Positions 1 to 64,000 of a stretch of DNA of 64,000 nucleotides are shown here, piece after piece (within the stretch, counting starts at the first letter, position 1; the number at the start of each line of letters is the position of its first letter). Position numbers and translations under genes: made by a program. Origin of the DNA: Cyanobacteria bacterium FACHB-DQ100 (GTDB lineage: Bacteria; Cyanobacteriota; Cyanobacteriia; Leptolyngbyales; Leptolyngbyaceae). The notes under the pieces are model-generated. The model was not told the DNA's origin and made no database searches. It saw nothing but the letters and a program-made list of their open reading frames with translations. The stretch covers positions 62,001 to 126,000 of the forward strand of contig JACJNW010000006.1 of NCBI GenBank assembly GCA_014695195.1, read 5' to 3'.

Positions 1-857
1 GATCGGATCTGCAATTCATAGCCTTGCTGGGTGGATTCCCATTCTTTTTCCAGCAGATCTGCCTTGATTTTGGCATCCTGATGAGCATCGCGAATTCCTT
101 CTTCCCGTGCTTTTTTGACCGCTTCTTCCAGTTCGCCTGGGAAAGCCGTGACCTTTTGCTGATACTCCTCATATAGTCTCTGATCGGCTGCCAGAATGCG
201 TTCTCGCTCCGTCCAGTCTTTCTCTTTGGCTTCGAGCGTTTCCCTAATTTCTCGCTCGATTTGCCGTTTCGTTTCTTCATACTCATCGGTTGCAATGCGG
301 CGCGATCGCGCACTGTCGTACTGGTAATCTTCTTCCTGACGCTGCCGTTGCTGGTTCAGAAGTTCGCTGCTCTCGTTGATCTGAGCGTCAAACTCTTCTT
401 GCTCTTGCTGCCAAGTTTTGCGAGTTTCGGTAGTATCGCGATCGAGGGTTTCACGATCGCGCGTTGCTTGTTGTTCAAGTTGGCGCAGAGCTTCTTGATG
501 TTCTTGTGTGATCAAGTAGAGGGCATCAGCAACGATGCGGGTCTGCTGAAGATCTTTGAGATTCTTACTTTCAACTGCAAGCGCTCGTTTAAGGTCATCG
601 AGCTTCTTGGTTTCAGTGGTTAGGCGATTGGCAAGAGCGGTGATCGTCGTGCCAAAATCCAATTGCAAATCAGCCAGCCCGCGCACAATTCCGTCTGCTG
701 TGTATTGCGACACTGTTTCCAGCACTGTTCTGTCTTGCTCTTTGGCGGCTTCTTCGCTGCGGGTGGCAACTCGTGACGAGACCGATCGCTGCTCGGTAAG
801 GATGGTTTGAAAGGCATCGAGAATCCTGGTTTTGCTGTCGTTTGCAACTTGTGTCAT
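1..857 (-). CDS. Coiled-coil protein of unknown function (C-terminus beyond window)
   Basis: This is a continuous reverse-strand reading frame from an ATG at 857 to the window edge, giving at least 285 residues. After a short N-terminal segment (starting MTQVANDSKT) the protein is almost wholly charged and helical. It is very rich in Glu, Gln, Arg and Lys with heptad-like spacing, for example QQEQEEFDAQ near residue 150, so it should form a long coiled coil. No catalytic motif, signal peptide or membrane segment is visible. I do not recognise a family. It is divergent from the XRE regulator at 1043, and the roughly 185-bp gap between them holds the repeat described at 947. No clear Shine-Dalgarno precedes the ATG. 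A structural or scaffold role is only a guess. Confidence 0.75.
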   Translation of the reverse strand, partial: MTQVANDSKTRILDAFQTILTEQRSVSSRVATRSEEAAKEQDRTVLETVSQYTADGIVRGLADLQLDFGTTITALANRLTTETKKLDDLKRALAVESKNLKDLQQTRIVADALYLITQEHQEALRQLEQQATRDRETLDRDTTETRKTWQQEQEEFDAQINESSELLNQQRQRQEEDYQYDSARSRRIATDEYEETKRQIEREIRETLEAKEKDWTERERILAADQRLYEEYQQKVTAFPGELEEAVKKAREEGIRDAHQDAKIKADLLEKEWESTQQGYELQIR

Positions 858-946
858 AGCGGAGGTGGGAAAAGAGTGAATTTCTGCTGCTCAGAAGCAG
901 GACTGCTATACGATCGGGGGCAGTACTGCTATAGTAGGAGTAGAAT

Positions 947-962
947 GCAAACCACAGTTTGC
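947..962. promoter_or_regulatory. Perfect inverted repeat, candidate operator upstream of the XRE gene
   Basis: GCAAAC and GTTTGC face each other across a 4-bp spacer (GCAAACCACAGTTTGC). It lies about 80 bp before the XRE regulator start, in the divergent gap. A degenerate copy occurs at 1024-1039. Two similar sites in front of a helix-turn-helix repressor gene are typical of autoregulation; binding by this protein is inferred. Confidence 0.45.
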
Positions 963-1023
963 AATTCATGTGTACTACTTTATCACTTTTCCTCCGCCTA
1001 TGCAACATCCAACGACAAAAATC

Positions 1024-1039
1024 GCAAACTGTAGTTGTC
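1024..1039. promoter_or_regulatory. Degenerate second copy of the candidate operator
   Basis: GCAAACTGTAGTTGTC, read on the other strand, matches the 947 site at most positions (GACAACTACAGTTTGC against GCAAACCACAGTTTGC). It ends four bases before the ATG of the XRE gene, so a protein bound here could block transcription or translation start. Confidence 0.35.
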
Positions 1040-1042
1040 AAA

Positions 1043-1420
1043 ATGAGAATGGATGAATTTGCAAAACGAGTCCGCGATCGTCGGATTCAAGAAGGGTTAA
1101 GCCAGCAAGAATTAGCTGAGCAGATTGGAATTTCCCGTAATTACCTATCTCAAATTGAGCGGGGGCAGGCAACGAATCTCTCTTGGCAGGTGCGGGAGCG
1201 ATTGTCTGCGGTGTTAGGGCTAAAGGCGGAACCTGCACCAAGTTCCGCATTAGAGTCAGTCGATCTGCCTCCAAGTTTGGTGGAGTTCGCTCAAAACGCG
1301 AATCTACCGCCCGATGATGTGTTGATGCTGTCGCGATTGAAGTATCGAGGACAGCAGCCGACCTCGCCGGAGAAATGGGAGCTACTGTATAACGTCATTA
1401 AGATGACAGTAGGAAAATAG
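1043..1420 (+). CDS. XRE-family helix-turn-helix transcriptional regulator
   Basis: A 125-residue protein with a Cro/C1-type helix-turn-helix at about residues 5-60 (RIQEGLSQQELAEQIGIS, then NYLSQIERG), the standard signature of XRE repressors. The C-terminal half is short and has no known effector domain. I start at the ATG at 1043; an in-frame start further upstream would add unrelated residues and run through the candidate operators. The gene is followed by an ImmA/IrrE-like protein 90 bp downstream. This pairing of repressor with a peptidase-like partner is known from phage and stress regulation (ImmR/ImmA, DdrO/IrrE), where the partner cleaves the repressor. A similar derepression switch is inferred here. 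Confidence 0.85.
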   Translation: MRMDEFAKRVRDRRIQEGLSQQELAEQIGISRNYLSQIERGQATNLSWQVRERLSAVLGLKAEPAPSSALESVDLPPSLVEFAQNANLPPDDVLMLSRLKYRGQQPTSPEKWELLYNVIKMTVGK

Positions 1421-1436
1421 AAATAGGAAAATAGAA

Positions 1437-1460
1437 AGTTCACCGTTTGTTGAGTGAACT
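1437..1460. other. Hairpin between the XRE and ImmA-like genes
   Basis: AGTTCAC (1437-1443) pairs with GTGAACT (1454-1460) around a 10-base loop. No T-run follows, so it is not a standard terminator. It may tune expression of the downstream gene relative to the regulator. Confidence 0.3.
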
Positions 1461-1510
1461 GCTAATCGATCGACCAATCTTTTAAGTTTGGGCACTCTAG
1501 CGCGAAAAAT

Positions 1511-2380
1511 GTGAGGAACCCTGTGAGCCTGCCACAGCCCTATCGACATCCCGGACGAGCCTTCCTGTCTCAACATGGAAGGCTTCAATGTGAAGATGAT
1601 GTCTTTCGCTATGTCAATTTCCTGCGGCAAGAATCCGGGTTAGGTGATGAACCTCCGATCGCTCTGACTTGCATTTATCAACACTTTGGAATGCCTGAGC
1701 CGCTACGCGCCCCGCTTGAGGAGCAACAAGGCATTTTAGTAGACAGCAACACCGGGATTATTCTGATTAAAGAAGATGATCCGATCGTGCGGCAGCGCTT
1801 CACTGAGGGACACGAACTGATGGAATTGCTGTTTGATGCTCAACAAGAAGCGAGGTTTGAGAGCGCTTTGCCAAACTGGAGCGAACAGCGTAAAGAGCGA
1901 CTCTGCGATCAAGGAGCCGCCGATTTGTTGATGCCGCAATCCTCATTTGTGCCAAAGTTGAATCGGTTAGGCATTTCTTTCAAGACGGGACGATCGCTTG
2001 CAGCTCTCTATCAAACTTCACTGCTCGCGACGCTTGCGCGAATGTTGCAATATGGAACCGGCAATTACGCGCTAGTTCTGTGGCATTGTGTTCTCAAACC
2101 TTCTGAGATGAAACAAAGTGCCCCGATCAAAGCTAAGAGAAAGCTTCGAGTATGCTGGAAACTTCAGACGCAAGACTGGACAGGCGGTTTTATTCCCAAA
2201 GATAAATCGATTCCTCACGATTCATTAATCTCGCAAGCTTATATCAGTGGTCAACCTTACTCTGGAGCAGAAACGATTGATTTGGGTTGGACATCAATTC
2301 GATGCAATGTAGAAGCCCTGCCAATTCGGTTGGGCGATCGCATTAGTGTTCTGTCTCTCTTGCACCTTACAAATGGATGA
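1511..2380 (+). CDS. ImmA/IrrE-like protein with HELME in place of HExxH
   Basis: A 289-residue protein resembling the ImmA/IrrE (DUF955) metallopeptidase family. The pre-helix and helix region RQRFTEGHELMELLFDA at about residues 94-110 occupies the place of the usual FTLAHELGHxxLH zinc motif, and the later ADLLMP at about 136-141 matches the family's FAAxLLMP segment. In this copy the second metal-binding His of HExxH is a Glu (HELME, residues 101-105), so the metal site is altered or the protein is non-catalytic. The residues beyond about 200 have no recognisable domain. The start is uncertain: GTG at 1511 or GTG at 1523, the latter having a GAGG six bases ahead. Its stop overlaps the ATG of the ribokinase gene by ATGA, so the two are probably translationally coupled. 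A partner role to the XRE protein is inferred. Confidence 0.75.
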   Translation: MRNPVSLPQPYRHPGRAFLSQHGRLQCEDDVFRYVNFLRQESGLGDEPPIALTCIYQHFGMPEPLRAPLEEQQGILVDSNTGIILIKEDDPIVRQRFTEGHELMELLFDAQQEARFESALPNWSEQRKERLCDQGAADLLMPQSSFVPKLNRLGISFKTGRSLAALYQTSLLATLARMLQYGTGNYALVLWHCVLKPSEMKQSAPIKAKRKLRVCWKLQTQDWTGGFIPKDKSIPHDSLISQAYISGQPYSGAETIDLGWTSIRCNVEALPIRLGDRISVLSLLHLTNG

Positions 2381-3321
2381 ATCACGCCATGACGCGATCG
2401 ATCATCACGCTCGGTAGTATCAATATGGATCTCGTGGCGCAAGTTCCACGATTACCTCAACCCGGGGAAACGCTATCTGGATACACTTTTTCGACGGTTC
2501 CGGGGGGAAAGGGAGCAAATCAAGCGGTCGGCGTTGCCAAATTGGGGGGATCAAGCCGCATGATTGGGCGAGTTGGAGGGGATGCGTTTGGTGCAGAATT
2601 GCTAGAAAGCTTGCAAACTGCGGGAGTACAAACCGATTTAATTACCGTCGATCGTACAATTTCGTCAGGCGTTGCGATGATCGCAGTGGACGATCGGGCT
2701 GAGAATCATATTATTGTCATTCCAGGTGCTAATGGCAATGTGGGTAATTTTGATGTTGATCGTCTCAGGGTCGCATTGACTGATTCATCGATCTTGTTAT
2801 TGCAGCTTGAGATTCCTTTATCGATCGTTCAATCTGCCGCGACGATTGCAAAACAAATCGGTGCAAGGGTCATTCTCGATCCTGCTCCCGCTCCTAAAGA
2901 CTTTCCAGGAATGCTTTATTCACAAATTGATATTCTGACTCCCAACGCAACTGAGACAGCGCAACTGGTCGGATTTCCAATTCGGGATCAAGCAGATGCC
3001 GATCGTGCAGCCGCAATTTTGCAGCAAAAAGGCATACCAACGATCGTGATCAAGCTAGGCGCTCAAGGCGCATTCTGCGCGACCGAAGACGATCGCTTTT
3101 TTGTCCCAGCTTTTTCAGTCAATGCGATCGATACGGTGGCAGCCGGGGATGCGTTTAATGCAGGATTAGCTGTGGCGTTATCTGAAGGGTTATCGATGCG
3201 CGAGGCAATTACTTGGGGTGCAGCAGCAGGGGCGCTTTCTACAACAAAATCCGGGGCGCAAGCCTCACTAGCAGAGCGATCGACATTCGATGCTTTTTTG
3301 CGCCAAATGCAAAAGCCCTGA
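2377..3321 (+). CDS. rbsK: Ribokinase (PfkB family)
   Basis: It phosphorylates D-ribose with ATP to ribose 5-phosphate in the cytoplasm, feeding the pentose phosphate and nucleotide pools. The 314-residue length is normal. Visible PfkB signatures are GSINMDLV near the N-terminus, the substrate motif PGGKGANQA at about residues 43-51, DPAPAP and NATET in the middle, and the C-terminal ATP/anion-hole motif VAAGDAFNAG, whose Asp is the catalytic base. The start is either the ATG at 2377, overlapping the previous stop, or the ATG at 2389 (MTRSIITLGS). Coupling to the ImmA-like gene is unusual and its biological reason is not clear. The assignment to ribokinase rather than another sugar kinase rests on the GGKGANQA motif. 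Confidence 0.9.
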   Translation: MNHAMTRSIITLGSINMDLVAQVPRLPQPGETLSGYTFSTVPGGKGANQAVGVAKLGGSSRMIGRVGGDAFGAELLESLQTAGVQTDLITVDRTISSGVAMIAVDDRAENHIIVIPGANGNVGNFDVDRLRVALTDSSILLLQLEIPLSIVQSAATIAKQIGARVILDPAPAPKDFPGMLYSQIDILTPNATETAQLVGFPIRDQADADRAAAILQQKGIPTIVIKLGAQGAFCATEDDRFFVPAFSVNAIDTVAAGDAFNAGLAVALSEGLSMREAITWGAAAGALSTTKSGAQASLAERSTFDAFLRQMQKP

Positions 3322-3702
3322 GCCGAAAACGACACAGGGCAGGCTTCTGAACCAAACTTTACTAGAGAGAGGAGAGTTAAGCTTGTAATGATTACAGTTT
3401 ATAAAGAATCACCTGATGCCGTCCCATGCCCTAGAGAAGAAACATACCCCAACAAAAGTTAGAATAATCTTCCAGACTGGCTACTGCCCCCGACTGATTC
3501 TGATGAAACTCTCGCTGAATATATCTTGCTGCTCAATAACAGCAGCAAAAAACCTGCCGATTGAATAGGATTAAGATGACAGTCGTTTAATCTATACGTC
3601 TCCATCTTTGGGTAGAAGACGGCCTCTACCGTGGGGCTTAGCCTAGATTTCACTCAAGTCAAAAAACTCCTCAAGTTCCTTCTTCGCTGGTAATACTTAA
3701 AA
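3322..3702. other. Intergenic region, no gene seen
   Basis: This 380-bp gap has no convincing coding frame. It contains weak hairpins: GCCCTG/CAGGGC at 3315-3340 overlapping the ribokinase stop, GCTGCT/AGCAGC near 3530, and GGTAGA/TCTACC near 3610. It must hold the promoter of the receiver gene at 3703. Confidence 0.5.
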
Positions 3703-4086
3703 ATGGAATCGTTAGAGCAGATTAACATCTTTGTCGTAGATGACGATCCTGATACACGGGATCTGCTGCGGTTTATGCTAGAGGACGAAGGAGCAAACGT
3801 CACTGTTGCAACCAATGCCAAGGAAGCACTCTCGCTTTTGGAAAAAGAACTTCCTACAATTTTGGTAAGTGATGTAGCGATGCCCGAAATGGACGGATTT
3901 CAACTGATTGGACTTGTCCGCGAGTTACCGCAAGGCGCAGAACTACCCGCGATCGCATTGACCGCATACGCCCGCGAGGAGGATCGTTTACAAGCGATCA
4001 ATGCAGGCTTCAATGATTACTTAACAAAGCCGATCGATCCGGTGGAGCTAATGCGCGTCATTCAGCAATATTGTGGCTCAGATTAA
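3703..4086 (+). CDS. Single-domain response regulator (CheY-like)
   Basis: A 127-residue stand-alone receiver. The acidic pocket VVDDDPD is at residues 11-17, the phospho-accepting Asp is in VSDVAMPEMDG at about residue 59, the switch Thr is in ALTAYA and the Lys is in LTKPID. All key residues are present, so it should be phosphorylated by a histidine kinase. There is no output domain, so it probably acts by protein contact. The sequence closely resembles the C-terminal receivers of cyanobacterial hybrid kinases such as the one at 53575, including LTKPIDPVEL-type endings, which suggests it arose from or works with such a kinase. No partner kinase is adjacent. Confidence 0.9.
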   Translation: MESLEQINIFVVDDDPDTRDLLRFMLEDEGANVTVATNAKEALSLLEKELPTILVSDVAMPEMDGFQLIGLVRELPQGAELPAIALTAYAREEDRLQAINAGFNDYLTKPIDPVELMRVIQQYCGSD

Positions 4087-4131
4087 TGGCTTGGGATTGC
4101 AGGCTAAAAGGCGGATTGCTTGCCAATAGAA

Positions 4132-4158
4132 AACCCTTCACCGCGACAGCAAAGGGTT
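4132..4158 (-). terminator. Probable terminator of the psb35-like gene
   Basis: AACCCTT and AAGGGTT form a 7-bp stem. On the minus strand the stem is followed by TTTTC, and it lies about 30 bp past the stop of the psb35-like gene. It may also stop transcripts from the receiver gene on the other strand. Confidence 0.5.
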
Positions 4159-4187
4159 GAGAAGAGAGAGTAGTCGTAACAATTCAA

Positions 4188-4421
4188 TTAGGCGCTCGGT
4201 AAGTTCCTGCTAGCGTAGGCATCGGCTACGGCGAAAGCAGGAACGCGGGTGCTGTAGTCGATCGAGGTGCCCGTGATCGATTTAGATAGCGTTTCAAACG
4301 AGGTCGATCGCCAGTTGCGCTCGTGAATCGGTTTCGTTTGTTCTCCCAAGAAGTAAGCCAAGGAACCCAGCAAAGCAACTGCTACCCAGCCCACAACTAA
4401 CAGACTAACGAGGATGACCAT
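4188..4421 (-). CDS. psb35: Psb35-like photosystem II assembly protein
   Basis: A 77-residue protein with one N-terminal membrane helix (residues 2-25, VILVSLLVVGWVAVALLGSL) and a hydrophilic tail containing FLGEQTKPIHERNW and ASRNLPS. This layout and the GEQTKPIHERNW segment match what I recall of cyanobacterial Psb35, a small thylakoid protein that stabilises the CP47 assembly module and its high-light-inducible partners. The match is from memory, so the name is moderately certain. An excellent Shine-Dalgarno (AGGAGG) lies six bases before the ATG. Within the last 20 codons the DNA forms an imperfect palindrome (GTTCCTGCT at 4203-4211 with AGCAGGAAC at 4236-4244), which looks like a short repeat that became part of the coding end. 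Confidence 0.65.
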   Translation of the reverse strand: MVILVSLLVVGWVAVALLGSLAYFLGEQTKPIHERNWRSTSFETLSKSITGTSIDYSTRVPAFAVADAYASRNLPSA

Positions 4422-4533
4422 CGGAACCTCCTGTGAACTTATGTTTCTTTATGCAAATAAATGTAACAGATATTTACAAAGGTCGCAAATTACTTGTGAT
4501 TCGTGATAACCGAACTGCAAAATCTGAACGCAG

Positions 4534-4561
4534 ATCGATTCCGGATCGATCCGGAATCGAT
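4534..4561. repeat. 28-bp perfect palindrome
   Basis: The sequence is identical to its own reverse complement over 28 bases, centred between 4547 and 4548, with core GGATCGATCC. It lies in the 270-bp gap between the psb35-like gene and the SpoIID-domain gene. It could be a regulator site or a cruciform; no matching copy was noticed elsewhere in the window. Confidence 0.6.
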
Positions 4562-4697
4562 AAATCCAAGCTGAAAAATCTAATTGCTCCACGCACTCCG
4601 ATTCATAAAATTCCCATTACAATCGAACACAGGTTTTTACCCGCCGCACGTCCCCTTCTGAATAGAAAGAGGCTCGACTCCCTTGGCTTCAACATTG

Positions 4698-6308
4698 ATG
4701 AAACTCAATCTTCTCACCCCGATCGCGCTTGGCTTCAGTTGCTTCGCTGGGCTGCCAGCCCCCGCCACTGCCAATCCTCCACAAGATGTCGGGATTCAAG
4801 TGGGCATCGTGCAGCGGTTTGGTGATCGTTCAGCCGATACGCTCACTCTGAAAGCCAATCCGGGCGATCGCTTAACCCTGCGCTTCAACACAAACGGCAA
4901 GCCCCAAACCCTAACCGCTCAAGAACTCAAGCTCGAAACGGCGATGCAGAAACTTCCGCAGCCCGTGGTCGAGGAGCGCGTTGTTTTCAGTACGCACCGC
5001 AGTTTTGAAACCGCAGAGGATCAGGCTCAAGACTGGAAATCACAAGGGATCGAGGTCGAAATCGCTCAACCAGAGCGCTGGCAAGTTTGGGCAAAGCGCG
5101 ATGTCTACAACACGCCACTCTTACGGCGTCTGTTGCTGAGAAGCTTGCAGGCAAAGGGCATTCAAACCGCACGGATTGAAACTAAAGTCGTTCGAGAAGT
5201 ACCGCGTCCGACGTGGGTACTGGATGGATTCCGGTATACGCGAGATGTGATTGATATTTCATCGGGTTCAGGAGTCGTTCAGGTCGATCGTGCCACTGAT
5301 GATCATCCAAACCGTCCTTTTGGTGGGGCATTACGAATCCAACCGAATGCTTACGGTAACTATACGCTCGTCAACTTCGTTGGGATTGAAACATATCTCA
5401 GAGGCGTTGTGCCGCATGAGATTGGAACTTGGGCACCCCAACCGGTGTTAGAGGCTCAAGCCGTTCTCGCCCGCACCTATGCTCTGCGGAATTTGCGTCG
5501 ATTTGTGATCGATAACTATCAACTCTGCGCGACGACACAATGCCAGGTTTATCGCGGTCTAGACGGCGCAGCACCTTCAACCGATCGCGCGATCGCGGCA
5601 ACTCGTGGCTTAGTCCTGACCTACCAAAATGAACTGGTAGATGCGGTCTATTCTTCAACGAGCGGAGGTGTGACTGCAAGCTTTGATGATATCTGGCACG
5701 GTTGGGAGCGTCCTTATCTTAGAGCAGTGATCGACTCAGCGAATCCAGTGTGGGATTTGCGATCGCGCAGCTTATCCGATGAGGGCAATTTCCGCGCCTT
5801 TATCAATCAAAAGAAAGGCTTTAACGAAGATGGAACCAATATGTTCCGGTGGCGCTACCCTGTGCCCTTAGCGCAGCTAAATCAGGAATTGCGCGACTAT
5901 CTGAAAGCAGTCCGGCATCCGTTCGCGAACTTCAAAACGATTCGGAACATTCAAATCCAGCAGCGATCGGAAGGGGGACGCATTTTGAAATCGACAATCG
6001 TCACCGACGCAGGCACGATTAAGCTTGAAAAGGATGATATCCAAACTGTATTTGATGCGCCAGCGAGTACGCTATTTTACCTCGATCCAATGATGGAAAA
6101 TAAAGTGCTGAAAGGCTTCGTGTTTGTCGGGGGTGGATTTGGTCATGGGGTCGGAATGAGCCAATTTGGGTCTTATAACCTTGGCAGATTGGGCTGGACA
6201 AGCGATCGTATTCTTCGCTTCTACTTCCCCGATACGCAACTGCAACCGTTTAACAGTTCGATTACACTGTGGCGCGATCGAACTTCAGAGCGGCAAGCAT
6301 CAAACTGA
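4698..6308 (+). CDS. SpoIID/LytB-domain cell-wall protein
   Basis: A 536-residue exported protein. The N-terminus from the ATG at 4698 is a signal peptide (MKLNLLTPIALGFSCFAG, ending near APATA). The C-terminal half carries the SpoIID/LytB signatures: VVPHEIG, QAVLARTYALR, the Cys pair around CATTQCQVYRG, VYSSTSGG, and GGGFGHGVGMSQFG near residue 480. In Bacillus SpoIID is a lytic transglycosylase acting on denuded glycan strands; cyanobacterial homologues are usually annotated amidase enhancers. A role in peptidoglycan remodelling in the periplasm is therefore likely. The middle portion (about 80-180) contains a possible SPOR-like stretch but is not clear. It converges with cheR 42 bp downstream. 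Confidence 0.85.
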   Translation: MKLNLLTPIALGFSCFAGLPAPATANPPQDVGIQVGIVQRFGDRSADTLTLKANPGDRLTLRFNTNGKPQTLTAQELKLETAMQKLPQPVVEERVVFSTHRSFETAEDQAQDWKSQGIEVEIAQPERWQVWAKRDVYNTPLLRRLLLRSLQAKGIQTARIETKVVREVPRPTWVLDGFRYTRDVIDISSGSGVVQVDRATDDHPNRPFGGALRIQPNAYGNYTLVNFVGIETYLRGVVPHEIGTWAPQPVLEAQAVLARTYALRNLRRFVIDNYQLCATTQCQVYRGLDGAAPSTDRAIAATRGLVLTYQNELVDAVYSSTSGGVTASFDDIWHGWERPYLRAVIDSANPVWDLRSRSLSDEGNFRAFINQKKGFNEDGTNMFRWRYPVPLAQLNQELRDYLKAVRHPFANFKTIRNIQIQQRSEGGRILKSTIVTDAGTIKLEKDDIQTVFDAPASTLFYLDPMMENKVLKGFVFVGGGFGHGVGMSQFGSYNLGRLGWTSDRILRFYFPDTQLQPFNSSITLWRDRTSERQASN

Positions 6309-6350
6309 CGCTGGTTTAACGCGAATTCTTCCTGTCGAACTTACGTTTGT

Positions 6351-7175
6351 TTATGCACTTCGTAAACGGTGATAAAAGCTCGTCTTGCTTTGAATCGCTT
6401 CAAATCTAGAATCAAGGTGAAACGTTGTTTCACCACTGCCAAGGAATAAACAGCCATCTGCTTGCAAGTAGTGCTGTACCTTGTTCAGAATTGATCGCTT
6501 AGTGTCGATATCAAAGTAAATTAGAACATTTCTCAGAAAAATGATGTCCATCTTTGGTAGAGCGCTCCAAGGGTGAATTAGGTTCAACTGCCGAAACTCA
6601 ACCCTCTGACGAATTTCATCAACGATCTGCCAAGCATCCCCAGCTTTGCGGAAATACCGATCGCGCAGTTCAGGGGTCAGGCCCCGACTGATTTCCAAGT
6701 CTGTATACTGTCCTTGCTGAGCGCGATCGAGCACCTGCTTAGAAAAGTCAGTCGCGATTAAGCGAATTGTCCAAGTGGACAGTTCTGGAAAGGCTTCCCG
6801 GATCAGCATCGCAATGCTGTAAGGTTCTTGACCGGTTGAGCAAGCGGCACACCAGATATTGATGGTTCGCTGACTAGAACGGGACTGAATCAACGCGGGT
6901 AACACCGAAGCTTTTAGCGCTTCAAAGGGAGAGCGATCGCGAAAAAAAGATGTTTCCTTAATCACTAAAGCTTCAAGAGCTTGAAGATGCAGTTCGCTTA
7001 AGGGAGTGTGTTTTAGATGTTCGACTAATTCTGCAATTGAAGCAAACCCAGCATTCGCAGCTATCTGATCCAGATGCAGCGCTGCGAGATAGTCTTTGTG
7101 TGGCTCTAACACTACTCCAGACTGCTGCCGCACTAACTGACGGAGATACTCAAAATCAAAAGCAGGAATCGCCAT
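6351..7175 (-). CDS. cheR: CheR-type protein-glutamate methyltransferase
   Basis: It transfers methyl groups from S-adenosylmethionine to glutamates of chemoreceptors, setting adaptation in chemotaxis or phototaxis. The 274-residue protein has the small N-terminal helical domain followed by the Rossmann methyltransferase domain. Visible motifs are the SAM-binding WCAACSTGQEPYSIAM at about residues 118-133, IRLIATDFS and IIFLRNVLIYFD. I start at the ATG at 7175 (MAIPAFDFEY), which overlaps the cheB stop in a TGATG arrangement, so translation is coupled to cheB. Extending further upstream would only read the 3' end of cheB in another frame. Confidence 0.92.
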   Translation of the reverse strand: MAIPAFDFEYLRQLVRQQSGVVLEPHKDYLAALHLDQIAANAGFASIAELVEHLKHTPLSELHLQALEALVIKETSFFRDRSPFEALKASVLPALIQSRSSQRTINIWCAACSTGQEPYSIAMLIREAFPELSTWTIRLIATDFSKQVLDRAQQGQYTDLEISRGLTPELRDRYFRKAGDAWQIVDEIRQRVEFRQLNLIHPWSALPKMDIIFLRNVLIYFDIDTKRSILNKVQHYLQADGCLFLGSGETTFHLDSRFEAIQSKTSFYHRLRSA

Positions 7176-8275
7176 CAGTCCATCCTCCGCGCCAGCGTAG
7201 ACGATCGATTCACCCGACGCAGAATCTCTGGCATGATTTGATCGAGCGGCAAAACGGCATCGGCTAATCCTGCATTCACCACAAATCCCGGCATTCCCCA
7301 AACCACGCTACTCGCCTCATCTTGCGCCAGAATTTGCCCATTGCGATCGTGAATCTCCTGACAGCCCCGGAGTCCATCTTGCCCCATCCCGGTCAGAATC
7401 ACCCCCAGAGCGCGATCCCCGTACACTTCGGCAACAGATTCAAGCAAGACATCCGCTGAAGGACGACAAAAATTTTGGGCTGGAGACTGGTCGATCACAA
7501 GTTGCACAGTTGAGTCCGTGTCTTTCACTCTCAAATGATAATCGCCTGGCGCAATCCAAACCGTACCGGGGCGAAGTTTTGCTCCTAGCGTTGCTTCCCA
7601 AACGGGCAAGGCGCATTTTGTCGATAAACGTTCTGCGAGCAGCTTGGTGAACATGGGCGGCATATGCTGCACAATGACGATCGGGACAGGAAAATCGGCG
7701 GGTAATTCTGAGAGCAAAGCGGCGAGGGCATTTGGCCCTCCGGTGGAAACACCGATCGCAACGATCTCAGCAGACGATCGATGAAGTTGAGAACCTGAGA
7801 AAGCAGCGGTTGTGGGGGTGGCTTTTGGGCTAATGTCGGAGATTGGTGCCGATCGGTTCTGTTTAATTTTCTGGCTCAGTGCTTTAATCTTAGGAATCAG
7901 CGTCGCTCGAAGATAGTCGGTTAAATGATCTACGTTGTCCATCTGACTCGGTTTTGTCGCATAGTCCGAAGCTCCTAAAGAAAGAGCATCCAGCGTTGCG
8001 ATTGCCCCGATCGTGGTCATCGCACTAAACATAATTACGGGCAGTCGTGGATTGAGTTGACGAATCTGCGCCAACGTTTGCAGCCCGTCTAAGTCAGGCA
8101 TTTCGATATCGAGAATGATCACATCCGGATTCAGTTGAGACAGTCTTGCGAGTGCAATTCTTCCTGAAGAAGCGACTCCCACAACTTCAATCTGGGGATC
8201 TGCTGCGAGAATTTTGCTCAGACGGCTCCGTACCATCACTGCATCATCTACGATTAAAACTCTAATAGGTTGCAT
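7175..8275 (-). CDS. cheB: CheB-type chemotaxis methylesterase/response regulator
   Basis: It removes methyl groups from chemoreceptor glutamates and is activated by phosphorylation. The receiver domain (about residues 1-120) has VLIVDDAVM, the phospho-accepting Asp in IILDIEMPDLDG, and the Lys in YATKPS. The methylesterase domain (about 170-360) has the serine motif GVSTGGPNA, the His in IVQHMPP, and the Asp in LTGMGQDG, which form the catalytic triad. The start at 8275 (MQPIRVLIVDD) fits the family; a GTG at 8326 with a possible ribosome site would add 17 residues. It forms a two-gene unit with cheR. No cheA, cheW or receptor gene is next to it, so the rest of the pathway is elsewhere. Confidence 0.92.
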   Translation of the reverse strand: MQPIRVLIVDDAVMVRSRLSKILAADPQIEVVGVASSGRIALARLSQLNPDVIILDIEMPDLDGLQTLAQIRQLNPRLPVIMFSAMTTIGAIATLDALSLGASDYATKPSQMDNVDHLTDYLRATLIPKIKALSQKIKQNRSAPISDISPKATPTTAAFSGSQLHRSSAEIVAIGVSTGGPNALAALLSELPADFPVPIVIVQHMPPMFTKLLAERLSTKCALPVWEATLGAKLRPGTVWIAPGDYHLRVKDTDSTVQLVIDQSPAQNFCRPSADVLLESVAEVYGDRALGVILTGMGQDGLRGCQEIHDRNGQILAQDEASSVVWGMPGFVVNAGLADAVLPLDQIMPEILRRVNRSSTLARRMD

Positions 8276-8513
8276 GACTTCGGGATTATTAAAGAGCGCT
8301 ACCAGTTCCCAAAAATCCTGCGCCACACCAGTCCCTCTGCGAAGACGCGATGCCTCACGTCTCTACGAAGGTCTTCAGAGAGCATTTAGAAATTTGGTGT
8401 GATGCCGACGACACATTAACTGTAGCAAGGAAAAATCACAGTCTGAAACAATCTCAAGAGGCATTTAATCGATCGCAATCCTCACGAACACCCTCGATCG
8501 ACCTCAGGCTGCC

Positions 8514-9857
8514 TTACAAAAGCTGCGCCGCTTCATACAGCCGCCTCAGAATTGCCGTAATCTTTGCACCGTATTGCGGATCGGCTGACCATCGCCCACT
8601 CAGTTGATCCACTAGGGGCGCAATCCCACGGGTGACAAACCGAAACCGAGGCGCAACCACTTCTTGCACTAGCGGCTCTGTACTGGCATAAGCTTTGAGT
8701 AGCTGAATATGTGCTCTCACGCCAGTTTGAGCATTCGGAAAACTTGCGCCTTCAGGGCCGCCGCCCACATCTCCCAGTCCGGCAAAGTTGTTTTGCGAGG
8801 GTTTAATCTCACCTCCGAAGCGCAAGTAGTTTGTTTCGAGCAGCATTTGACTGAAGGCAATATCGTAATTGACTCCTTCGATCGCAGCTTCACTGCGGTA
8901 GAGGTCTGCAAGCTGAGGATACTGTACGGGTGCGGCATCGTTGTTGCTGCGGAGAAATGCAATTAACTGTGCCGAAGTGGTGTTGCCGTTGCTCATGATG
9001 CGATCGAGCGTTCCCGGACAGATTTTTAGAATCGATCGCAACAGCACGGTTCGCGCTTGAGCATCCCAACCCACGGAGATCGTATAGTTTCGCAGGTCTA
9101 CCGCTTTGACAAAAACGACTTGACGATAATTCAAGCGACGAATGTTCGGATCTTGAGTTAAATCGATTCCCAGACGATCGGTTAAATCGATCGGAATGTA
9201 GGCATTGCCATTGACCAGAATTCCCTTCTCGCCGTAAATCTGCCCGTTAATGCTAATGCGAATTTCAGGATAGGTCGTGGAATCGGGTGGTAGAGCCGTG
9301 CCCCGCGCCCAAGCTACCAAACCATCTGCAATCCCACTTGCCAAATCGCGACGCTGATTTTGAATAATGAAGCGATCGTCTGGATTGGTGAGAAATCCAA
9401 CCGTCATCAGAAGCGATCCGCAGGTGATCTGACGAGTAAACGGCAGGCTCCCGAGTCCTGTGTCGGTATCGGGTCTGGCTCCTCGGCTCGGCAGTTGAGG
9501 AACGCGCCGAATCAGCGCTAGCAATAGCTGTTCGGCATTACGGCGACGCTGATCGTTATTGGCAATGTGATAAACGGTTGCCCCTCGCACGGCTGGATTA
9601 CTAAACGCATCGGCGCGGATTTCAAGCGCCACATCATCCGGACGATCGCGAGCGTTGATCCAGTCGATCGCTTGAGCCGCACTCAGCGCATCGGGCACAG
9701 ACAGGACTTCGACACCCCGCGATCGCAATTCTGTCACGACTAGATCGCGAGTCAGAATCATTTCTCTTGCTTCGGTTGTGCCTGCGACGACTGCCCCCGG
9801 ATCGGTGACACCGTTAACGCGATTGCCATGTCCGGCAGAAATAAAGATACGTCCCAT
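8514..9857 (-). CDS. Amidase_3 plus glucosaminidase peptidoglycan hydrolase (TftA-like)
   Basis: A 447-residue protein with an N-terminal zinc amidase domain (N-acetylmuramoyl-L-alanine amidase, about residues 1-190). The first zinc ligand is in ISAGHG and the Glu in TEAREM. A middle section (about 200-270) resembles a copper-amine-oxidase-N or stalk domain (GQIYGEKGILVNGNAYIPID). The C-terminal domain (about 290-447) resembles glucosaminidase/LytG (FSQMLLETNYLRFGG, NNFAGLG). This order is that of the protein named TftA in Nostoc, needed for tapered hormogonium ends; that identity is from memory. No signal peptide is obvious after the ATG at 9857. It would cut both the stem peptide and the glycan chain of peptidoglycan. 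Confidence 0.8.
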   Translation of the reverse strand: MGRIFISAGHGNRVNGVTDPGAVVAGTTEAREMILTRDLVVTELRSRGVEVLSVPDALSAAQAIDWINARDRPDDVALEIRADAFSNPAVRGATVYHIANNDQRRRNAEQLLLALIRRVPQLPSRGARPDTDTGLGSLPFTRQITCGSLLMTVGFLTNPDDRFIIQNQRRDLASGIADGLVAWARGTALPPDSTTYPEIRISINGQIYGEKGILVNGNAYIPIDLTDRLGIDLTQDPNIRRLNYRQVVFVKAVDLRNYTISVGWDAQARTVLLRSILKICPGTLDRIMSNGNTTSAQLIAFLRSNNDAAPVQYPQLADLYRSEAAIEGVNYDIAFSQMLLETNYLRFGGEIKPSQNNFAGLGDVGGGPEGASFPNAQTGVRAHIQLLKAYASTEPLVQEVVAPRFRFVTRGIAPLVDQLSGRWSADPQYGAKITAILRRLYEAAQLL

Positions 9858-10012
9858 CAGATTCTCAGCGTAACGAGGTTATGCACTTACATTGTCAGTG
9901 GCTCATTCTATCTTCTTTTGAGGAAATAGCTGATAAATGCCTCAAACTCTATCCACATAAGATAACGATATGCTTGAAGTGATTCCGCATCTGCAACTTG
10001 TTCATGCGTACT

Positions 10013-10948
10013 ATGAGTATTATTTACGATTTAGAACACACTACAAGCTATCGCTATCGCAATCCTGTTACTTTCGGAGAACACCGAGCGATTTTCTTAC
10101 CCAGTATTGGCTATAGTGGGCGCATCTTGAGCTATGCGATCGACAGCAACGTTCCCTGCAAAACTCGCTGGATGATGGATACGCTCTCGAATAATGTTGC
10201 ACTCCTGAGCTTCAGTGAACCTGCAAAAGAACTGAGTGTGACCTATCGAGTGAGAGCTGAGCATTTTGGCATTCCGACGATCGCTGATTTTCCGCTGGAT
10301 GCCCGTGCTGAAGAAATTCCCGTACAGTACACTCCGGGTGAATGGAATGATCTCTCTGTGTTCATTCGTCCACATACCGAAGATTCCGAAGGTCGGCTTG
10401 CAGCTTGGACAAAACAATTTGTGGCAGGCGACCAAGATAGTACCTTAGATGTCTTGCAACGCATGATGGATAGTATTAACACCACATTGAGCTATCAGTC
10501 ACGAGATGCAGAAGGGACTCAGAATCCGGCTGAGACACTCCGGTTACAGTCGGGGACTTGTCGAGACTATGCTTGGTTAATGATTGAAGCACTTCGACGC
10601 TTAGGGCTGGCTTGTCGCTTTGTCAGCGGCTATATTTACGATTCAGCCTTAGATGGCGGTGAGGTTGGCATGACAGGTTCCGGTGCAACTCATGCTTGGG
10701 CGCAGGTTTATTTACCGGGTGCAGGCTGGAGAGCTTATGATCCGACCAATCGAATTACAGCCGGATTTGATCTGATTCGAGTCGCGATCGCTCGTCATCC
10801 TGGACAGGTGATTCCGCTTTCTGGGTCTTGGTTTGGTGAGACGGATGACTATTTGGGAATGGATGTGAATGTTTCAATTCGCAAGTTAGGAATGTTGCCT
10901 GACTTTGAAGTGGCTCCCGCAGTTCCAATCGTGACAGCCTCGCAGTAA
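10013..10948 (+). CDS. Transglutaminase-like cysteine protease family protein
   Basis: A 311-residue cytoplasmic protein with the bacterial transglutaminase-like N-terminal domain (about residues 1-90) and the transglutaminase/protease core at about 160-260. The core has the catalytic Cys in SGTCRDYAWLM, the His in ATHAWAQVYLPG and the Asp in AYDPTNR, so the Cys-His-Asp triad is intact. Family members of this size are often found next to alpha-E and circularly permuted ATP-grasp genes making modified peptides, but none of these is adjacent here. I chose the ATG at 10013 (MSIIYDLEHTTSY) because homologues begin with this segment. Substrate unknown. Confidence 0.85.
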   Translation: MSIIYDLEHTTSYRYRNPVTFGEHRAIFLPSIGYSGRILSYAIDSNVPCKTRWMMDTLSNNVALLSFSEPAKELSVTYRVRAEHFGIPTIADFPLDARAEEIPVQYTPGEWNDLSVFIRPHTEDSEGRLAAWTKQFVAGDQDSTLDVLQRMMDSINTTLSYQSRDAEGTQNPAETLRLQSGTCRDYAWLMIEALRRLGLACRFVSGYIYDSALDGGEVGMTGSGATHAWAQVYLPGAGWRAYDPTNRITAGFDLIRVAIARHPGQVIPLSGSWFGETDDYLGMDVNVSIRKLGMLPDFEVAPAVPIVTASQ

Positions 10949-11035
10949 AATTCAGATTGTTTGCAACCAAAGACGGACGATCGCTCGTCTAGAATTTGCT
11001 GTAATCGAGTTGCGCGGAATCATTGAGATTAGAGC

Positions 11036-12631
11036 ATGAGCATCGGAGTATGGGTACTGGGCGATCAGCTTTGGACAGGGCAAACTGCATTGCAAAGCTG
11101 CAAAGATAACCCTGAGCAAACGCATGTCTTTTTTATTGAGTCGCTACACCATGCTCAACAGTTACCCTATCATCTGCAAAAGTTGGTGCTAGTTTGGTCA
11201 GCGATGCGCCATTTTGCTGAAGAACTGAAGCAAGAAGGCTGGATTGTTAGCTATACACAATCGATCGACTTTCAAACGCCGCTGATCAAGTGGATTGAGC
11301 AATACGGAATTACGGAACTGCGGGTGATGGCTCCGGTCGATCGTCCGTTTATGAAGCTGATTCAGTCACTCAATCTTCCTTGCTCTGTAACTTTTACTCC
11401 GAACAATCGCTTCATTTGGCAGGATCAAGAGTTTGTCGATTGGGCACGATCTCGCAAGCGTCTATTGATGGAAGACTTTTATCGTGAAGGACGGCAGCGA
11501 TTTAATGTTTTGATGGATGGGAAGCATCCGCTTGGAGGGCGCTGGAACTTCGATCGGGACAATCGCAAGCCCCCCAAAGGTAAATTGACTCTGCCCGAAG
11601 CACTTTGGTTTGAGCCAGACCAGATCACCCAAAACGTGATTGACTGGGTAAAGCAGTCCCCAAATCTTAAAGATAGTCAAGCCTATTGGCAGATTGAACC
11701 CTTTCAATGGGGAGTCACCCGCACACAAGCATTACAGGTACTAGACTTCTTTATTAAAACTCGGCTGTCTAACTTTGGCCCTTATCAGGATGCAATGGTC
11801 ACGGGTGAACAGACCCTATGGCACGCAATGTTATCGCCTTATCTGAACATTGGACTATTGCATCCTTTAGAAGTGGTACAAGCCGCAGAGCAGGCTTATT
11901 ACGCTAATCGGGATACCTGGGAACTCAATAGCGTTGAAGGCTTTGTCAGACAAATCATCGGCTGGCGTGAATATATGCACGGTATCTATGTCTACATGGG
12001 CGAAGACTATCCCGATCGCAACTGGTTTAATCACACGCAACCGCTTCCAGAGTTTTACTGGACAGGCGAAACAAAGATGAACTGTTTGCACCATGTTCTG
12101 ACTCAAGTTAAAGCGACGGGATACGCCCACCACATTCAGCGATTGATGGTTCTGAACAACTTTGCATTGATTGCAGGGATCTCTCCGCAAGAATTGCAGG
12201 ACTGGTTTCATACTGCCTTTATTGATGGGTATGACTGGGTGATGCAAGCGAATGTGATTGGCATGGGGCAGTATGCAGATGGTGGCATGATGGCATCAAA
12301 GCCTTATGCCGCTTCAGCAAATTACATCAATACCATGAGTGACTATTGCAAACACTGTACATACAATCCCCGCAGTCGCACTGGAGAAACGGCTTGCCCG
12401 TTTAACTTCATGTATTGGGACTTTCTTGCCCGACATTACGACAAGCTTAAGCACAATCCACGCATGACACAGATCTATCGCAACTTAGAGCGCATCTCAG
12501 CCGAGGAACTTCAGCTAATTCGCGCCGAAGCAGAACAGTGGAGAACCGAACAGCGACAGACCGAATATCCCCTTCCTTCTACCCCTGCACCTCATGGATC
12601 GCCTGACGCAACTCCGCAATCAGTACCTTGA
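11036..12631 (+). CDS. FeS-type cryptochrome/photolyase (FeS-BCP family)
   Basis: A 531-residue flavoprotein of the prokaryotic (6-4) photolyase group, which uses blue light and FAD to repair UV lesions. The N-terminus (WVLGDQLW) is the antenna-binding alpha/beta domain. The C-terminal half carries the conserved Cys of MNCLHHVL and the cluster YCKHCTYNP plus GETACPFNF; together these four Cys bind a 4Fe-4S cluster in this family (PhrB, CryB). HHIQRLMVLNNF is the family's active-site segment. The last 30 residues are Pro/Gln-rich and probably disordered. The 109-residue gene downstream overlaps its end by 38 bp, so the two are probably cotranscribed. Confidence 0.9.
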   Translation: MSIGVWVLGDQLWTGQTALQSCKDNPEQTHVFFIESLHHAQQLPYHLQKLVLVWSAMRHFAEELKQEGWIVSYTQSIDFQTPLIKWIEQYGITELRVMAPVDRPFMKLIQSLNLPCSVTFTPNNRFIWQDQEFVDWARSRKRLLMEDFYREGRQRFNVLMDGKHPLGGRWNFDRDNRKPPKGKLTLPEALWFEPDQITQNVIDWVKQSPNLKDSQAYWQIEPFQWGVTRTQALQVLDFFIKTRLSNFGPYQDAMVTGEQTLWHAMLSPYLNIGLLHPLEVVQAAEQAYYANRDTWELNSVEGFVRQIIGWREYMHGIYVYMGEDYPDRNWFNHTQPLPEFYWTGETKMNCLHHVLTQVKATGYAHHIQRLMVLNNFALIAGISPQELQDWFHTAFIDGYDWVMQANVIGMGQYADGGMMASKPYAASANYINTMSDYCKHCTYNPRSRTGETACPFNFMYWDFLARHYDKLKHNPRMTQIYRNLERISAEELQLIRAEAEQWRTEQRQTEYPLPSTPAPHGSPDATPQSVP

Positions 12632-12923
12632 CCTAACAAATCACGTTTTGCCAGACTTAGCCCGATCGCGCCATTTCCCCGTTCGCTACAATCATTGCTT
12701 TCAGCGCATTATTCTAGATAATCTATTCGATCGCTGCTGGTATGAAGTCTTAGAACGTAAGCGCATTCCTGCCTATCAGCAATTAACCGAAGCCCAGTTA
12801 GAAAGCGCGATCGCACTAGCAAACAGCATCATCGCTCAGCCTGACTCATACTTACAGCAACTCAATCAAAACAGCTTAAACTGGCGCGGAAAAGCGAGTG
12901 AATCAAACTCCCAAAAGCGCTAG
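12594..12923 (+). CDS. Conserved small protein of unknown function, coupled to photolyase
   Basis: A 109-residue basic, Tyr- and Arg-containing protein that starts inside the 3' end of the photolyase gene. The central part (RYNHCFQRIILDNLFDRC, then LTEAQLESAIALANSII) is helical and reads like a compact soluble domain. I recognise no catalytic motif. The 38-bp overlap with the photolyase gene suggests coupled translation and a linked role, for example a photolyase accessory factor, but nothing in the sequence proves this. No signal peptide or membrane segment. Confidence 0.7.
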   Translation: MDRLTQLRNQYLDLTNHVLPDLARSRHFPVRYNHCFQRIILDNLFDRCWYEVLERKRIPAYQQLTEAQLESAIALANSIIAQPDSYLQQLNQNSLNWRGKASESNSQKR

Positions 12924-13044
12924 ATTCTCTAGAATTGTGAGACGATAGGCTCCCTGCTCGATCGTAATTTCCTGAATGCTTAGCGTGTAGCTATAATCTT
13001 AATCAGTTATATAATCAAACTCACTCTGATTGCCAAGTTTCCCT

Positions 13045-13407
13045 ATGCCTAAAGCGAGACCCTCAAAGGTTGATCCAGCGATTCTTGCGGCAGTCGCTGA
13101 CTATTTCAAGGTGCTGTCAGAAATGAGTCGGCTCCAGATTCTGACTTGCCTGAAATCGGGGGCAAAGAACGTCATGGAAATTTCAGAGGCAACGGGATTA
13201 GGACAAGCAAATTTGTCTAAGCACCTAAAGGTTTTATACCAAGCTGGCATACTCTCGCGTGAAGCAAAGGGAACGAGCGCCTACTACAAAATTGCCGACC
13301 CAATGATTTTTGAGTTCTGTGAGTTAGCTTGCGATCGCGTGGCTGAACGAGCGGAACAACAGTCAGCAAGTTTAAAGGCTTTACGCAGCAAAACCTCCGT
13401 GTTCTAG
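13045..13407 (+). CDS. ArsR-family winged-helix regulator
   Basis: A 120-residue regulator. The winged helix spans about residues 20-100, with LSEMSRLQILTCLKSG, the recognition helix GLGQANLSKHLKVLYQAG and the wing AKGTSAYYKIAD. The usual metal-sensing CxC motif in the recognition helix is absent; two Cys occur near the C-terminus (EFCELACDR), which could sense metal or redox state. I start at the ATG at 13045. It sits just upstream of a broken heme oxygenase gene whose ribosome site (AGGAGG) begins at the regulator's stop, so the two probably once formed an operon and the regulator may have controlled heme breakdown. Confidence 0.85.
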   Translation: MPKARPSKVDPAILAAVADYFKVLSEMSRLQILTCLKSGAKNVMEISEATGLGQANLSKHLKVLYQAGILSREAKGTSAYYKIADPMIFEFCELACDRVAERAEQQSASLKALRSKTSVF

Positions 13408-13449
13408 GAGGCTTACAGAACATAAGCTTTGAAAAATCAATTCTGTTTG

Positions 13450-14073
13450 ATCGCTGGAACGGCGCTGTATCGCAAACTGTTTGAGCCATTGTCTCTGTCG
13501 CGATACAGGTAAAACTTACTGTCTGCTTCAAGCACTCTCCAAGCCACGCAAATCATCCGATCATTGGAGCGATTGTATTTCCCGAACTTCACCGCACTGC
13601 GAATTTAGAGCGCGACTTAGCCTTCTTCTACGGTGACAACTGGCGAGAAGAAATCGCACCCCTGCCCGCAGGTCAAATCTATGTTGATCGACTGCGCGAG
13701 ATTTCTAATACCGAATTAAACATAGAATGCGACAGATCATACTCAAAGTCCCCCAGAATGGGGGATTTAGGGGGCGAGAATCTGTCGCATCCACAAATCA
13801 ATCTGGTATAACACAAACCCGGTTTTGTTGATTGCTCATGCTTATACATGCTACTTGGGCGATTTGTCAGGTGGTCAAGCATTGAAACGAATTGTGCGAT
13901 CGGCATTAAAACTACAAACCGTTCAGAGCACAGAATTCTATGAGTTTGAGCAACTCCCGACTGTAGAGGCAAAGCTAGCCTTCAAAGGGTGGGCAATTTG
14001 GCTGCTGAAAGCCGTTGGATTAGCGCACAAAGTTGTCATGCCGCCGCAGTCTACTACTGCCCCTAAACTGTAG
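13450..14073 (+). pseudogene. Heme oxygenase pseudogene, interrupted by a MITE
   Basis: Heme oxygenase opens heme to biliverdin for phycobilin synthesis. Here only fragments remain. One stretch (13545 onwards) reads HANHPIIGAIVFPELHR, then LERDLAFFYGDNW and YVDRLREIS. After a small element inserted at about 13708-13813, a different frame resumes with PVLLIAHAYTCYLGDLSGGQ and FYEFEQLP, both diagnostic of heme oxygenase. The proximal His that begins the family N-terminus is missing; the sequence before 13527 is out of frame and only loosely similar (TALYRKLFEPL). The C-terminus after KLAFK also differs from the family. So the gene has lost its 5' part, acquired frameshifts, and been hit by an insertion. 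A functional copy must exist elsewhere if the strain makes phycobilins. Confidence 0.8.
13708..13813. mobile_element. MITE-like palindromic element inside the heme oxygenase relic
   Basis: An 11-bp perfect inverted repeat (ATGCGACAGAT at 13727-13737, ATCTGTCGCAT at 13780-13790) flanks a core containing TCCCCCA/GGGGGA, a motif common in cyanobacterial intergenic repeats. Outside it, weaker matches (ATACC at the left, GGTAT at the right) extend the palindrome to about 106 bp. It interrupts the heme oxygenase frame between LREISN and PVLLIAHAYT. No coding capacity; movement would depend on a transposase in trans. Confidence 0.65.
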
Positions 14074-14232
14074 TGAAACCAGGAATATTTTTGCAGTTAA
14101 AGCATTAACAGCTAAGTTAAAGCGATAGTTAGCAGGTCTCGCCTGCGATCGCGCTCTGAGCTTAAAATTCCGCGAAGCGAGTTGTGCGAGTCTATCAACG
14201 TCCTCACAAGTTCCTCACAGTCTTTGCGTATC

Positions 14233-14270
14233 TTGAACATAGAGCGATTTAGTTCTCGCTCTATGTTCAA
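14233..14270 (+). promoter_or_regulatory. 14-bp perfect hairpin in the hsp20 leader
   Basis: A stem with arms at 14233-14246 and 14257-14270 around a 10-base loop, inner sequence CATAGAGCG/CGCTCTATG. It ends 20 bases before the ATG and about 10 bases before the GGAGG ribosome site. It could be an RNA thermometer module, an mRNA stabiliser or a repressor operator. The ribosome site itself is not in the stem, unlike the short thermometer of Synechocystis hsp17. Confidence 0.55.
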
Positions 14271-14290
14271 AGAAGACCAGGAGGAATGTT

Positions 14291-14941
14291 ATGTCGCTGA
14301 TTCACTGGCAACCTCTTAAAGAATTGGAAGCATTACGGCATCAGATGAATCAGGTTTTCGATGCGTGGCTGCACCCAGATCCAGAAGCCCGATCGCTGTC
14401 ACCAATCGACGGTATGGCTTGGACACCTGCGATCGAACTTCACGAAACCGATACCGATGTCGTTCTCAAAGCAGAAGTTCCGGGGATAGAAGCAAAAGAT
14501 CTGGATGTGCAAGTTTCTGAACATACGATATCGATCTCTGGTCATCACCAAGAGGAAACACGAACCGAAGAAAAAGGCGTATTTCGCTCTGAGCTGCGGT
14601 ATGGACAGTTTCAACGCTTGATTCCGCTCCCAACGGCGGTGCAATACGACCAAGTGAAAGCAGACTTCAAGAACGGCATTCTGACACTAACCTTGCCTAA
14701 AATTGAATCGGCACGTAAGCCTGTAGTGAAGGTGAACCTGGAAGAAAAATTGCGCGAGGCAACGACTCAACACCGGCAAGCCAAAGAACACCAGGAACAA
14801 ACCGTCCACCGCCGGGCTGAAGATGCTTTAGAAACGATGCAAATGGGTGATCTTGATCAAGCGACACGGGAAACGCTAACCCAAGAGCGACACCAAAACG
14901 AGCAGCGGCAAGAATCTGCTCATCTGCGAGCCAACCAGTAA
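14291..14941 (+). CDS. hspA: Small heat-shock protein (Hsp20/alpha-crystallin)
   Basis: An ATP-independent chaperone that binds unfolding proteins, and in cyanobacteria also thylakoid membranes. The alpha-crystallin domain is at about residues 45-145, with WTPAIELHETDTDVVL, AEVPGIEAKDLDVQV, and the hallmark GILTLTLPK near residue 138. The protein is 216 residues, roughly 60-65 longer than the usual Hsp17; the extra C-terminal tail is almost entirely Glu, Gln, Arg and His (QAKEHQEQTVHRRAEDA) and predicted helical or disordered. It has a strong ribosome site (GGAGG) and the hairpin leader described above. A 56-residue gene follows 31 bp downstream and a terminator ends the unit. Confidence 0.93.
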   Translation: MSLIHWQPLKELEALRHQMNQVFDAWLHPDPEARSLSPIDGMAWTPAIELHETDTDVVLKAEVPGIEAKDLDVQVSEHTISISGHHQEETRTEEKGVFRSELRYGQFQRLIPLPTAVQYDQVKADFKNGILTLTLPKIESARKPVVKVNLEEKLREATTQHRQAKEHQEQTVHRRAEDALETMQMGDLDQATRETLTQERHQNEQRQESAHLRANQ

Positions 14942-14972
14942 AAGCAACCTACGTACTGTTTGAGGAGAAAAT

Positions 14973-15143
14973 ATGTTTACTCGAATGCGATCGAGTTGGG
15001 AAACTGTGAAGGCAATTCCAAACGAAGTTGGACAATTTATCGCTGGAGCAATCAGTCGCATCTTTGGACTCAACGATGATAACTATCCAGCAACCGGAGT
15101 TCAACCCTTTGAAGGAGAACCCGCTAAGGAAAAACATTTCTAG
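14973..15143 (+). CDS. 56-residue protein downstream of hsp20
   Basis: A small gene with a good ribosome site (GAGGAGAAA) six bases before ATG 14973. The product starts MFTRMRSSWETVKAIP and continues with NEVGQFIAGAISRIFGL. The first half could form an amphipathic helix; the tail is Pro/Glu/Lys-rich. It sits between the hsp20 gene and the strong terminator at 15164, so it is very likely cotranscribed with hsp20 and heat-induced. I do not recognise a family. A membrane-associated stress peptide is possible but unproven. Confidence 0.7.
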   Translation: MFTRMRSSWETVKAIPNEVGQFIAGAISRIFGLNDDNYPATGVQPFEGEPAKEKHF

Positions 15144-15163
15144 CTTGAATTGTGAATCAGGAG

Positions 15164-15196
15164 ATGAGTTGAGGATTACAACCTCAACTCATTTTT
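15164..15196 (+). terminator. Rho-independent terminator of the hsp20 unit
   Basis: An 11-bp perfect stem (ATGAGTTGAGG at 15164-15174 with CCTCAACTCAT at 15182-15192), a 7-base loop and a run of T follow the 56-residue gene by 20 bp. Confidence 0.9.
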
Positions 15197-15234
15197 ATGA
15201 TATTGAAGATTCAAGATAGTGAAGATTCAAGAAT

Positions 15235-15413
15235 GGCTCAGATCTCCAGCAAGCTGCTTCTGATATTCAGCATTCAAATCGCCTGTTGGATAGTACCAAA
15301 TATTCCAGTTGCCAAGGCCATATTGTGCCGGATCAAAGCGTTCGTCGCGTCCAAGATAGATATTAAAGGCACTTGCAGAATATTCGTACCGAGTTAAGCG
15401 ATCGTGCTCTTTT
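15235..15413 (-). pseudogene. Fragment of a CrtO-like carotenoid oxidoreductase
   Basis: About 60 codons on the reverse strand read YEYSASAFNIYLG, then YGLGNWNIWYYPTGD and EYQKQLAGDLSH. From memory this closely resembles an internal segment of the CrtO/phytoene-desaturase-like FAD proteins (beta-carotene ketolase and relatives). Neither a FAD-binding N-terminus nor a C-terminus is present, and the frame is not open beyond the fragment, so it is a relic. The flanking DNA to 15516 holds nothing recognisable. The family name is from memory and may be off by subfamily. Confidence 0.55.
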
Positions 15414-15516
15414 TAGCTCAGCTTTATCTTCGACTGCTGCTCAGGTTCTAAATGTTCAGCCGAGTAGCACTAACGCAACGCCGAACAGGACTTGTAGAAC
15501 GTCGATCGAACCTACA

Positions 15517-15810
15517 TTAAATTCGCGTCGAAATCGATCGCAGCTCATCTGGAATTACGTCCGCATCCGAAAACTCCAGAATCGTTTCTGACAGTCCCAA
15601 ATATCCCGATTCTGCAAATGATAACAACATCCGTTGCAGCGCAAACCACACTTCCGGTTCATATTCCCAATCGCGCCCCCGACTTGCCCGACCAGAAATC
15701 GACTTCAGCGCCCAAAAATAACTATTTCGCACCACAGACCCCCCTTTTTTGAACGGCGGCACATCTTCGTGATGCAGATACAGAATATCGCTTTCGATTC
15801 TCGCTCTCAT
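15517..15810 (-). CDS. Hypothetical 97-residue protein
   Basis: A small acidic protein beginning MRARIESDILYLHHEDVPP, with a helical C-terminus (ALQRMLLSFAESGYLG, ETILEFSDADVIPDELRS). There are no metal-binding or membrane motifs. It lies 66 bp downstream of the RRM gene on the same strand and may be cotranscribed with it. The codon use is like the backbone genes and the frame is clean, so I think it is real, but I do not recognise the family. Confidence 0.5.
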   Translation of the reverse strand: MRARIESDILYLHHEDVPPFKKGGSVVRNSYFWALKSISGRASRGRDWEYEPEVWFALQRMLLSFAESGYLGLSETILEFSDADVIPDELRSISTRI

Positions 15811-15876
15811 TTTTCCAACCTACAAGAAATCCCCCATAGCCATACGCTACAGGGGATTCAATTCTAGCGAATTAAA

Positions 15877-16203
15877 TTAATAGCCGCCGCGCGAGAATCC
15901 GCCTCGACGATCGCCACCATTGCGACCACCGCCACCGCCACTGCGACCACCGCCCGATTCTTCACGGGGCTTTGCCTTGTTGACGCGCATATCACGACCC
16001 ATCCATTCCGCACCGTCTAGGGCTTCGATCGCTTTATCTTCTTCGGCATCCGTTTCCATTTCCACAAATCCGAACCCACGCATCCGTCCAGTTTCACGAT
16101 CAACCGGAAGCTGAACGCGCTTAACAGATCCGTATTCTGCGAAGATTTCGGTCAAATCTTCCCGCGTAACCTCGTAAGATAGGTTACCTACATAAATCGA
16201 CAT
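15877..16203 (-). CDS. RRM-type RNA-binding protein (cyanobacterial Rbp family)
   Basis: A 108-residue protein with one RNA recognition motif at residues 1-80. RNP2 is IYVGNL at residues 3-8 and RNP1 is RGFGFVEM near residue 42, both intact with the aromatic residues that stack on RNA. The tail (about 83-108) is Gly/Arg-rich (GGGRNGGDRRGGFSRGG), as in the cold-inducible Rbp class. In cyanobacteria these proteins are induced by cold and help mRNA stability or thylakoid localisation. I start at ATG 16203 because the RRM begins there directly. The upstream 150 bp could be a cold-responsive leader, which is not provable from sequence. Confidence 0.93.
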   Translation of the reverse strand: MSIYVGNLSYEVTREDLTEIFAEYGSVKRVQLPVDRETGRMRGFGFVEMETDAEEDKAIEALDGAEWMGRDMRVNKAKPREESGGGRSGGGGGRNGGDRRGGFSRGGY

Positions 16204-16466
16204 TGAAAAAGATCTCCAGAACCAGAAATAACCGAGGCAGTCGTATCGGAGTGTGCCTGCTTTAGCCCAAACGAACTTGCTAGTTTCAATGAAAACGAAC
16301 GAGTCACTGTCAGAAAAAACAAACGATTCAACCGAATCAATACCTCTTCTCATTTACTGTAACACGAATCTCTAGAGCGGACAGATTTCAACAATTTGAG
16401 ATATATCGCAATGTTTGAACGATCGCGATAGTTTAGAGTCTGGGAAGCGGTGATTTGGAGGATCTT

Positions 16467-18383
16467 ATGGCTGTGGCATCTTATGGCACTTGGAAGTCGC
16501 CGATTAGCTCGGATCTGATTGTGGCAGGGACGATCGGACTCGGACAAATTAAGCTGGACGGCAAAACAATTTACTGGAGCGAGTCACGTCCGACTGAGGC
16601 AGGACGGAATGTGATTGTGCAACGTTCAGCGAATGGCGAGACGATCGATCTGACACCTGCTCCGTTCAACGCCCGTACACGGGTGCATGAATACGGGGGA
16701 GGGGCATTTATGATTGCGACTGGAACTGTTTATTTCTCGAATTTTGCCGATCAGCGACTTTATCAGCAGACCGATGGATCTGAGCCGATCGCGCTGACTC
16801 CTGAAGCGTCGTTACGATATGCCGATGCCCTATTCGATAGTGCTCGAAATCGCCTCGTTTGTGTACGCGAAGAACATCACGATCAAAGCGTTGAGAATAC
16901 GATCGCGGCAATTTCGCTCACGGATCAAAGTCAAACCGTTCTGGTTTCAGGTTCAGATTTCTATGCGTTTCCGCGTCTGAGTCCTGATGGTTCTCGCCTC
17001 AGTTGGATTTGTTGGAATCATCCGAATATGCCTTGGGATGGAACGGAACTCTGGACAGCAAACATTAGAGCAGACGGAACGCTAGACACACCGGAAAAGA
17101 TTGCAGGTGGATTAGAGGAATCGATTTTTCAGCCGGAATGGTCGCCGGATGGCAGTTTGATTTTTATTGGCGATCGTACGGGCTGGTGGAATTTCTACCG
17201 CTGGAATCCTACAACCGGAAAAACTGAATCCCTCTGTGAGAAAGCCGCAGAATTTGGTTTACCGCTCTGGGTGTTTGGAATGTCTACCTATGGCTTTGCT
17301 GGAAATCAAATCATTTGTAGCTATACCGAAAATGGATTGAGCCGCTTTGCCAGTTTAGATTTAGACACTCGCGAACTCACTCCAATCGCAACGCCTTACA
17401 CCAGCATTGCAGGACTCCAAGCTTGTGCAGATCATGCGGTATTTCTGGGCGGATCATCAACGGAGCCGAGCGCGATCGTCAAATACGATTTACAGACTCA
17501 ACAATTTGAAGTGCTGAGACGCGCCAGCGAACTGCGGATTGATCCCGGTTATCTTTCAGTGCCAGAAGCGATCGAGTTCCCGGCTGAGAATAATCTCACG
17601 GCTTTTGCTTTGTACTATGCGCCCAAAAATAAAGAGTACACTGCTCCTGAAGGCGAACGTCCACCGATGTTAGTCAAGAGTCACGGAGGCCCGACCGCTT
17701 CGACTTCTGCTGCATTTAACTTAGGCATTCAGTATTGGACAAGTCGCGGCTTTGCAGTTCTCGACGTGAATTATGGCGGCAGTACCGGATATGGACGCGC
17801 TTATCGCGAACGTTTGAAAGGAACTTGGGGCATTGTCGATGTCGATGACTGTGCAAATGGAGCGAAGTATCTCGCCGAGCAAGGCAAGGTGGATGGAGAT
17901 CGCTTAGTGATTGCAGGCGGAAGTGCAGGCGGATATACAACGCTCTGCGCTCTCACATTTAGAAATACATTCAAAGCAGGCGCAAGTTACTATGGCGTGA
18001 GCGACCTCAAAGCGTTGGCAGAAGATACTCATAAGTTTGAATCACGCTATCTTGATGGTTTGATTGGTGCTTATCCAGAAAGAGCCGATTTGTACGAGGA
18101 GCGCTCTCCGATTAGTGCGGTCGATCGCTTATCTTGTCCGGTGATCTTCTTTCAGGGTGACGAGGATAAAATCGTACCGCCGAATCAAGCCGAAATGATG
18201 GTTGATGCTTTGAAACAAAAAGGATTACCTGTAGCATATGTGTTGTTTGAAGGCGAACAACATGGATTCCGTAAAGCAGAAAACATCAAACGTGCTTTAG
18301 ATGGAGAATTCTATTTCTATTCACGGGTGTTTGGGTTCGAGCCTGCGGATAAAATCGAGCCTGTGCCAATCTTTAATCTCTAG
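16467..18383 (+). CDS. S9-family prolyl oligopeptidase-type serine peptidase
   Basis: A 638-residue cytoplasmic peptidase. The N-terminal two-thirds (about residues 15-370) is a beta-propeller with repeated WSPDG/LSPDG-type strands ([22 protein letters not shown]). The C-terminal alpha/beta-hydrolase domain holds the nucleophile Ser in [12 protein letters not shown], the Asp in [11 protein letters not shown] and the His in EGEQHGFRK. The region [19 protein letters not shown] is conserved in the dipeptidyl aminopeptidase/acylaminoacyl peptidase branch. The ATG at 16467 has GGAGG seven bases upstream. It is followed after 6 bp by a glycosyltransferase gene, so they may share a transcript although no functional link is apparent. 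Confidence 0.92.
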
Positions 18384-18389
18384 AAGGCT

Positions 18390-19277
18390 ATGACTCCAGT
18401 CGTTGGATTTATTTTGCTGACTCATGCTCATCCAAATCAGATCCGGCGATTGGTCGATCGCTTAAATCGCCTGTTTGATCAGCCGCCGATCGTCTGTCAT
18501 CACGATTTTCTTCAGTGTCCGTTGTCGATCAAGTCTTTCTCCAGCAATGTCTCGTTTGTTGATCCACCAATGCGAACGCGCTGGGCTGAATTTTCAGCCG
18601 TCGAAGCCACCGTTCGAGCAATGGTACAAATGCAGCACCGGGTCGATCGACCCCAATGGACAATCTTGCTCAGTGGTTCAGACTACCCGATCAAATCTGC
18701 CGATCAAATTCTGGCGGATCTGAATGCGACTGAGGCAGATGCTCACATGAGTGCTGAACTAATTCAGCCGTCGAACCTGAAAAGTGTTTGGCATCGAGAA
18801 ATGCACAACCGCTACTATACGCGCTGGATACCCATGCCGAAATCGATCGCAGATGCGCTGAAGCTCAATTGGCAACGCTTGCGGTTGAAGCCAGAGATTT
18901 TAATGCGCCCCTTTGTGCCGTATAACTCGAAGTTACAATGTTATGCAGGTTCACAGTGGTTTGCAGCGAACCAACGTGCGATCGACTACATTGTGAACTT
19001 TCACTATACTCGTCCACAGCTTGCCAATCATTTGCGCTGGGTGATGTTTTCCGAAGAAACATATTTCCAAACGATTGTTGCCAATGCGCTTGATCTCAAA
19101 ATCAATACGAACGATTGGCGCTACAAGGATTGGTCTATGGGTGGACCACACCCGAAAACGCTCGATCAATCTGATTTGCCAAAATTACAAGCTTCTTCCG
19201 CTCATTTTGCACGTAAGTTTACGCCCGATGCTCCTGTACTTGATGATCTCGATCGTATCATTTTTCAGCTAGAGTAA
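18390..19277 (+). CDS. GT14 (core-2/I-branching type) glycosyltransferase
   Basis: A 295-residue protein of the beta-1,6-N-acetylglucosaminyltransferase-like (Branch) family. The family features are the start [11 protein letters not shown], the segment [11 protein letters not shown] at about residue 93 and [17 protein letters not shown] followed by [12 protein letters not shown], which form the sugar-nucleotide and acceptor site. Bacterial members usually add sugars to surface polysaccharide; the actual donor is unknown. It overlaps by 13 bp tail-to-tail with the GT2 gene on the other strand, and the two may serve the same surface glycan. Confidence 0.85.
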
Positions 19278-20239
19278 TCCGCTTCCTGATGTTGAGAACT
19301 GCCTCGCTCAAACCCCGCAACCTCAGATAGCGTATAGAGCGGACGGTTTTTCACTTCTTCGTAAATTCGTCCAATATACTCGCCTAAGATGCCAATACTG
19401 AGAAGTTGCACTGCACCGAGAAAAAAGATGGCGACGACGATCGTGGTTAATCCGGTTAGCGGTGAGGCAGGATAAGCGATCCTCCAATAAAACACTAAAA
19501 TCATCATCACAATTGCAACAAATGCAGCGAATAAACCTACATAAGTAGAAATGCGAAGCGGAACTTTTGAGAATGAAACTAAACCGTTAATCGCTAATCC
19601 TAGTGATTTATGAAAGGAATACTTCACTTCACCGGCAAATCTTGGATCGCGCTCAAATTTCACCGCAGTTTGACGAAATCCGACCCACGATCGTAATCCC
19701 CGAATATAGCGATTGCGCTCTGGCATTGCATTTAACAAATCTACGACCTGGCGATCGATTAAACAAAAGTCTCCGGTATCGATTGGAATCTCTACATCTG
19801 CAAGCTGTTTGAGCAATCGATAAAACAGATATGCCGTGAATCGCTTAAACCAGCTTTCTTTGTGGCGTTGGGTTCGCTGAGCATAAACGACCTGATATCC
19901 CTGTCGCCACTGATTGATCAGTTCTGGAATCAGTTCGGGTGGATCTTGTAAATCTGCATCTAATATCACCACGACGCGACCTCGTGCATAATTTAATCCG
20001 GCAGTTACAGCGATTTGATGCCCGAAATTCCGCGCCAAACTGAGATAACACACCCGCGAATCCTGATTGTGCAGTTCTCGAATGAGGTGAAGCGATCGAT
20101 CCTTGCTGCCGTCGTTAATCAAAATTAATTCCACTACATCATCAAGCTGATTCATCACGGCACTCACGCGATCGTACAGGGCGGGAATCGTGGCTTCTTC
20201 GTTGTACACCGGAATAATCAGAGAATACTTAGGCAACAT
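19265..20239 (-). CDS. GT2 glycosyltransferase (polyprenyl-phosphate sugar transferase, GtrB-like)
   Basis: A 324-residue membrane glycosyltransferase. The GT-A catalytic domain (about residues 1-220) has [20 protein letters not shown] and the metal-binding [16 protein letters not shown]. Two C-terminal membrane helices follow (about residues 235-258 and 270-295), which is the DPMS/GtrB layout that transfers a sugar from a nucleotide onto polyprenyl phosphate at the cytoplasmic face. That would supply a lipid-linked sugar for polysaccharide or protein modification in the periplasm. The start is ATG 20239. It diverges from tRNA-Leu. Confidence 0.9.
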
Positions 20240-20339
20240 AGGGGATCGACAACTCGCGCATCGATCGTCCCATGATTTGCCAGATTAAAATAATTCTTGA
20301 TTGAAATGCGATCGATCCTGTATAGTAAGGAGACATCCA

Positions 20340-20421
20340 GGGCGGATGGCGAAACTGGTAGACGCACCACACTCAAAATGTGGCACCGAAAGGTATGAGA
20401 GTTCGATTCTCTCTCCGCCCA
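20340..20421 (+). tRNA. tRNA-Leu (CAA)
   Basis: GGGCGGA at the 5' end pairs with TCCGCCC at the 3' end. The anticodon stem is CCACA/TGTGG with loop CTCAAAA, giving anticodon CAA. A long variable arm, typical of tRNA-Leu, precedes the T-arm GTTCGATTC. The CCA tail is not encoded. A TATAGT-like -10 box sits about 20 bp upstream. Confidence 0.95.
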
Positions 20422-20446
20422 TTACATCCAAGCGATAAACTTTACA

Positions 20447-21028
20447 CTAGACTGCTTTCCTGAGTTCATCGATCGCACCAAGCATATCCGTTTCAGCAAT
20501 TAGGATACAGCGGCTCAAAAGCTGAATATTGAGGTCTTGTAAGCCTGGAATCTCACTGCGCTGAATCTTTCTATAGTTGCCTTCAAACAATCGATAAAGT
20601 GCGAAAACGCCATCTTCCCAAAACCAAACTTCAGGAATTTCTAAGACTTGATATCGAGGCAGCTTGGATTCATTTCCAGAGGTAAAAACGACCTCAATCG
20701 CTAAATCTGGAATTGCTTTGCGACCCACGTAAAAGCTCTCATCCGGTTGAAGCGACACGATGCCTTCTCGCTCTCGATCGGCTGAGCCTGTAGGAATGAA
20801 TTGAACGCGCCGCTCTAAACAGTAATGACCCATTAAGAAAAGAATGATGCGGCTGAATAAATCATGAGGTTCAGAAGGCATGAAAATTTCGATCGTATTT
20901 GCAAAGTAAGTCAGTTTAGCGTGAGAAACTTCAAATGCTTGTTGCAGCAGTTTGAATTGATTCCAAGTACGATCGGGAATTGAGATGATACGACTTTGAG
21001 CGGTGCTTGCGGTAGTTTGAGTTTGCAT
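20447..21028 (-). CDS. Uma2-family (DUF820) restriction endonuclease-like protein
   Basis: A 193-residue member of the Uma2 family, which is greatly expanded in cyanobacteria and has a PD-(D/E)xK nuclease fold. Typical features are the ISIPDRTWNQF start region, the acidic PDLAIEVVFTSGN with the Asp and Glu of the putative catalytic site, then KLPRYQVLEIPEVWFWEDG. Whether it cuts DNA is not established; the family often travels with mobile elements. I start at ATG 21028 (MQTQTTAST). It lies 31 bp downstream of polA on the same strand. Confidence 0.85.
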   Translation of the reverse strand: MQTQTTASTAQSRIISIPDRTWNQFKLLQQAFEVSHAKLTYFANTIEIFMPSEPHDLFSRIILFLMGHYCLERRVQFIPTGSADREREGIVSLQPDESFYVGRKAIPDLAIEVVFTSGNESKLPRYQVLEIPEVWFWEDGVFALYRLFEGNYRKIQRSEIPGLQDLNIQLLSRCILIAETDMLGAIDELRKAV

Positions 21029-21059
21029 AGCGGTAAGGACTGATCCCTCAACGTCTGAA

Positions 21060-23978
21060 TTATTTTGTATCCATCCAATTGTTGCCAGCACGAATATCTA
21101 CAACTAGCGGCACACTCAGAGAAACGGCGTTCTCCATAACTCGCTTAATCTTGGGCTGCAACTCTTCCCAAGCATCAGGCTCAACTTCAAACACCAATTC
21201 ATCATGCACTTGCAGCAACAGATTTGCAGGATAAGCTTTCAGAACTTCGTGCAACTGAGACATTGCAATCTTGATGATGTCTGCACTAGAACCCTGAATC
21301 GGCGCGTTAGCTGCGGCTCGAAGAGCTTGCGCCTCGAACTGGTCGCGCAGCTTCAGTTTATCGAGTTGAATGTCATCGGGTGATTTGCCTCGAAGTTTTC
21401 GCACCGAATCGGATGAGAAATTGAAGTAGCGTCGTCGTCCTTTGATGGTTTCGACATAACCATTGGCGATTGCTTCTCGCTGCATTTGCTGGAGGTACTC
21501 GAAAACGCGAGCATATCGACTGTTAAAGCGATCGATAAAGGTGCGTGCCTGAGCCGAAGTAACTCCCGATTCTCGCGCAAATCGCTGTGCGCCCATGCCA
21601 TAAATCACACCGAAGTTAATGATTTTTCCCAGTCGTCGTTCTTCAGAGGAGATGTCATCTTTTTCCAACAACAATCGAGCCGTGAGCGAGTGAACATCCT
21701 CGTTGTTACGGTAGGTTTCGAGTAGAACAGGTTCTTGACTCAAGTGTGCTAAGATTCGCAGTTCAATTTGCGAATAGTCAGCCGCAACCATGAGCCACCC
21801 TTCTTCGGGAATAAAGGCTTTACGGATTTGGCGGCTAAAGGCAGTCCGAATTGGAATGTTTTGGAGGTTGGGGTTAGACGAAGAGAGCCGACCTGTAGAA
21901 GTAACTGCTTGGTTAAAGTCGGTATGCACACGATCGGTCTTCGGATTGATTAGAGTTGGTAGCGCATCAACATAGGTTGATTTCAACTTCGTCAAGGTTC
22001 GATGTTCCACGATCGCATCAACCACCGGATGGTCGCCTTGCAGTTTCTCTAAAGTAGCTGCATCTGTTGAATATCCAGTTTTAATCTTGCGGGATTTCTT
22101 CTTATCGAGTCCCAATTTCTCAAACAATAGTTCACTCAATTGTTTAGGAGAACCCAGACTAAACTTTTCGCCTGCTGCTTCGTAAGCTTCTAGTTCGATG
22201 CGGTCTAAGTCTTCTTTCAGCGTTTTCGAGAATGCTTCGAGATAGTTGCGATCGATTCTCACCCCGGTTGCTTCCATCTCAGCTAACACAGGTTCAAGCG
22301 GTTGTTCGATCTCAATCAGCAGATCATGAAGTTTCGGGAGTTCATGAAGTTCCGATCGTAGTTTTGGAACTAAATTGTATGTTCCATAAACATCCATTCC
22401 GCAGTAATGAGCAACTGCAGAGATGTCAACTTCACCAATATGCTTTCCTCTGGGAACTAGATCTCCATACTCTTGAGCCTGAATGCCTAAGTAGCGATAG
22501 CTCATATCGCTGAGTTTATGACTGGCCTCAGGGTTGAGAACATAGCTTGCCAGCATTGTATCGAACACAACGCCTGCTAACTCAACGCCTTGGAAGCGGA
22601 AGACTAAGCGATCGAACTTCGCATTCTGAAACGCTTTTGGATATTTAACATCTTCGAGAATCGGGCGCAGGGTTTCAAGCGCGATCGCACGATCGAGATT
22701 CGTTCCCGAAGTATGACCGATCGGAATGTAAGCCATTGCATCAGATTCCGAACCCCAACAACAACCAATTCCCACTAAATCAGCTTTGATCGGATCAAGG
22801 TCGCTAGTTTCAGTGTCCCACGCGACCGGAAACTTCTCACTCGTATGAGTTTTGAGGCGTTTGACCAGTGCATCGAGCTTAGCTTGGGTATCAATAATTT
22901 GTGGTGCGATCGACACGACCTCAAATTTTTCCGCACTTTCGGTTTCTTCGGCGCTGAAGAACCATAGGTCATCATCTGCATATTGAGGAACGATCGGTGT
23001 TCCTGATTCGAGCGCGGCTTGTTTTGAGCCTTCGGTTTCTGTTAGTTCTGTCTCACCGCTCAGTTGGTCTTTCCACTTCTGGATTTTGTTGTAGAACGAT
23101 TTAAACTCTAATCGCTCGATCATGGGTTTCAGCGTATCTTCGTCGAATCCTTGGAGTTTACAAGACTGTAGATCGACCGCTAATGGAACGTCTAAATGAA
23201 TTTGTGCCATCCATTGTGAATGGCGTGCATCTTCGATTCCTGTTTCTAGTTTCTTTTTAACTGCACCTTTGATCTCGTCGATCGATTCATAGACCTTTTC
23301 TAGCGATCCATACGCGCTTAATAACTGAACTGCTGTTTTCTCACCAATCCCTTTCACGCCTGGAATATTATCAGATGGGTCGCCGCACAGCGCTTTGAAA
23401 TCAACCACTTGAGACGGCAGCACTCCTAGCTTTTCTTTAACCTGCTCTACACCAAATTCTTTAGGCGGTGGCGCACCTCTGCCGTAGGTTGTACTCATGT
23501 ACAGCACTTTAATCTTCCCGTCTGCATCTACCAATTGAAATAAATCACGATCGCCGCTCAAAATTCGTACCGCAAAGCCTTCTTGACTAGCTTTTCGCGC
23601 CAGCGTCCCAATCACATCATCCGCTTCATAACCCTGAGCGACCACAATCGGCAAATTCATCGCCTTGAGAAGCTCCTGAAGATTATTCAAGTCAGGCATG
23701 AAATCTTCTGGCGTTTCAGGGCGACCTGCTTTGTAGGTTTCATCGGCTTCGTGGCGGTAAGTTGCACCACCGAGATCAAACGCGATCGCCAGATAATCTG
23801 GTTTCTCAGCTTCTACAGTTTCAAGCAGCGCTTTGAGAAAACCGTAAGAAACGCTGGTTGGAATTCCAGTCGAGGTGCGTAAACCACCATCGCGACCTTT
23901 GGCAAAAGCAAAGTAGGCGCGAAATGCCAGCGAATGACCGTCTACAAGAACAATTTTGGGGGAATGAGTAGCGCTCAA
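21060..23978 (-). CDS. polA: DNA polymerase I
   Basis: A 972-residue repair and replication polymerase that removes RNA primers and fills gaps. The 5'-3' exonuclease domain is at about residues 1-310, with VLVDGHSLAFRAYFAF and GDRDLFQLVD. The 3'-5' proofreading domain (about 370-560) keeps its metal ligands in WDTETSDLDP, NAKFDRLVF and YCGMDVYG, so proofreading should be active. The polymerase domain (about 600-972) has the motif A segment AADYSQIELRILAH, the O-helix-like RRLGKIINFGVIYGMG, and motif C LLQVHDELVFE. Length is near the usual 930-980. It appears to form a transcript with the Uma2 gene downstream. Confidence 0.97.
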   Translation of the reverse strand: MSATHSPKIVLVDGHSLAFRAYFAFAKGRDGGLRTSTGIPTSVSYGFLKALLETVEAEKPDYLAIAFDLGGATYRHEADETYKAGRPETPEDFMPDLNNLQELLKAMNLPIVVAQGYEADDVIGTLARKASQEGFAVRILSGDRDLFQLVDADGKIKVLYMSTTYGRGAPPPKEFGVEQVKEKLGVLPSQVVDFKALCGDPSDNIPGVKGIGEKTAVQLLSAYGSLEKVYESIDEIKGAVKKKLETGIEDARHSQWMAQIHLDVPLAVDLQSCKLQGFDEDTLKPMIERLEFKSFYNKIQKWKDQLSGETELTETEGSKQAALESGTPIVPQYADDDLWFFSAEETESAEKFEVVSIAPQIIDTQAKLDALVKRLKTHTSEKFPVAWDTETSDLDPIKADLVGIGCCWGSESDAMAYIPIGHTSGTNLDRAIALETLRPILEDVKYPKAFQNAKFDRLVFRFQGVELAGVVFDTMLASYVLNPEASHKLSDMSYRYLGIQAQEYGDLVPRGKHIGEVDISAVAHYCGMDVYGTYNLVPKLRSELHELPKLHDLLIEIEQPLEPVLAEMEATGVRIDRNYLEAFSKTLKEDLDRIELEAYEAAGEKFSLGSPKQLSELLFEKLGLDKKKSRKIKTGYSTDAATLEKLQGDHPVVDAIVEHRTLTKLKSTYVDALPTLINPKTDRVHTDFNQAVTSTGRLSSSNPNLQNIPIRTAFSRQIRKAFIPEEGWLMVAADYSQIELRILAHLSQEPVLLETYRNNEDVHSLTARLLLEKDDISSEERRLGKIINFGVIYGMGAQRFARESGVTSAQARTFIDRFNSRYARVFEYLQQMQREAIANGYVETIKGRRRYFNFSSDSVRKLRGKSPDDIQLDKLKLRDQFEAQALRAAANAPIQGSSADIIKIAMSQLHEVLKAYPANLLLQVHDELVFEVEPDAWEELQPKIKRVMENAVSLSVPLVVDIRAGNNWMDTK

Positions 23979-24173
23979 AATCTCGATCGTTTAAAAAAGA
24001 AGACAGATTCCATTGTAACGATCTAATGAAGACTAAATCTCTGACTTAAAGTTGACTCTCGCGCCGGATAGACTAAATCTAAGCCCTAATTTTTTTCTTA
24101 TGGCGAAAAAGCTTTGTATCTTTACTTCCAGGCGAAGGGCAAAATATTTTAGACCCCATCTGCATCTCTTGTT

Positions 24174-25877
24174 ATGGATCTTCCGATCGCTTCTCAGTCT
24201 TTTGCGTCTCTAGCCTCTATCAACTGGCAGCAAGCAATCGCAGCAACTCCGGTCGGCATTGTAATTGTAGATGCACACCAGCCTGATTATCCTACAATTT
24301 TTGTCAATGCAGCGTTTGAACGCATGACTGGATACACTGCTGCTGAGGCTATTGGACGAAATTGTCGTTTTTTGCAGGGACACGATCGTAAACAACCTGC
24401 ACTGAACGAGATTAAGCAAGCTTTACGCAACTGTACAAGCTGCACAGTCATCCTACGGAATTACCGCAAAGACGGCACACTGTTCTGTAACGAACTCACA
24501 ATTTCTCCAATCTTTGATGCAGAAGGACAGGTAATACAATTCATTGGCATACAGAATGATATTACTGAGCGCATCTATCTAGAGACGGAGCGACAGCGCT
24601 TAGAGCAGAAACATCAAGAAGCGACACAACTCCTACAAACTGTGATTAACAATACGCCACAGTTAATCTTTTGGAAAGACTTAAACTCAGTTTACTTGGG
24701 GTGTAATAAATCGTTTGCGATCGTCGCCGGACTCCATGACCCTAGCGAGATTGTTGGCAAAACGGACTATGATTTGCCCTGGGCACTGGAGCAGATTGAG
24801 CTATTTCGAGCTTGTGATGCTGAAGTGCTCAGTAGTGGAATGCCACAATTGCACCTGATCGAAGCACATCCTCAAATTGATGGGGAATCATTTTGGACAG
24901 ACACCAGTAAAATCCCACTGCGAAATGATGCAGGTGAAGTCATCGGGATTTTGGGAACCTATGAAGACATTACAGAGCGTAAGCAAGCCGAAGAACAGCT
25001 TCGCTACAAAACAGAGTCTCTTGAACGTGCGTTACATGATCTACAACGGGCGCAGACCCAGTTAATTCAGAGTGAAAAGATGTCATCGCTAGGTCAACTG
25101 GTCGCAGGTGTGGCGCATGAAATTAACAATCCAGTCAGCTTTATCTATAGCAATCTTAAACCTGCCCAAGAGTACATCCACGATTTACTACACCTGATTG
25201 AACTGTATCAACAATGCTATCCCCAACCACCCTCTGTAATTCAAGCTGAGATCGAGGCGATCGATTTAGACTTTCTCACCACCGATTTACCGAAGCTCCT
25301 AACCTCGATGGAAAACGGAGCAGAGCGGATTCGAGGGATTGTTTTATCACTCCGCACCTTCTCGCGGCTGGATGAAGCGGAGTTCAAACAGGTCGATCTG
25401 CATTTTGGCATCGAAAGTACATTGATGATTTTGCAGCATCGGTTAAGAGCAGATAATCGCCGCCCTGCGATTAATGTTGTGAAGCAATACGGTGTCTTGC
25501 CTCTGGTGGAATGCTATGCAGGTCAGCTCAATCAGGTGTTTATGAATTTGTTTACGAATGCGATCGACGCGATCGAGGAAGCTTTTCAGCAAGATAGCAC
25601 CAATCCGATCACTTTAACCGTTACAACAGAAGCTATAGAGGCTCACTCGGTCAGAATTCGCGTGGCAGACACCGGAGCGGGGATGTCTCAAGAAACCTCG
25701 AAGCGCATTTTCGATCCCTTTTTTACAACTAAGCCTGTCGGAGTTGGAACAGGAATGGGACTTGCAATTAGTTATCAGGTGATCACTGAACGGCATCAAG
25801 GATCGCTTTTCTGCAATTCTCAGCTTGGTCGAGGTACAGAGTTTGTGATTGAGATTCCATGTACCCAGTTGAATTAA
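24174..25877 (+). CDS. LOV-PAS histidine kinase (blue-light sensor)
   Basis: A 567-residue soluble sensor kinase. The N-terminal PAS domain (about residues 17-140) is a LOV domain: GRNCRFLQG at residues 61-69 contains the flavin-adduct Cys64, with [12 protein letters not shown] before it and [10 protein letters not shown] after it, so it should bind FMN and respond to blue light. A second PAS domain (about 155-275) begins [14 protein letters not shown] coiled-coil linker leads to the phosphoacceptor His in [14 protein letters not shown] (about 315) and the HATPase with [27 protein letters not shown] and GTGMGLAIS. There is no receiver domain in the protein or in a neighbouring gene, so its partner regulator is unlinked. 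Confidence 0.92.
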
Positions 25878-26045
25878 ACACAATGGATAAAACGTTTTAC
25901 AAGCGCGATCGTAATTCTCACAGCGCAACTTCTGTGCCTCGCTTCAATGCCTTGAAGCGCAATCAGTACAATTGATCGATCATCATTTAGCACAAACGAT
26001 CGCAAATCATTAGAAGATAAAAGGCGTGTAGCGGCAGAAATTTTT

Positions 26046-26519
26046 ATGTCAATTGTGATTCATCTCCATGCAGACCAGATCAACGCGGTCGATCTCACAC
26101 CCGCGATCGCGGCGATCGAACCGCTCAAATCCGACATCCGGCAATACGAACAAAAACTGCAATTCAAAATTGATTACCCCCTTGAACCCGGAGATCCTCG
26201 CGAATTATCCGAGGTGCCAGAAGTGCGACTGTGGTTCATTGGACTGGATGCCATGTATCCATGGTTGCCGTTTCTGCTCGACTGGTCGCAGAAAGAGCTA
26301 GGGCGATATGCGGCAATGTTAGTTCCCCACGAAATGCGGCCCGATGGCATCGAGTACAACCCCGAAGCGCTGGAAATCTTCGTCATGAGCAAAACTTTTG
26401 TGCTGATGAACTGGCTCGAACAGCAGCAGATTGAATCGCGATCGCGCCTCAAGTCGATGACCAAAACGCTCGGATATGAATTAGACGATGGCTTTTTCGC
26501 CTTGTTGGAACAACGCTAA
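26046..26519 (+). CDS. crr6: CRR6-family NdhI maturation factor
   Basis: A 157-residue protein that from memory matches the CRR6 family. In plants and cyanobacteria CRR6 helps insert the FeS subunit NdhI during assembly of the NDH-1 complex, which drives cyclic electron flow. Conserved segments seen are FKIDYPLEPGDPRELSEV, VRLWFIGLDAMYPWLPF and EYNPEALEIFVMSKTFVL. It is soluble with no cofactor motif, as expected for an assembly factor. The next gene, a flippase, starts 33 bp downstream; the two seem unrelated in function. Confidence 0.8.
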   Translation: MSIVIHLHADQINAVDLTPAIAAIEPLKSDIRQYEQKLQFKIDYPLEPGDPRELSEVPEVRLWFIGLDAMYPWLPFLLDWSQKELGRYAAMLVPHEMRPDGIEYNPEALEIFVMSKTFVLMNWLEQQQIESRSRLKSMTKTLGYELDDGFFALLEQR

Positions 26520-26552
26520 GATGGTCGGTGCGTCCCGACAAAAAGCGAGTGC

Positions 26553-27893
26553 ATGAGAAACTTAATTTCGACTTGGGTACAGCGTGGAACTAGGTCTCTG
26601 CGCGGACGGGATGGTACAGCCGCGATCGTTCAAACGCTGGCGGCTCGTGCATTGATCATTGTCGTGAATATTGCAACAGGAACCATTACTGCCCGCATCT
26701 TAGGCCCTGCGGGACGGGGAGAGCAAGCGGCAATGGCGATTTGGCCCCAGTTCTTTGCTTATTCATTGTCGCTTGGATTACCCAGTGCATTGTTATATAC
26801 CTTGAAGCGATATCCTCAAGAGCGATCGCAAACCTTTTCTGCTGCGGTTTTCTTGGGCATGTTTATTAGCGTTTTTAGCGGTGTCATTGGAGTCATCACG
26901 ATTCCGTTTTTGATGCAAAAATATCCATCCGAAGCGATTCACTTGTCCCAAGGACTTATGGTAGCGGTGCCGCTGGTAGTATTTACGGAAGTGCTGCGAT
27001 CGGCAATGGAAGCTAGCGATGAATTTGCGATCGCCAATCAAATTCGCTATCTTCCCCCGCTGAGTACCTTGGCACTGCTGATTGTTTTGGCGGTGACAAA
27101 ACAACTCACGCCCTTCACCGCTGTTCTGTCCTACTGGCTCCCCGGAATCCCAATGCTGGTTTGGATGATTGCCTGTGCGAAGCGATTTTTTACGATTCGC
27201 TTTACGCAGATTCAGCACTCGATTCAGCGATTAGTGCACTATGGTTTTCGGGCGTATGGGATTGATTTGATCAGCGCGTTGGCAGGACAAATTCAGCAAG
27301 TGCTAGCGATTAGTGTCCTGGCTCCTGCCGCAATGGGGCTGTATGCGATCGCGTTTAGTCTGTGTCAATTGCTGTATGTGGTGCAAAGTTCTTTTGTAAC
27401 GGTGCTATTTCCCAAAGCGGCAGCCCGTCCCGTTTCAGAAGTGGTTGAACTGACAAGTAGAGCCGCCAGAATTAGCGGAATGTTGGCGATTTTGATGGCA
27501 ATTTCGATGATGGCTTTGGCTCCAGGTGTGCTGCACTTACTGTACGGAGAGGCTTATCTGGCAGCGATTCCCATCTTTCGGGTGTTAGCGATCGAAACGG
27601 TTCTCGGTGGCACCGCAATCATTCTTTCACAAGCATTCATGGCAACCGATCGGCCGGGAATCGTCACCCTGATTCAAGGCATTGGCTTGATGTTGGGCGC
27701 TCCCTTGATTTTGATCCTCACTCCGATGTTTGGATTGTTAGGAATGGGTTTAGCGCTGCTGGGTTCAACAATGATTCGGCTCGTCTCCGTTTGGATTTGC
27801 TACCCTGTTGTGCTGAAAATGCCGCCACCCGGCTTGTGGTTAACCCACCAAGACCTGAAATTTATACAACAGAAGTTTCTCAGTCGTTTCTAA
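26553..27893 (+). CDS. Polysaccharide-type flippase (MOP/MATE superfamily)
   Basis: A 446-residue membrane protein with about 12 hydrophobic helices and short loops, starting after a basic N-terminus (TWVQRGTRSLRGRDG). The pattern GTITARILGPAGRGEQAAM is the classic first segment of oligosaccharide flippases (Wzx/RfbX class), which move lipid-linked sugars across the inner membrane. No other polysaccharide synthesis genes are adjacent, but the GT2 and GT14 enzymes at 18-20 kb might supply substrates. Its substrate cannot be told from sequence. Confidence 0.85.
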   Translation: MRNLISTWVQRGTRSLRGRDGTAAIVQTLAARALIIVVNIATGTITARILGPAGRGEQAAMAIWPQFFAYSLSLGLPSALLYTLKRYPQERSQTFSAAVFLGMFISVFSGVIGVITIPFLMQKYPSEAIHLSQGLMVAVPLVVFTEVLRSAMEASDEFAIANQIRYLPPLSTLALLIVLAVTKQLTPFTAVLSYWLPGIPMLVWMIACAKRFFTIRFTQIQHSIQRLVHYGFRAYGIDLISALAGQIQQVLAISVLAPAAMGLYAIAFSLCQLLYVVQSSFVTVLFPKAAARPVSEVVELTSRAARISGMLAILMAISMMALAPGVLHLLYGEAYLAAIPIFRVLAIETVLGGTAIILSQAFMATDRPGIVTLIQGIGLMLGAPLILILTPMFGLLGMGLALLGSTMIRLVSVWICYPVVLKMPPPGLWLTHQDLKFIQQKFLSRF

Positions 27894-28005
27894 AAGATTT
27901 ATCTACAAGAAATTTTCGAGGTTTGCCACCTAAGACACTATGCATCCATCAACACTCTTGCTACGATCGGGGTTTCAAATCCTGATTCGGTGCGAGAGAG
28001 TGTCT

Positions 28006-29280
28006 ATGGTGAGTCAGCCCAACCGTTCACAACCGATTAAACGTTCACAGCCGATCGTTCTCACCTCCCATCCTGCTAAGTTCTCGAAGTCGATCGCGAT
28101 TCACTGGGGCGAAGCTGATCCGATTAAACGCGGTGCCATCATCGGAACGCTTACCACCCCGGCTCATCGGAACGTGATCGGGACGCATTCCGGTTCTTAT
28201 GCGGTTTATCGTGCGCTTGCGGTTGCCAGTGGCAAACTCGATGCCAACCATCGCGCTGATCTAACCAATACTGCTCCTGCCGCGCTGCTTCATCCTCATC
28301 CCGCTTGGTCTGATCCAGATAAGATCGTGTCGATCGACCCTTTTGGTGCGATCGTTGGCGAGGTGTATCGCGATTTGTACGATCAGGGGTATGACATCAA
28401 ACCGACGATCGCGATTACCAAAGCCCACATCAATATGCCAGAACTGCAAGACGCAATCGCCAAAGGTCGGTTGCGCGAAGATGGCAAAATTATGAAAAAA
28501 GGCGGCGATTTAGTCGTGACGAAAGCCGCAATCGAGCCGGTGTGGTATCTGCCCGGAATAGCAAAACGGCTTAACGTTGAAGAAGGTCTTCTCCGCCGCA
28601 CGCTATTCGAGCAAACTGGCGGCATGTTCCCCGAACTCGTCACTCGCCCAGATGTCAAAGTGTTTCTGCCTCCGATCGGTGGCATTACCGTTTATATCGT
28701 CGGTGATCCTGAGGCGATCGCTGATCCAAATCGTGCCTTAACGGTGCGCGTTCACGACGAGTGCAACGGTTCAGATGTCTTTGGTTCTGACATTTGCACC
28801 TGTCGTCCCTACCTGGTTCACGGGATTGAAGAGTGTGTACAAACCGCTCAGCAAGGCGGTGCGGGCGTAATCGTCTATCTCCGCAAAGAAGGACGCGCCC
28901 TGGGTGAAGTGACAAAATTTCTCGTTTACAACGCGCGTAAACGTCAAGAGGGCGGCGATCGTGCCGATGCCTACTTCGCCCGAACCGAATGTGTAGCGGG
29001 TGTCCAGGATATGCGTTTCCAGGAACTCATGCCCGATGTGCTGCACTGGTTGGGAATTACTCGCATCGATCGCTTTATTTCTATGAGCGACATGAAACAC
29101 GATGCGGTGACGCGATCGGGAATCGAGATCGTCACGCGAGTTCCGATTCCCGAAGAACTGATTCCGGCTGATGCAATGGTCGAAATCGAGGCGAAAAAAG
29201 CCGCCGGATATTACACCGAAAGCGAAATTCTCACCGAAGAAGCCTTAGCTGAGATTAAAGGACGAGGACTGAGTGACTAA
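28006..29280 (+). CDS. URC1-type GTP cyclohydrolase II-like protein (uracil catabolism)
   Basis: A 424-residue protein. The C-terminal half (about residues 200-375) is a GTP cyclohydrolase II-like domain with three zinc-type Cys in HDECNGSDVFGSDICTCRP and the catalytic-type segment VIVYLRKEGRALGEVTKF. The N-terminal half (about 20-200), with GTHSGSYAVYRALAV and DPFGAIVGEVYRDL, is the extension seen in the yeast uracil-catabolism protein Urc1 and absent from riboflavin-pathway RibA. The next two genes are the Urc4 (DUF1688) and uracil phosphoribosyltransferase homologues, which fixes this as the URC pathway rather than riboflavin synthesis. I start at ATG 28006 (MVSQPNRS) with GAGAGAG upstream. 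The stop overlaps the next gene by 8 bp. Confidence 0.85.
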   Translation: MVSQPNRSQPIKRSQPIVLTSHPAKFSKSIAIHWGEADPIKRGAIIGTLTTPAHRNVIGTHSGSYAVYRALAVASGKLDANHRADLTNTAPAALLHPHPAWSDPDKIVSIDPFGAIVGEVYRDLYDQGYDIKPTIAITKAHINMPELQDAIAKGRLREDGKIMKKGGDLVVTKAAIEPVWYLPGIAKRLNVEEGLLRRTLFEQTGGMFPELVTRPDVKVFLPPIGGITVYIVGDPEAIADPNRALTVRVHDECNGSDVFGSDICTCRPYLVHGIEECVQTAQQGGAGVIVYLRKEGRALGEVTKFLVYNARKRQEGGDRADAYFARTECVAGVQDMRFQELMPDVLHWLGITRIDRFISMSDMKHDAVTRSGIEIVTRVPIPEELIPADAMVEIEAKKAAGYYTESEILTEEALAEIKGRGLSD

Positions 29281-30481
29281 TCTCGTGGACTATTTGCGAT
29301 CGCCCAAAGCTATCCGCGATCGTGCTTCTCAGTTGTTTGAGCTTGCACAGGCGGATAAACTCGCCTACTTTCAGCTAGATCTGACGCAGCTTGATGCAGT
29401 TGCAGACTATGTGATCGCTGTGATGCGTCAGCAATACCCCGATTTGCAGGTTCCATTTCACAGTCGCTGGCGACATTTTGAAGTCGGCAATTTTCCGCGT
29501 GTGCAGCAGCTTGAACAGGCGTTAAAGAACTTATCTCCAGTCGATCAAGCGAAAGCCAAATTCGATCTAGTCGTTCCGAGTGTCTTGCTGGATGCCGGGG
29601 CGGGCGATCGCTGGCAATACCTTGAATCTTCTACGGAACAAACTTGGACAAGATCCGAGGGATTAGCGATCGCCTCATTCGATGCCTTTTGCCAAGGTGC
29701 GTTCTCGACCCAACCCTATCGAACCGATGCCGAGGGGCTCAAGCAGATTACCCCGGAAAAGATTGCCGCTTTTTTCCAGGTGACTCCTGAAAATCCTTTA
29801 GTGGGACTCGAAGGACGATCGCACCTGCTGCGAAAACTGGGACATACGATCGAGCAATTCCCGGATCTCTTTGGTGATTCTCCTCGCCCTGGCAATCTAG
29901 TGGATTATTTGAGGCATCAGACGCATCAAGGCGAGCTTTCGGCTGTGACGGTATTAAATGCGGTTCTGCTCGGTTTCGGTGACATCTGGTCAGGGAGATT
30001 GTCGATCGACGGCACAAATTTAGGCGATGTCTGGCATCATTCCGCCTTATCCGGTGAAGACACAGACCAACTAATCCCGTTTCACAAGCTCTCGCAGTGG
30101 CTCACCTACTCCCTGCTTGAACCCTTGCAGGATCTAGGAATCACAATTACTGATCTTGACCAAATGACCGGACTCCCCGAATATCGCAATGGTGGTTTGT
30201 GCGTTGATCTCGGACTGCTGCAACTGAAAAATCTACAGCTTGCAGAAATTCCGCATTCTCCAGACTCAGAATTGATCGTGGAATGGCGGGCGCTGACCGT
30301 TTGTTTGCTCGATCGCATCGCCGACACCATTCGCACGAAGCTTGATCTCACCTCTGATGCGCTTCCTCTCGTCAAAGTTCTTCAAGGCGGAACCTGGACA
30401 GCCGGACGCAAAATCGCCGCATCGCTCCGGCCCGGTGGAACTCCCCCAATTCAAATTTCTAGCGACGGAACCGTTTTTTAA
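29273..30481 (+). CDS. URC4/DUF1688-family protein (uracil catabolism)
   Basis: A 402-residue protein of the DUF1688 (URC4/urg3) family, recognised by [18 protein letters not shown] at the start, [11 protein letters not shown] and [14 protein letters not shown] in the first third, and [17 protein letters not shown]. In the yeast Lachancea kluyveri Urc4 is required to degrade uracil, acting after its conversion to UMP; its chemistry is not fully established. The start (GTG 29273) lies inside the end of the URC1-like gene and the stop is 2 bp before upp, so all three are translated from one mRNA. No signal peptide or membrane segment. Confidence 0.88.
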
Positions 30482-30483
30482 CT

Positions 30484-31119
30484 ATGGCTGCAAACCTCAC
30501 CCTCATCGAGCATCCTTTGATTCAGCACAAACTCAGTTTGATGCGGCGAGAATCAACCAGTACAGCAAAGTTCCGATCGCTGATGACCGAACTGAGTCTG
30601 TTACTCGCCTATGAAGTCACGCGGGATCTACCCTTGCGCTACGAAACCATTCAAACTCCGATGGCAGAAATGGAGGCTCCAGTTTTAGCCCCAGACAAAA
30701 AGCTCGTTGTTGTATCAATTATGCGTGCCGGGCAAGGCATCCTTGATGGAATCTTGCAGTTGATTCCCTCTGCTAGAGTTGGTCACGTGGGTATTTACCG
30801 GGAACCCAATTCGCTAGTGCCGATCGAATACTATTTCAAAGTCCCGGACGATACTGAAGAGCGCGATATGCTCGTCGTTGATCCGATGATGGCAACGGGT
30901 AATTCTGCGATTGCGGCAGTCGATCGTCTCAAGCAAACGAATCCGCGATCGATTAAGTTCCTCTGTATTCTGGCGGCTCCTGAAGGCATTACTCATTTTC
31001 AAGAGCAGCATCCAGACGTGCCGATCTTTGCAGCCGCGATCGATCAGGGATTAGATGAGCACGGGTATATTATTCCGGGATTAGGAGATGCGGGCGATCG
31101 TTTATTCGGTACAAAGTGA
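30484..31119 (+). CDS. upp: Uracil phosphoribosyltransferase
   Basis: It makes UMP from uracil and PRPP, both as a salvage enzyme and, in the URC pathway, as the first step (yeast URC6). The 211-residue length is standard. Visible motifs are [31 protein letters not shown] (uracil-binding flexible loop region), the PRPP-binding loop [17 protein letters not shown], and the C-terminal [16 protein letters not shown]. It is the last gene of the urc operon, starting 2 bp after the DUF1688 gene. Its 3' end abuts the promoter of tRNA-Cys (TATAAT at 31120-31125). Confidence 0.97.
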
Positions 31120-31141
31120 TATAATAATAGAGATGCAATCT

Positions 31142-31217
<76 letters not shown>

Positions 31218-31224
31218 GATTTCA

Positions 31225-31254
31225 GGCTCTAGAACCAAGTTCTAGAGCCTTTTT
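31225..31254 (+). terminator. Terminator of tRNA-Cys
   Basis: GGCTCTAGAAC (31225-31235) and GTTCTAGAGCC (31239-31249) form an 11-bp stem with a CAA loop, followed by five T. A slightly diverged copy exists at 59324-59352. Confidence 0.9.
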
Positions 31255-31268
31255 AACTAAGTTAAGTT

Positions 31269-32489
31269 ATGCCGGATTGTGACAATATTCGGCAGAAAAT
31301 AGCAGGGTGTGATACTCAAAATGGTCACATTTTGGGTTACAAAATGATGGATATTGACAAGTCAATTGCTCGAGTAAATGAACAGTTAAAAGCTTCTAGG
31401 GTAGGAGTATCAATCGAGCGTCGGGGTGGGCGACTCTGGCTAAGAGGAACATTCCCCCCTAAGCCCGAATCCGGCCAAACTAAATCTCATCGACAAAAAA
31501 TTTCTCTAGGAGTTCGTGCTACGCCAGCAGGTTTAGAGCAGGCAAAGAAAAAAGCACGATTACTGGGTGCTCAGTTAGATTCCGAGCAATTTAACTGGGC
31601 ACAATGGTGTGATTCTAGGTCAGAACACAGTGAAGGTCCATTAATTGGAGAGATACTTGAGCGATTTGAAACTGAGTACTGGAACAATCGGGAGCGTAAC
31701 TCCCAATCTGAAACTACTTGGAAGACTGATTACCTCAGAGTTTTTAATAAATTGCCCAAAGATGCTCTCTTAAATTCGGAAATTCTGAAAGAGGTTATCC
31801 TTACCACCCAGCCTAACTCCAGACAACGGAAACGAGTTTTTGAAAAATTGGTTAGTCTTGCTGAATTTGCTGGAATAGAAGTGGCTTTCTCCGAAAAATT
31901 GAAGGGATCCTACTCTCCGAAACACGTTAATCCGCGTTTCTTGCCAACTGATGAGATCATCCAAACGACGAGAGACGCAATCGAGAATGAAGCATGGCGT
32001 TGGGTTTTCAGTGCCATCGCAACGTGGGGATTGCGCCCTCATGAAGTATTCCACCTCGATTTAGCGAAATTTCCAGTAGCTCAGGTGCTTAGCCCAACGA
32101 AAACGGGAGAGCGATTTGCATATCCGTTGTACCCTGAATGGGCAGAAGTTTGGAAACTGGACGACATTAAGTTACCCAAGTTTCAGAAGGAACACAATAA
32201 TGCAAAACTGGGAAACAAAATTTGCAAAGAGTTCAACGAACGTGACATACCCTTCAGGGCTTATGATCTCCGGCACAGTTATGCCCGTCGATGTTTTGAG
32301 TTTTCAATCCCACCAGATTGGGCTGCACATCTGATGGGTCATAGCTTGAAGGTTCATATGGAGACCTACAGAGCTTGGATTGACTGGGAGACTTACCAGA
32401 GGGCGTATGAGGCTTTAATCGCTAGAAGTGATCGACCCCGCCCTCCAAAGATTAACGGTAAGCAGCAGGAATTCCCCGAAGTTCCATGA
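31269..32489 (+). CDS. Tyrosine-type site-specific integrase of the island
   Basis: A 406-residue integrase that would recombine attL and attR to insert or excise the island. The catalytic C-terminal domain (about residues 225-390) shows the first Arg region ATWGLRPHEVFHLD, the H-x-x-R box YDLRHSYARR, the later His in AAHLMGHSLKVH and the nucleophile Tyr in METYRAW. The N-terminal part has an arm-binding region (SIERRGGRLWLRG) and a SAM-like core-binding region. The ATG at 31269 overlaps the edge of the att repeat block; an internal ATG at 31344 (MMDIDKSIA) is also possible. Placement next to the tRNA is typical of tRNA-integrating islands. Its end overlaps the Xis-like gene by 38 bp. Confidence 0.93.
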   Translation: MPDCDNIRQKIAGCDTQNGHILGYKMMDIDKSIARVNEQLKASRVGVSIERRGGRLWLRGTFPPKPESGQTKSHRQKISLGVRATPAGLEQAKKKARLLGAQLDSEQFNWAQWCDSRSEHSEGPLIGEILERFETEYWNNRERNSQSETTWKTDYLRVFNKLPKDALLNSEILKEVILTTQPNSRQRKRVFEKLVSLAEFAGIEVAFSEKLKGSYSPKHVNPRFLPTDEIIQTTRDAIENEAWRWVFSAIATWGLRPHEVFHLDLAKFPVAQVLSPTKTGERFAYPLYPEWAEVWKLDDIKLPKFQKEHNNAKLGNKICKEFNERDIPFRAYDLRHSYARRCFEFSIPPDWAAHLMGHSLKVHMETYRAWIDWETYQRAYEALIARSDRPRPPKINGKQQEFPEVP

Positions 32490-32697
32490 CCGCAGTTAAA
32501 TTAATTTTGATCATGCGTTTGGTAGAGCCTACTCTACGATCATCAATCCAGTGAATGCCTTCTACCCATTCATCTGCATCAATGCGCCGTAAAATACTAC
32601 GTCGGCTAAACCCTCTTCCTAATTGCATTGATGCTTGCTCGATTGTGACTAACTCGGCATTACTGGGCAGCTTGAATTTTGACTTTTTAGCTCTCAT
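32452..32697 (-). CDS. Small DNA-binding protein, possible excisionase
   Basis: An 81-residue basic protein beginning MRAKKSKFKLPSN. The middle reads VTIEQASMQLGRGFSRRSIL, then RRIDADEWVEGIHWIDDRR, which is the pattern of a small helix-turn-helix/excisionase (target-site selection then recognition helix plus wing). It overlaps the integrase gene tail-to-tail and starts with an ATGA overlap on the replication-type gene, so it belongs to that reverse-strand operon. Location and size suggest an Xis that directs excision; no direct family match is claimed. Confidence 0.65.
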   Translation of the reverse strand: MRAKKSKFKLPSNAELVTIEQASMQLGRGFSRRSILRRIDADEWVEGIHWIDDRRVGSTKRMIKINLTAVMELRGIPAAYR

Positions 32698-33692
32698 TGC
32701 ATCTCCTCCACGCCATTGCTGCTTACAACAAAGCCCCAATCTTGATGTTCCTCAAACAGCTCTTTCAGGAGATCTATCCAACCGTTGTCCCAAAGCTCCT
32801 GCAACTTATATCGCGCAAATTCTCGATCACCATTACGAATTGCCGCCGAGCAGGAAGTCTCAAGTTGAAAGCGGTCTGGGGCAGGCAGCAGAACATTTGC
32901 CATCTTTCTAGCCTCTAAGTATTTCAGAAAATCCTTCTGATTTGCCTCAACCTTTGATTGCGCTTCAAGCCACTGCTCAATTAGAGCAGGGTATTGTGGT
33001 AATTCACGAGCTCGATTGAGCAACCATTCTCGATAAGATGACGAAATTTCTCCTGAGGACAAGAAGAATTGGCTGTCTTTTAGCAGTTCAAGGTCTCTCT
33101 TTCTCGTGACTATGAGAGAGTCTGGATCAGTATGAGGAGTATGAGGGGAAGGAGAACTCTTGCCTACTGGTAGTTCTGGCTTCTCTGTTGGATCTTCTGA
33201 TCCAAATGACACCATTGGGATCTTTTTGTCGGCATTGGGATCTTTTTGTCGGCATTGGGATCTTTTTGCCTGAGCACGAATAGTTCTTCCCGTGCCCCGA
33301 TCGCGTACCTTTACTGAAACTGTCGTATTACGGCACTTCCATTGGTCAATCTCGAAATCAAACAGTTCACAATCCATCAGCCTGCGAGCCGCTCGTTGAA
33401 TTGTTCGAGTGTCAACTCCCAAGTAGACAGCGATTTTCGCAGGTGGTGGAATATTTACCCAGCGATCACCGTAAGGATCGTGCTCCCAGAGGTATAACCA
33501 AAGGGCATACTGCGTTCCTGTCAACTTGAGAGCGCGAATATACCGGATCAGCTCGATCGGAATTTGCACAAACGTTGACGAAGAGTTTTTTATCCCCGAT
33601 GCTTGGGGATAAGCGATTGAATCTGTCATAATACGATCAGGTAAATTTTGCATGCCCCACTCGTCATCAAAAGGTGGGGCTTGTTCATCCAT
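32694..33692 (-). CDS. Helix-turn-helix protein, possible replication initiator
   Basis: A 332-residue protein. Residues about 38-130 form a winged-helix region (FVQIPIELIRYIRALKLTG, LWLYLWEHDPYGDRW, PPAKIAVYLGVDTRTIQRA, ARRLMDCELFD) like the N-terminal domain of phage and plasmid replication or primosomal proteins. A low-complexity linker (about 140-200) follows, coded in part by a 20-bp tandem repeat. The C-terminal part is helical (REWLLNRARELPQYPALIEQ) without a recognised domain. It is cotranscribed with the Xis-like gene. The architecture recalls lambda O, where the origin repeats lie inside the gene; function here is inferred. Confidence 0.6.
   Translation of the reverse strand: MDEQAPPFDDEWGMQNLPDRIMTDSIAYPQASGIKNSSSTFVQIPIELIRYIRALKLTGTQYALWLYLWEHDPYGDRWVNIPPPAKIAVYLGVDTRTIQRAARRLMDCELFDFEIDQWKCRNTTVSVKVRDRGTGRTIRAQAKRSQCRQKDPNADKKIPMVSFGSEDPTEKPELPVGKSSPSPHTPHTDPDSLIVTRKRDLELLKDSQFFLSSGEISSSYREWLLNRARELPQYPALIEQWLEAQSKVEANQKDFLKYLEARKMANVLLPAPDRFQLETSCSAAIRNGDREFARYKLQELWDNGWIDLLKELFEEHQDWGFVVSSNGVEEMQ
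33214..33268. repeat. 20-bp tandem repeat, 2.75 copies, inside the replication-type gene
   Basis: The unit ATTGGGATCTTTTTGTCGGC occurs at 33214-33233 and 33234-33253, and a 15-base partial copy follows at 33254-33268. Since 20 is not a multiple of three, each copy is read in a different frame, giving non-repetitive protein. The length fits iterons, the binding sites of replication initiators. Confidence 0.7.
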
Positions 33693-33945
33693 GAAGCTGC
33701 TACTTCGCAGCTGAGTGTTGTGCTACCTAAAGCAGCACAACTAAACTGAGTTTTTGAAGACTCAGAGCTTATGAGGTAAGTAGTTGCAAAGCTAAACGCT
33801 TAACAACTTCACATTCTCCCAGAAGCAGGGTGACGTGCAGAGTGCCCTTTGGCTTGAATCTATGCGCGACCTCCGTTCATCACTTCGCCTGATGGGCAGA
33901 GTGGCTGATGAGGGAAGGAGGAACAAAAGATTTTCGGTGGCGATG

Positions 33946-34149
33946 TCAACAAGCATTTGAAGAGCCAATGGTTGGTCTCAGGGTAGCCAATTCCTGCTTC
34001 AGATAGAGCCGAATCGCCTGCCGAATAACCTGAGCCTGAGTGATTCGTTTATGTTTCACGACTAGCAGCAAGTCCTCGTAGGTATTCAAGTCAATTCTGG
34101 TCGGAACTAGCTTGTTGAGCGGAGTTTCCTCAAGTAGCGGTGGTGCCAT
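33946..34149 (-). CDS. Ribbon-helix-helix (CopG-like) regulator
   Basis: A 67-residue protein with the ribbon-helix-helix pattern: a short strand (VPTRIDLN), helix 1 (TYEDLLLVVKHKR) and helix 2 starting ITQAQVIRQAIRLYL. Such proteins bind DNA as dimers and commonly control plasmid copy number or toxin-antitoxin operons. The chosen start (MAPPLLEE) has AAAGG upstream. No toxin gene lies next to it. It is divergent from the STAND gene, with a MITE in the gap. Confidence 0.75.
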   Translation of the reverse strand: MAPPLLEETPLNKLVPTRIDLNTYEDLLLVVKHKRITQAQVIRQAIRLYLKQELATLRPTIGSSNAC

Positions 34150-34323
34150 ATGTATACCTTTCACAGTCAACAAGATGAGTCTTGAAGGGCTGCTGAAAGT
34201 TGTCTCATCATTCGCCCTGTGAAATTTATGGTGCCACAGAATTACATGAAAGAGCGCTCAGCAACTGCTCAGATAATGACCAGTTAACATTCAGATAGTG
34301 ACCACTAATTACTTTTTACTGAA

Positions 34324-34420
34324 GGGAACCTCGAAAAATAGGTGTTATTGAGAATAGCGAAGCTTAAAATTGCGCCTTCTCGTATCTATTCTCAACAAGA
34401 AATAAATTTTTGAGGTTCCC
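34324..34420. mobile_element. 97-bp MITE with TGAA target duplication
   Basis: The ends GGGAACCTCGAAAAAT and ATTTTTGAGGTTCCC are inverted repeats that differ by one base. A second inner repeat (TATTGAGAATAG and CTATTCTCAACA) makes the element nearly palindromic. It is flanked by TGAA on both sides (34320-34323 and 34421-34424), a likely target-site duplication. It lies about 50 bp before the STAND ATPase start and may carry its promoter. Confidence 0.75.
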
Positions 34421-34471
34421 TGAACGCATATGGCTTCTTGTTACTCTTCAAATTGATATTTCGGTTAGCTC

Positions 34472-37400
34472 ATGGGAATTCACTTGACTCGAGATGCCAT
34501 TCAGAAGGCTAAAGCTCGGTATTCATCCAGATTCGGAACCCATGGTGCGCTTGCAGGAGAATGCGGATTGAGTGAATCCACAGTTCATCGGTTCTTCCAG
34601 GGAAAAGCTGTCAGTAATGAGTCCTTCCAGAGAATCTGTAAAGCTTTAGACCTAGATCCGCGTGAGTTATTCTATGAACTATCAGAGTCTAGAGTTAGAG
34701 GGGAGAATGCTAATGCTGTGCGTGGACAGAGCCCGGATGAGGAGGAAGTATGCAATTTCTCAAATCAAGGAAACGGTGTCCCCTATTGTTGGAAGCGAAC
34801 TGATGATATTGACACGCTTACAACGCTAATCACCCAGCCTTCTACAGCTAGATTAGGCATATTTGGAATGGGTGGCATTGGTAAAACAGTGCTGGCATTA
34901 GCTTTGACACGAGAACCAGAAGTGCAACAAGCCTTCCCCGATGGCATATTTTTGATCTTGTGCGGGCAGGAGCAATCACCCACTTCACTTCAAATGCAGC
35001 TTGTTAGGGCTTTAGGCGGCACTCCTCAACCGTTTGTGAATGACCAAGAGGGCCGAACTTTTCTACGCAAGCAGATCGGGTGTAAGCAGTGCCTAGTCAT
35101 CTTGGACGACGTGTGGCGGCTTGAACAAATTCACGCTTTTGATTCAATTGGCGAAAGCTGCAGGCTTCTAATTGGCGAGAACTGTAAGCTTTTAATCACC
35201 ACTCAAAATCAAGGGCTCCTGACCGCATCTGGTAGTGAGAAGTATGAGCTTGAGTTATTGAATGAGCCGGGCGCACTTGAACTGCTTTCGCTTTGCTCAG
35301 GGCAGGAGGATGCTCAGCAGTTGGAGTCAGCACGAGAAGTGGCTCGGGAATGTGAGGGGTTGCCTCTGGCATTAGCGCTCTGTGGTATGCAGATCCGCGA
35401 TGGCAATTTGTGGGAAGACCTCCGAGATGCCCTGAGAGCATCGGAAATTGAGTGTCTAGATCATGAACTTGGCAGTGTTGCAAAAGTGCTCAAAGTCAGT
35501 GTTGATACTTTGATTAGGAAGAACGCTGAAGATGGGCGGCTTTATCAAATGCTTGCCGTCTTCGCCAAAAGCACTCCAATTCCTGAAGCAGCCATCCTGA
35601 CCTTCTGGATACACAACAGCAAATTAAATAAGCACAGAGCTCGTCTACTCATTACGCGCCTTGCCAATTGGGCGTTATTGACTGTGTCAAGAGAAGATGG
35701 AAAACGATTCGTCACTCTCCATGGGTTACAGCACAACTATTTGTGCAGCAGGTTGGATGACCCGCTAAGCCTTAATGACAAGCTTTTGGAAGCCTACCAG
35801 CAACAATGTCCCACAGACTGGGCTAGGGGTCCAAATGATGGATATTACCTTGAGCATTTAGTACCACATTTATTCAAAAGTGGACGAGACAAGGAAGTCT
35901 ACGAGCTGCTAATCGGCTCATTCAACTGGATGCAAAGAAAGTTTAAGGACTGCCAAGGCGATACTGCCTATGTTGTTGACTTGAATTTGGCAATCAGCAA
36001 ACTTTGTGATCCGCTCACGTCCGATCAGGTGCTTCTTCTAGCTCAGCTTTATACAGCCCGTCAAGTGGTTACTTATCGGGTATGCACGTATAGCGATACT
36101 GATTTGCGAATTCTAGTGCTGCTCAATCGGTATGATGAGGCACTAGCTATTGCCCGTTTAAAGCCCGATGCAGAACAACGATTCAACGGGTTAGTAAGCA
36201 TCTATGACAGCCTAAAAGAGAAGAAACAACTCACTCATACACTTCTTGATGAGATGTGGGAAACGGCTAGAGAGATTGAGTGTCCATACTCACATCAATC
36301 TGCCCAATTGCAACTACAGCAGATTCTCCCTGCAGAAGAGCCATCATCAAACTCTGAAAAAGCTGTTACAACATCCTCTCAAGGTATATCTAGCTCTGTG
36401 CGGCAAAAGCCAACAGAAAAAATCATTAATGAAGATTGGATAGATAGTTCACCAGGCTATTCAGATGAAGAACGTAAGCAATTAAAAGAACATTTCAACT
36501 TATGCAGGGAGGTGAAGAATTTAACTAAAAAAGGGTGTTATGAAACCGTTGAATCGCTCATCGCTCAAGTACCTGATCTCGGTCTCCGAGCCTCACTCTC
36601 CAAAGAATATGCAACGGCTCTCATTCAAGCTCAATGCTTTAGTAAAGCTGAAACTACGATCGAGAAAACTTTGACTTTTGAGCAACAAACTTCTGCCTTC
36701 AAAGACTTAGTATTAGCTTTAGCTCAAAGTGGTCGATTGGAAGAAGCAAATTGTTTATTTGCTCGTGCCAAGTCAGTTGCAGAGCAGTCCCCAAAAGACC
36801 TGAAGGAGGTATTAGAAGAACATGACGACCACTTAGAAAGAACATTAATAACAGTAATAGAAGGACTAGCCACTATAGGTCATGTTGAGGAAGCAGGAGG
36901 GATAGCCAGAAGAACTAATCATCCGTATTGGCAAGCGGTAATTTTAACTTCGCTATTATCTAGCCAGGTTCGGCTTGGCGGCCATAAGGCAGGCACCAAG
37001 CTACTTGGTGAAATAAAAGAAATGGCTAATCAGGTTAGTTCCTGTGAGGTTCGCTCTAGAGTTTTGCAAAAGGCGTTTCAGCAAACAGCAGAATTAAATT
37101 TCCAAGTCGAAGCAAATTCATTTCTAGTTGACCTATTAGATTGTATAGAAGAAATTGAGGATAGATTTACCCGTGCTGGTGAAAAATCGAATTTGGTGAA
37201 GATACTTGCTCAGCTACAAAGAACTATAGAAGCCAAAGAATTATTGCGACATATTGAACATCCCTTTTGGTACACAATTGGACTGACTCATCTGGCCGAG
37301 GCTGACCTCCAACAAGCAGAGGCAATTTTTGCTGAAGCTTTTGCGTCCTTGAAAGGTACTACTAATATATGGTCCGCAGGCTATCAGATTGGGCAATCGC

Positions 37401-37825
37401 AGAAAAGGGTTTTAACGAAGCATCTTTTAATATACGGTGTTGCGAAACTCTTCATGCTTGATCAGGCATTGAGAAAGGTTTCAATCAATAATTTTTTAAT
37501 AAGTTATCTTGCTAAAGATGTAGTTCCTAAAACGTTATTGATGGCTGAGATACATCTTATGGCTGACTGGAGTAAAGAAACTCCTCCTACGGAAGTACGT
37601 AGGAATATTGCGAGCGAGCGAGCGCGGGCTCAATTTTTTCATGAAGCTTTTGAATCATTGGGATTTCAAACTTTAGAAGATTTCTTCATTGTTTTAGCGT
37701 TGGCTGGATGGATGCCGAGTTTTGAGAAGACTGAGCGAGGGTTATCATTGAGGATTTTGCGAGAAGTAGCACGCATCGCAGGATGGATTTCCCCAGAGTG
37801 GATGGAAATTTCTCGATTATTCTAA
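34472..37825 (+). CDS. XRE-NB-ARC STAND ATPase with long helical-repeat C-terminus
   Basis: A 1117-residue protein. An N-terminal helix-turn-helix region (about residues 22-72) includes LAGECGLSESTVHRFFQG. The NB-ARC ATPase follows, with Walker A GMGGIGKT (132-139), Walker B LVILDDVW (208-215), and GLPLAL (about 296-301). A winged-helix-like segment extends to about 430 with HGLQHNYL in the place of the MHD motif. The rest, to 1117, is helical with TPR-like pairs (EANCLFARAKSVAEQ, QAEAIFAEAFASL), suitable for ligand sensing. STAND proteins are signal-triggered switches; bacterial ones include antiphage systems, and its place on a mobile island fits that role, but no effector nuclease, protease or TIR domain is seen. 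Residues 226-241 hold an 8-residue tandem duplication. HIP1 sites are lacking. Confidence 0.88.
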   Translation: MGIHLTRDAIQKAKARYSSRFGTHGALAGECGLSESTVHRFFQGKAVSNESFQRICKALDLDPRELFYELSESRVRGENANAVRGQSPDEEEVCNFSNQGNGVPYCWKRTDDIDTLTTLITQPSTARLGIFGMGGIGKTVLALALTREPEVQQAFPDGIFLILCGQEQSPTSLQMQLVRALGGTPQPFVNDQEGRTFLRKQIGCKQCLVILDDVWRLEQIHAFDSIGESCRLLIGENCKLLITTQNQGLLTASGSEKYELELLNEPGALELLSLCSGQEDAQQLESAREVARECEGLPLALALCGMQIRDGNLWEDLRDALRASEIECLDHELGSVAKVLKVSVDTLIRKNAEDGRLYQMLAVFAKSTPIPEAAILTFWIHNSKLNKHRARLLITRLANWALLTVSREDGKRFVTLHGLQHNYLCSRLDDPLSLNDKLLEAYQQQCPTDWARGPNDGYYLEHLVPHLFKSGRDKEVYELLIGSFNWMQRKFKDCQGDTAYVVDLNLAISKLCDPLTSDQVLLLAQLYTARQVVTYRVCTYSDTDLRILVLLNRYDEALAIARLKPDAEQRFNGLVSIYDSLKEKKQLTHTLLDEMWETAREIECPYSHQSAQLQLQQILPAEEPSSNSEKAVTTSSQGISSSVRQKPTEKIINEDWIDSSPGYSDEERKQLKEHFNLCREVKNLTKKGCYETVESLIAQVPDLGLRASLSKEYATALIQAQCFSKAETTIEKTLTFEQQTSAFKDLVLALAQSGRLEEANCLFARAKSVAEQSPKDLKEVLEEHDDHLERTLITVIEGLATIGHVEEAGGIARRTNHPYWQAVILTSLLSSQVRLGGHKAGTKLLGEIKEMANQVSSCEVRSRVLQKAFQQTAELNFQVEANSFLVDLLDCIEEIEDRFTRAGEKSNLVKILAQLQRTIEAKELLRHIEHPFWYTIGLTHLAEADLQQAEAIFAEAFASLKGTTNIWSAGYQIGQSQKRVLTKHLLIYGVAKLFMLDQALRKVSINNFLISYLAKDVVPKTLLMAEIHLMADWSKETPPTEVRRNIASERARAQFFHEAFESLGFQTLEDFFIVLALAGWMPSFEKTERGLSLRILREVARIAGWISPEWMEISRLF

Positions 37826-38120
37826 CTCTGTTCCTCAAACTCATCTCATCTCTCCTACCTCGGAAACGTCTTTCCTTCCTGCATCAGTTCCACACATACT
37901 CCTGCTTGAATGTGTCAGGGTAAATAATTCGTCTGCTGCCTCCGTCGATCTGAGATGGGAGCTTTAGCCCATCGAATTCTGCTTTCTTAAAAAGGCAGAA
38001 AAAGACTTGACAAAAACTGTTGTATAAGTTCTCATGGAGGGCGTGTGGGAACGATAAAGCAAAGTGCTTTCTGGTTCAGCCCGCAGAAGCTATTTAATAT
38101 ATCGGTTTATCTATCAAAAG

Positions 38121-38160
38121 AGACCGCCAATGTGAGTTTAAGGCACGCTGGCGGTCTTTT
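38121..38160 (+). terminator. Intrinsic terminator-like hairpin
   Basis: AGACCGCCA (38121-38129) pairs with TGGCGGTCT (38149-38157), followed by TTTTGTATTTTT. It is too far downstream of the STAND gene (about 300 bp) to be its obvious terminator, so it may end a small RNA. Confidence 0.6.
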
Positions 38161-38278
38161 GTATTTTTCGGATGTTTTATCAAATATGACACACGCTGTT
38201 TTAGCTTCTAGTACAAGGCAAGTTCTTCTTGTAGACAAGATAGGAACGCCTCGTTTAGCAAGTTTATACGTAGCATCC

Positions 38279-38311
38279 CTCAAGCAATACCGTTTGAACG
38301 GATTGCTTGAG
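38279..38311. other. Long hairpin
   Basis: CTCAAGCAAT pairs with ATTGCTTGAG, then after one bulged A, CCGTT pairs with AACGG, giving a 15-bp stem with a tiny loop. An A-run follows on the + strand, so on the minus strand it is preceded by a T-run. Function unknown. Confidence 0.5.
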
Positions 38312-38510
38312 AAAAATATCCATTAGGCAATTCTGAATGCAGGAACAGTTAGATTTTGTGTCCCACTAGTGCTTGATTAGAATACAAAACTGCAACTTTT
38401 CTAAATTACATCTGTAGGTTGTGAGAATTGCCGAGCCTTGCTAATGATTCATTGATGAAAATAAAGCACAAATAACATTATTAACTTAGCGAATACAGGA
38501 GGAACTTAAT

Positions 38511-38708
38511 ATGGCAAAGAAAGGCATGAAGAGTAGTAGAGGAAGACCAGAAATGTACTCAGAAGTAAAAATTGGCGTGTGTATTGCACTAACTTGTACA
38601 GCGATTACTAGACTTGATGAATTGGCAAAATCTGTACAGCTTTCGAGATCAGAATTTGTTGAACAGATTGCTCGTGGTTTAATCAAAATTGATTTGAATC
38701 ATGAGTAA
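38511..38708 (+). CDS. Ribbon-helix-helix-like small protein
   Basis: A 65-residue basic protein with a strong ribosome site (GGAGGAAC) seven bases ahead of the ATG. After a Lys/Arg-rich start (KKGMKSSRGRP) come a strand and two helices in RHH order: ITRLDELAKSVQL, then SRSEFVEQIARGLI. It resembles CopG-type regulators and shares the RSE(F/L)VE signature with the N-terminus of the sensor kinase at 59535. No neighbouring toxin is seen. Function unknown. Confidence 0.75.
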   Translation: MAKKGMKSSRGRPEMYSEVKIGVCIALTCTAITRLDELAKSVQLSRSEFVEQIARGLIKIDLNHE

Positions 38709-39080
38709 GGATGTTACTGATATACACATAAAAACAGCAAAATGCAAACGATATATTTAGCTTTATTTGCGGTAAAGCATCTCCTAAAAACTTTTTTTAC
38801 TTCAGTAATAGCTATCATCTGTCGCTCAAAAGACTTAGCTCTTATTCAATTAAATATGTAATAAGGCTTTATTTCGTTTTTTATTACACTAATTACAAGT
38901 GACAATCACAGAAAACCCCAATAGAAGGTAGTTTTGCTCGTTCATGTCATAAAGTTTTATGGGTGAAAGTGCTACAAGGATACCGTGGGAATTGTCGCTC
39001 TCTATTGTAATAAAGTTTTTATTTTGGCTTCTACAAGTTTCTCTTATTGTGGTAAAAACTAGAAAAGCAGGTGCTGAAGA
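38709..39080. other. AT-rich intergenic region, no gene seen
   Basis: No plausible coding frame. GTAATAA (38858-38864) and TTATTAC (38881-38887) form a weak hairpin followed by few T. The region is AT-rich relative to its neighbours. Confidence 0.5.
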
Positions 39081-39905
39081 ATGGGAATTTTGGATCTTAG
39101 AAATATAACTAATTTGGCTGATTTCTATCATCGATATCAGGACTATGTAAAATCCCAGTTTGAAGAGAAGAAGGCAAATTCCATTATTGCTAAAACAAAC
39201 ACCAGTCTCGTTCGTTATGTCTTACCTGAATATGGATTTCTGCTGAAGCTAGATGGCAATTTGTCACCGGCTGAAATGCTTGAGGGATTGAAATTTATGG
39301 AGCAAGTCCCGATCTCTCAGGTTGTTCATCTCCTAGAGACGCAAGAACGGGTTTTCAATCGATTTGGAGAGCGTGTTTCTCCCGCTATTCGCAGGGCTTA
39401 CCGTTCAACAACAAAAATAATGCTGGATTGGGGGAAGTTGCAGGACTGGTGGAAACAATCGGTTGAAACGTCTTCCCATGGCAGAACCCCGACTATGCTG
39501 ATTTTCAAGAAACGAGTGGAGCACTGGCATAAGTTGAAACCTGAAGAACTTTCGCCGAGCTTGAGCCAGCAGCTCAGTCATTTCTCGCTCTACTGTACAA
39601 CTTTGCGGCAGCCTTGCCTCAGTGAAGGTTCGTGCGTCCGGTACCACAGAGAGATTCTTGGAGTTCTGGGTTGGATGCATCGAATTAAGGGGATTGCTGT
39701 CGCGAACCTCAGCCTCGCTGATTTGGTACCCGTTGCTGCTGTCTATGACCAGGGTGCGGCAGAACGAGTTGCGACGCTTGCCCAAGAGTATCTCGACTGG
39801 ATGCGAGCCAATCTGGGGGGCAAAGAAGCGACTTTGAAATTTGCTCTGCAAGCTTTCTTTTACTTAGCGGAATACATTCAAGATGAGTACACCAAGAACG
39901 CCTGA
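39081..39905 (+). CDS. Recombinase-associated helical protein (first of a coupled pair)
   Basis: A 274-residue protein whose stop lies 23 bp inside the start of the 495-residue recombinase gene, so the two are translationally coupled. It resembles the all-helical core-binding part of tyrosine recombinases (YHRYQDYVKSQFEEKK at the start, LGVLGWMHRIKGI and YLDWMRANLGGKEATLKF towards the end), but I see no catalytic Arg-His-Arg-Tyr set. It may be an accessory subunit or a split N-terminal half. No other family is recognised. Confidence 0.65.
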   Translation: MGILDLRNITNLADFYHRYQDYVKSQFEEKKANSIIAKTNTSLVRYVLPEYGFLLKLDGNLSPAEMLEGLKFMEQVPISQVVHLLETQERVFNRFGERVSPAIRRAYRSTTKIMLDWGKLQDWWKQSVETSSHGRTPTMLIFKKRVEHWHKLKPEELSPSLSQQLSHFSLYCTTLRQPCLSEGSCVRYHREILGVLGWMHRIKGIAVANLSLADLVPVAAVYDQGAAERVATLAQEYLDWMRANLGGKEATLKFALQAFFYLAEYIQDEYTKNA

Positions 39906-41370
39906 AAAAGATAGGCCAACGAACCTAGCGCTCGAAGCTTTGGTGAAGTTGCGAAACCAACTGAAGTTAGTCCAATATCCAAAGACCACTAATCGTCATC
40001 GGCAGGAAGCTTATGCGCTTGATGCAGAAGACCTGTCTACTGAACTTTGTGCAGAGCTCGATTATCTGCTCGATGCCATGGTCAACCCTCATTCTGACAT
40101 CAATTGCTTCAAGACTCAGGTCAGCCTTGAAACAGCGATGCGACGAATGGCAATGCTTTATCGATTGCTTGGGGTAGTGAAGAAGGTGAAACAGATCCCT
40201 GCTGAGGTGTTAAGCCTAGATCATCTAGTACACTTCGCTCCCCATAAAACCGCTTTGCGTCGTGCTAGAAACTATGACGAAGTCCGGTTGATTGAGCAGG
40301 CCTCTCTGGAAGCAGCAGAGCAAACTCAGGCAACCCTGAGAACAGTATTGAATTGGTTGCGGAAGGAGCGCCAAATTCATCCTTCAACGGAGAAAGGGGT
40401 TGTTGAGGTGTTCCTGGTTGTTGCTAAAATTCAGCACTTCAAGGAAACCGATTCCCTGAAAGCAGACAATTATGGCGATATTCCCGTCATTCTGATGCTG
40501 CGACAAGAACTCAAAGAAGCAAAGGAGCGGGCTAAGCATGCACCTCCTGCTGCGGATGAGTCTCTGAAATGGTTAGACTGGCCTGAATTTCTCGCTTGTG
40601 TGCATCACTTAGAGCGAGAATGCCAACCTACCTACAGCTATGGCTCGAAGCGGACGCCCACGGCAGTTGCGCGCAGTGTTCAGCGGTATTTGTTATTCGC
40701 TTTGTTGGCCTATATGCCCCCAGATCGGCAGCGGACGCTGCGAGAGTTAGAGGTTGGCAAGACGCTGGTCAAGGGTCTCCTCAATCATAATGGGGTCTTT
40801 GAGGCTAAAGATGACGGAAAATGGTACATCCATTTGATGAAGACGAACTACAAAACCGGGAAAACCTACGGCGAACAGTGGTTGATGGTGCCGGACATTC
40901 TCTATTCCTATCTGGAGGCGTGGTTGGCGCAATGGCGTGCCCTGTTTTCCCCCAACCATAACTTTGTCTTCACGCAGGAAAACGGTAAGCCGTACCGCAA
41001 AGCCTCGGATCTGTCCAACCTCATTCGGCGCGCGACTTACCGCTTGGCTGGTAAACTCACTACCTCCCACTTGATTCGGCACATGTTGATTACTTACTTG
41101 AAGCGTCATGGCGCTTCCGATGAAGTCATGCGAAGCTTGGCTGACGCCATGCACCACAGCACGAAGATACAGGGGGAGATTTACGATCGTCGTCATCAAC
41201 TTGAAAAGGTCGCTCCGGCTCAGGACTTGGTCTTGAAGTTAGCGATGGGAGAACCGGTCTCGACCCTGATAGGGGTACGATCTCTCAGCGTTGAAGAACT
41301 GGTGCAGCAGATTCGGCAGCTATCTCCTGGAGAGCGTCAACGACTTCTGACTCTGGTGAGGCAATCCTAG
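39883..41370 (+). CDS. Tyrosine-recombinase-like protein (second of the pair)
   Basis: A 495-residue protein whose C-terminal third has the tyrosine recombinase signature. The first Arg is probably in PPDRQRTLRELEVG (about 290), and the box TSHLIRHMLITYL (about 405) supplies H-x-x-R. MHHSTKIQGEIYDRR carries the last His and the nucleophile Tyr, all in the proper order. The N-terminal 200 residues are helical, charged and of unknown function. It may mobilise this sub-region independently of the tRNA integrase. The composition is richer in GC than the STAND gene nearby. Confidence 0.78.
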   Translation: MSTPRTPEKDRPTNLALEALVKLRNQLKLVQYPKTTNRHRQEAYALDAEDLSTELCAELDYLLDAMVNPHSDINCFKTQVSLETAMRRMAMLYRLLGVVKKVKQIPAEVLSLDHLVHFAPHKTALRRARNYDEVRLIEQASLEAAEQTQATLRTVLNWLRKERQIHPSTEKGVVEVFLVVAKIQHFKETDSLKADNYGDIPVILMLRQELKEAKERAKHAPPAADESLKWLDWPEFLACVHHLERECQPTYSYGSKRTPTAVARSVQRYLLFALLAYMPPDRQRTLRELEVGKTLVKGLLNHNGVFEAKDDGKWYIHLMKTNYKTGKTYGEQWLMVPDILYSYLEAWLAQWRALFSPNHNFVFTQENGKPYRKASDLSNLIRRATYRLAGKLTTSHLIRHMLITYLKRHGASDEVMRSLADAMHHSTKIQGEIYDRRHQLEKVAPAQDLVLKLAMGEPVSTLIGVRSLSVEELVQQIRQLSPGERQRLLTLVRQS

Positions 41371-41891
41371 TTGGAAGAAGTCTGATCATTCACCTTGGTG
41401 CAGCAGAGGGAATGAGTAATGAAAGAGATCGATAGACCTTTTGCGTGATAGTAGAGGAATTGCCTCGAAACTTATACCTCACAGTAGTATGAAAATTTTT
41501 CGCATTAAGCAATTATTATTGCAACCAGCGATCTCTCTGAAAAACATCCTCTGGTAAATATCCTAAATCAGGCAACCGAAATTAAATCTTCTGTTCATAG
41601 GTGATCTGCAGAGTAAGGGCTTCGCGGCATCTGACCGCTTGGTTTCTTTGTTGATCATGATAGTGTTCTAAACCCTGGGCCTTCTCTTTTAAAGTCTGCC
41701 TTTGAAAGCATGACCTAGAAAGCCATCTGCTTGACTAGAACACAGCATAATTTTCCTCAACTTTCAGGAATTACAAAAGCGTTCGACATGAGCTACCAAA
41801 TGCTGCCCGAGACTGACAAATAGGGTTATCTGCATTTCGCTTTTCTACGACTTTGAGATTACAGGATTTTTTTGGTACTAAGCATATGCCA
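41371..41891. other. Intergenic region, no assigned gene
   Basis: About 520 bp with no recognisable gene. On the minus strand an open stretch (about 41760 down to 41595) reads FQRQTLKEKAQGLEHYH and then AVRCREALTLQIT, but it has no start codon and I cannot name it; it might be the end of a decayed gene. Confidence 0.4.
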
Positions 41892-41909
41892 AAAAGGGTA
41901 TACCCTTTT
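41892..41909. promoter_or_regulatory. 18-bp perfect palindrome before the serine recombinase
   Basis: AAAAGGGTATACCCTTTT is identical to its reverse complement. It ends 24 bp before the recombinase ATG. It could be a crossover/res half-site set or an operator for autoregulation. Confidence 0.55.
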
Positions 41910-41933
41910 CGTCATATCCTCACGATTACAGTA

Positions 41934-42527
41934 ATGAACCCTACAATCGCTTGCTACGTTCGCGTCTCATCCCGTCGCCAAAGAACTGACAGTCAGCGTG
42001 CTGAAATCGAACAATGGCTAGCTCGTCATGGGTTCGATCCAGGATCTGTTCTGTGGTTTGAGGATAAGGAAACAGGTAAAACATTGAAGCGAGAAGCGTT
42101 TGAACAACTGCAAGCCGCAATTTTTGAGGGGCGAGTTAAAACGGTGATCGTCTGGAAGCTCGATCGCATTTCTCGGTGCCTAAAAGAGGGCATCGCTACC
42201 TTGGCAAATTGGTGTGAGCGAGAAGTGCGGGTGGTTTCCGTGACTCAGCAGATTGACTTGAGTGGTGCCGTCGGTAGCATGATTGCCAGTGTCATGTTTG
42301 GGTTGGCTGAAATTGAACTAGAGTACCGTCGAGAGCGGCAGGTCGCCGGAATTAAAGTTGCCAAAGAACGAGGTGTCTACAAAGGACGCCAAAAGGGAAC
42401 AACGAAGGCAAAGCCTCAACGGGCAAGAGAACTCCGCGATCGTGGCTTGACGGCTGCGGAAATTGCTAACGCTCTCAACACGAGTGAACGCACTGTATTC
42501 CGTTATCTCAACCTCAGCTTAAGTTGA
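41934..42527 (+). CDS. Serine recombinase (resolvase/invertase family)
   Basis: A 197-residue recombinase. The N-terminal catalytic domain (about residues 1-135) has ACYVRVSSRRQRTDSQ with the nucleophile Ser, EDKETGKTLKREAF, and the conserved VWKLDRISRCLKEG. The long E helix follows with FGLAEIELEYRRERQ. The C-terminal helix-turn-helix (about 155-195) reads LRDRGLTAAEIANALN and ERTVFRYLN. This is the size of small resolvases and invertases; no transposase is adjacent. I start at ATG 41934 (MNPTIACYVRV) because the longer frame would run through the palindrome. Confidence 0.92.
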   Translation: MNPTIACYVRVSSRRQRTDSQRAEIEQWLARHGFDPGSVLWFEDKETGKTLKREAFEQLQAAIFEGRVKTVIVWKLDRISRCLKEGIATLANWCEREVRVVSVTQQIDLSGAVGSMIASVMFGLAEIELEYRRERQVAGIKVAKERGVYKGRQKGTTKAKPQRARELRDRGLTAAEIANALNTSERTVFRYLNLSLS

Positions 42528-42538
42528 GGTGGCAGGCG

Positions 42539-42826
42539 CTAAGAGGATTGAAATTCTAGATTCAGTTGACTGGCGATCGAGACGACGATGCCCTTGTTTC
42601 GCAACTCGCCTAATGCTTTGTAGAGATTGCCATCACTCAATTCCCATCGCTCACAGAACGACTCGACAGCCATTGAGGGATTGAGCTGACCAGGAAAATC
42701 GATTTGCAGCGCCAAGAAGACATAATCACGATCGCTTGTGAGCAACTTCAAACTCCGTATGCGCAAAAGTTCTTCTCGATCGAGCAAATAGCCAGCAGTT
42801 GAGGAGGCAGAGGCAGATTGAGTCAT
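42539..42826 (-). CDS. Small winged-helix protein
   Basis: A 95-residue protein with a probable winged helix in its second half (FCERWELSDGNLYKALGELR, then NKGIVVSIASQ). The N-terminal part (LLRIRSLKLLTSDRDYVFLA) is helical. It converges on the serine recombinase gene. Directly upstream of its start, 42837-42867 carries nested short palindromes (GTAC repeats and TACTTAAGTA), a probable operator, so it may regulate itself. I do not recognise a specific family. Confidence 0.6.
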   Translation of the reverse strand: MTQSASASSTAGYLLDREELLRIRSLKLLTSDRDYVFLALQIDFPGQLNPSMAVESFCERWELSDGNLYKALGELRNKGIVVSIASQLNLEFQSS

Positions 42827-42908
42827 AGATACTCAGTACTTTTGTACTTAAGTATTGTATAGGAACTTTTCCACTGGTAAGTCAAAATCAACAGGTGAGG
42901 GGAGAACT

Positions 42909-43100
42909 CTATATTGAAATGAAGCAAAGGTTAGGAACGCGATACAGGGGTTTTGTTGGCTTCTCGGTTGTAATGAATTCGTCGGGGTTTAATGCGATCA
43001 CTGCTGCAATATTCAAGGTATCTAAACCGGATAACCCATAGGTGGAAGCTAATTCATAAGCGGATTGGGTCAACTGTTCTAGGCAGGTTGCCCTACCTCC
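42909..43100 (-). pseudogene. C-terminal fragment of a PIN-domain (VapC-like) protein
   Basis: The reverse strand reads AYELASTYGLSGLDTLNIAA, then DEFITTEKPTKPLYRV, ending at a stop at 42909-42911. This resembles the last third of PIN-domain ribonuclease toxins as I remember them (the Asp of LSGLDTLN is a metal ligand). Upstream of about 43100 the frame closes and no start or N-terminal Asp segment exists, so only a relic remains. No antitoxin gene is adjacent. Confidence 0.65.
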
Positions 43101-43254
43101 TTAGGTTAGTAATGTACTACGTATACAGGATGCACCGCTGAAGCGACTAGAATTGAGAGCCTTGTCATCTAGGAGAACTATATTTAAGATTGTCTTTAGA
43201 ATCTCTGTTACGTGGGTTGCAGAAGAAATACCTGAGTTCTTAAGTAAGTATTTT

Positions 43255-43719
43255 ATGAATGGCGCAAGTGAAGTAATCGTTACATCTTTGCCTCTTGAGG
43301 GTTTATGCATTCTTGCTGTTGATGACGACCCAGACTCACTACTCCTGCTTACAGTTATTTTGGAGAGCCAGGGTGCAAAAGTTATCCCCGTAGCATCAGC
43401 TCACACCGCCTTAGAAGCGGTCAGACTAGAGCGACCAGATCTTTTAATTAGCGATATTGGAATGCCTGAAGAAGATGGCTTAGTTCTCATTAGAAACATT
43501 AGAGCGCTCAATAAGGCTCAAGGTGGTGCTATACCTGCAATCGCTCTTAGCGCTCTGGAGCCTGAGCTTTGTCAGCCACAGTGTTTAGCGGCAGGGTTTC
43601 AACACTATGTTGCTAAACCAGTTGACCCTGAAGATTTGATCGCAATAATCTTAGACATCCAAACTTTGCCATCGAAGCGGCTACAGAGCTTCGATTCAAA
43701 GCTTCAATCAGTCGCCTAA
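43255..43719 (+). CDS. Single-domain response regulator
   Basis: A 154-residue stand-alone receiver starting at ATG 43255 (MNGASEVIVT). The acidic pocket is LAVDDDPDS, the phosphoacceptor Asp is in LISDIGMPEEDG, the switch position is Ser in IALSALEPE (Thr is usual), and the Lys is in YVAKPVDPED. All catalytic residues are present. It is similar to the C-terminal receiver of the hybrid kinase at 53575 and is the first gene of the island's signalling cargo. There is no output domain. Confidence 0.88.
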   Translation: MNGASEVIVTSLPLEGLCILAVDDDPDSLLLLTVILESQGAKVIPVASAHTALEAVRLERPDLLISDIGMPEEDGLVLIRNIRALNKAQGGAIPAIALSALEPELCQPQCLAAGFQHYVAKPVDPEDLIAIILDIQTLPSKRLQSFDSKLQSVA

Positions 43720-43742
43720 TCCAAACCCAGAAGAAGCAAGTT

Positions 43743-44159
43743 TTATACGAGTACCTGCTGGTAGTCTGAACCATCTGGCATCACCACCCCCTTCATGAGA
43801 GCATCGGTGAAATTAGCATCGGTCACAACAGCATTGAACATAAACGCATTTACCAGATTCGCTTCGATCAAGACTGCCCCGATTAGAGAGGCATATCCAA
43901 ACTGGGCTTCCGTCAGGTTGGCTTTCAGCAGGATGGCATGGCACAAGTTTGCTTCCGTAAAATTGACTCGAGCTAAATTCGCTTCCCGCAAATTTGCCTG
44001 GCTCAGATTCGCTCCACTCAAATTTGCTTCCACAAGATTTGCCTTGCTCAAATTAATCCCGGATAAATCCGCCCCAGCCAAATTTACGTGGGCCAGATTG
44101 ATCCCTTCAAAATTTCGCTCTCCAGCGTCGTACTTTTGTAATAGTTCTTCTGCGTTCAT
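43743..44159 (-). CDS. Pentapeptide-repeat protein
   Basis: A 138-residue protein made mostly of A(N/D)LXX repeats (ANLVEANLSGANLSQANL and similar) from residue 20 to 120. These fold into a right-handed quadrilateral beta-helix about 20 coils-of-five long. The N-terminus MNAEELLQKYDAGERNF is the usual cyanobacterial cap. Members can mimic DNA or act as scaffolds; no specific role is visible. No signal peptide, so cytoplasmic. It lies upstream and on the same strand as nothing obvious; the hybrid kinase gene at 44274 is transcribed towards it, 115 bp away. Confidence 0.92.
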   Translation of the reverse strand: MNAEELLQKYDAGERNFEGINLAHVNLAGADLSGINLSKANLVEANLSGANLSQANLREANLARVNFTEANLCHAILLKANLTEAQFGYASLIGAVLIEANLVNAFMFNAVVTDANFTDALMKGVVMPDGSDYQQVLV

Positions 44160-44273
44160 TCTGGCTCCTCGTTAATTACAAACTTCATCGTCAAAACTGA
44201 ATTATGAGAAGTAATAGCATATAACCTAAAAAACTCTTTCCATTCTCTAGGTAAAAAACAGTTTCTCAAGGCA

Positions 44274-46811
44274 CTACTGAGATTCATCTGAGGTAGCCAC
44301 GCTTGAAACTACGGCGGCTAGCTCAACTGGATCAATCGGCTTTGGAACGTGTCGCGCAAATCCTGTGAATACCAGTCCTGATGGCATTCCCTCTCGATCA
44401 CTAGAGGTGAGAGCGATTGCTGGAATCTCTTTACCCCTATCTGTCTCCAATACCTTGACCTGCTGCATTAATAGATTGGCATTCGAGATAGCAGCGTCAC
44501 TGACAAGGACATTTGGTTGAAACTGATTTAAGGCTTCAATAGCTTTCTGTGCTGATTCAACCGCAGTGACCGTAGCACCATAGCCTTCCAGAATGACGGT
44601 TAGCATTTCCCTCACATCAGGTTCGGGTTCGACAACTAGCAGTTGCAGACCCTTCAAAACCTGCTGAGTTTGGGCTAACTCCTCTGCTGGGATCAGTGTG
44701 CGGGATGGAGAGACACTGGTGGACACATCACTTGGTAGTGGCAACAGGACCGTGAATGTTGCTCCCCGTCCCTCGCCCTGGCTTTCCACATGCACGGTTC
44801 CCCCATGTAGCTCAACTAAGTGGCGAGCCAGCGCCAGTCCCAAACCTAGTCCTTGATGGGGACGTTGAGTACTTCCGTCTGCCTGACGAAATCGCTCAAA
44901 GACATGGGGGAGAAAGCTGGACTTGATGCCTTCTCCAGTATCTTGAATCTGAAGTTGAGCGCGATTACCAACACGGCCTAAGCGAATGCTGATTTGCCCC
45001 CCATCAGGAGTAAATTTAATAGCGTTTGAGAGCAAACTCCACGCAACCTGCTGTAAATAATTCGGGTCACCTCGTAGCGGTCCAACAGAAGGTTCTAGAT
45101 GAACTGCTAGCTCAATCGATTTCGCCTCAATTGCCAACCGCAACGAGACGATCGCCGTTTCGATAATCGACGTCAGATCCACCCAAACGGGGTTGAGTTG
45201 TAATTTCCCTGTCACGATTCGAGCCGTGGTGAGCAGATCATAAATAATCTGGACTTGGGCTTTGGCATTGCGCTCAACTGCTTCCAGTGCCTGTTGTGCG
45301 GTTCGCTCATTTAGGCGCTGTCGCCGCAAAATGTTTGCCCATCCCAAAATTGCGTTCGAGGGGGTTCTCAACTCATGAGAGAGGGCCATCAGAAATTGGT
45401 CTTTTAAGCGATCGGCTTCCATTGCACGCTGGTGCAGTTGGGCATTATCAATAGAGATCGCCGCACGGTTTGCCAAGTCAGCCGTTAACATCAGATCGGT
45501 CTGACTATAGCGACGCTCTGAGTCGGAAACAGCAAGTAAGAACGTCCCAAAAATGCGATCCCGCGCCTTCAGCGGTAAAACGATGATGGACTGAACAGCA
45601 AGCTGGCGATAGAGTTCTCGCAACTGCTGGTCCTGAACAAGGGATCGAGCTACAACATCAGACCACTGAACAACCAGCTGAGGCAGTCCGGTTTGCAGCA
45701 CTCGGACAAGTAGGCAGCTAGAACGAGCAACACTGGACTGGCAATACCGCCCCAACTGATCAACCAAAGATTGCTTTTCAGGCTGGTGGTGAAGCGATAC
45801 AACAGGCTGGAGCCGCCCATCTTCCTCAAGCTTATGAATCAGGCAAAAGTCAGATAGGAAGGGGACTGTCAGTTGGGCAACATGGGCAAGTGTCGTGTGA
45901 TAGTCGAGTGAAGAAGATAAGACAGCGCTGGCTTCGCACAAGAAAGCATAGCGTTGCTCGGCTTGCTCTGCTCGAATGCGAGCGGCTTGTGCCTCAATGA
46001 GTAATTGATTACGCTCTTGCTCAATGCACTTTCGCGCCGTAACGTCTTGAAAGAAAACTGCCACCCCCTCGGCATAGGGGTAGAGGGTATTTTGAAACCA
46101 GCAATCTAAAAAGGGAGAATAATCTTCAAAGCTAATGGCGGACCGTGTTCGAGCCACCTCTTGGCATTGACGATAAAACTCAGAATCGATCGCTTCTGGA
46201 AAAACATCCCCCATGCTTCTACCAATCAATTCTGACTGCGTTTTCCCCAGCAACTCCTCGGCTTTTGGGTTGACATAGGTATAGCGCCACTCGCGATCAT
46301 AAGCACAAAACCCATCAGTAATGCTCTCGAAGATTTGAGCGAGTCGCTCATTGGTCGCCTTTAGCGCAACTTCTAATTGTTGCTGCTTTGTCGTTTGAGC
46401 AGCAAGTTTAGTATTGAGGCGAGTTAAGGCAGTCGCTCTTTCTTCCACCTGGCTCTGCAGGTTGGTGCAGGTCTCCTGCATCTTCAATTCAGCTTGCTTG
46501 CGAACCGTGATGTCTTGATAGAGCACTACTAATCCTGCGGCGGAAGGGTAGGCATGAATCTCAAACCAGACATCGAGCGGTGCGTAGAATTCTTGGAAGT
46601 AGATTGAACGTTGCTCGGTGAGCGCTCGCTGGTACTCTCGATAGAAGTTGGTTTCAACCGCTTCTGGATAAAGCTCCCATACACATTGTCCTAACAGGGC
46701 TTGGGGAGTCTGACCAAGGATTTCGGCACCTCGCTGATTGACAAAAATAAAACGCCACTCGCGGTCAAATGCGACAATCCCATCGGTAATCGTATCGAGA
46801 ATGCTATTCAT
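44274..46811 (-). CDS. PAS-PAS-GAF hybrid histidine kinase with altered receiver
   Basis: An 845-residue soluble hybrid kinase. Two similar PAS domains occur at about residues 1-110 and 160-270 (both with REWR(F/Y)xxVN and the (V/P)EA(V/I)xxxFYR(E/Q) segment), so they look like a duplication. A GAF domain (about 285-440) and the His-containing HisKA region (LSHELRTPSNAILGW, about 475) follow. The HATPase has SLLSNAIKFTPDGG, QDTGEGI and GLGLGLALAR. The C-terminal receiver (about 720-840) is unusual: the acidic pair is EP in VVEPEPDV instead of DD, and the loop after the Asp (VSDAAISNAN) lacks the usual MPxxDG. Phosphorylation of this receiver may be impaired. Confidence 0.92.
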   Translation of the reverse strand: MNSILDTITDGIVAFDREWRFIFVNQRGAEILGQTPQALLGQCVWELYPEAVETNFYREYQRALTEQRSIYFQEFYAPLDVWFEIHAYPSAAGLVVLYQDITVRKQAELKMQETCTNLQSQVEERATALTRLNTKLAAQTTKQQQLEVALKATNERLAQIFESITDGFCAYDREWRYTYVNPKAEELLGKTQSELIGRSMGDVFPEAIDSEFYRQCQEVARTRSAISFEDYSPFLDCWFQNTLYPYAEGVAVFFQDVTARKCIEQERNQLLIEAQAARIRAEQAEQRYAFLCEASAVLSSSLDYHTTLAHVAQLTVPFLSDFCLIHKLEEDGRLQPVVSLHHQPEKQSLVDQLGRYCQSSVARSSCLLVRVLQTGLPQLVVQWSDVVARSLVQDQQLRELYRQLAVQSIIVLPLKARDRIFGTFLLAVSDSERRYSQTDLMLTADLANRAAISIDNAQLHQRAMEADRLKDQFLMALSHELRTPSNAILGWANILRRQRLNERTAQQALEAVERNAKAQVQIIYDLLTTARIVTGKLQLNPVWVDLTSIIETAIVSLRLAIEAKSIELAVHLEPSVGPLRGDPNYLQQVAWSLLSNAIKFTPDGGQISIRLGRVGNRAQLQIQDTGEGIKSSFLPHVFERFRQADGSTQRPHQGLGLGLALARHLVELHGGTVHVESQGEGRGATFTVLLPLPSDVSTSVSPSRTLIPAEELAQTQQVLKGLQLLVVEPEPDVREMLTVILEGYGATVTAVESAQKAIEALNQFQPNVLVSDAAISNANLLMQQVKVLETDRGKEIPAIALTSSDREGMPSGLVFTGFARHVPKPIDPVELAAVVSSVATSDESQ

Positions 46812-47407
46812 CTGCTATCGCCGTTCCAGTCCCTCGTTACACTTTAGACAAGCAGCATGATTGAAGGCAAGCCGCCAATGCTCCTAACAACCGTCAGAAT
46901 CTTGACTAAAGTCCCCACTCTTTGAGCAAGAAGCCACTCAAGCCTTAATCTTTATCGCAATTTCTCCAAGAGGATATATTCAGCACTGGTCAAGGGTCAT
47001 CTCCATTGCGAGGTAAAACAATTCAATTACGATTAGCAAACCATTTCTCTACCAGCCTCACGAATACTTTATTCAATGGATGAAGCTAAACTATTCTTTA
47101 GATAGTGGACATAGCGGAAGTTCAGATCACCTGGTAGTAAAGAATACAAACTTGCTTTAATTCACGGGTTGAAGGAGCATTCCAACCGCTCACTAGACCT
47201 ATCGTGCAGCAGCGACAAAGCTAGAGAATTGGAGGAGGCTCCTCTCGTGACTACCTAGAACCAAGAATTTCACTTAGAAAGAATTACGAATCGATAGCTG
47301 TGTAACTGCTCCCAAGCGGGAGGGTGTACCGTGCTTTGTAATGAACCTTTGGGTTGCTTCCACTAAGCTAAATTGCCTCACTTGTTCCGTAAGAGAGCAA
47401 ACATAAC
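46812..47407. other. Intergenic region between divergent signalling genes
   Basis: Nearly 600 bp lie between the divergently transcribed hybrid kinase and the receiver gene. No coding frame, tRNA or repeat is convincing. A short palindrome (GAGGAGGCTCCTC near 47233) is present. It should hold two promoters. Confidence 0.5.
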
Positions 47408-47839
47408 ATGTCGTCACCTTCTCAATACCCAATTCTCTTAGCTGAGGATAATCCAAACGATCTGTTGTTCATAAAACGGGCGATCGACCGTGGGAGCCTA
47501 CCAGTCATCCTCTACCACGTGGTCAATGGGGAGGAGGCCGTCAGTTATTTGAAGGGAGAGGGGCAGTATGGGGATCGCGAGCGCTACCCCTTACCCAGCT
47601 TAGTCATCTCCAATATGAAAATGCCTCGGATGAATGGGTTGCAACTCTTGCAATGGATTCGGCAGCGATCGGCGTGGAGAGATTTGCCTGTAGTTGTGCT
47701 GAGCAGTTCTGGAGATCCAGGGGAGGTTGGGCAGTTTGAGCGACTGGGCGCAAATTCGTATTTTGTTAAGCCTGTTGATCTCAACGATTTAGTAACCACC
47801 CTTCAACAAGTCATCGCCTTCTTACCCCCACTGGGTTAG
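47408..47839 (+). CDS. Rcp1-like response regulator lacking the phosphoacceptor Asp
   Basis: A 143-residue receiver of the Rcp1 type (phytochrome-partner response regulators), recognised by LLAEDNPNDLLFIKRAI and the insert YLKGEGQYGDRERYPLP. The phospho-accepting position, normally Asp in LLDLKMPRMNG, is Asn here (VISNMKMPRMNG). The acidic pocket ED, the switch region LSSSGD and the Lys in FVKPVD are retained. Such Asn receivers cannot be phosphorylated in the normal way and may act as constitutive partners or competitors. The next gene, a five-PAS kinase, starts 142 bp downstream on the same strand. Confidence 0.88.
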   Translation: MSSPSQYPILLAEDNPNDLLFIKRAIDRGSLPVILYHVVNGEEAVSYLKGEGQYGDRERYPLPSLVISNMKMPRMNGLQLLQWIRQRSAWRDLPVVVLSSSGDPGEVGQFERLGANSYFVKPVDLNDLVTTLQQVIAFLPPLG

Positions 47840-47981
47840 AGGGTCGGCTTTTAAGCTTAGCGTTAGCATATGAAGGTGTTAACTACAGCCTGCTTGTTGC
47901 GATCATTCAACAGATTCACTTAAGAGTAGTCTGCTAATGACTGGTTGCTCAAGTAGTCCTGCTTCAGGAGGAGGCTAGACA

Positions 47982-50900
47982 ATGTCAGGAGCAAGACGGA
48001 TATTACTGTCTCGCTATGGTATCTCTGTACTGGTAAGCTTACTAGCGTTACTGATCCGGTTTCTGCTAGTGCCAGTGCTCGGCTATGAAGCACCGCTATT
48101 GGTCTTCATCATGCCTGTCATGTTTGCGGCCTGGTATGGTGGACTAGGTCCAGGGTTACTGGCAACGGCCTTAAGCGCTCTGGTTGGCACCTACTTTTTT
48201 GTCCAACCTTTATATAGCCTCAGTGTTACCGGGATAGCAAACGGAGTGCGGATTGCGATCTTCCTGACCGAAGGGGTGATGATTAGCTATCTCAGTCAGG
48301 CCCTTATCACATCTAAGCAGCGGAGTGAGAAAACAACCCTGGCATTGGGGGAGAGCGAGGAAAACTATCGCCTACTTGTAGAGGGGGTGCAAGACTACGC
48401 CATCTTCCTACTTGACCCCAATGGCAAAATTACAACCTGGAATACAGGAGCAGAGCAGGTCGAAGGTTACTCTACCTCTGAGGTGTTAGGTAGGCATTTT
48501 TCATTATTATTTCCACCAGAAGCCCTTGAGCAGCACCAGCCAGAGCAGGAGTTACAGATTGCTACTACAGAAGGTCAATATAAGGGACAGGGCTGGCGGC
48601 GACGAAAGGATGGGTCGTTATTCTGGGCAGATGTGGTATTGAGTGCCTTACGAGACAAGCAGGGTAATTTGCGGGGTTTTTCAAAGGTCACACGCGATGT
48701 TACCGATCGCAAGGCAGTAGTAGATGCATTACAAGAGAACGAACAACGATTTGTTACTTTAGCTCAAGCCTCTCCGGCTGTCATTTTCCAATTTAATGCA
48801 GCGAATGAGTGTATCTATATCAATTCCCGTTGGAGTGAGTTAACAGGTTATTCGGAGGCATCTGCTTTGGGAATGGGCTGGGTAAAAACTTTCCACCCGA
48901 ACGACAGCGATCGCTTGGTGCGAGAATGGCTACAGTGGACACAGAATGCTCGTCAACATAGTATTTACCAGAACGAGGGCAGAATTGTATGTCTAGACGG
49001 TAGTATCCTCTGGTACTACATTCAAGCGCTTCCACTGATTGAGGCTAGCTCTGTGAAGGGGTATATTGGCGTCTTGATTGATGTCACTCAGCGCAAACAA
49101 GCCGAGCAAGCAATTCTGAGTTTAAACCGAGAACTCCAGCGGCAGTTAGCGGAGTCTAAAACACTATTAGACGTTCTCCCCGTTGGTGTTGGTATTGCTG
49201 AAGACCCCCAGTGTGAAAAGATTCGGGTCAACTCAGCCTTTGCTCAAATGTTAGCGATCGCTCCGACTGGAAATGCGTCTTTAAGTGCACCAGAGGGCGA
49301 GCGCCCCACAAACTTTAAGGTTTACCAGAACCACCAAGAACTTGCTCCTGAAGGACTACCCTTGCAACGTGCAGCGGCAGAGGGTATTGAAATTCGCGAT
49401 CTTGAGCTTGACATTGTTTGGAACGATGGCACCACCCTAACGCTATTAGAGTATGCTGCCCCGCTCTTTGATGAGCATGGACAAACGAGAGGCAGTATCG
49501 GTGCATTTTTGGATATCACAGTTCGTAAGCAAGCCGAAGAGACACTACGCAAGGCTTTAAGTGACCTAGCTAATGTCAAATTTGCCCTCGATCAGGCGGC
49601 AATTTTAGCCATTACTGATGCTCAAGGAACGATTACTGAAGTCAACGATAAATTCTGTGAACTCTCCAAATTCTCTAGGGAGGAACTGGTTGGGCAAAAT
49701 CACCGCATTATTAACTCGGGCTATCATCCCAAAGAATTTTTCCGGAATCTTTGGGCAACGATTACTAAGGGCGAAGTGTGGCATGGCGAGATCAAAAATC
49801 GCGCCAAAGATGGCACCTACTATTGGGTAGACACAACCATTGTTCCCTTGCTTGACGAGTTTGACAAACCTATCCAATACCTTGCCGTACGGTTTGATAT
49901 CACTACCCGCAAGCAGGCAGAAGAAGCCTTAGCCAAAGAGACAGCCAATAGTGATTTAGAGCGCAAACGCTTACGGGCTGTTCTCGACATTCTGCCAGTC
50001 GGCGTGTTCATTGCAGATACAAACGGGCATCTCCTTGATATGAATCCAGCGGCTCGCACACTTTGGGGAGAAGAAGCCCCGTTGCTAAACTCAATAGATG
50101 AGTACCGGGAATACAAGGGGTGGTGGTCCGGAACCAACCGGCGTCTCTCTAGCCAAGACTGGCCGCTGGCCCGCACTTTACGGGAGGGACGAACCTTCTT
50201 GAATGAAGAGATTGAAATTGAGACGTTTGACGGTCAGCGTAAGACAATTTTGAATTCAACCATTCCCATTCAAGATGGAGCCGGGACAATTTCCAGTGCA
50301 GTGGCAGTCAACGTTGATATCACCCGACGCAAACAGACAGAGGAATCCCTGCGTCGCACAGTTCAACGATTGGAAACCTTACAACAGATCGATCGCGCCA
50401 TTTTAGAAGCTACCTCATCCGCAGCCATTGCTGACTCTGCCCTGCAACGGCTTAATCAGGTGATTGCGTATCAGCAGGCAGGAGTTGTGCTATTCAATTT
50501 TGAGGCTCAGGAAGCTCAAGTGCTGGCAGGAAAGGTTGACTCGACAGCGGCAGGTTCCGTCTTGCCCATTACCTCACTCTCACCAATCGAGAGCTTGCAG
50601 TATCGGGAAACAGTGCGCTACATCGAAGATTTGGGCAGCATGCTTCAGCGTCCTCCCATGTTGGAGTATCAGTTTACGCAAGGAACCCGTAGCGTCCTGA
50701 TTGTGGCCCTGTTGGTAGAGAGAAATTTGATCGGAGATTTGTATTTATTTGCTGAGGCACCTGCTGCTTTCAATGCCGAGCATCGGGCGATCTCCCAGGA
50801 AATTGCCAATCAGCTTGCCGTTGCGATTCAACAAGCCCGGTTGCGAGAACAACTGCAACAGTATACGGCTGAACTGGAACAACGGGTAGAAGCGCGAACC

Positions 50901-51611
50901 ACCGAACTTCAGGACGCAAATGAAGCGCTGCAAGCCTTTACCTATTCGGTATCCCATGACCTACGTGCCCCCCTGCGCTCGATGGAGGGATTAGGGACGA
51001 TTCTGCTGGAGGATTATGGCGATCGTCTCGACGAGGATGGGCAGGAATATACGAGGCGGATTGTGCAAGCGGCTCAAGAAATGGACACCTTGATTTTGAA
51101 CCTACTGGACTACAGCCGCCTCAGTCGGGCAGATATTCAACTACAGGCACTGGATCTCAATCGGGTAGTCGCAAAAGTCGTAGCCCACCTCCAAGATGAC
51201 ATTGCTGCTAAGCGCGCTCAAGTTAAGGTTGAGCCAGATCTCCCCAACGTTATGGGGCATTACATCACCCTCAGCCAAATTCTCACCAACTTACTGACCA
51301 ATGCACTGAAATTTACTCACCGCGATCGCCAACCCCAAATTCATCTTTGGGTGGAAGAACGATTCGATGGAACAGCCGAGTGGGTACGGTTATGGGTGGA
51401 AGATAATGGTATCGGCATTGAACCTAGATTTCAGGAGCAAATCTTTCAGGTGTTTGAGCGTTTGCATAGTGCCGAGACCTATCCAGGTACAGGCATTGGG
51501 CTGGCGATCGTTCGCAAAGGAGTCGAACGGATGGACGGGCGAGTTGGCGTCGAATCACAGCCAGGGCAAGGTAGCCGATTCTGGATCGAGTTACGCAAGC
51601 CACCTGCATAA
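47982..51611 (+). CDS. Membrane-anchored five-PAS/GAF histidine kinase
   Basis: A 1209-residue sensor kinase. The first 110 residues contain about four membrane helices in a KdpD-like DUF4118 arrangement (LVFIMPVMFAAWYGGLGPG). Five PAS domains follow (about residues 125-245, 250-375, 395-515, 525-645 and 660-785) and then a GAF domain (about 790-935). A coiled coil (YTAELEQRVEARTTELQD) leads to the His in YSVSHDLRAPLRSME and the HATPase with LLTNALKFTHRDRQ, VEDNGIGIEP and GTGIGLAIVRKG. The kinase core is of the cyanobacterial phytochrome class. It has no receiver, but the next gene begins 27 bp downstream with one. The probable ribosome site is GGAGGAGG at about 47970. Confidence 0.93.
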   Translation: MSGARRILLSRYGISVLVSLLALLIRFLLVPVLGYEAPLLVFIMPVMFAAWYGGLGPGLLATALSALVGTYFFVQPLYSLSVTGIANGVRIAIFLTEGVMISYLSQALITSKQRSEKTTLALGESEENYRLLVEGVQDYAIFLLDPNGKITTWNTGAEQVEGYSTSEVLGRHFSLLFPPEALEQHQPEQELQIATTEGQYKGQGWRRRKDGSLFWADVVLSALRDKQGNLRGFSKVTRDVTDRKAVVDALQENEQRFVTLAQASPAVIFQFNAANECIYINSRWSELTGYSEASALGMGWVKTFHPNDSDRLVREWLQWTQNARQHSIYQNEGRIVCLDGSILWYYIQALPLIEASSVKGYIGVLIDVTQRKQAEQAILSLNRELQRQLAESKTLLDVLPVGVGIAEDPQCEKIRVNSAFAQMLAIAPTGNASLSAPEGERPTNFKVYQNHQELAPEGLPLQRAAAEGIEIRDLELDIVWNDGTTLTLLEYAAPLFDEHGQTRGSIGAFLDITVRKQAEETLRKALSDLANVKFALDQAAILAITDAQGTITEVNDKFCELSKFSREELVGQNHRIINSGYHPKEFFRNLWATITKGEVWHGEIKNRAKDGTYYWVDTTIVPLLDEFDKPIQYLAVRFDITTRKQAEEALAKETANSDLERKRLRAVLDILPVGVFIADTNGHLLDMNPAARTLWGEEAPLLNSIDEYREYKGWWSGTNRRLSSQDWPLARTLREGRTFLNEEIEIETFDGQRKTILNSTIPIQDGAGTISSAVAVNVDITRRKQTEESLRRTVQRLETLQQIDRAILEATSSAAIADSALQRLNQVIAYQQAGVVLFNFEAQEAQVLAGKVDSTAAGSVLPITSLSPIESLQYRETVRYIEDLGSMLQRPPMLEYQFTQGTRSVLIVALLVERNLIGDLYLFAEAPAAFNAEHRAISQEIANQLAVAIQQARLREQLQQYTAELEQRVEARTTELQDANEALQAFTYSVSHDLRAPLRSMEGLGTILLEDYGDRLDEDGQEYTRRIVQAAQEMDTLILNLLDYSRLSRADIQLQALDLNRVVAKVVAHLQDDIAAKRAQVKVEPDLPNVMGHYITLSQILTNLLTNALKFTHRDRQPQIHLWVEERFDGTAEWVRLWVEDNGIGIEPRFQEQIFQVFERLHSAETYPGTGIGLAIVRKGVERMDGRVGVESQPGQGSRFWIELRKPPA

Positions 51612-51638
51612 TTTGAAAGAAATACGTATTTCATCCCT

Positions 51639-53144
51639 ATGCGAATTCTGGTAGCTGACGACAATCCCAATCAACGACTTCTTATTATTCGAGAACTGAA
51701 AAAAGAATTTTCAGGGCTACAGACTCAAGAAATTGTCGATGAAAACACATTTGAGCAAGCGCTAGCGGACAATCGATTTGACGTAGCAATTATCGATTAT
51801 CAATTGCTGTGGACTACTGGACTAGACTTGCTGCATCGGTTAAAGCGGCGCTCGCCTGATGGTCCAGTCATCATGTTTACCGATACTGCTAATCAAGAAA
51901 TTGCCGTTGAAGCCATGAAGGCAGGTTTAGATGACTACATTTTGAAGTCATCTAAAAATTATGTGCGTTTGCGGGCATCTGCAAGGGCAGCTGTAGAACG
52001 AGCTGGAGCCAGGCAGAGAGCCGCTCTATTAGAGATTCGTTACCAATCATTGCTAGAGCAACTGAGTATTGGAGTGTTTCGGGCAACGAGCGACCGCCGT
52101 TTAATTGAAGCGAATCGCGCCTTTCTTCAACTATTTCAAATTAATTCTCTCGCAGACGAATCGACTAGCCAGTTCACCGAACAGTTGTCAGAAGCCACAG
52201 ACCTTTCACCCGGGCAGAAGCGAGAGCGAGAATTGCAGTTGACCAACAAGGCGGGCGACCCGCTTTGGATTCGTTTGGTTGAAACCCTCAGTTCTATCAC
52301 TGGAGAAGCAGTCATTAATGGGTTAGTGGAAGACATTACAGAACTCAAACGTTATGCCGATCGACTACAAACTATCCAGGAGGAAGAGCGGCAGCGCTAT
52401 ACTGAGCAGCTTGAGCAGGAGGTGAGCCGTCGTACCCAAGAGCTAGAAGAAGCAAATTGCGACTTGGAAGCGTTTGCATACTCGGTGTCTCACGACCTAC
52501 GAGAGCCGCTGCGTGCAGTACGCGGGTATGCTCAAATTCTATTGGAGGATTTCTCCAGCGGATTAGATGCAACCGGTCAGGCGTACGCTGCTCAAATTCG
52601 GGATAACACCGATCTGATCGATGAGATACTCCAGGGGTTGTTGTCTTACAATCGGCTGAGCCGAATGACGTTAGCACCGCAAGCGATCGAGCTCAACACT
52701 ATTGTGAGAGAACTTCTCTCTCAGCTTGAAATTCAGTTACGACAAGCTCACGTCATTGTCGAAGAACCCTTGCCCACTGCAATAGGACACTACCTAACGG
52801 TGAAGCAGGCAATCACCAATTTAATCACCAATGCCCTTAAGTTCGTGGCTCCAGGCGTACAACCTCAAATCCGAATTTGGAGTGAGCGCCGCGATCAGTT
52901 TGTTCGTTTATGGGTTGAGGATAATGGCATTGGCATTGCTCCTCAATACTACGACCAGATTTTTCGTATTTTTGAGCGTCTCCATGGCGTGGAAAGCTAC
53001 CCAGGTACAGGCATTGGGTTAGCGATCGTCCAGCGCGGACTAGAACGAATGGGTGGACGAGCCGGCGTTGAATCCCAAGTCGGTCAAGGCAGCCGCTTTT
53101 GGATTGAGCTACCCGCGTTTGAAGAAGGTGCAATTCAAGGTTAG
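51639..53144 (+). CDS. Receiver-PAS histidine kinase
   Basis: A 501-residue kinase with an N-terminal receiver (about residues 1-120): ILVADDNPNQ, Asp in IIDYQLLWTTG, MFTDTA and the Lys in ILKSSK. A PAS domain (about 130-235) and coiled coil (EQLEQEVSRRTQELEEANCD) precede the His in YSVSHDLREPLRAVRG (about 287) and the HATPase with LITNALKFVAPG, VEDNGIGIAP and GTGIGLAIVQRG. The receiver-first layout suggests it accepts phosphate from another kinase, most simply the five-PAS kinase encoded 27 bp upstream, and then signals on through its own His. Both kinases share the same type of catalytic core. Confidence 0.93.
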   Translation: MRILVADDNPNQRLLIIRELKKEFSGLQTQEIVDENTFEQALADNRFDVAIIDYQLLWTTGLDLLHRLKRRSPDGPVIMFTDTANQEIAVEAMKAGLDDYILKSSKNYVRLRASARAAVERAGARQRAALLEIRYQSLLEQLSIGVFRATSDRRLIEANRAFLQLFQINSLADESTSQFTEQLSEATDLSPGQKRERELQLTNKAGDPLWIRLVETLSSITGEAVINGLVEDITELKRYADRLQTIQEEERQRYTEQLEQEVSRRTQELEEANCDLEAFAYSVSHDLREPLRAVRGYAQILLEDFSSGLDATGQAYAAQIRDNTDLIDEILQGLLSYNRLSRMTLAPQAIELNTIVRELLSQLEIQLRQAHVIVEEPLPTAIGHYLTVKQAITNLITNALKFVAPGVQPQIRIWSERRDQFVRLWVEDNGIGIAPQYYDQIFRIFERLHGVESYPGTGIGLAIVQRGLERMGGRAGVESQVGQGSRFWIELPAFEEGAIQG

Positions 53145-53574
53145 TCATGAAGCAGAAATTCAGAAAACAATTTATCTTTGTCTTGAGAGGCTTTACTGAA
53201 TCGTGAACGTAGACCCCTAGTAGCAAAAAAGACAGGCTTGGGACCGGCGGTACTGGAACTTCTGTATCTCAGCTAGCAGAAAAATTCAAGTCAAACTGAT
53301 ATATTTTCTATCTCTATCCAAAGATAGTTGCAACGCATCAATATTTATTATTTTTCTTCGAGAAGTATCAGCATTAGATAAACTGGCAATGCTCAATGCT
53401 GATCGATGCCCGAATCATTTGAGTACTACCTAGTATTATTCTTGATCCTGCGATTTCGCACGTGCCTCTAACGGTTCCAACGGTTTCGGCTCTTGGATCG
53501 CTAGCCGTAAATGTTCATCACGTTTTACCCCTCTCAATGCATTTACAAATTAAGAGCAGGCTTGAAGGAACCGG
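53145..53574. other. Intergenic region, no gene seen
   Basis: 430 bp without a plausible gene. No strong hairpin was found. It contains the end of the two-kinase transcript and the promoter of the hybrid kinase at 53575. Confidence 0.45.
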
Positions 53575-55677
53575 ATGATTCACTTTTTGCTGATTGATGA
53601 CAACCCGAACGATCGCACTTTCATTGTGCGGGAACTGGAGCGAGAATTTCCTGACCATAGGGTCAGCCATATCGCCGATGGTGCTAGTTTTGAACAGGCC
53701 TTAACGGATAGAAGCTTTAATTTTGTCGTCACGGACTATCGTCTCCGCTGGAGCGATGGATTGACCATTCTACGCAAAGTTCGAGACTGTAATCCCAACT
53801 GCCCGGTCATCATGTTTACTGACAGTGGGACTCAGGAAATTGCCGTCGCAGCGATGAAGGCCGGATTGGATGATTACCTGCTCAAGTCTTCTAAACAATT
53901 TGTCCGGTTACCGATTGCCATTCGGGCTGCCTTTGATCGTAGACAAATAGAGGCAGAACGGGATCAACTGCTGGAACGGGAACGGGCTGCACGGGTTGAG
54001 GCGGAAGCCCAAAAAAAGCGCGCTACTTTCTTAGCGGAAGCGAGCCAAATGCTAGTGTCTTCACTGGACTACCGCCAAGTGCTGACCAGTATCGCTTACA
54101 TGGCAATTCCTGCCTTCGCCGACTGGTGCTTTGTTGATATTGTCGAAAATACGGTTGTAGATTTCACCAAACCTGTTGTTGCAGCAGTTACACCAGACCT
54201 AGAGGCATTGGTGCTCCAACTACGGCAACACTACCCACCCGCTCCGGATGCACCTCACGGCCCTGCTCGGGTCCTGCGAACTGGAACCCCAGAATTAGCA
54301 TCTGACATTCCTGAAACGATGCTCCTCAAAATCGCTCAAGACGAGGAACACTTAAGGCTGCTGCGTCAGCTTCAAGCGAAATCTTATATGACAGTTCCAA
54401 TGAACGTAGGAGATCGCACCCTCGGCACGATTACTTTTGCCTCTGGTAGGGAAGATCGCCAATATAGTCAGGCAGACTTGGAGATGGCGTTAGAGCTGGG
54501 TTATCGAGCGGCACTCGCGCTCGATCATGCTCGGCTATATCAGGAGGCTCAGGAAGCGAATCGCATCAAGGATGAGTTTCTAGCGATCGTGTCTCATGAG
54601 CTTCGCACCCCGTTAAATGCATTGTTGGGCTGGGCACAAATGCTTCGCGGCCGCAAGCTGGATGAGGCAACAGCAGCAAAGGCGCTGGAAACGATCGAGC
54701 GCAATGCCAAACTTCAAAGCAAGCTCATTGACGATATCCTTGACATTTCCCGCATTGTCCAAAATCGAATTCGTCTTAATCAGATTGCGGTTCACTTGGT
54801 GCCGGTGATCAACGAAGTGCTAGAAGATGTACGTCCTCTGGCCACGGCCAAGGCAATTGAGATTGAATCGATCTTTGATCCATCGGTTGGGCTAGTAACC
54901 GGAGATCCAGAACGGTTGCAACAGATTATTTGGAATCTGCTTTCCAACGCCATTAAATTCACTGCTCAAGGTGGACGTGTTGTAGTGCAATTATCTCAAG
55001 TTGACAACCAAGCTCAAATCATCATCAGCGACACTGGACAGGGAATCTCTGCTGATTTTCTCCCTTACGTATTCGATCGCTTCCGTCAAGGCGTTCACAC
55101 CACAACTCGGAAACATGGGGGACTAGGATTAGGGCTGGCGATCGTCCGACATTTAGTTGAGATGCAGGGCGGTAGGGTGTTTGCAAACAGTGATGGGGAG
55201 GGATTAGGGGCAACCTTTACCGTGCAATTGCCGATTCGAGAGTTGCAGTTGAGTACACAACCTGAGCCAGAAAGGCTAGGCACTACGGCTGGACTTCCCA
55301 TGATGACCAACTTGCGAGTCCTTGTCGTCGATGATGACCAAGACACGCTTGATCTCACGTCCTTTGTCTTAGAGGAGTGTCAGGCTGAAGTTAAAACCGC
55401 AACCTCTGTGGGTGCTGCATTAGCTGTGTTCTCTCAGTTCAACCCCCATGTTCTAGTCAGTGACATTGGCATGCCTGAGCAGGATGGCTACAATCTCATT
55501 CGGAAAGTTCGGCAACTGGAACCTGACCCAAATAATGCGATTCCGGCAATCGCGTTGACCGCGTTTGCGAAAGCAGAAGATCAACAACAAGCGCTCTCGG
55601 CTGGATTTCAACGCCATATGGCCAAGCCTGTTAATCCGTACGATCTCGTTGCGATGATTAGTAGCCTGATCAGTTAA
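53575..55677 (+). CDS. Receiver-GAF-kinase-receiver hybrid histidine kinase
   Basis: A 700-residue soluble protein. The N-terminal receiver (about residues 1-125) has FLLIDDNPND, Asp in VVTDYRLRWSDG and Lys in LLKSSK. It is closely similar to the receiver of the kinase at 51639, so these two genes share ancestry. A GAF domain (about 165-320), His in VSHELRTPLNALLGW (about 345) and HATPase (LLSNAIKFTAQGG, SDTGQGI, GLGLGLAIVR) follow. The C-terminal receiver (about 580-695) has VVDDDQDTL, Asp in LVSDIGMPEQDG, ALTAFA and Lys in MAKPVNP, all intact. It can thus take part in a multi-step phosphorelay, ending perhaps at the two-receiver protein downstream. Confidence 0.93.
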   Translation: MIHFLLIDDNPNDRTFIVRELEREFPDHRVSHIADGASFEQALTDRSFNFVVTDYRLRWSDGLTILRKVRDCNPNCPVIMFTDSGTQEIAVAAMKAGLDDYLLKSSKQFVRLPIAIRAAFDRRQIEAERDQLLERERAARVEAEAQKKRATFLAEASQMLVSSLDYRQVLTSIAYMAIPAFADWCFVDIVENTVVDFTKPVVAAVTPDLEALVLQLRQHYPPAPDAPHGPARVLRTGTPELASDIPETMLLKIAQDEEHLRLLRQLQAKSYMTVPMNVGDRTLGTITFASGREDRQYSQADLEMALELGYRAALALDHARLYQEAQEANRIKDEFLAIVSHELRTPLNALLGWAQMLRGRKLDEATAAKALETIERNAKLQSKLIDDILDISRIVQNRIRLNQIAVHLVPVINEVLEDVRPLATAKAIEIESIFDPSVGLVTGDPERLQQIIWNLLSNAIKFTAQGGRVVVQLSQVDNQAQIIISDTGQGISADFLPYVFDRFRQGVHTTTRKHGGLGLGLAIVRHLVEMQGGRVFANSDGEGLGATFTVQLPIRELQLSTQPEPERLGTTAGLPMMTNLRVLVVDDDQDTLDLTSFVLEECQAEVKTATSVGAALAVFSQFNPHVLVSDIGMPEQDGYNLIRKVRQLEPDPNNAIPAIALTAFAKAEDQQQALSAGFQRHMAKPVNPYDLVAMISSLIS

Positions 55678-55722
55678 GCCAGCTTTATCTTTTCTCAGGA
55701 TTCTCCAGATTAGATTCAGACG

Positions 55723-56574
55723 TTGCTAAATAGACAATTGAACGTATTGTATAAAGAGGTGTTTTTGACAAGCGGTTGTACTGTGTCTTCTGAAGAACGC
55801 TTCCACATTCTGGTCGTTGATGATTTATTCGATAACGTTCTGCTACTGCAAATGTTATTGGAGGATGAGGGGTATGAGGTGGAAACCGCTGAGAGCGGAA
55901 CTCTTGCCCTGGAAAAGATCGCAGCGAATCCACCTGATTTATTGCTGCTCGATGTCATGATGCCTGACATGAATGGGTATGAGGTGACGCGTCGAATCCG
56001 AGAAAATCCAGCATTGCCCGACTTTCCCATCCTGCTCATTTCGGCCCACGAGCAGGACAATGCAGTTCAAGGACTCGATTTGGGCGCGAACGACTTTATT
56101 CGCAAGCCGTTTGACTTTGATGAACTGTTCGCCAGAGTGCGGGCTTTCTTAAGATCTAAACCACAAACTGCACCGTCTCGAACGGTATTAGTCGTCGAGG
56201 ATAGCCCCTTTGATGCACTCCATCTCGAGCGAGTCTTTCGCCAACTCAAGCTCACGCTTGTGATCCAGCAAGTTTGCCGAGCAGAAGATGCAATGAACTA
56301 TTTGAGGGGTGAAGGGACTTATGCCGCTCGGTCTCGCTATCCACTACCTGACCTTTTGGTCCTCGACTTGAAGTTGCCCGGAATGCCAGGTCTCGATTTC
56401 CTTCAGTGGCTGCGGCAACAACCTGACCTAGAGCAATTACCGGTGATCGCCATGACGGGTTACGGCAATCGAGACTTATCACAAGCGTACGAGCTAGGTA
56501 TCAACTTCTACTTACTGAAACCCGTTGAGGTCAGCACCCTCACTGCCGCTTTGCAAAAGCTCAGCTTAGTGTAA
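55723..56574 (+). CDS. Tandem-receiver response regulator
   Basis: A protein of up to 283 residues made of two receivers. The first (about residues 28-145) has ILVVDDLFDN, Asp in LLLLDVMMPDMNG and Lys in FIRKPFDFDE. The second (about 155-280) is Rcp1-like, with VLVVEDSPFD, the insert YLRGEGTYAARSRYPLP, Asp in LLVLDLKLPGMPG and Lys in LLKPVEV. Both phosphoacceptors are intact, unlike the related receiver at 47408. No ATG precedes the first receiver closely; TTG or GTG codons at 55723-55790 are the start candidates. It lies 45 bp after the hybrid kinase and is likely cotranscribed with it. Confidence 0.9.
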   Translation: MLNRQLNVLYKEVFLTSGCTVSSEERFHILVVDDLFDNVLLLQMLLEDEGYEVETAESGTLALEKIAANPPDLLLLDVMMPDMNGYEVTRRIRENPALPDFPILLISAHEQDNAVQGLDLGANDFIRKPFDFDELFARVRAFLRSKPQTAPSRTVLVVEDSPFDALHLERVFRQLKLTLVIQQVCRAEDAMNYLRGEGTYAARSRYPLPDLLVLDLKLPGMPGLDFLQWLRQQPDLEQLPVIAMTGYGNRDLSQAYELGINFYLLKPVEVSTLTAALQKLSLV

Positions 56575-56745
56575 CTTGAACGATAAGCTGAGCCGTTTCC
56601 AATCTGAAGATTGGCGGCCTCAAGTGTGTACCGCCTGTTCATGTGCTGCGTATGCTCTAACTAGAGAGCTAAAGACGGGAATCCCTCCAGCCATTAATGA
56701 GCTTTGAGTATCAATAGCATCGTTTAAGCGTCTAGGCTCAACACG

Positions 56746-56882
56746 AGGGCAGGGCTGTTTCATTGTCAGAAATAGAAATTCAGACCCTCGATTCTCTCGT
56801 TCAGCGTTCTTAAAATTTCTGCACTTCACAAACGATTGCCTCTTCCGGATATCTCCTGGTGACAATGAAACAGCCCTGCCCT
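56746..56882. mobile_element. 137-bp MITE with 22-bp perfect terminal inverted repeats
   Basis: The ends start AGGGCAGGGCTGTTTC and are perfect inverted repeats over 22 bp (56746-56767 and 56861-56882). The interior has no coding capacity. No target duplication is clear. Its right end coincides with the start of the next reading frame, so it has probably replaced that gene's original ribosome site and start. Confidence 0.8.
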
Positions 56883-57322
56883 TGATCACTTATGGCACAA
56901 GCCCAGCGTTCGCCGCCAACCGAGGAAAGGCGATCGAACCTGTTCTTGAAAACAACAAGGATCTATCCAGCCGCCCGGACATGGACGGGGCGCGGATTCT
57001 GGCAAGTCAGATTCAAGTATTGAACGCCATCTTTAATCGCTATGCTCAAATCCCGATCGTAGTGCTAGACAAGAACCCACAAGTGGCAGAAGCCTCGATG
57101 CACGTAGCTTTAAGGGCACAAGGCGAATGCAGAAAATCGATCGCGACGCTGAATGAGTTACGCAATCCAAGAAAAACCACGTTTATCAAGAAAAATATCG
57201 AGCGCCAGCAAAACAATCTAGTAGCCACTGGTCACGCCCTCGATCAACCCGAACAATTAGGAGAAGCGCAAAATGCCCCATTGGACACCAGAAGCGAGAT
57301 AGAAACAAGCAGAGCTTATTAG
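56882..57322 (+). CDS. Conserved mobile-element-associated hypothetical protein
   Basis: A 146-residue frame reading TYGTSPAFAANRGKAIEPVL, then GARILASQIQVLNAIFNRY and ALRAQGECRKSIATLNEL. From memory this is a conserved protein found in phage-like or mobile regions of many bacteria, often beside a terminase-type gene, with no known activity. The start is doubtful: TTG 56882 is the last base pair of the MITE, so the native start may be lost. The 3' end overlaps the following frame by 50 bp, a typical phage-like arrangement. Confidence 0.55.
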   Translation: MITYGTSPAFAANRGKAIEPVLENNKDLSSRPDMDGARILASQIQVLNAIFNRYAQIPIVVLDKNPQVAEASMHVALRAQGECRKSIATLNELRNPRKTTFIKKNIERQQNNLVATGHALDQPEQLGEAQNAPLDTRSEIETSRAY

Positions 57323-57512
57323 ACAGTGGCGACCGTGGGAGTCGAGTACGGGGGCAATTACGCCGGAGGGTAAAGCGATCACCGCTCAGAACTCACTTAA
57401 GCACGGGTGGCATACGGCGGAAATGATTGCGATCCGAAAGCGCATGAACGAAATCATCAAGGAGCGCCAAGCGATCGAGAGCCGCATCCCATGGGAAGAA
57501 TTAGGGCTTTAA
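57273..57512 (+). pseudogene. 80-codon gene with amber stop at codon 10
   Basis: A frame with a good ribosome site (TTAGGAGAAG) begins ATG 57273, MPHWTPEAR, then a TAG at 57300-57302, and continues KQAELIRQWRPWESSTG, AITPEGKAITAQNSLKHG and ends EELGL at 57512. The sequence after the stop is well conserved in type (STG..TPEGKA..S.N..KHG is a familiar small mobile-element protein signature). A single CAG-to-TAG change would explain it. It is therefore a recent pseudogene, unless the stop is suppressed or translation starts later. It overlaps the previous frame. Confidence 0.65.
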
Positions 57513-57722
57513 CGGTTTGCTGTCAAACTGTTTGAGTATTTTTCGGTGTTCATATTGCGGGCAAACCCTCGGCTATGCGCGATTGTGCCCAGCTTTTTTG
57601 CTGCAAGCAAGTCAAGTTACCTTAAACACAACTCTAGTTACCTCAAGTTCGAAAATGGGTAACTCCTGAAATCTAGCCAAATTAAGGCTTTTTATCATCA
57701 GTTGCCTAAGTTACCTAAGTTA

Positions 57723-58700
57723 ACCTGAGTTCGGGTTAAGCCGGAAACAGGAGATTGCGGTCGAGGGCAATCGATGGCTTCTTTGGCTGATGGCAGTAGG
57801 CAATCAATCCGCCCAGGATGTTCACAAAGCAATTGACTGGAGAGCGATGCCGTGAATGCTCGATCTGCGAGATGTTCTTCAACTGGTCGATGATCGTTTC
57901 GATAATGGAGCGGTGACGCAACATCAACCGGTCATTCAACAGCATCAATCGCTGTTTCATGTTGCGCTTGAGTTTGGTGATGAGCTGAATGCCTGCACTT
58001 TTGAGCAGTTGTTTGGCGAGTTTTTGCGAGACATAGCCTTTGTCGGCGAACACCTTGCCGAATAACTGCTGTAACAACTTCGGGACGGGAGCACGGTCAT
58101 CAGTGTTGCCCGGAGTCAGCACGATGTTGAGCAACTCACCTCGGTCATTCACCACCAGATGCAGTTTGAAGCCAAAGAACCAATCGAGCGAGGTTTTGCC
58201 GCGTGCAGCAACGTTCTCGAACACCTGGTTGCGCTCAATGCGACGGTTGTGGCAGACACTCAATGAGGTAGAGTCCATGAAGCTGATGCCGCTGCACGAC
58301 CCGAAACACGAGCGCAAGTAGGCGCACATCGGCACGAGCGTCCCTGGAATCCATTCGATGAAGCGCTGGTAGCTGACTAAGCCTGGAAAGTCAGATGCCC
58401 ACTCGGTCTGCACTTTCTCTTGATAATAGGCTTTGAAGTTGCGATAGCACGACTGATGAAACACTATCAGAATCGTCATAATCTCGCTCAAGCTCAGCCT
58501 GCGAGGGCGATTGCGAAGCTGAAGTCCACAGCCTAGAAGCTGCTGCTTCCAGTGCGGCTCAAAGGTGTTGCAGAAATCGTCGACGGAGCAAAACAGTTCT
58601 TCTAGACTAAGCATGAGGGCAAACTGGGCTTGAGATTTTAGCATTTTCAGCCTATCGGGTTTGCCCCTTTCTTGTCTCAATCCTTATCCCGAACTCAGGT
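57723..58700. mobile_element. IS982-family insertion sequence, intact, with 7-bp target duplication
   Basis: The 978-bp element begins ACCTGAGTTCGGG and ends with the inverse CCCGAACTCAGGT; the ends match over about 18 bp with one mismatch. TAAGTTA is duplicated on both sides (57716-57722 and 58701-58707). It encodes one full-length transposase. Confidence 0.88.
57736..58644 (-). CDS. IS982-family DDE transposase
   Basis: A 302-residue transposase from ATG 58644 ([12 protein letters not shown]); a TTG at 58680 would add 12 residues. The DDE catalytic residues are in [22 protein letters not shown] and [10 protein letters not shown]. The N-terminal part ([25 protein letters not shown]) is the standard IS982 segment. 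No frameshift or stop is seen, so the element should be active. It fills nearly the whole IS. Confidence 0.95.
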
Positions 58701-58707
58701 TAAGTTA

Positions 58708-59264
58708 CTTGAAAAAGAGACAATAAAATAAGTAACTCCAACACCAATAACGACCCTTACTACCCTGGAGTAGTAGGCTGGCATGATTCCCGGTATACCG
58801 CTTATTGAGAACTCTGTAACCTATACGTTGTAGGCTTTCTCTCGTTTTACTGTTTTCTTTGGGGTAGTAGGGGTATTAGAGGCTTGCAGCCTCTAATACC
58901 CCTCTTCTCCTATAAAGACTTCATTAAACACATGTTTTCTCAGGATTTTCAGTCCGCTGCACCTAATTTCCCGAAAGAAATAAAATACTGTTTTTCAACA
59001 TCTGATTAGCCAAAGACTATTAATCAAACATCAGTTTGGGTATCAGAAGGGTCTAGATTGCCGTCCTAAAATTCACACTACACATTGGCTATCAGAATTT
59101 ATTGCTTTCCTTCAAACGAAAGAGGTCGCTCGTCTAAACCAGTTTATTAAAATTTTCTAAAAAGAGCTCATGTTCTCCCCCTTCCTGGATCGGTAACAAT
59201 TTCGGTTACATCAAATAGGTTTGCATCTCAAATTCCCACTGCACAAAGCTTTCAGAAAATCTAT
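58708..59264. other. Non-coding right end of the island
   Basis: No gene is seen in this 557-bp stretch. It contains the hairpin at 58869-58903 and AT-rich DNA up to the attR repeat. Confidence 0.5.
58869..58903. other. 15-bp perfect hairpin
   Basis: AGGGGTATTAGAGGC (58869-58883) and its complement at 58889-58903 surround the loop TTGCA. No T-run follows on either strand close by. It may be a recombination or transcript-end structure of the island. Confidence 0.5.
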
Positions 59265-59316
59265 AGAGGTCTGCAAAACCTCCACCCCCAGTTCGAATCT
59301 GGGTGCCGCCTTCAAG
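59265..59316 (+). repeat. attR: 52-bp copy of the tRNA-Cys 3' end
   Basis: Identical to 31166-31217. The upstream half of the tRNA is missing, so this is not a functional tRNA. A diverged terminator hairpin (CTCTAGAAC/GTTCTAGAG, 59326-59346) and AAGTTAAGTTGTGCC follow, matching the attL side and its right flank. Confidence 0.92.
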
Positions 59317-59534
59317 AATTTCAAGCTCTAGAACCCAGTTCTAGAGCCTTTTAAATAAGTTAAGTTGTGCCATCAGATTGTGCCAATAGGTCAGCCGTTG
59401 TGATTTCACAAGTACGATGGTCGGGTCTTTACTATGAGCTATGCTTACCGCTGTATCTACCCTGAGAGGGATAGGCAGGGTTAGAGTCAATCAGATTTAA
59501 TAAAACATCCATATGGGCATACGGCAGCATCTCA

Positions 59535-62500
59535 ATGAAGCGTGATAAGACAGGCAAATTTATTCAAGCTTGGGATGGAGAACAAAAACACGCAGTCAAG
59601 CTATCTCTGACGAGAACTGCTTGGCAACGATTGCAGCAGCAGGCAGGAGAATTAGGCATTTCTCGTTCTGAATTGGTAGAGCATTATGCACGTCACTCGC
59701 ACTATTGTTTTGCCGGAAGTAATACAGTAGATGATTGCAACACTGAGGCAAGTCGCCTACCCACTGTAGCAATGCAAAGCGTTGATCCAGGTTCTGATCA
59801 GTTGCTCATAGGACGTATATTTGCACTACAAGAAAGAAATATACGGTTACAAGAACAGATTGTTAAACTTCAGCAAACCGTCGAGAAACTTCGATCGCAA
59901 CAGCAACAGGCAGATGCTCAAATCAATGAACGGAAGTGGCTAGAAGCAGCGCTCAATTTGCTGCCGACTCCGCTGATGATGGTTGATCCACAACAAATGC
60001 GAGTCACTTTCTCGAATCAGGCAGCAAATGCAATCGCAGGCGTGAATATTGCCGAGGAGGTCGGAGCAGTCTACAACGCAGACTATCATTGCACCGATGA
60101 GTTAGGGAGGTTTCTCCCGCCTGAGCAGATACCAGCTATTCGAGCTGCGCGGGGCGAGAAAATCGCTGGAACTGAAATCAACTGGCACACTCCCGTTGGC
60201 GTTTTTCCGCTCCTAGTCTACGCAGATACATTGCCTGCGATGTACGATCGACCCCCAACAAGTGTGGTTGTCTTTCAGGATATTCGCGAACGGAAGCAGA
60301 TCGAGGCACAACTCAAAGAAAGCCAGCGTTTTATTCAGCAAGTTGCCGATGCGATACCCGGAGTTCTCTATATCTACGACTTGATTGAGCAGCGCAATGT
60401 TTATGCCAATCGCCAAGTCGGTGAAATTTTGGGATACACGATCGAGCAGGTTCAGGCAATGGGCAATCAATTGTTTCCATTGCTGATGCATCCCGATGAT
60501 CTTGCAACGTTGCCTGCTCATCTGGAACGTTTCAATCAGGCACAAGATGGAGATGTAATAGAACGAGAATACCGAATGCGTCATGCAGATGGAGAATGGC
60601 GCTGGTTGTGGAGCCGTGATCAGGTCTTTTCTCGCACTCAAGCTGGCGCACCGCATCAAGTTCTAGGAATCTCGCACGATATTACGGATAGCAAACAAGC
60701 TGAATTGAAGCTGAAACAAGCCGAGGAAAGCCTTCAGCTTGCTCTGACTTCTGCAGGGATGGTTGCTTGGGATATGGATTTGCAAACCCATCAGGTAGTT
60801 TGCTCTCCAAACGCCCTTGAAGTTTGGGGAGTGCAAGCAGGGACGGCAGAAGACTTTTTCCGCAATGTTCACCCAGACGATCAAGACAGTTTAATTCAAG
60901 CATTAGCGCAAGCGATCGCTGGAAAAGAAGATTACTTTCATGAATACCGAGTGCTGAGTCCTGATCAAACCGTTCGCTGGTTGAGCAGCCAGGGGCGAGT
61001 TTATTTCAACCACGCGGGTCAAGCAATCCGAATGGTCGGGGTCACAACGGATATTAGCGATGCGAAGCACCGCGAAGCGGAACGCATTTGCGGTGAGAAT
61101 GAACGCAAGCAAGCTGAAATCGCAGCAGCTCGATCGGCAGAGCGCACAGTTCGTCTGCAAAGTGTTACCGCCGCTCTTTCTGAAGCATTGACTCCCTGTG
61201 ATGTGGCAACTGTGATTGTTAAACAAGCATTAGCTGCGCTGGGAGCTTGTCGCGGCTTGGTCATGCTGCTCAGCACCGATCAAAAGGAACTGGAACTAAT
61301 TCGATCAATTGGATATTCTCCTGATGCTTTGTCAGAATGGCGACGATTTCCTGTCACGGCAGCTGTACCGCTTGCTCATGTGATTCACACTCGAACTCCT
61401 GTTTTCCTGCAATCTATCGCTGAAGCAACTACCACGTATCCTCAAGTTGCGGCTTTGCAGAACAAGATTTCATCAGGCGCGATCGCGGCAATTCCACTCA
61501 TCGCTGAGGATCAGGTGCTCGGTGTGCTGGGAATTGGATTTACGGAGGCACATCCCATTTGCGAAGAGGATCGGGCATTTATGCTCGCATTAGCTCGCCA
61601 ATGTGCTCAAGCGATTCGGCGATCGCAGCTTTATCAAGCAGAACAAGAAGCGCGAGCCAGCGCAGAAGCGAGCGAGAGCCGTCTCCGGTTTATGGCAGAA
61701 GCGATTCCACAGATGGTCTGGGTTGCTCAAGCGAATGGTTTTACCGAATACTACAATCAGCGGTGGTTTGAGTACACAGGCTTGACTTTAGAAGAAAGCC
61801 AAAATGCGAATGGCAGCTTTCGTCATCCGGATGATCACGATCGCTTTATCCAAGCCTGGATCAAAGCCGTGACCAACAAGGAGATTTTTCAAGCCGAGCA
61901 GCGAATCAAACGAGCGGATGGCATCTATCGCTGGCATCTATCACGGGCATATCCGATGTTAGATGAAACCGGTGAAATTGTGAAATGGTTTGGCTCCTGC
62001 ACCGATATTGATAATTGGAAGCGAATAGAGCAAACCCAACGGTTTCTTGCTCAGGCTTCCCAAACCTTTGCAGAAGCAAATTTGGACTTGCAAGCTGTTT
62101 TGGACACGGTGACTCGGCTGGCCAGTGAATTCACTCAGGATGTCTGCGTTCTAAATCTGCTTGCTGATGATGGGCAATTCCTTGAACACGCCTCGTTTTA
62201 TCATCCTGATTTGGAGGTTCGATCGTTTGTTGGAGAATTACTAGAGCAATATCCGCGCCGCATCACCGAAGGAATTGGGGGACGCGTGGCGCGAACAGGA
62301 GAACCTTTGTTAATGGCTGTGACTTCGCAAGAAGAATTGAGTGCTGCGATTCAACCAGAGTATCGCCTTTACCTAGAGCGCTTTCAGGTTTGCAGTGTTT
62401 TGCTGGTGCCTTTAAAGGTACAAGGAGGAACTATCGGGGTGTTGAGCCTCACCCGTCATTCTCCTGCTGATCCTCACACACAAGATGATTTAAGTCTGTT

Positions 62501-64000
62501 TCAGGATTTGGCAGATCGAGCAGCGATGGCGATCGCCAATGCAAGGCTGTATCAACAGGCAGAACAAGCCCGTCAGCGAGCGGAACGAAATGCCGATCGC
62601 ACCGCTCGGCTTCAATCCGTGACGGCTGCTCTCTCAGAATCACTAACTCCAGTTCAAGTGGCAGAAGTCATTGCTCAACAAACCGTTGGAGTGGTCAACG
62701 CCGCCTCAGTTTTAGTCGCGCTGATCACGCCGCAGGGTAATGAGTTGGAGATTATTCACTCATTGGGCGAGAAAGCAGAGATTCCTTCCGAATGGAGACG
62801 CTTTTCACTGGCACTAAGGACACCTTTAACCGATGCTGTCCGCACCGGGCAACCCATGTGGGAAGAACCACTGGAAGAACGCATCGCTCGCTATCCGCAT
62901 TTAGCAGAACAATATGCTCAAGCAAGTTATCCGGTCTGGATTTCTCTGCCGCTCATCGTTGAAGGGCGATCTATCGGAGGCATTGCTATCACTTTTACGC
63001 ACCAACCTCAGCTTCGACTAGAGGATCGAGCGTTCATGCTTTCGCTCGTGCAACAGTGTGCTCAAGCGATCGCTCGTGCCCAGCTTTATGAAGCAGAACA
63101 ACGAGCGAGATCCCAAGCAGAAGCCGCAAACCGAACCAAAGACGAATTTCTGGCGGTGCTGTCTCATGAATTGCGAACTCCCATGAATCCGATTTTGGGT
63201 TGGGCGAGAATTCTCCGACAAGGCAAGCTAGACCCCCAGCGAGCCGCAACTGCCTTAGCCACGATCGAGCGCAACGCGAAGCTTCAGGTTCAACTGATTG
63301 AAGATTTGCTCGATATTTCCCGCATTCTGCAAGGCAAGCTCAGAGTTAACCCCTGTCCAGTGAACCTTGCTGCAACGATCGATGCTGCACTTCAAACCGT
63401 TCGTTTAGCTGCTGAAGCAAAAGATATTCAAATTCAAACGAATATCGGTACAGAAGTTGCTAACGTTCTAGGCGATGCAGGTCGTTTACAGCAAGTCCTG
63501 TGGAATTTGCTTTCCAACGCGGTAAAATTTACGCCAGAGCAAGGTCAAATCGAAGTTCGATTAACCATTGTCCATGCCCAAGCTCAGATTCAAGTGCAAG
63601 ATACAGGTAAAGGCATTCAGCCTGACTTCCTACCTTACGTGTTTGAATATTTTCGTCAAGCTGATAGCAGTAGTACTAGAACGTTTGGGGGATTGGGATT
63701 GGGATTGGCGATCGCACGTCAAATTGTTGAATTACACGGCGGGACAATTCAGGCAGAAAGTTCTGGAGAGGGACAAGGCTCCACCTTCACGGTCAGACTA
63801 CCGCTTCTATCTATACCAGCGCTTCCTGAACAGGAGAAGACTTTAGCAAACAATGAACTAGCTTTACAGGAAATTCAGGTTCTTGTCGTGGATGATGAGA
63901 TTGATAACTTGGAGCTAGCAACCTTCATTCTAGAGGAGGCAGGGGCTTCTGTTGTTGCTGTATCTTCCGCTCAAGCAGCGCTTGAGTGTTTCCGTCAAAC
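59535..64000 (+). CDS. RHH-fused multi-PAS/GAF hybrid histidine kinase (C-terminus beyond window)
   Basis: An open frame of at least 1488 codons from ATG 59535. The N-terminus (about residues 18-55) reads AVKLSLTRTAWQRLQQQAGE and ISRSELVEHYAR, a ribbon-helix-helix DNA-binding motif. A coiled coil (about 90-135), three PAS domains (about 140-520), a GAF domain (about 540-690), a PAS (about 720-835) and two GAF domains (about 845-1005 and 1020-1190) follow. The kinase core has the His in VLSHELRTPMNPILGW (about 1210) and LLSNAVKFTPEQG, QDTGKGI and GLGLGLAIAR. A receiver starts near 1446 (VLVVDDEIDN) and is cut by the window end. GAF1 and GAF3 are similar and look duplicated. It lies outside attR, in the chromosome. 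No other start is likely. Confidence 0.9.
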   Translation, partial: MKRDKTGKFIQAWDGEQKHAVKLSLTRTAWQRLQQQAGELGISRSELVEHYARHSHYCFAGSNTVDDCNTEASRLPTVAMQSVDPGSDQLLIGRIFALQERNIRLQEQIVKLQQTVEKLRSQQQQADAQINERKWLEAALNLLPTPLMMVDPQQMRVTFSNQAANAIAGVNIAEEVGAVYNADYHCTDELGRFLPPEQIPAIRAARGEKIAGTEINWHTPVGVFPLLVYADTLPAMYDRPPTSVVVFQDIRERKQIEAQLKESQRFIQQVADAIPGVLYIYDLIEQRNVYANRQVGEILGYTIEQVQAMGNQLFPLLMHPDDLATLPAHLERFNQAQDGDVIEREYRMRHADGEWRWLWSRDQVFSRTQAGAPHQVLGISHDITDSKQAELKLKQAEESLQLALTSAGMVAWDMDLQTHQVVCSPNALEVWGVQAGTAEDFFRNVHPDDQDSLIQALAQAIAGKEDYFHEYRVLSPDQTVRWLSSQGRVYFNHAGQAIRMVGVTTDISDAKHREAERICGENERKQAEIAAARSAERTVRLQSVTAALSEALTPCDVATVIVKQALAALGACRGLVMLLSTDQKELELIRSIGYSPDALSEWRRFPVTAAVPLAHVIHTRTPVFLQSIAEATTTYPQVAALQNKISSGAIAAIPLIAEDQVLGVLGIGFTEAHPICEEDRAFMLALARQCAQAIRRSQLYQAEQEARASAEASESRLRFMAEAIPQMVWVAQANGFTEYYNQRWFEYTGLTLEESQNANGSFRHPDDHDRFIQAWIKAVTNKEIFQAEQRIKRADGIYRWHLSRAYPMLDETGEIVKWFGSCTDIDNWKRIEQTQRFLAQASQTFAEANLDLQAVLDTVTRLASEFTQDVCVLNLLADDGQFLEHASFYHPDLEVRSFVGELLEQYPRRITEGIGGRVARTGEPLLMAVTSQEELSAAIQPEYRLYLERFQVCSVLLVPLKVQGGTIGVLSLTRHSPADPHTQDDLSLFQDLADRAAMAIANARLYQQAEQARQRAERNADRTARLQSVTAALSESLTPVQVAEVIAQQTVGVVNAASVLVALITPQGNELEIIHSLGEKAEIPSEWRRFSLALRTPLTDAVRTGQPMWEEPLEERIARYPHLAEQYAQASYPVWISLPLIVEGRSIGGIAITFTHQPQLRLEDRAFMLSLVQQCAQAIARAQLYEAEQRARSQAEAANRTKDEFLAVLSHELRTPMNPILGWARILRQGKLDPQRAATALATIERNAKLQVQLIEDLLDISRILQGKLRVNPCPVNLAATIDAALQTVRLAAEAKDIQIQTNIGTEVANVLGDAGRLQQVLWNLLSNAVKFTPEQGQIEVRLTIVHAQAQIQVQDTGKGIQPDFLPYVFEYFRQADSSSTRTFGGLGLGLAIARQIVELHGGTIQAESSGEGQGSTFTVRLPLLSIPALPEQEKTLANNELALQEIQVLVVDDEIDNLELATFILEEAGASVVAVSSAQAALECFRQ

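Follow-up and report, generated by a model that had tools for sequence, protein, structure and literature searches.

Organization and conservation of the locus

The window, a stretch of 64,000 nucleotides from Cyanobacteria bacterium FACHB-DQ100, carries three consecutive genes on the forward strand, whose family-model scores and coordinates agree with the URC1-like protein, the DUF1688 protein URC4 and the uracil phosphoribosyltransferase (UPRT) that an earlier note had placed there:

28006..29280, + strand: URC1, GTP-cyclohydrolase-II-like, predicted UTP cyclohydrolase
29273..30481, + strand: URC4 (DUF1688), GTG start, predicted ribosylurea(-5'-phosphate) N-glycosidase with a Qng1-like fold
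30484..31119, + strand: upp, URC-type UPRT, in the role of yeast URC6 and fission yeast urg2

URC1 starts with the ATG at 28006, a start retained in close relatives, and overlaps URC4 by 8 bases (29273-29280), with a gap of 2 bases (30482-30483) between URC4 and upp. Contrary to the earlier note, the genes are hence not fused, but constitute a single tight unit of three separate reading frames. Purifying selection on all three is strong, with dN/dS values of 0.02-0.14 in 14 of 15 gene comparisons (three genes against five relatives) and saturation in the fifteenth, although several dS estimates exceed 1 and are therefore rough. A promoter scan around the operon yielded no sites as compared to 3.4 expected, terminator-like sites around it occur at chance level (4 observed, 4.0 expected), and Rfam matches within the 64-kb window are confined to two tRNAs.

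Among 386 cyanobacterial genomes, URC1 scores over its cut-off in 30 (hereafter URC genomes, a few of which by this definition hold a split or partial gene, G215 and G360), all of them within the 33 genomes having DUF1688. In the other three (G039, G334 and G354), URC1 is broken or absent and URC4 is damaged. The order URC1-URC4-UPRT on the same strand is found at 54 of 80 URC4 loci, namely 45 of the 68 cyanobacterial loci and 9 of the 12 from elsewhere, a count in which several loci are cut by contig ends and which includes L102, whose URC4 had been removed from the gene map by an overlap filter. Clustering is not universal among the 30 URC genomes, since in at least eight, G011 and G177 among them, the genes lie far apart or on different contigs. 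Several phyla share the URC1/URC4 pair, in units of two or three genes.

Family assignment of URC1 and the paralogous UPRT

URC1 contains the Pfam domains GTP_CH_N and GTP_cyclohydro2 and reaches 755.9 bits with the NCBIfam model PRK07198 (NF005536; cut-off 403) and 604 bits with PDB 7eev and 7ej3 over residues 15-422. The existence of these structures of close URC1 relatives, and the citation for the URC pathway of a 2021 'UTP cyclohydrolase' paper in a passage of PMC12507026, leave the chemistry less open than the earlier note held when it described the steps as not fully defined.

The product of upp lies over the TIGR01091 cut-off (267.6 bits against 208.35), and the genome encodes a second UPRT on contig C44 that is 42% identical to it. 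With eight URC-type copies, the operon UPRT shares 62-76% identity in seven cases and 49% in the eighth (L106). A quick tree places 91 URC-type sequences on one side of a single branch with a support of 100, and 5 housekeeping sequences on the other; the program flagged long branches, and an unusual residue composition among the housekeeping sequences. Two full-length UPRTs are present in 26 of the 30 URC genomes, the remaining four (G062, G195, G203 and G336) having a single one, and in none of 33 URC-less genomes, which are the first listed of the window's class out of 353, some sharing a genus.

Predicted fold and candidate active site of URC4

URC4 matches Pfam DUF1688 (PF07958) with 526.1 bits against a cut-off of 25, and by sequence gave no match in the PDB, either with single sequences or with a 64-sequence profile. 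Its AlphaFold2 model (pLDDT 93.5, pTM 0.92) retrieved in Foldseek exclusively Qng1/DUF2419 structures at ranks 1-11 (E 1e-9 to 4e-8), the next row having an E value of 0.12. VIA-align superimposed the model on 7uk3 with a Z score of 27.1 and an rmsd of 2.8 over 309 residues, and on human Qng1 (7ugk) with a Z score of 26.9, the identity in the structural alignment being approximately 16-20%.

In an alignment of the window protein with those of 63 of the 80 loci, the rest having been excluded manually because they were near-duplicates or truncated, K272 and E303 of URC4 are invariant in 64 of 64 sequences. A profile alignment places these residues collinearly on K199 and D231 of Qng1, respectively, such that the Lys is kept and the Asp is replaced by Glu; taken alone this alignment is weak, with hhalign probabilities of 2.6% and 20.6% (P 0.018 and 0.0011) and two Qng1 sequences. 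PDB 7ulc, titled as the mutant D231N, has N at the D231 column, and it is from mutants named in PDB titles that we infer a catalytic role of K199 and D231. D298 and W302 are reported as active-site residues of Qng1 in a passage of PMC11592518.

The Qng1-like predicted structure, the retained Lys and the invariant Glu in the position of the Asp together suggest that ribosylurea, or its 5'-phosphate, is split by URC4 to yield urea and, respectively, ribose or ribose-5-phosphate. It thereby resembles the queuosine-5'-monophosphate N-glycosylase Qng1/DUF2419 (PDB 7u07, 7u91 and 7uk3) in predicted fold, in the Lys corresponding to K199 and in collinear motifs. It differs in having Glu at the D231 position, in a presumably much smaller substrate and in a sub-cut-off score with Pfam Q_salvage, which is 17.3 bits for the window protein against a cut-off of 25; among ten URC4 proteins, such sub-threshold similarity is seen in five and none is over the cut-off. 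Due to the Glu in place of Asp, the chemistry of URC4 could also differ from that of Qng1. A search for Qng1 in 12 non-cyanobacterial URC4 genomes gave no hit over the cut-off and weak matches in four of the genomes, all located by their coordinates inside the URC4 gene itself, and one of 195 genomes from the phylum of the L102 host has a Qng1 match. We consider it fairly likely that DUF1688 and DUF2419 represent two branches of a single superfamily of small-molecule N-ribosidases that arose from helix-hairpin-helix DNA glycosylases, one releasing queuine from queuosine-5'-phosphate and the other urea from ribosylurea-5'-phosphate, with Lys and Glu in the latter for Lys and Asp, and that the pathway belongs to the nitrogen-control regulon of heterocystous cyanobacteria. 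Among the papers listed from the literature library, none treats DUF1688 together with DUF2419 or Qng1, and papers outside that library may do so.

Proposed route of uracil breakdown and its physiological purpose

The earlier assignment of the trio to the URC pathway is well supported: the proteins belong to the expected families, their gene order recurs across phyla, URC1 and URC4 co-occur almost without exception, and the genome has a URC-type UPRT paralogue as well as a separate true RibBA. At a probability of about 0.85, the trio codes for the core enzymes of this uracil-catabolism pathway, with the following proposed steps. UPRT would join uracil and PRPP to give UMP, which general kinases would convert to UTP. 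URC1 would then hydrolyse the uracil ring of UTP, setting free pyrophosphate together with the C4-C5-C6 fragment, the latter probably in the form of malonate semialdehyde, in a manner likened to the release of formate from GTP by its relative GTP cyclohydrolase II, and would leave urea attached to ribose-5-phosphate. URC4, whose substrate would thus presumably bear a 5'-phosphate, is predicted to cut the N-glycosidic bond by means of Lys272 and Glu303 in a Qng1-type pocket, yielding urea and ribose-5-phosphate, and urease may finally free ammonia from the urea. The identity of the C3 product is suggested by a dehydrogenase of the malonate-semialdehyde type, a member of the CoA-acylating methylmalonate-semialdehyde dehydrogenase family (TIGR01722, over cut-off), which is located upstream of URC1 in the bacterial relatives L102, L104 and L106; among the part of the loci whose neighbours were identified, it is seen only outside cyanobacteria. 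In L106, a uridine kinase also adjoins the URC genes.

The gene for urease alpha lies at C39:217318, on a contig other than that of the operon, and the window by itself hence carries the core of the pathway, not the complete one of the earlier note. Urease was rejected as a marker of URC genomes, since it does not discriminate between genomes with DUF1688 (32 of 33) and those without it (30 of 33). For the Rut pathway, a search of the genome for RutA gave a best match of 67.4 bits, under the cut-off of 498.3.

Regarding uracil supply, the genome has one partial match to the NCS2 permease family, which at 30.8 bits is formally over the cut-off of 27. Near-full-length NCS2 matches are found in 14 of 30 URC genomes as compared to 6 of 33 URC-less ones (Fisher P 0.029, a value which, like the others for genome and site counts, overstates the evidence because related genomes are non-independent); the family is thus linked to URC without being a requirement for it. 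The weak and partial match implies that growth on external uracil may fail in this strain even with a working pathway, and the proposal of the operon as a simple test system, while fair, is qualified to that extent, since fed uracil may give no growth.

It is conceivable, but on balance unlikely, that the same chemistry serves to trim internal uracil or UTP arising from RNA turnover, for pool control or for recycling of ribose and nitrogen, rather than to let the strain grow on uracil from outside, a reading that overlaps with the preferred one and differs from it in purpose only. Consistent with such a purpose are the weak NCS2 match, the dispensability of this family in URC genomes and the situation upstream of URC1 in the clade of the window: no exact copy of the NtcA-type site GTAN8TAC lies within 400 bases upstream of URC1, either in the window or in L037-L042, and when one mismatch is allowed, sites appear in L038, L040, L041 and L042 and none in the window, L037 and L039. 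Against it stands the nitrogen-control-type site that precedes URC1 in Nostocales. Overall, 22 of 70 upstream regions contain GTAN8TAC between -155 and -100 relative to URC1, as compared to 24 of 627 other genes at the same loci, which serve as the baseline, since shuffles kept single-base content only and were not relied on. BMP-type ABC systems, including BPD_transp_2 permeases, import nucleosides, and their position adjoining the URC genes in several relatives likewise argues against a purely internal purpose; of the 80 loci, 17 have BPD_transp_2 permeases nearby and 10 have a cluster of Bmp binding proteins, both named from representatives.

Far less probable is that URC1 and URC4 build a specialised metabolite from UTP instead of a breakdown product. 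Cyclohydrolase II relatives have been recruited to other pathways, which lends this idea some ground, but the pair keeps recurring across several phyla in units of two or three genes, and instead of tailoring enzymes the largest identified neighbour clusters comprise a TPR protein, present at 29 of 80 loci, and proteins of transport and signalling, with the clusters named from representatives, single linkage being able to mix families, and many smaller clusters lying outside the identification.

Least credible of all is that the first gene is the GTP cyclohydrolase II of riboflavin synthesis and the cluster a flavin or salvage unit, which the Pfam domain name and the NCBIfam and public annotation of the URC1 family, all reading 'GTP cyclohydrolase II', would favour along with the retained Cys pattern, three Cys and a D-x-R that we take to belong to the cyclohydrolase II core being aligned with the genome's own RibBA; however, URC1 is far under the cut-offs of RibA models (57.4 against 205.85 bits for TIGR00505, 63.4 against 148 for PRK00393) and far over that of PRK07198, a full RibBA is encoded on another contig (248.7 bits as compared to 62.7 for URC1), DUF1688 accompanies URC1 in 30 of 30 cyanobacterial genomes, and uracil induces the equivalent trio in fission yeast. 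A true RibA was the outcome that the earlier note had named as speaking against its assignment, and when checked in silico this role was rejected on the RibA-model scores and the separate RibBA.

The uracil-breakdown unit is of a kind already known. Publicly annotated bacterial units of the type 'GTP cyclohydrolase II - URC4/urg3 family protein - upp', located on plasmids of Azospirillum, Pseudoroseomonas and Gordonia, have identical order and families, with URC4 proteins 45-52% identical to that of the window and with different neighbours, such as the BMP-type ABC transporter immediately downstream of the unit in Azospirillum. Lachancea kluyveri employs the same three enzyme families (URC1, URC4 and URC6) with the urea amidolyase URC3/URC5, and a passage of PMC7530994 describes the formation of ribosylurea and 3-hydroxypropionate by URC1/URC6 and the conversion of ribosylurea to urea by URC4. 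In contrast, the cyanobacterial genes form a compact operon, urea is presumably broken down by urease, and some bacterial relatives suggest oxidation of malonate semialdehyde in place of its reduction. The urg1-urg3-urg2 cluster of fission yeast likewise groups cyclohydrolase-II-like, DUF1688 and UPRT genes, which, as described in PMC2174524, are induced by uracil, with urg1 induced also by nitrogen starvation; unlike the operon of the window, it has eukaryotic promoters.

The operon hence extends a known pathway by one more bacterial case, and what it adds is that the enzyme of this pathway annotated as of 'unknown function' gains a testable N-glycosidase mechanism with named residues. The placement of URC4 in one superfamily with Qng1, if true, would provide it with a mechanism. 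At the same time, the co-inheritance of a second, recognizable UPRT with URC allows annotators to separate the UPRT of uracil breakdown from that of salvage, which currently share one name. The DUF1688 family spans from fungi to several bacterial phyla, and the route in which it is employed may allow microbes to regain nitrogen from RNA bases.

Layout of the URC operon and the family of its first gene

The URC operon consists of three consecutive genes, whose order and surroundings are as follows:

26553-27893, polysaccharide-flippase-like protein gene, upstream of the operon
28006-29280, + strand, URC1, first gene
29273-30481, + strand, URC4, second gene
30484-31119, + strand, upp, third gene
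31142-31212, tRNA-Cys gene, directly downstream of upp

The URC1 start at 28006 is conserved among close relatives, and profile matches place URC4 in DUF1688 and the third gene in the uracil phosphoribosyltransferase (UPRT) family. The earlier note described the three genes as fused into one overlapping unit; URC1 and URC4 indeed overlap by 8 bases with upp beginning after a 2-base gap, but the genes occupy three distinct frames without fusion. URC1 scores 755.9 bits with PRK07198 (cut-off 403) and falls well below the cut-offs of RibA models. The possibility that it is a true riboflavin enzyme, which the same note had named as a refutation of its reading, was rejected, as the genome encodes its own RibBA on a different contig (GTP_cyclohydro2 248.7 bits vs 62.7 for URC1). 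The closest solved structures, 7eev and 7ej3 (604 bits), are labelled 'GTP cyclohydrolase II', and we infer that they come from the work on 'UTP cyclohydrolase' that was published in 2021 and is cited in PMC12507026. A urease alpha subunit gene is also present in the genome.

A perfect 52-base direct repeat occurs beyond the operon, with copies 28.1 kb apart, the first being the 3' part of the tRNA-Cys gene and the other lying downstream. The region bracketed by them looks like an integrative element, which also contains several two-component kinases and response regulators:

31166-31217 and 59265-59316, repeat copies
31269-32489 and 39883-41370, sub-threshold phage-integrase matches
34472-37825, 1117-residue protein with HTH, NB-ARC and APAF1_C-like matches
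41853-42527, resolvase
57736-58680, transposase

The 1117-residue NB-ARC protein, for which PADLOC gave no match, is possibly a defence or regulatory protein.

Predicted fold and function of URC4

An alignment of 64 sequences gave a high-confidence AlphaFold2 model of URC4 (pLDDT 93.5, pTM 0.92). When searched against PDB structures, its top 11 rows were all the queuine salvage enzyme DUF2419 (Qng1), with E values from 1e-9 to 4e-8, and row 12 was noise (E 0.12). VIA-align superimposed the model on 7uk3 with Z 27.1 and rmsd 2.8 over 309 residues; the next matches were helix-hairpin-helix DNA glycosylases with Z no higher than 11, a level at which helical proteins often match by chance. Aligning a piece of the Qng1 gene to PDB sequences showed that the D of LTAFAD is N in 7ulc, titled mutant D231N; this D is hence D231, which fixes K199 as the K of FYKRAQ, 32 residues earlier. 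The catalytic role of both residues is inferred from the crystallised mutants, and PMC11592518 reports D298 and W302 as active-site residues. A profile alignment, weak by itself (probability 2.6% and 20.6%) and consistent with the predicted fold, pairs URC4 K272 and E303 with K199 and D231, and both are invariant across the 64 URC4 sequences. Given this fold, alignment and invariance, URC4 most probably acts in the manner of a nucleotide N-glycosidase, in agreement with the conversion of ribosylurea to urea by URC4 proposed for yeast in PMC7530994. Pfam Q_salvage matches 5 of 10 URC4 proteins at sub-threshold level; URC4 does not itself belong to the Qng1 family. No paper linking DUF1688 to Qng1 was found in the literature searched, and one may exist elsewhere.

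Conservation, loss and a second UPRT

The URC pathway and the bacterial trio are already known, the latter being named in public annotation of plasmids of Azospirillum, Pseudoroseomonas and Gordonia. Among 80 relatives' loci (L-handles) from named genomes, some ending at contig ends, 54 carry URC1, URC4 and UPRT in order on one strand (45/68 cyanobacterial, 9/12 other), and URC1 lies within the locus in 58/68 and 11/12, respectively. In Microcoleus/Tychonema relatives, an adenylate/guanylate cyclase domain gene separates URC1 from URC4 (L059 6862-7974, the copy tested; same cluster in L046, L047 and L063). A small TPR protein gene (L087 6008-6583) accompanies URC1, almost always upstream on the opposite strand, its cluster occurring in 29/80 loci. 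A ureidoglycolate-lyase-like gene (L058 15568-16083; cluster named from this single representative) lies up to 9 kb downstream of URC4 in 12/80 loci, suggesting a wider nitrogen-compound region in these cyanobacteria.

DUF1688 occurs in 33 of 386 cyanobacterial genomes (G-handles) and URC1 exceeds its cut-off in 30, all among those 33. This co-occurrence is kept even with the two genes distant or on separate contigs (at least 8/30). In the remaining three (G039, G334, G354), URC1 is broken or missing and URC4 damaged, with both damaged in G039 and G354. As broken or fragmentary remnants of URC1 and/or URC4 are found in these and in G278, G320, G167, G352 and G125, the pathway seems to have been lost repeatedly.

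The window's genome encodes a second full-length UPRT besides upp. In a survey of 66 genomes (the 33 with DUF1688 and the first 33 URC-less ones of the class in listing order), all have at least one full-length UPRT, and two are present in 26/30 URC genomes, 0/3 damaged and 0/33 URC-less. In a tree of 96 sequences, URC-type copies (the higher-scoring ones of the 26 genomes plus 65 operon-linked, window included) and five housekeeping copies fall on opposite sides of a branch with support 100. When set against eight URC-type copies, window upp is 49% identical to one (L106) and 62-76% to the other seven, against 36-44% between types.

Regulation, uptake and the C3 product

The NtcA-type site GTAN8TAC occurs at -155 to -100 in 22/70 URC1 upstream regions, compared with 24/627 other genes of the same loci, and TAN3T lies 18-27 bases beyond this putative site in 13/22. 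The near-palindrome GTATTCTGTAATAC is common to 19 non-redundant cases, in which the mean top-base frequency is 0.78 in the eight free columns vs 0.52 in the flanks. Judging by their names, 21 of the 22 loci are from Nostocales; no exact site precedes URC1 within 400 bases in the window or L037-L042.

Of the 80 loci, 17 have BPD_transp_2 permeases nearby and 10 have a Bmp binding-protein cluster, with the same kind of transporter after upp in Azospirillum. The PF00860 permease match in the window's genome is partial (30.8 bits, formally above the cut-off of 27), in a 752-residue frame taken for another transporter, so that the PF00860 route may not be available to external uracil in this strain.

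At least 3 of the 12 non-cyanobacterial loci (L102, L104, L106), a lower bound given partial identification of what precedes URC1 in the remaining nine, carry immediately upstream of URC1 an aldehyde dehydrogenase gene whose score exceeds the cut-off for TIGR01722, the model for CoA-acylating methylmalonate-semialdehyde dehydrogenase. Release of malonate semialdehyde as the C3 product would fit this dehydrogenase. In the yeast pathway, the C3 product is 3-hydroxypropionate, according to PMC7530994.
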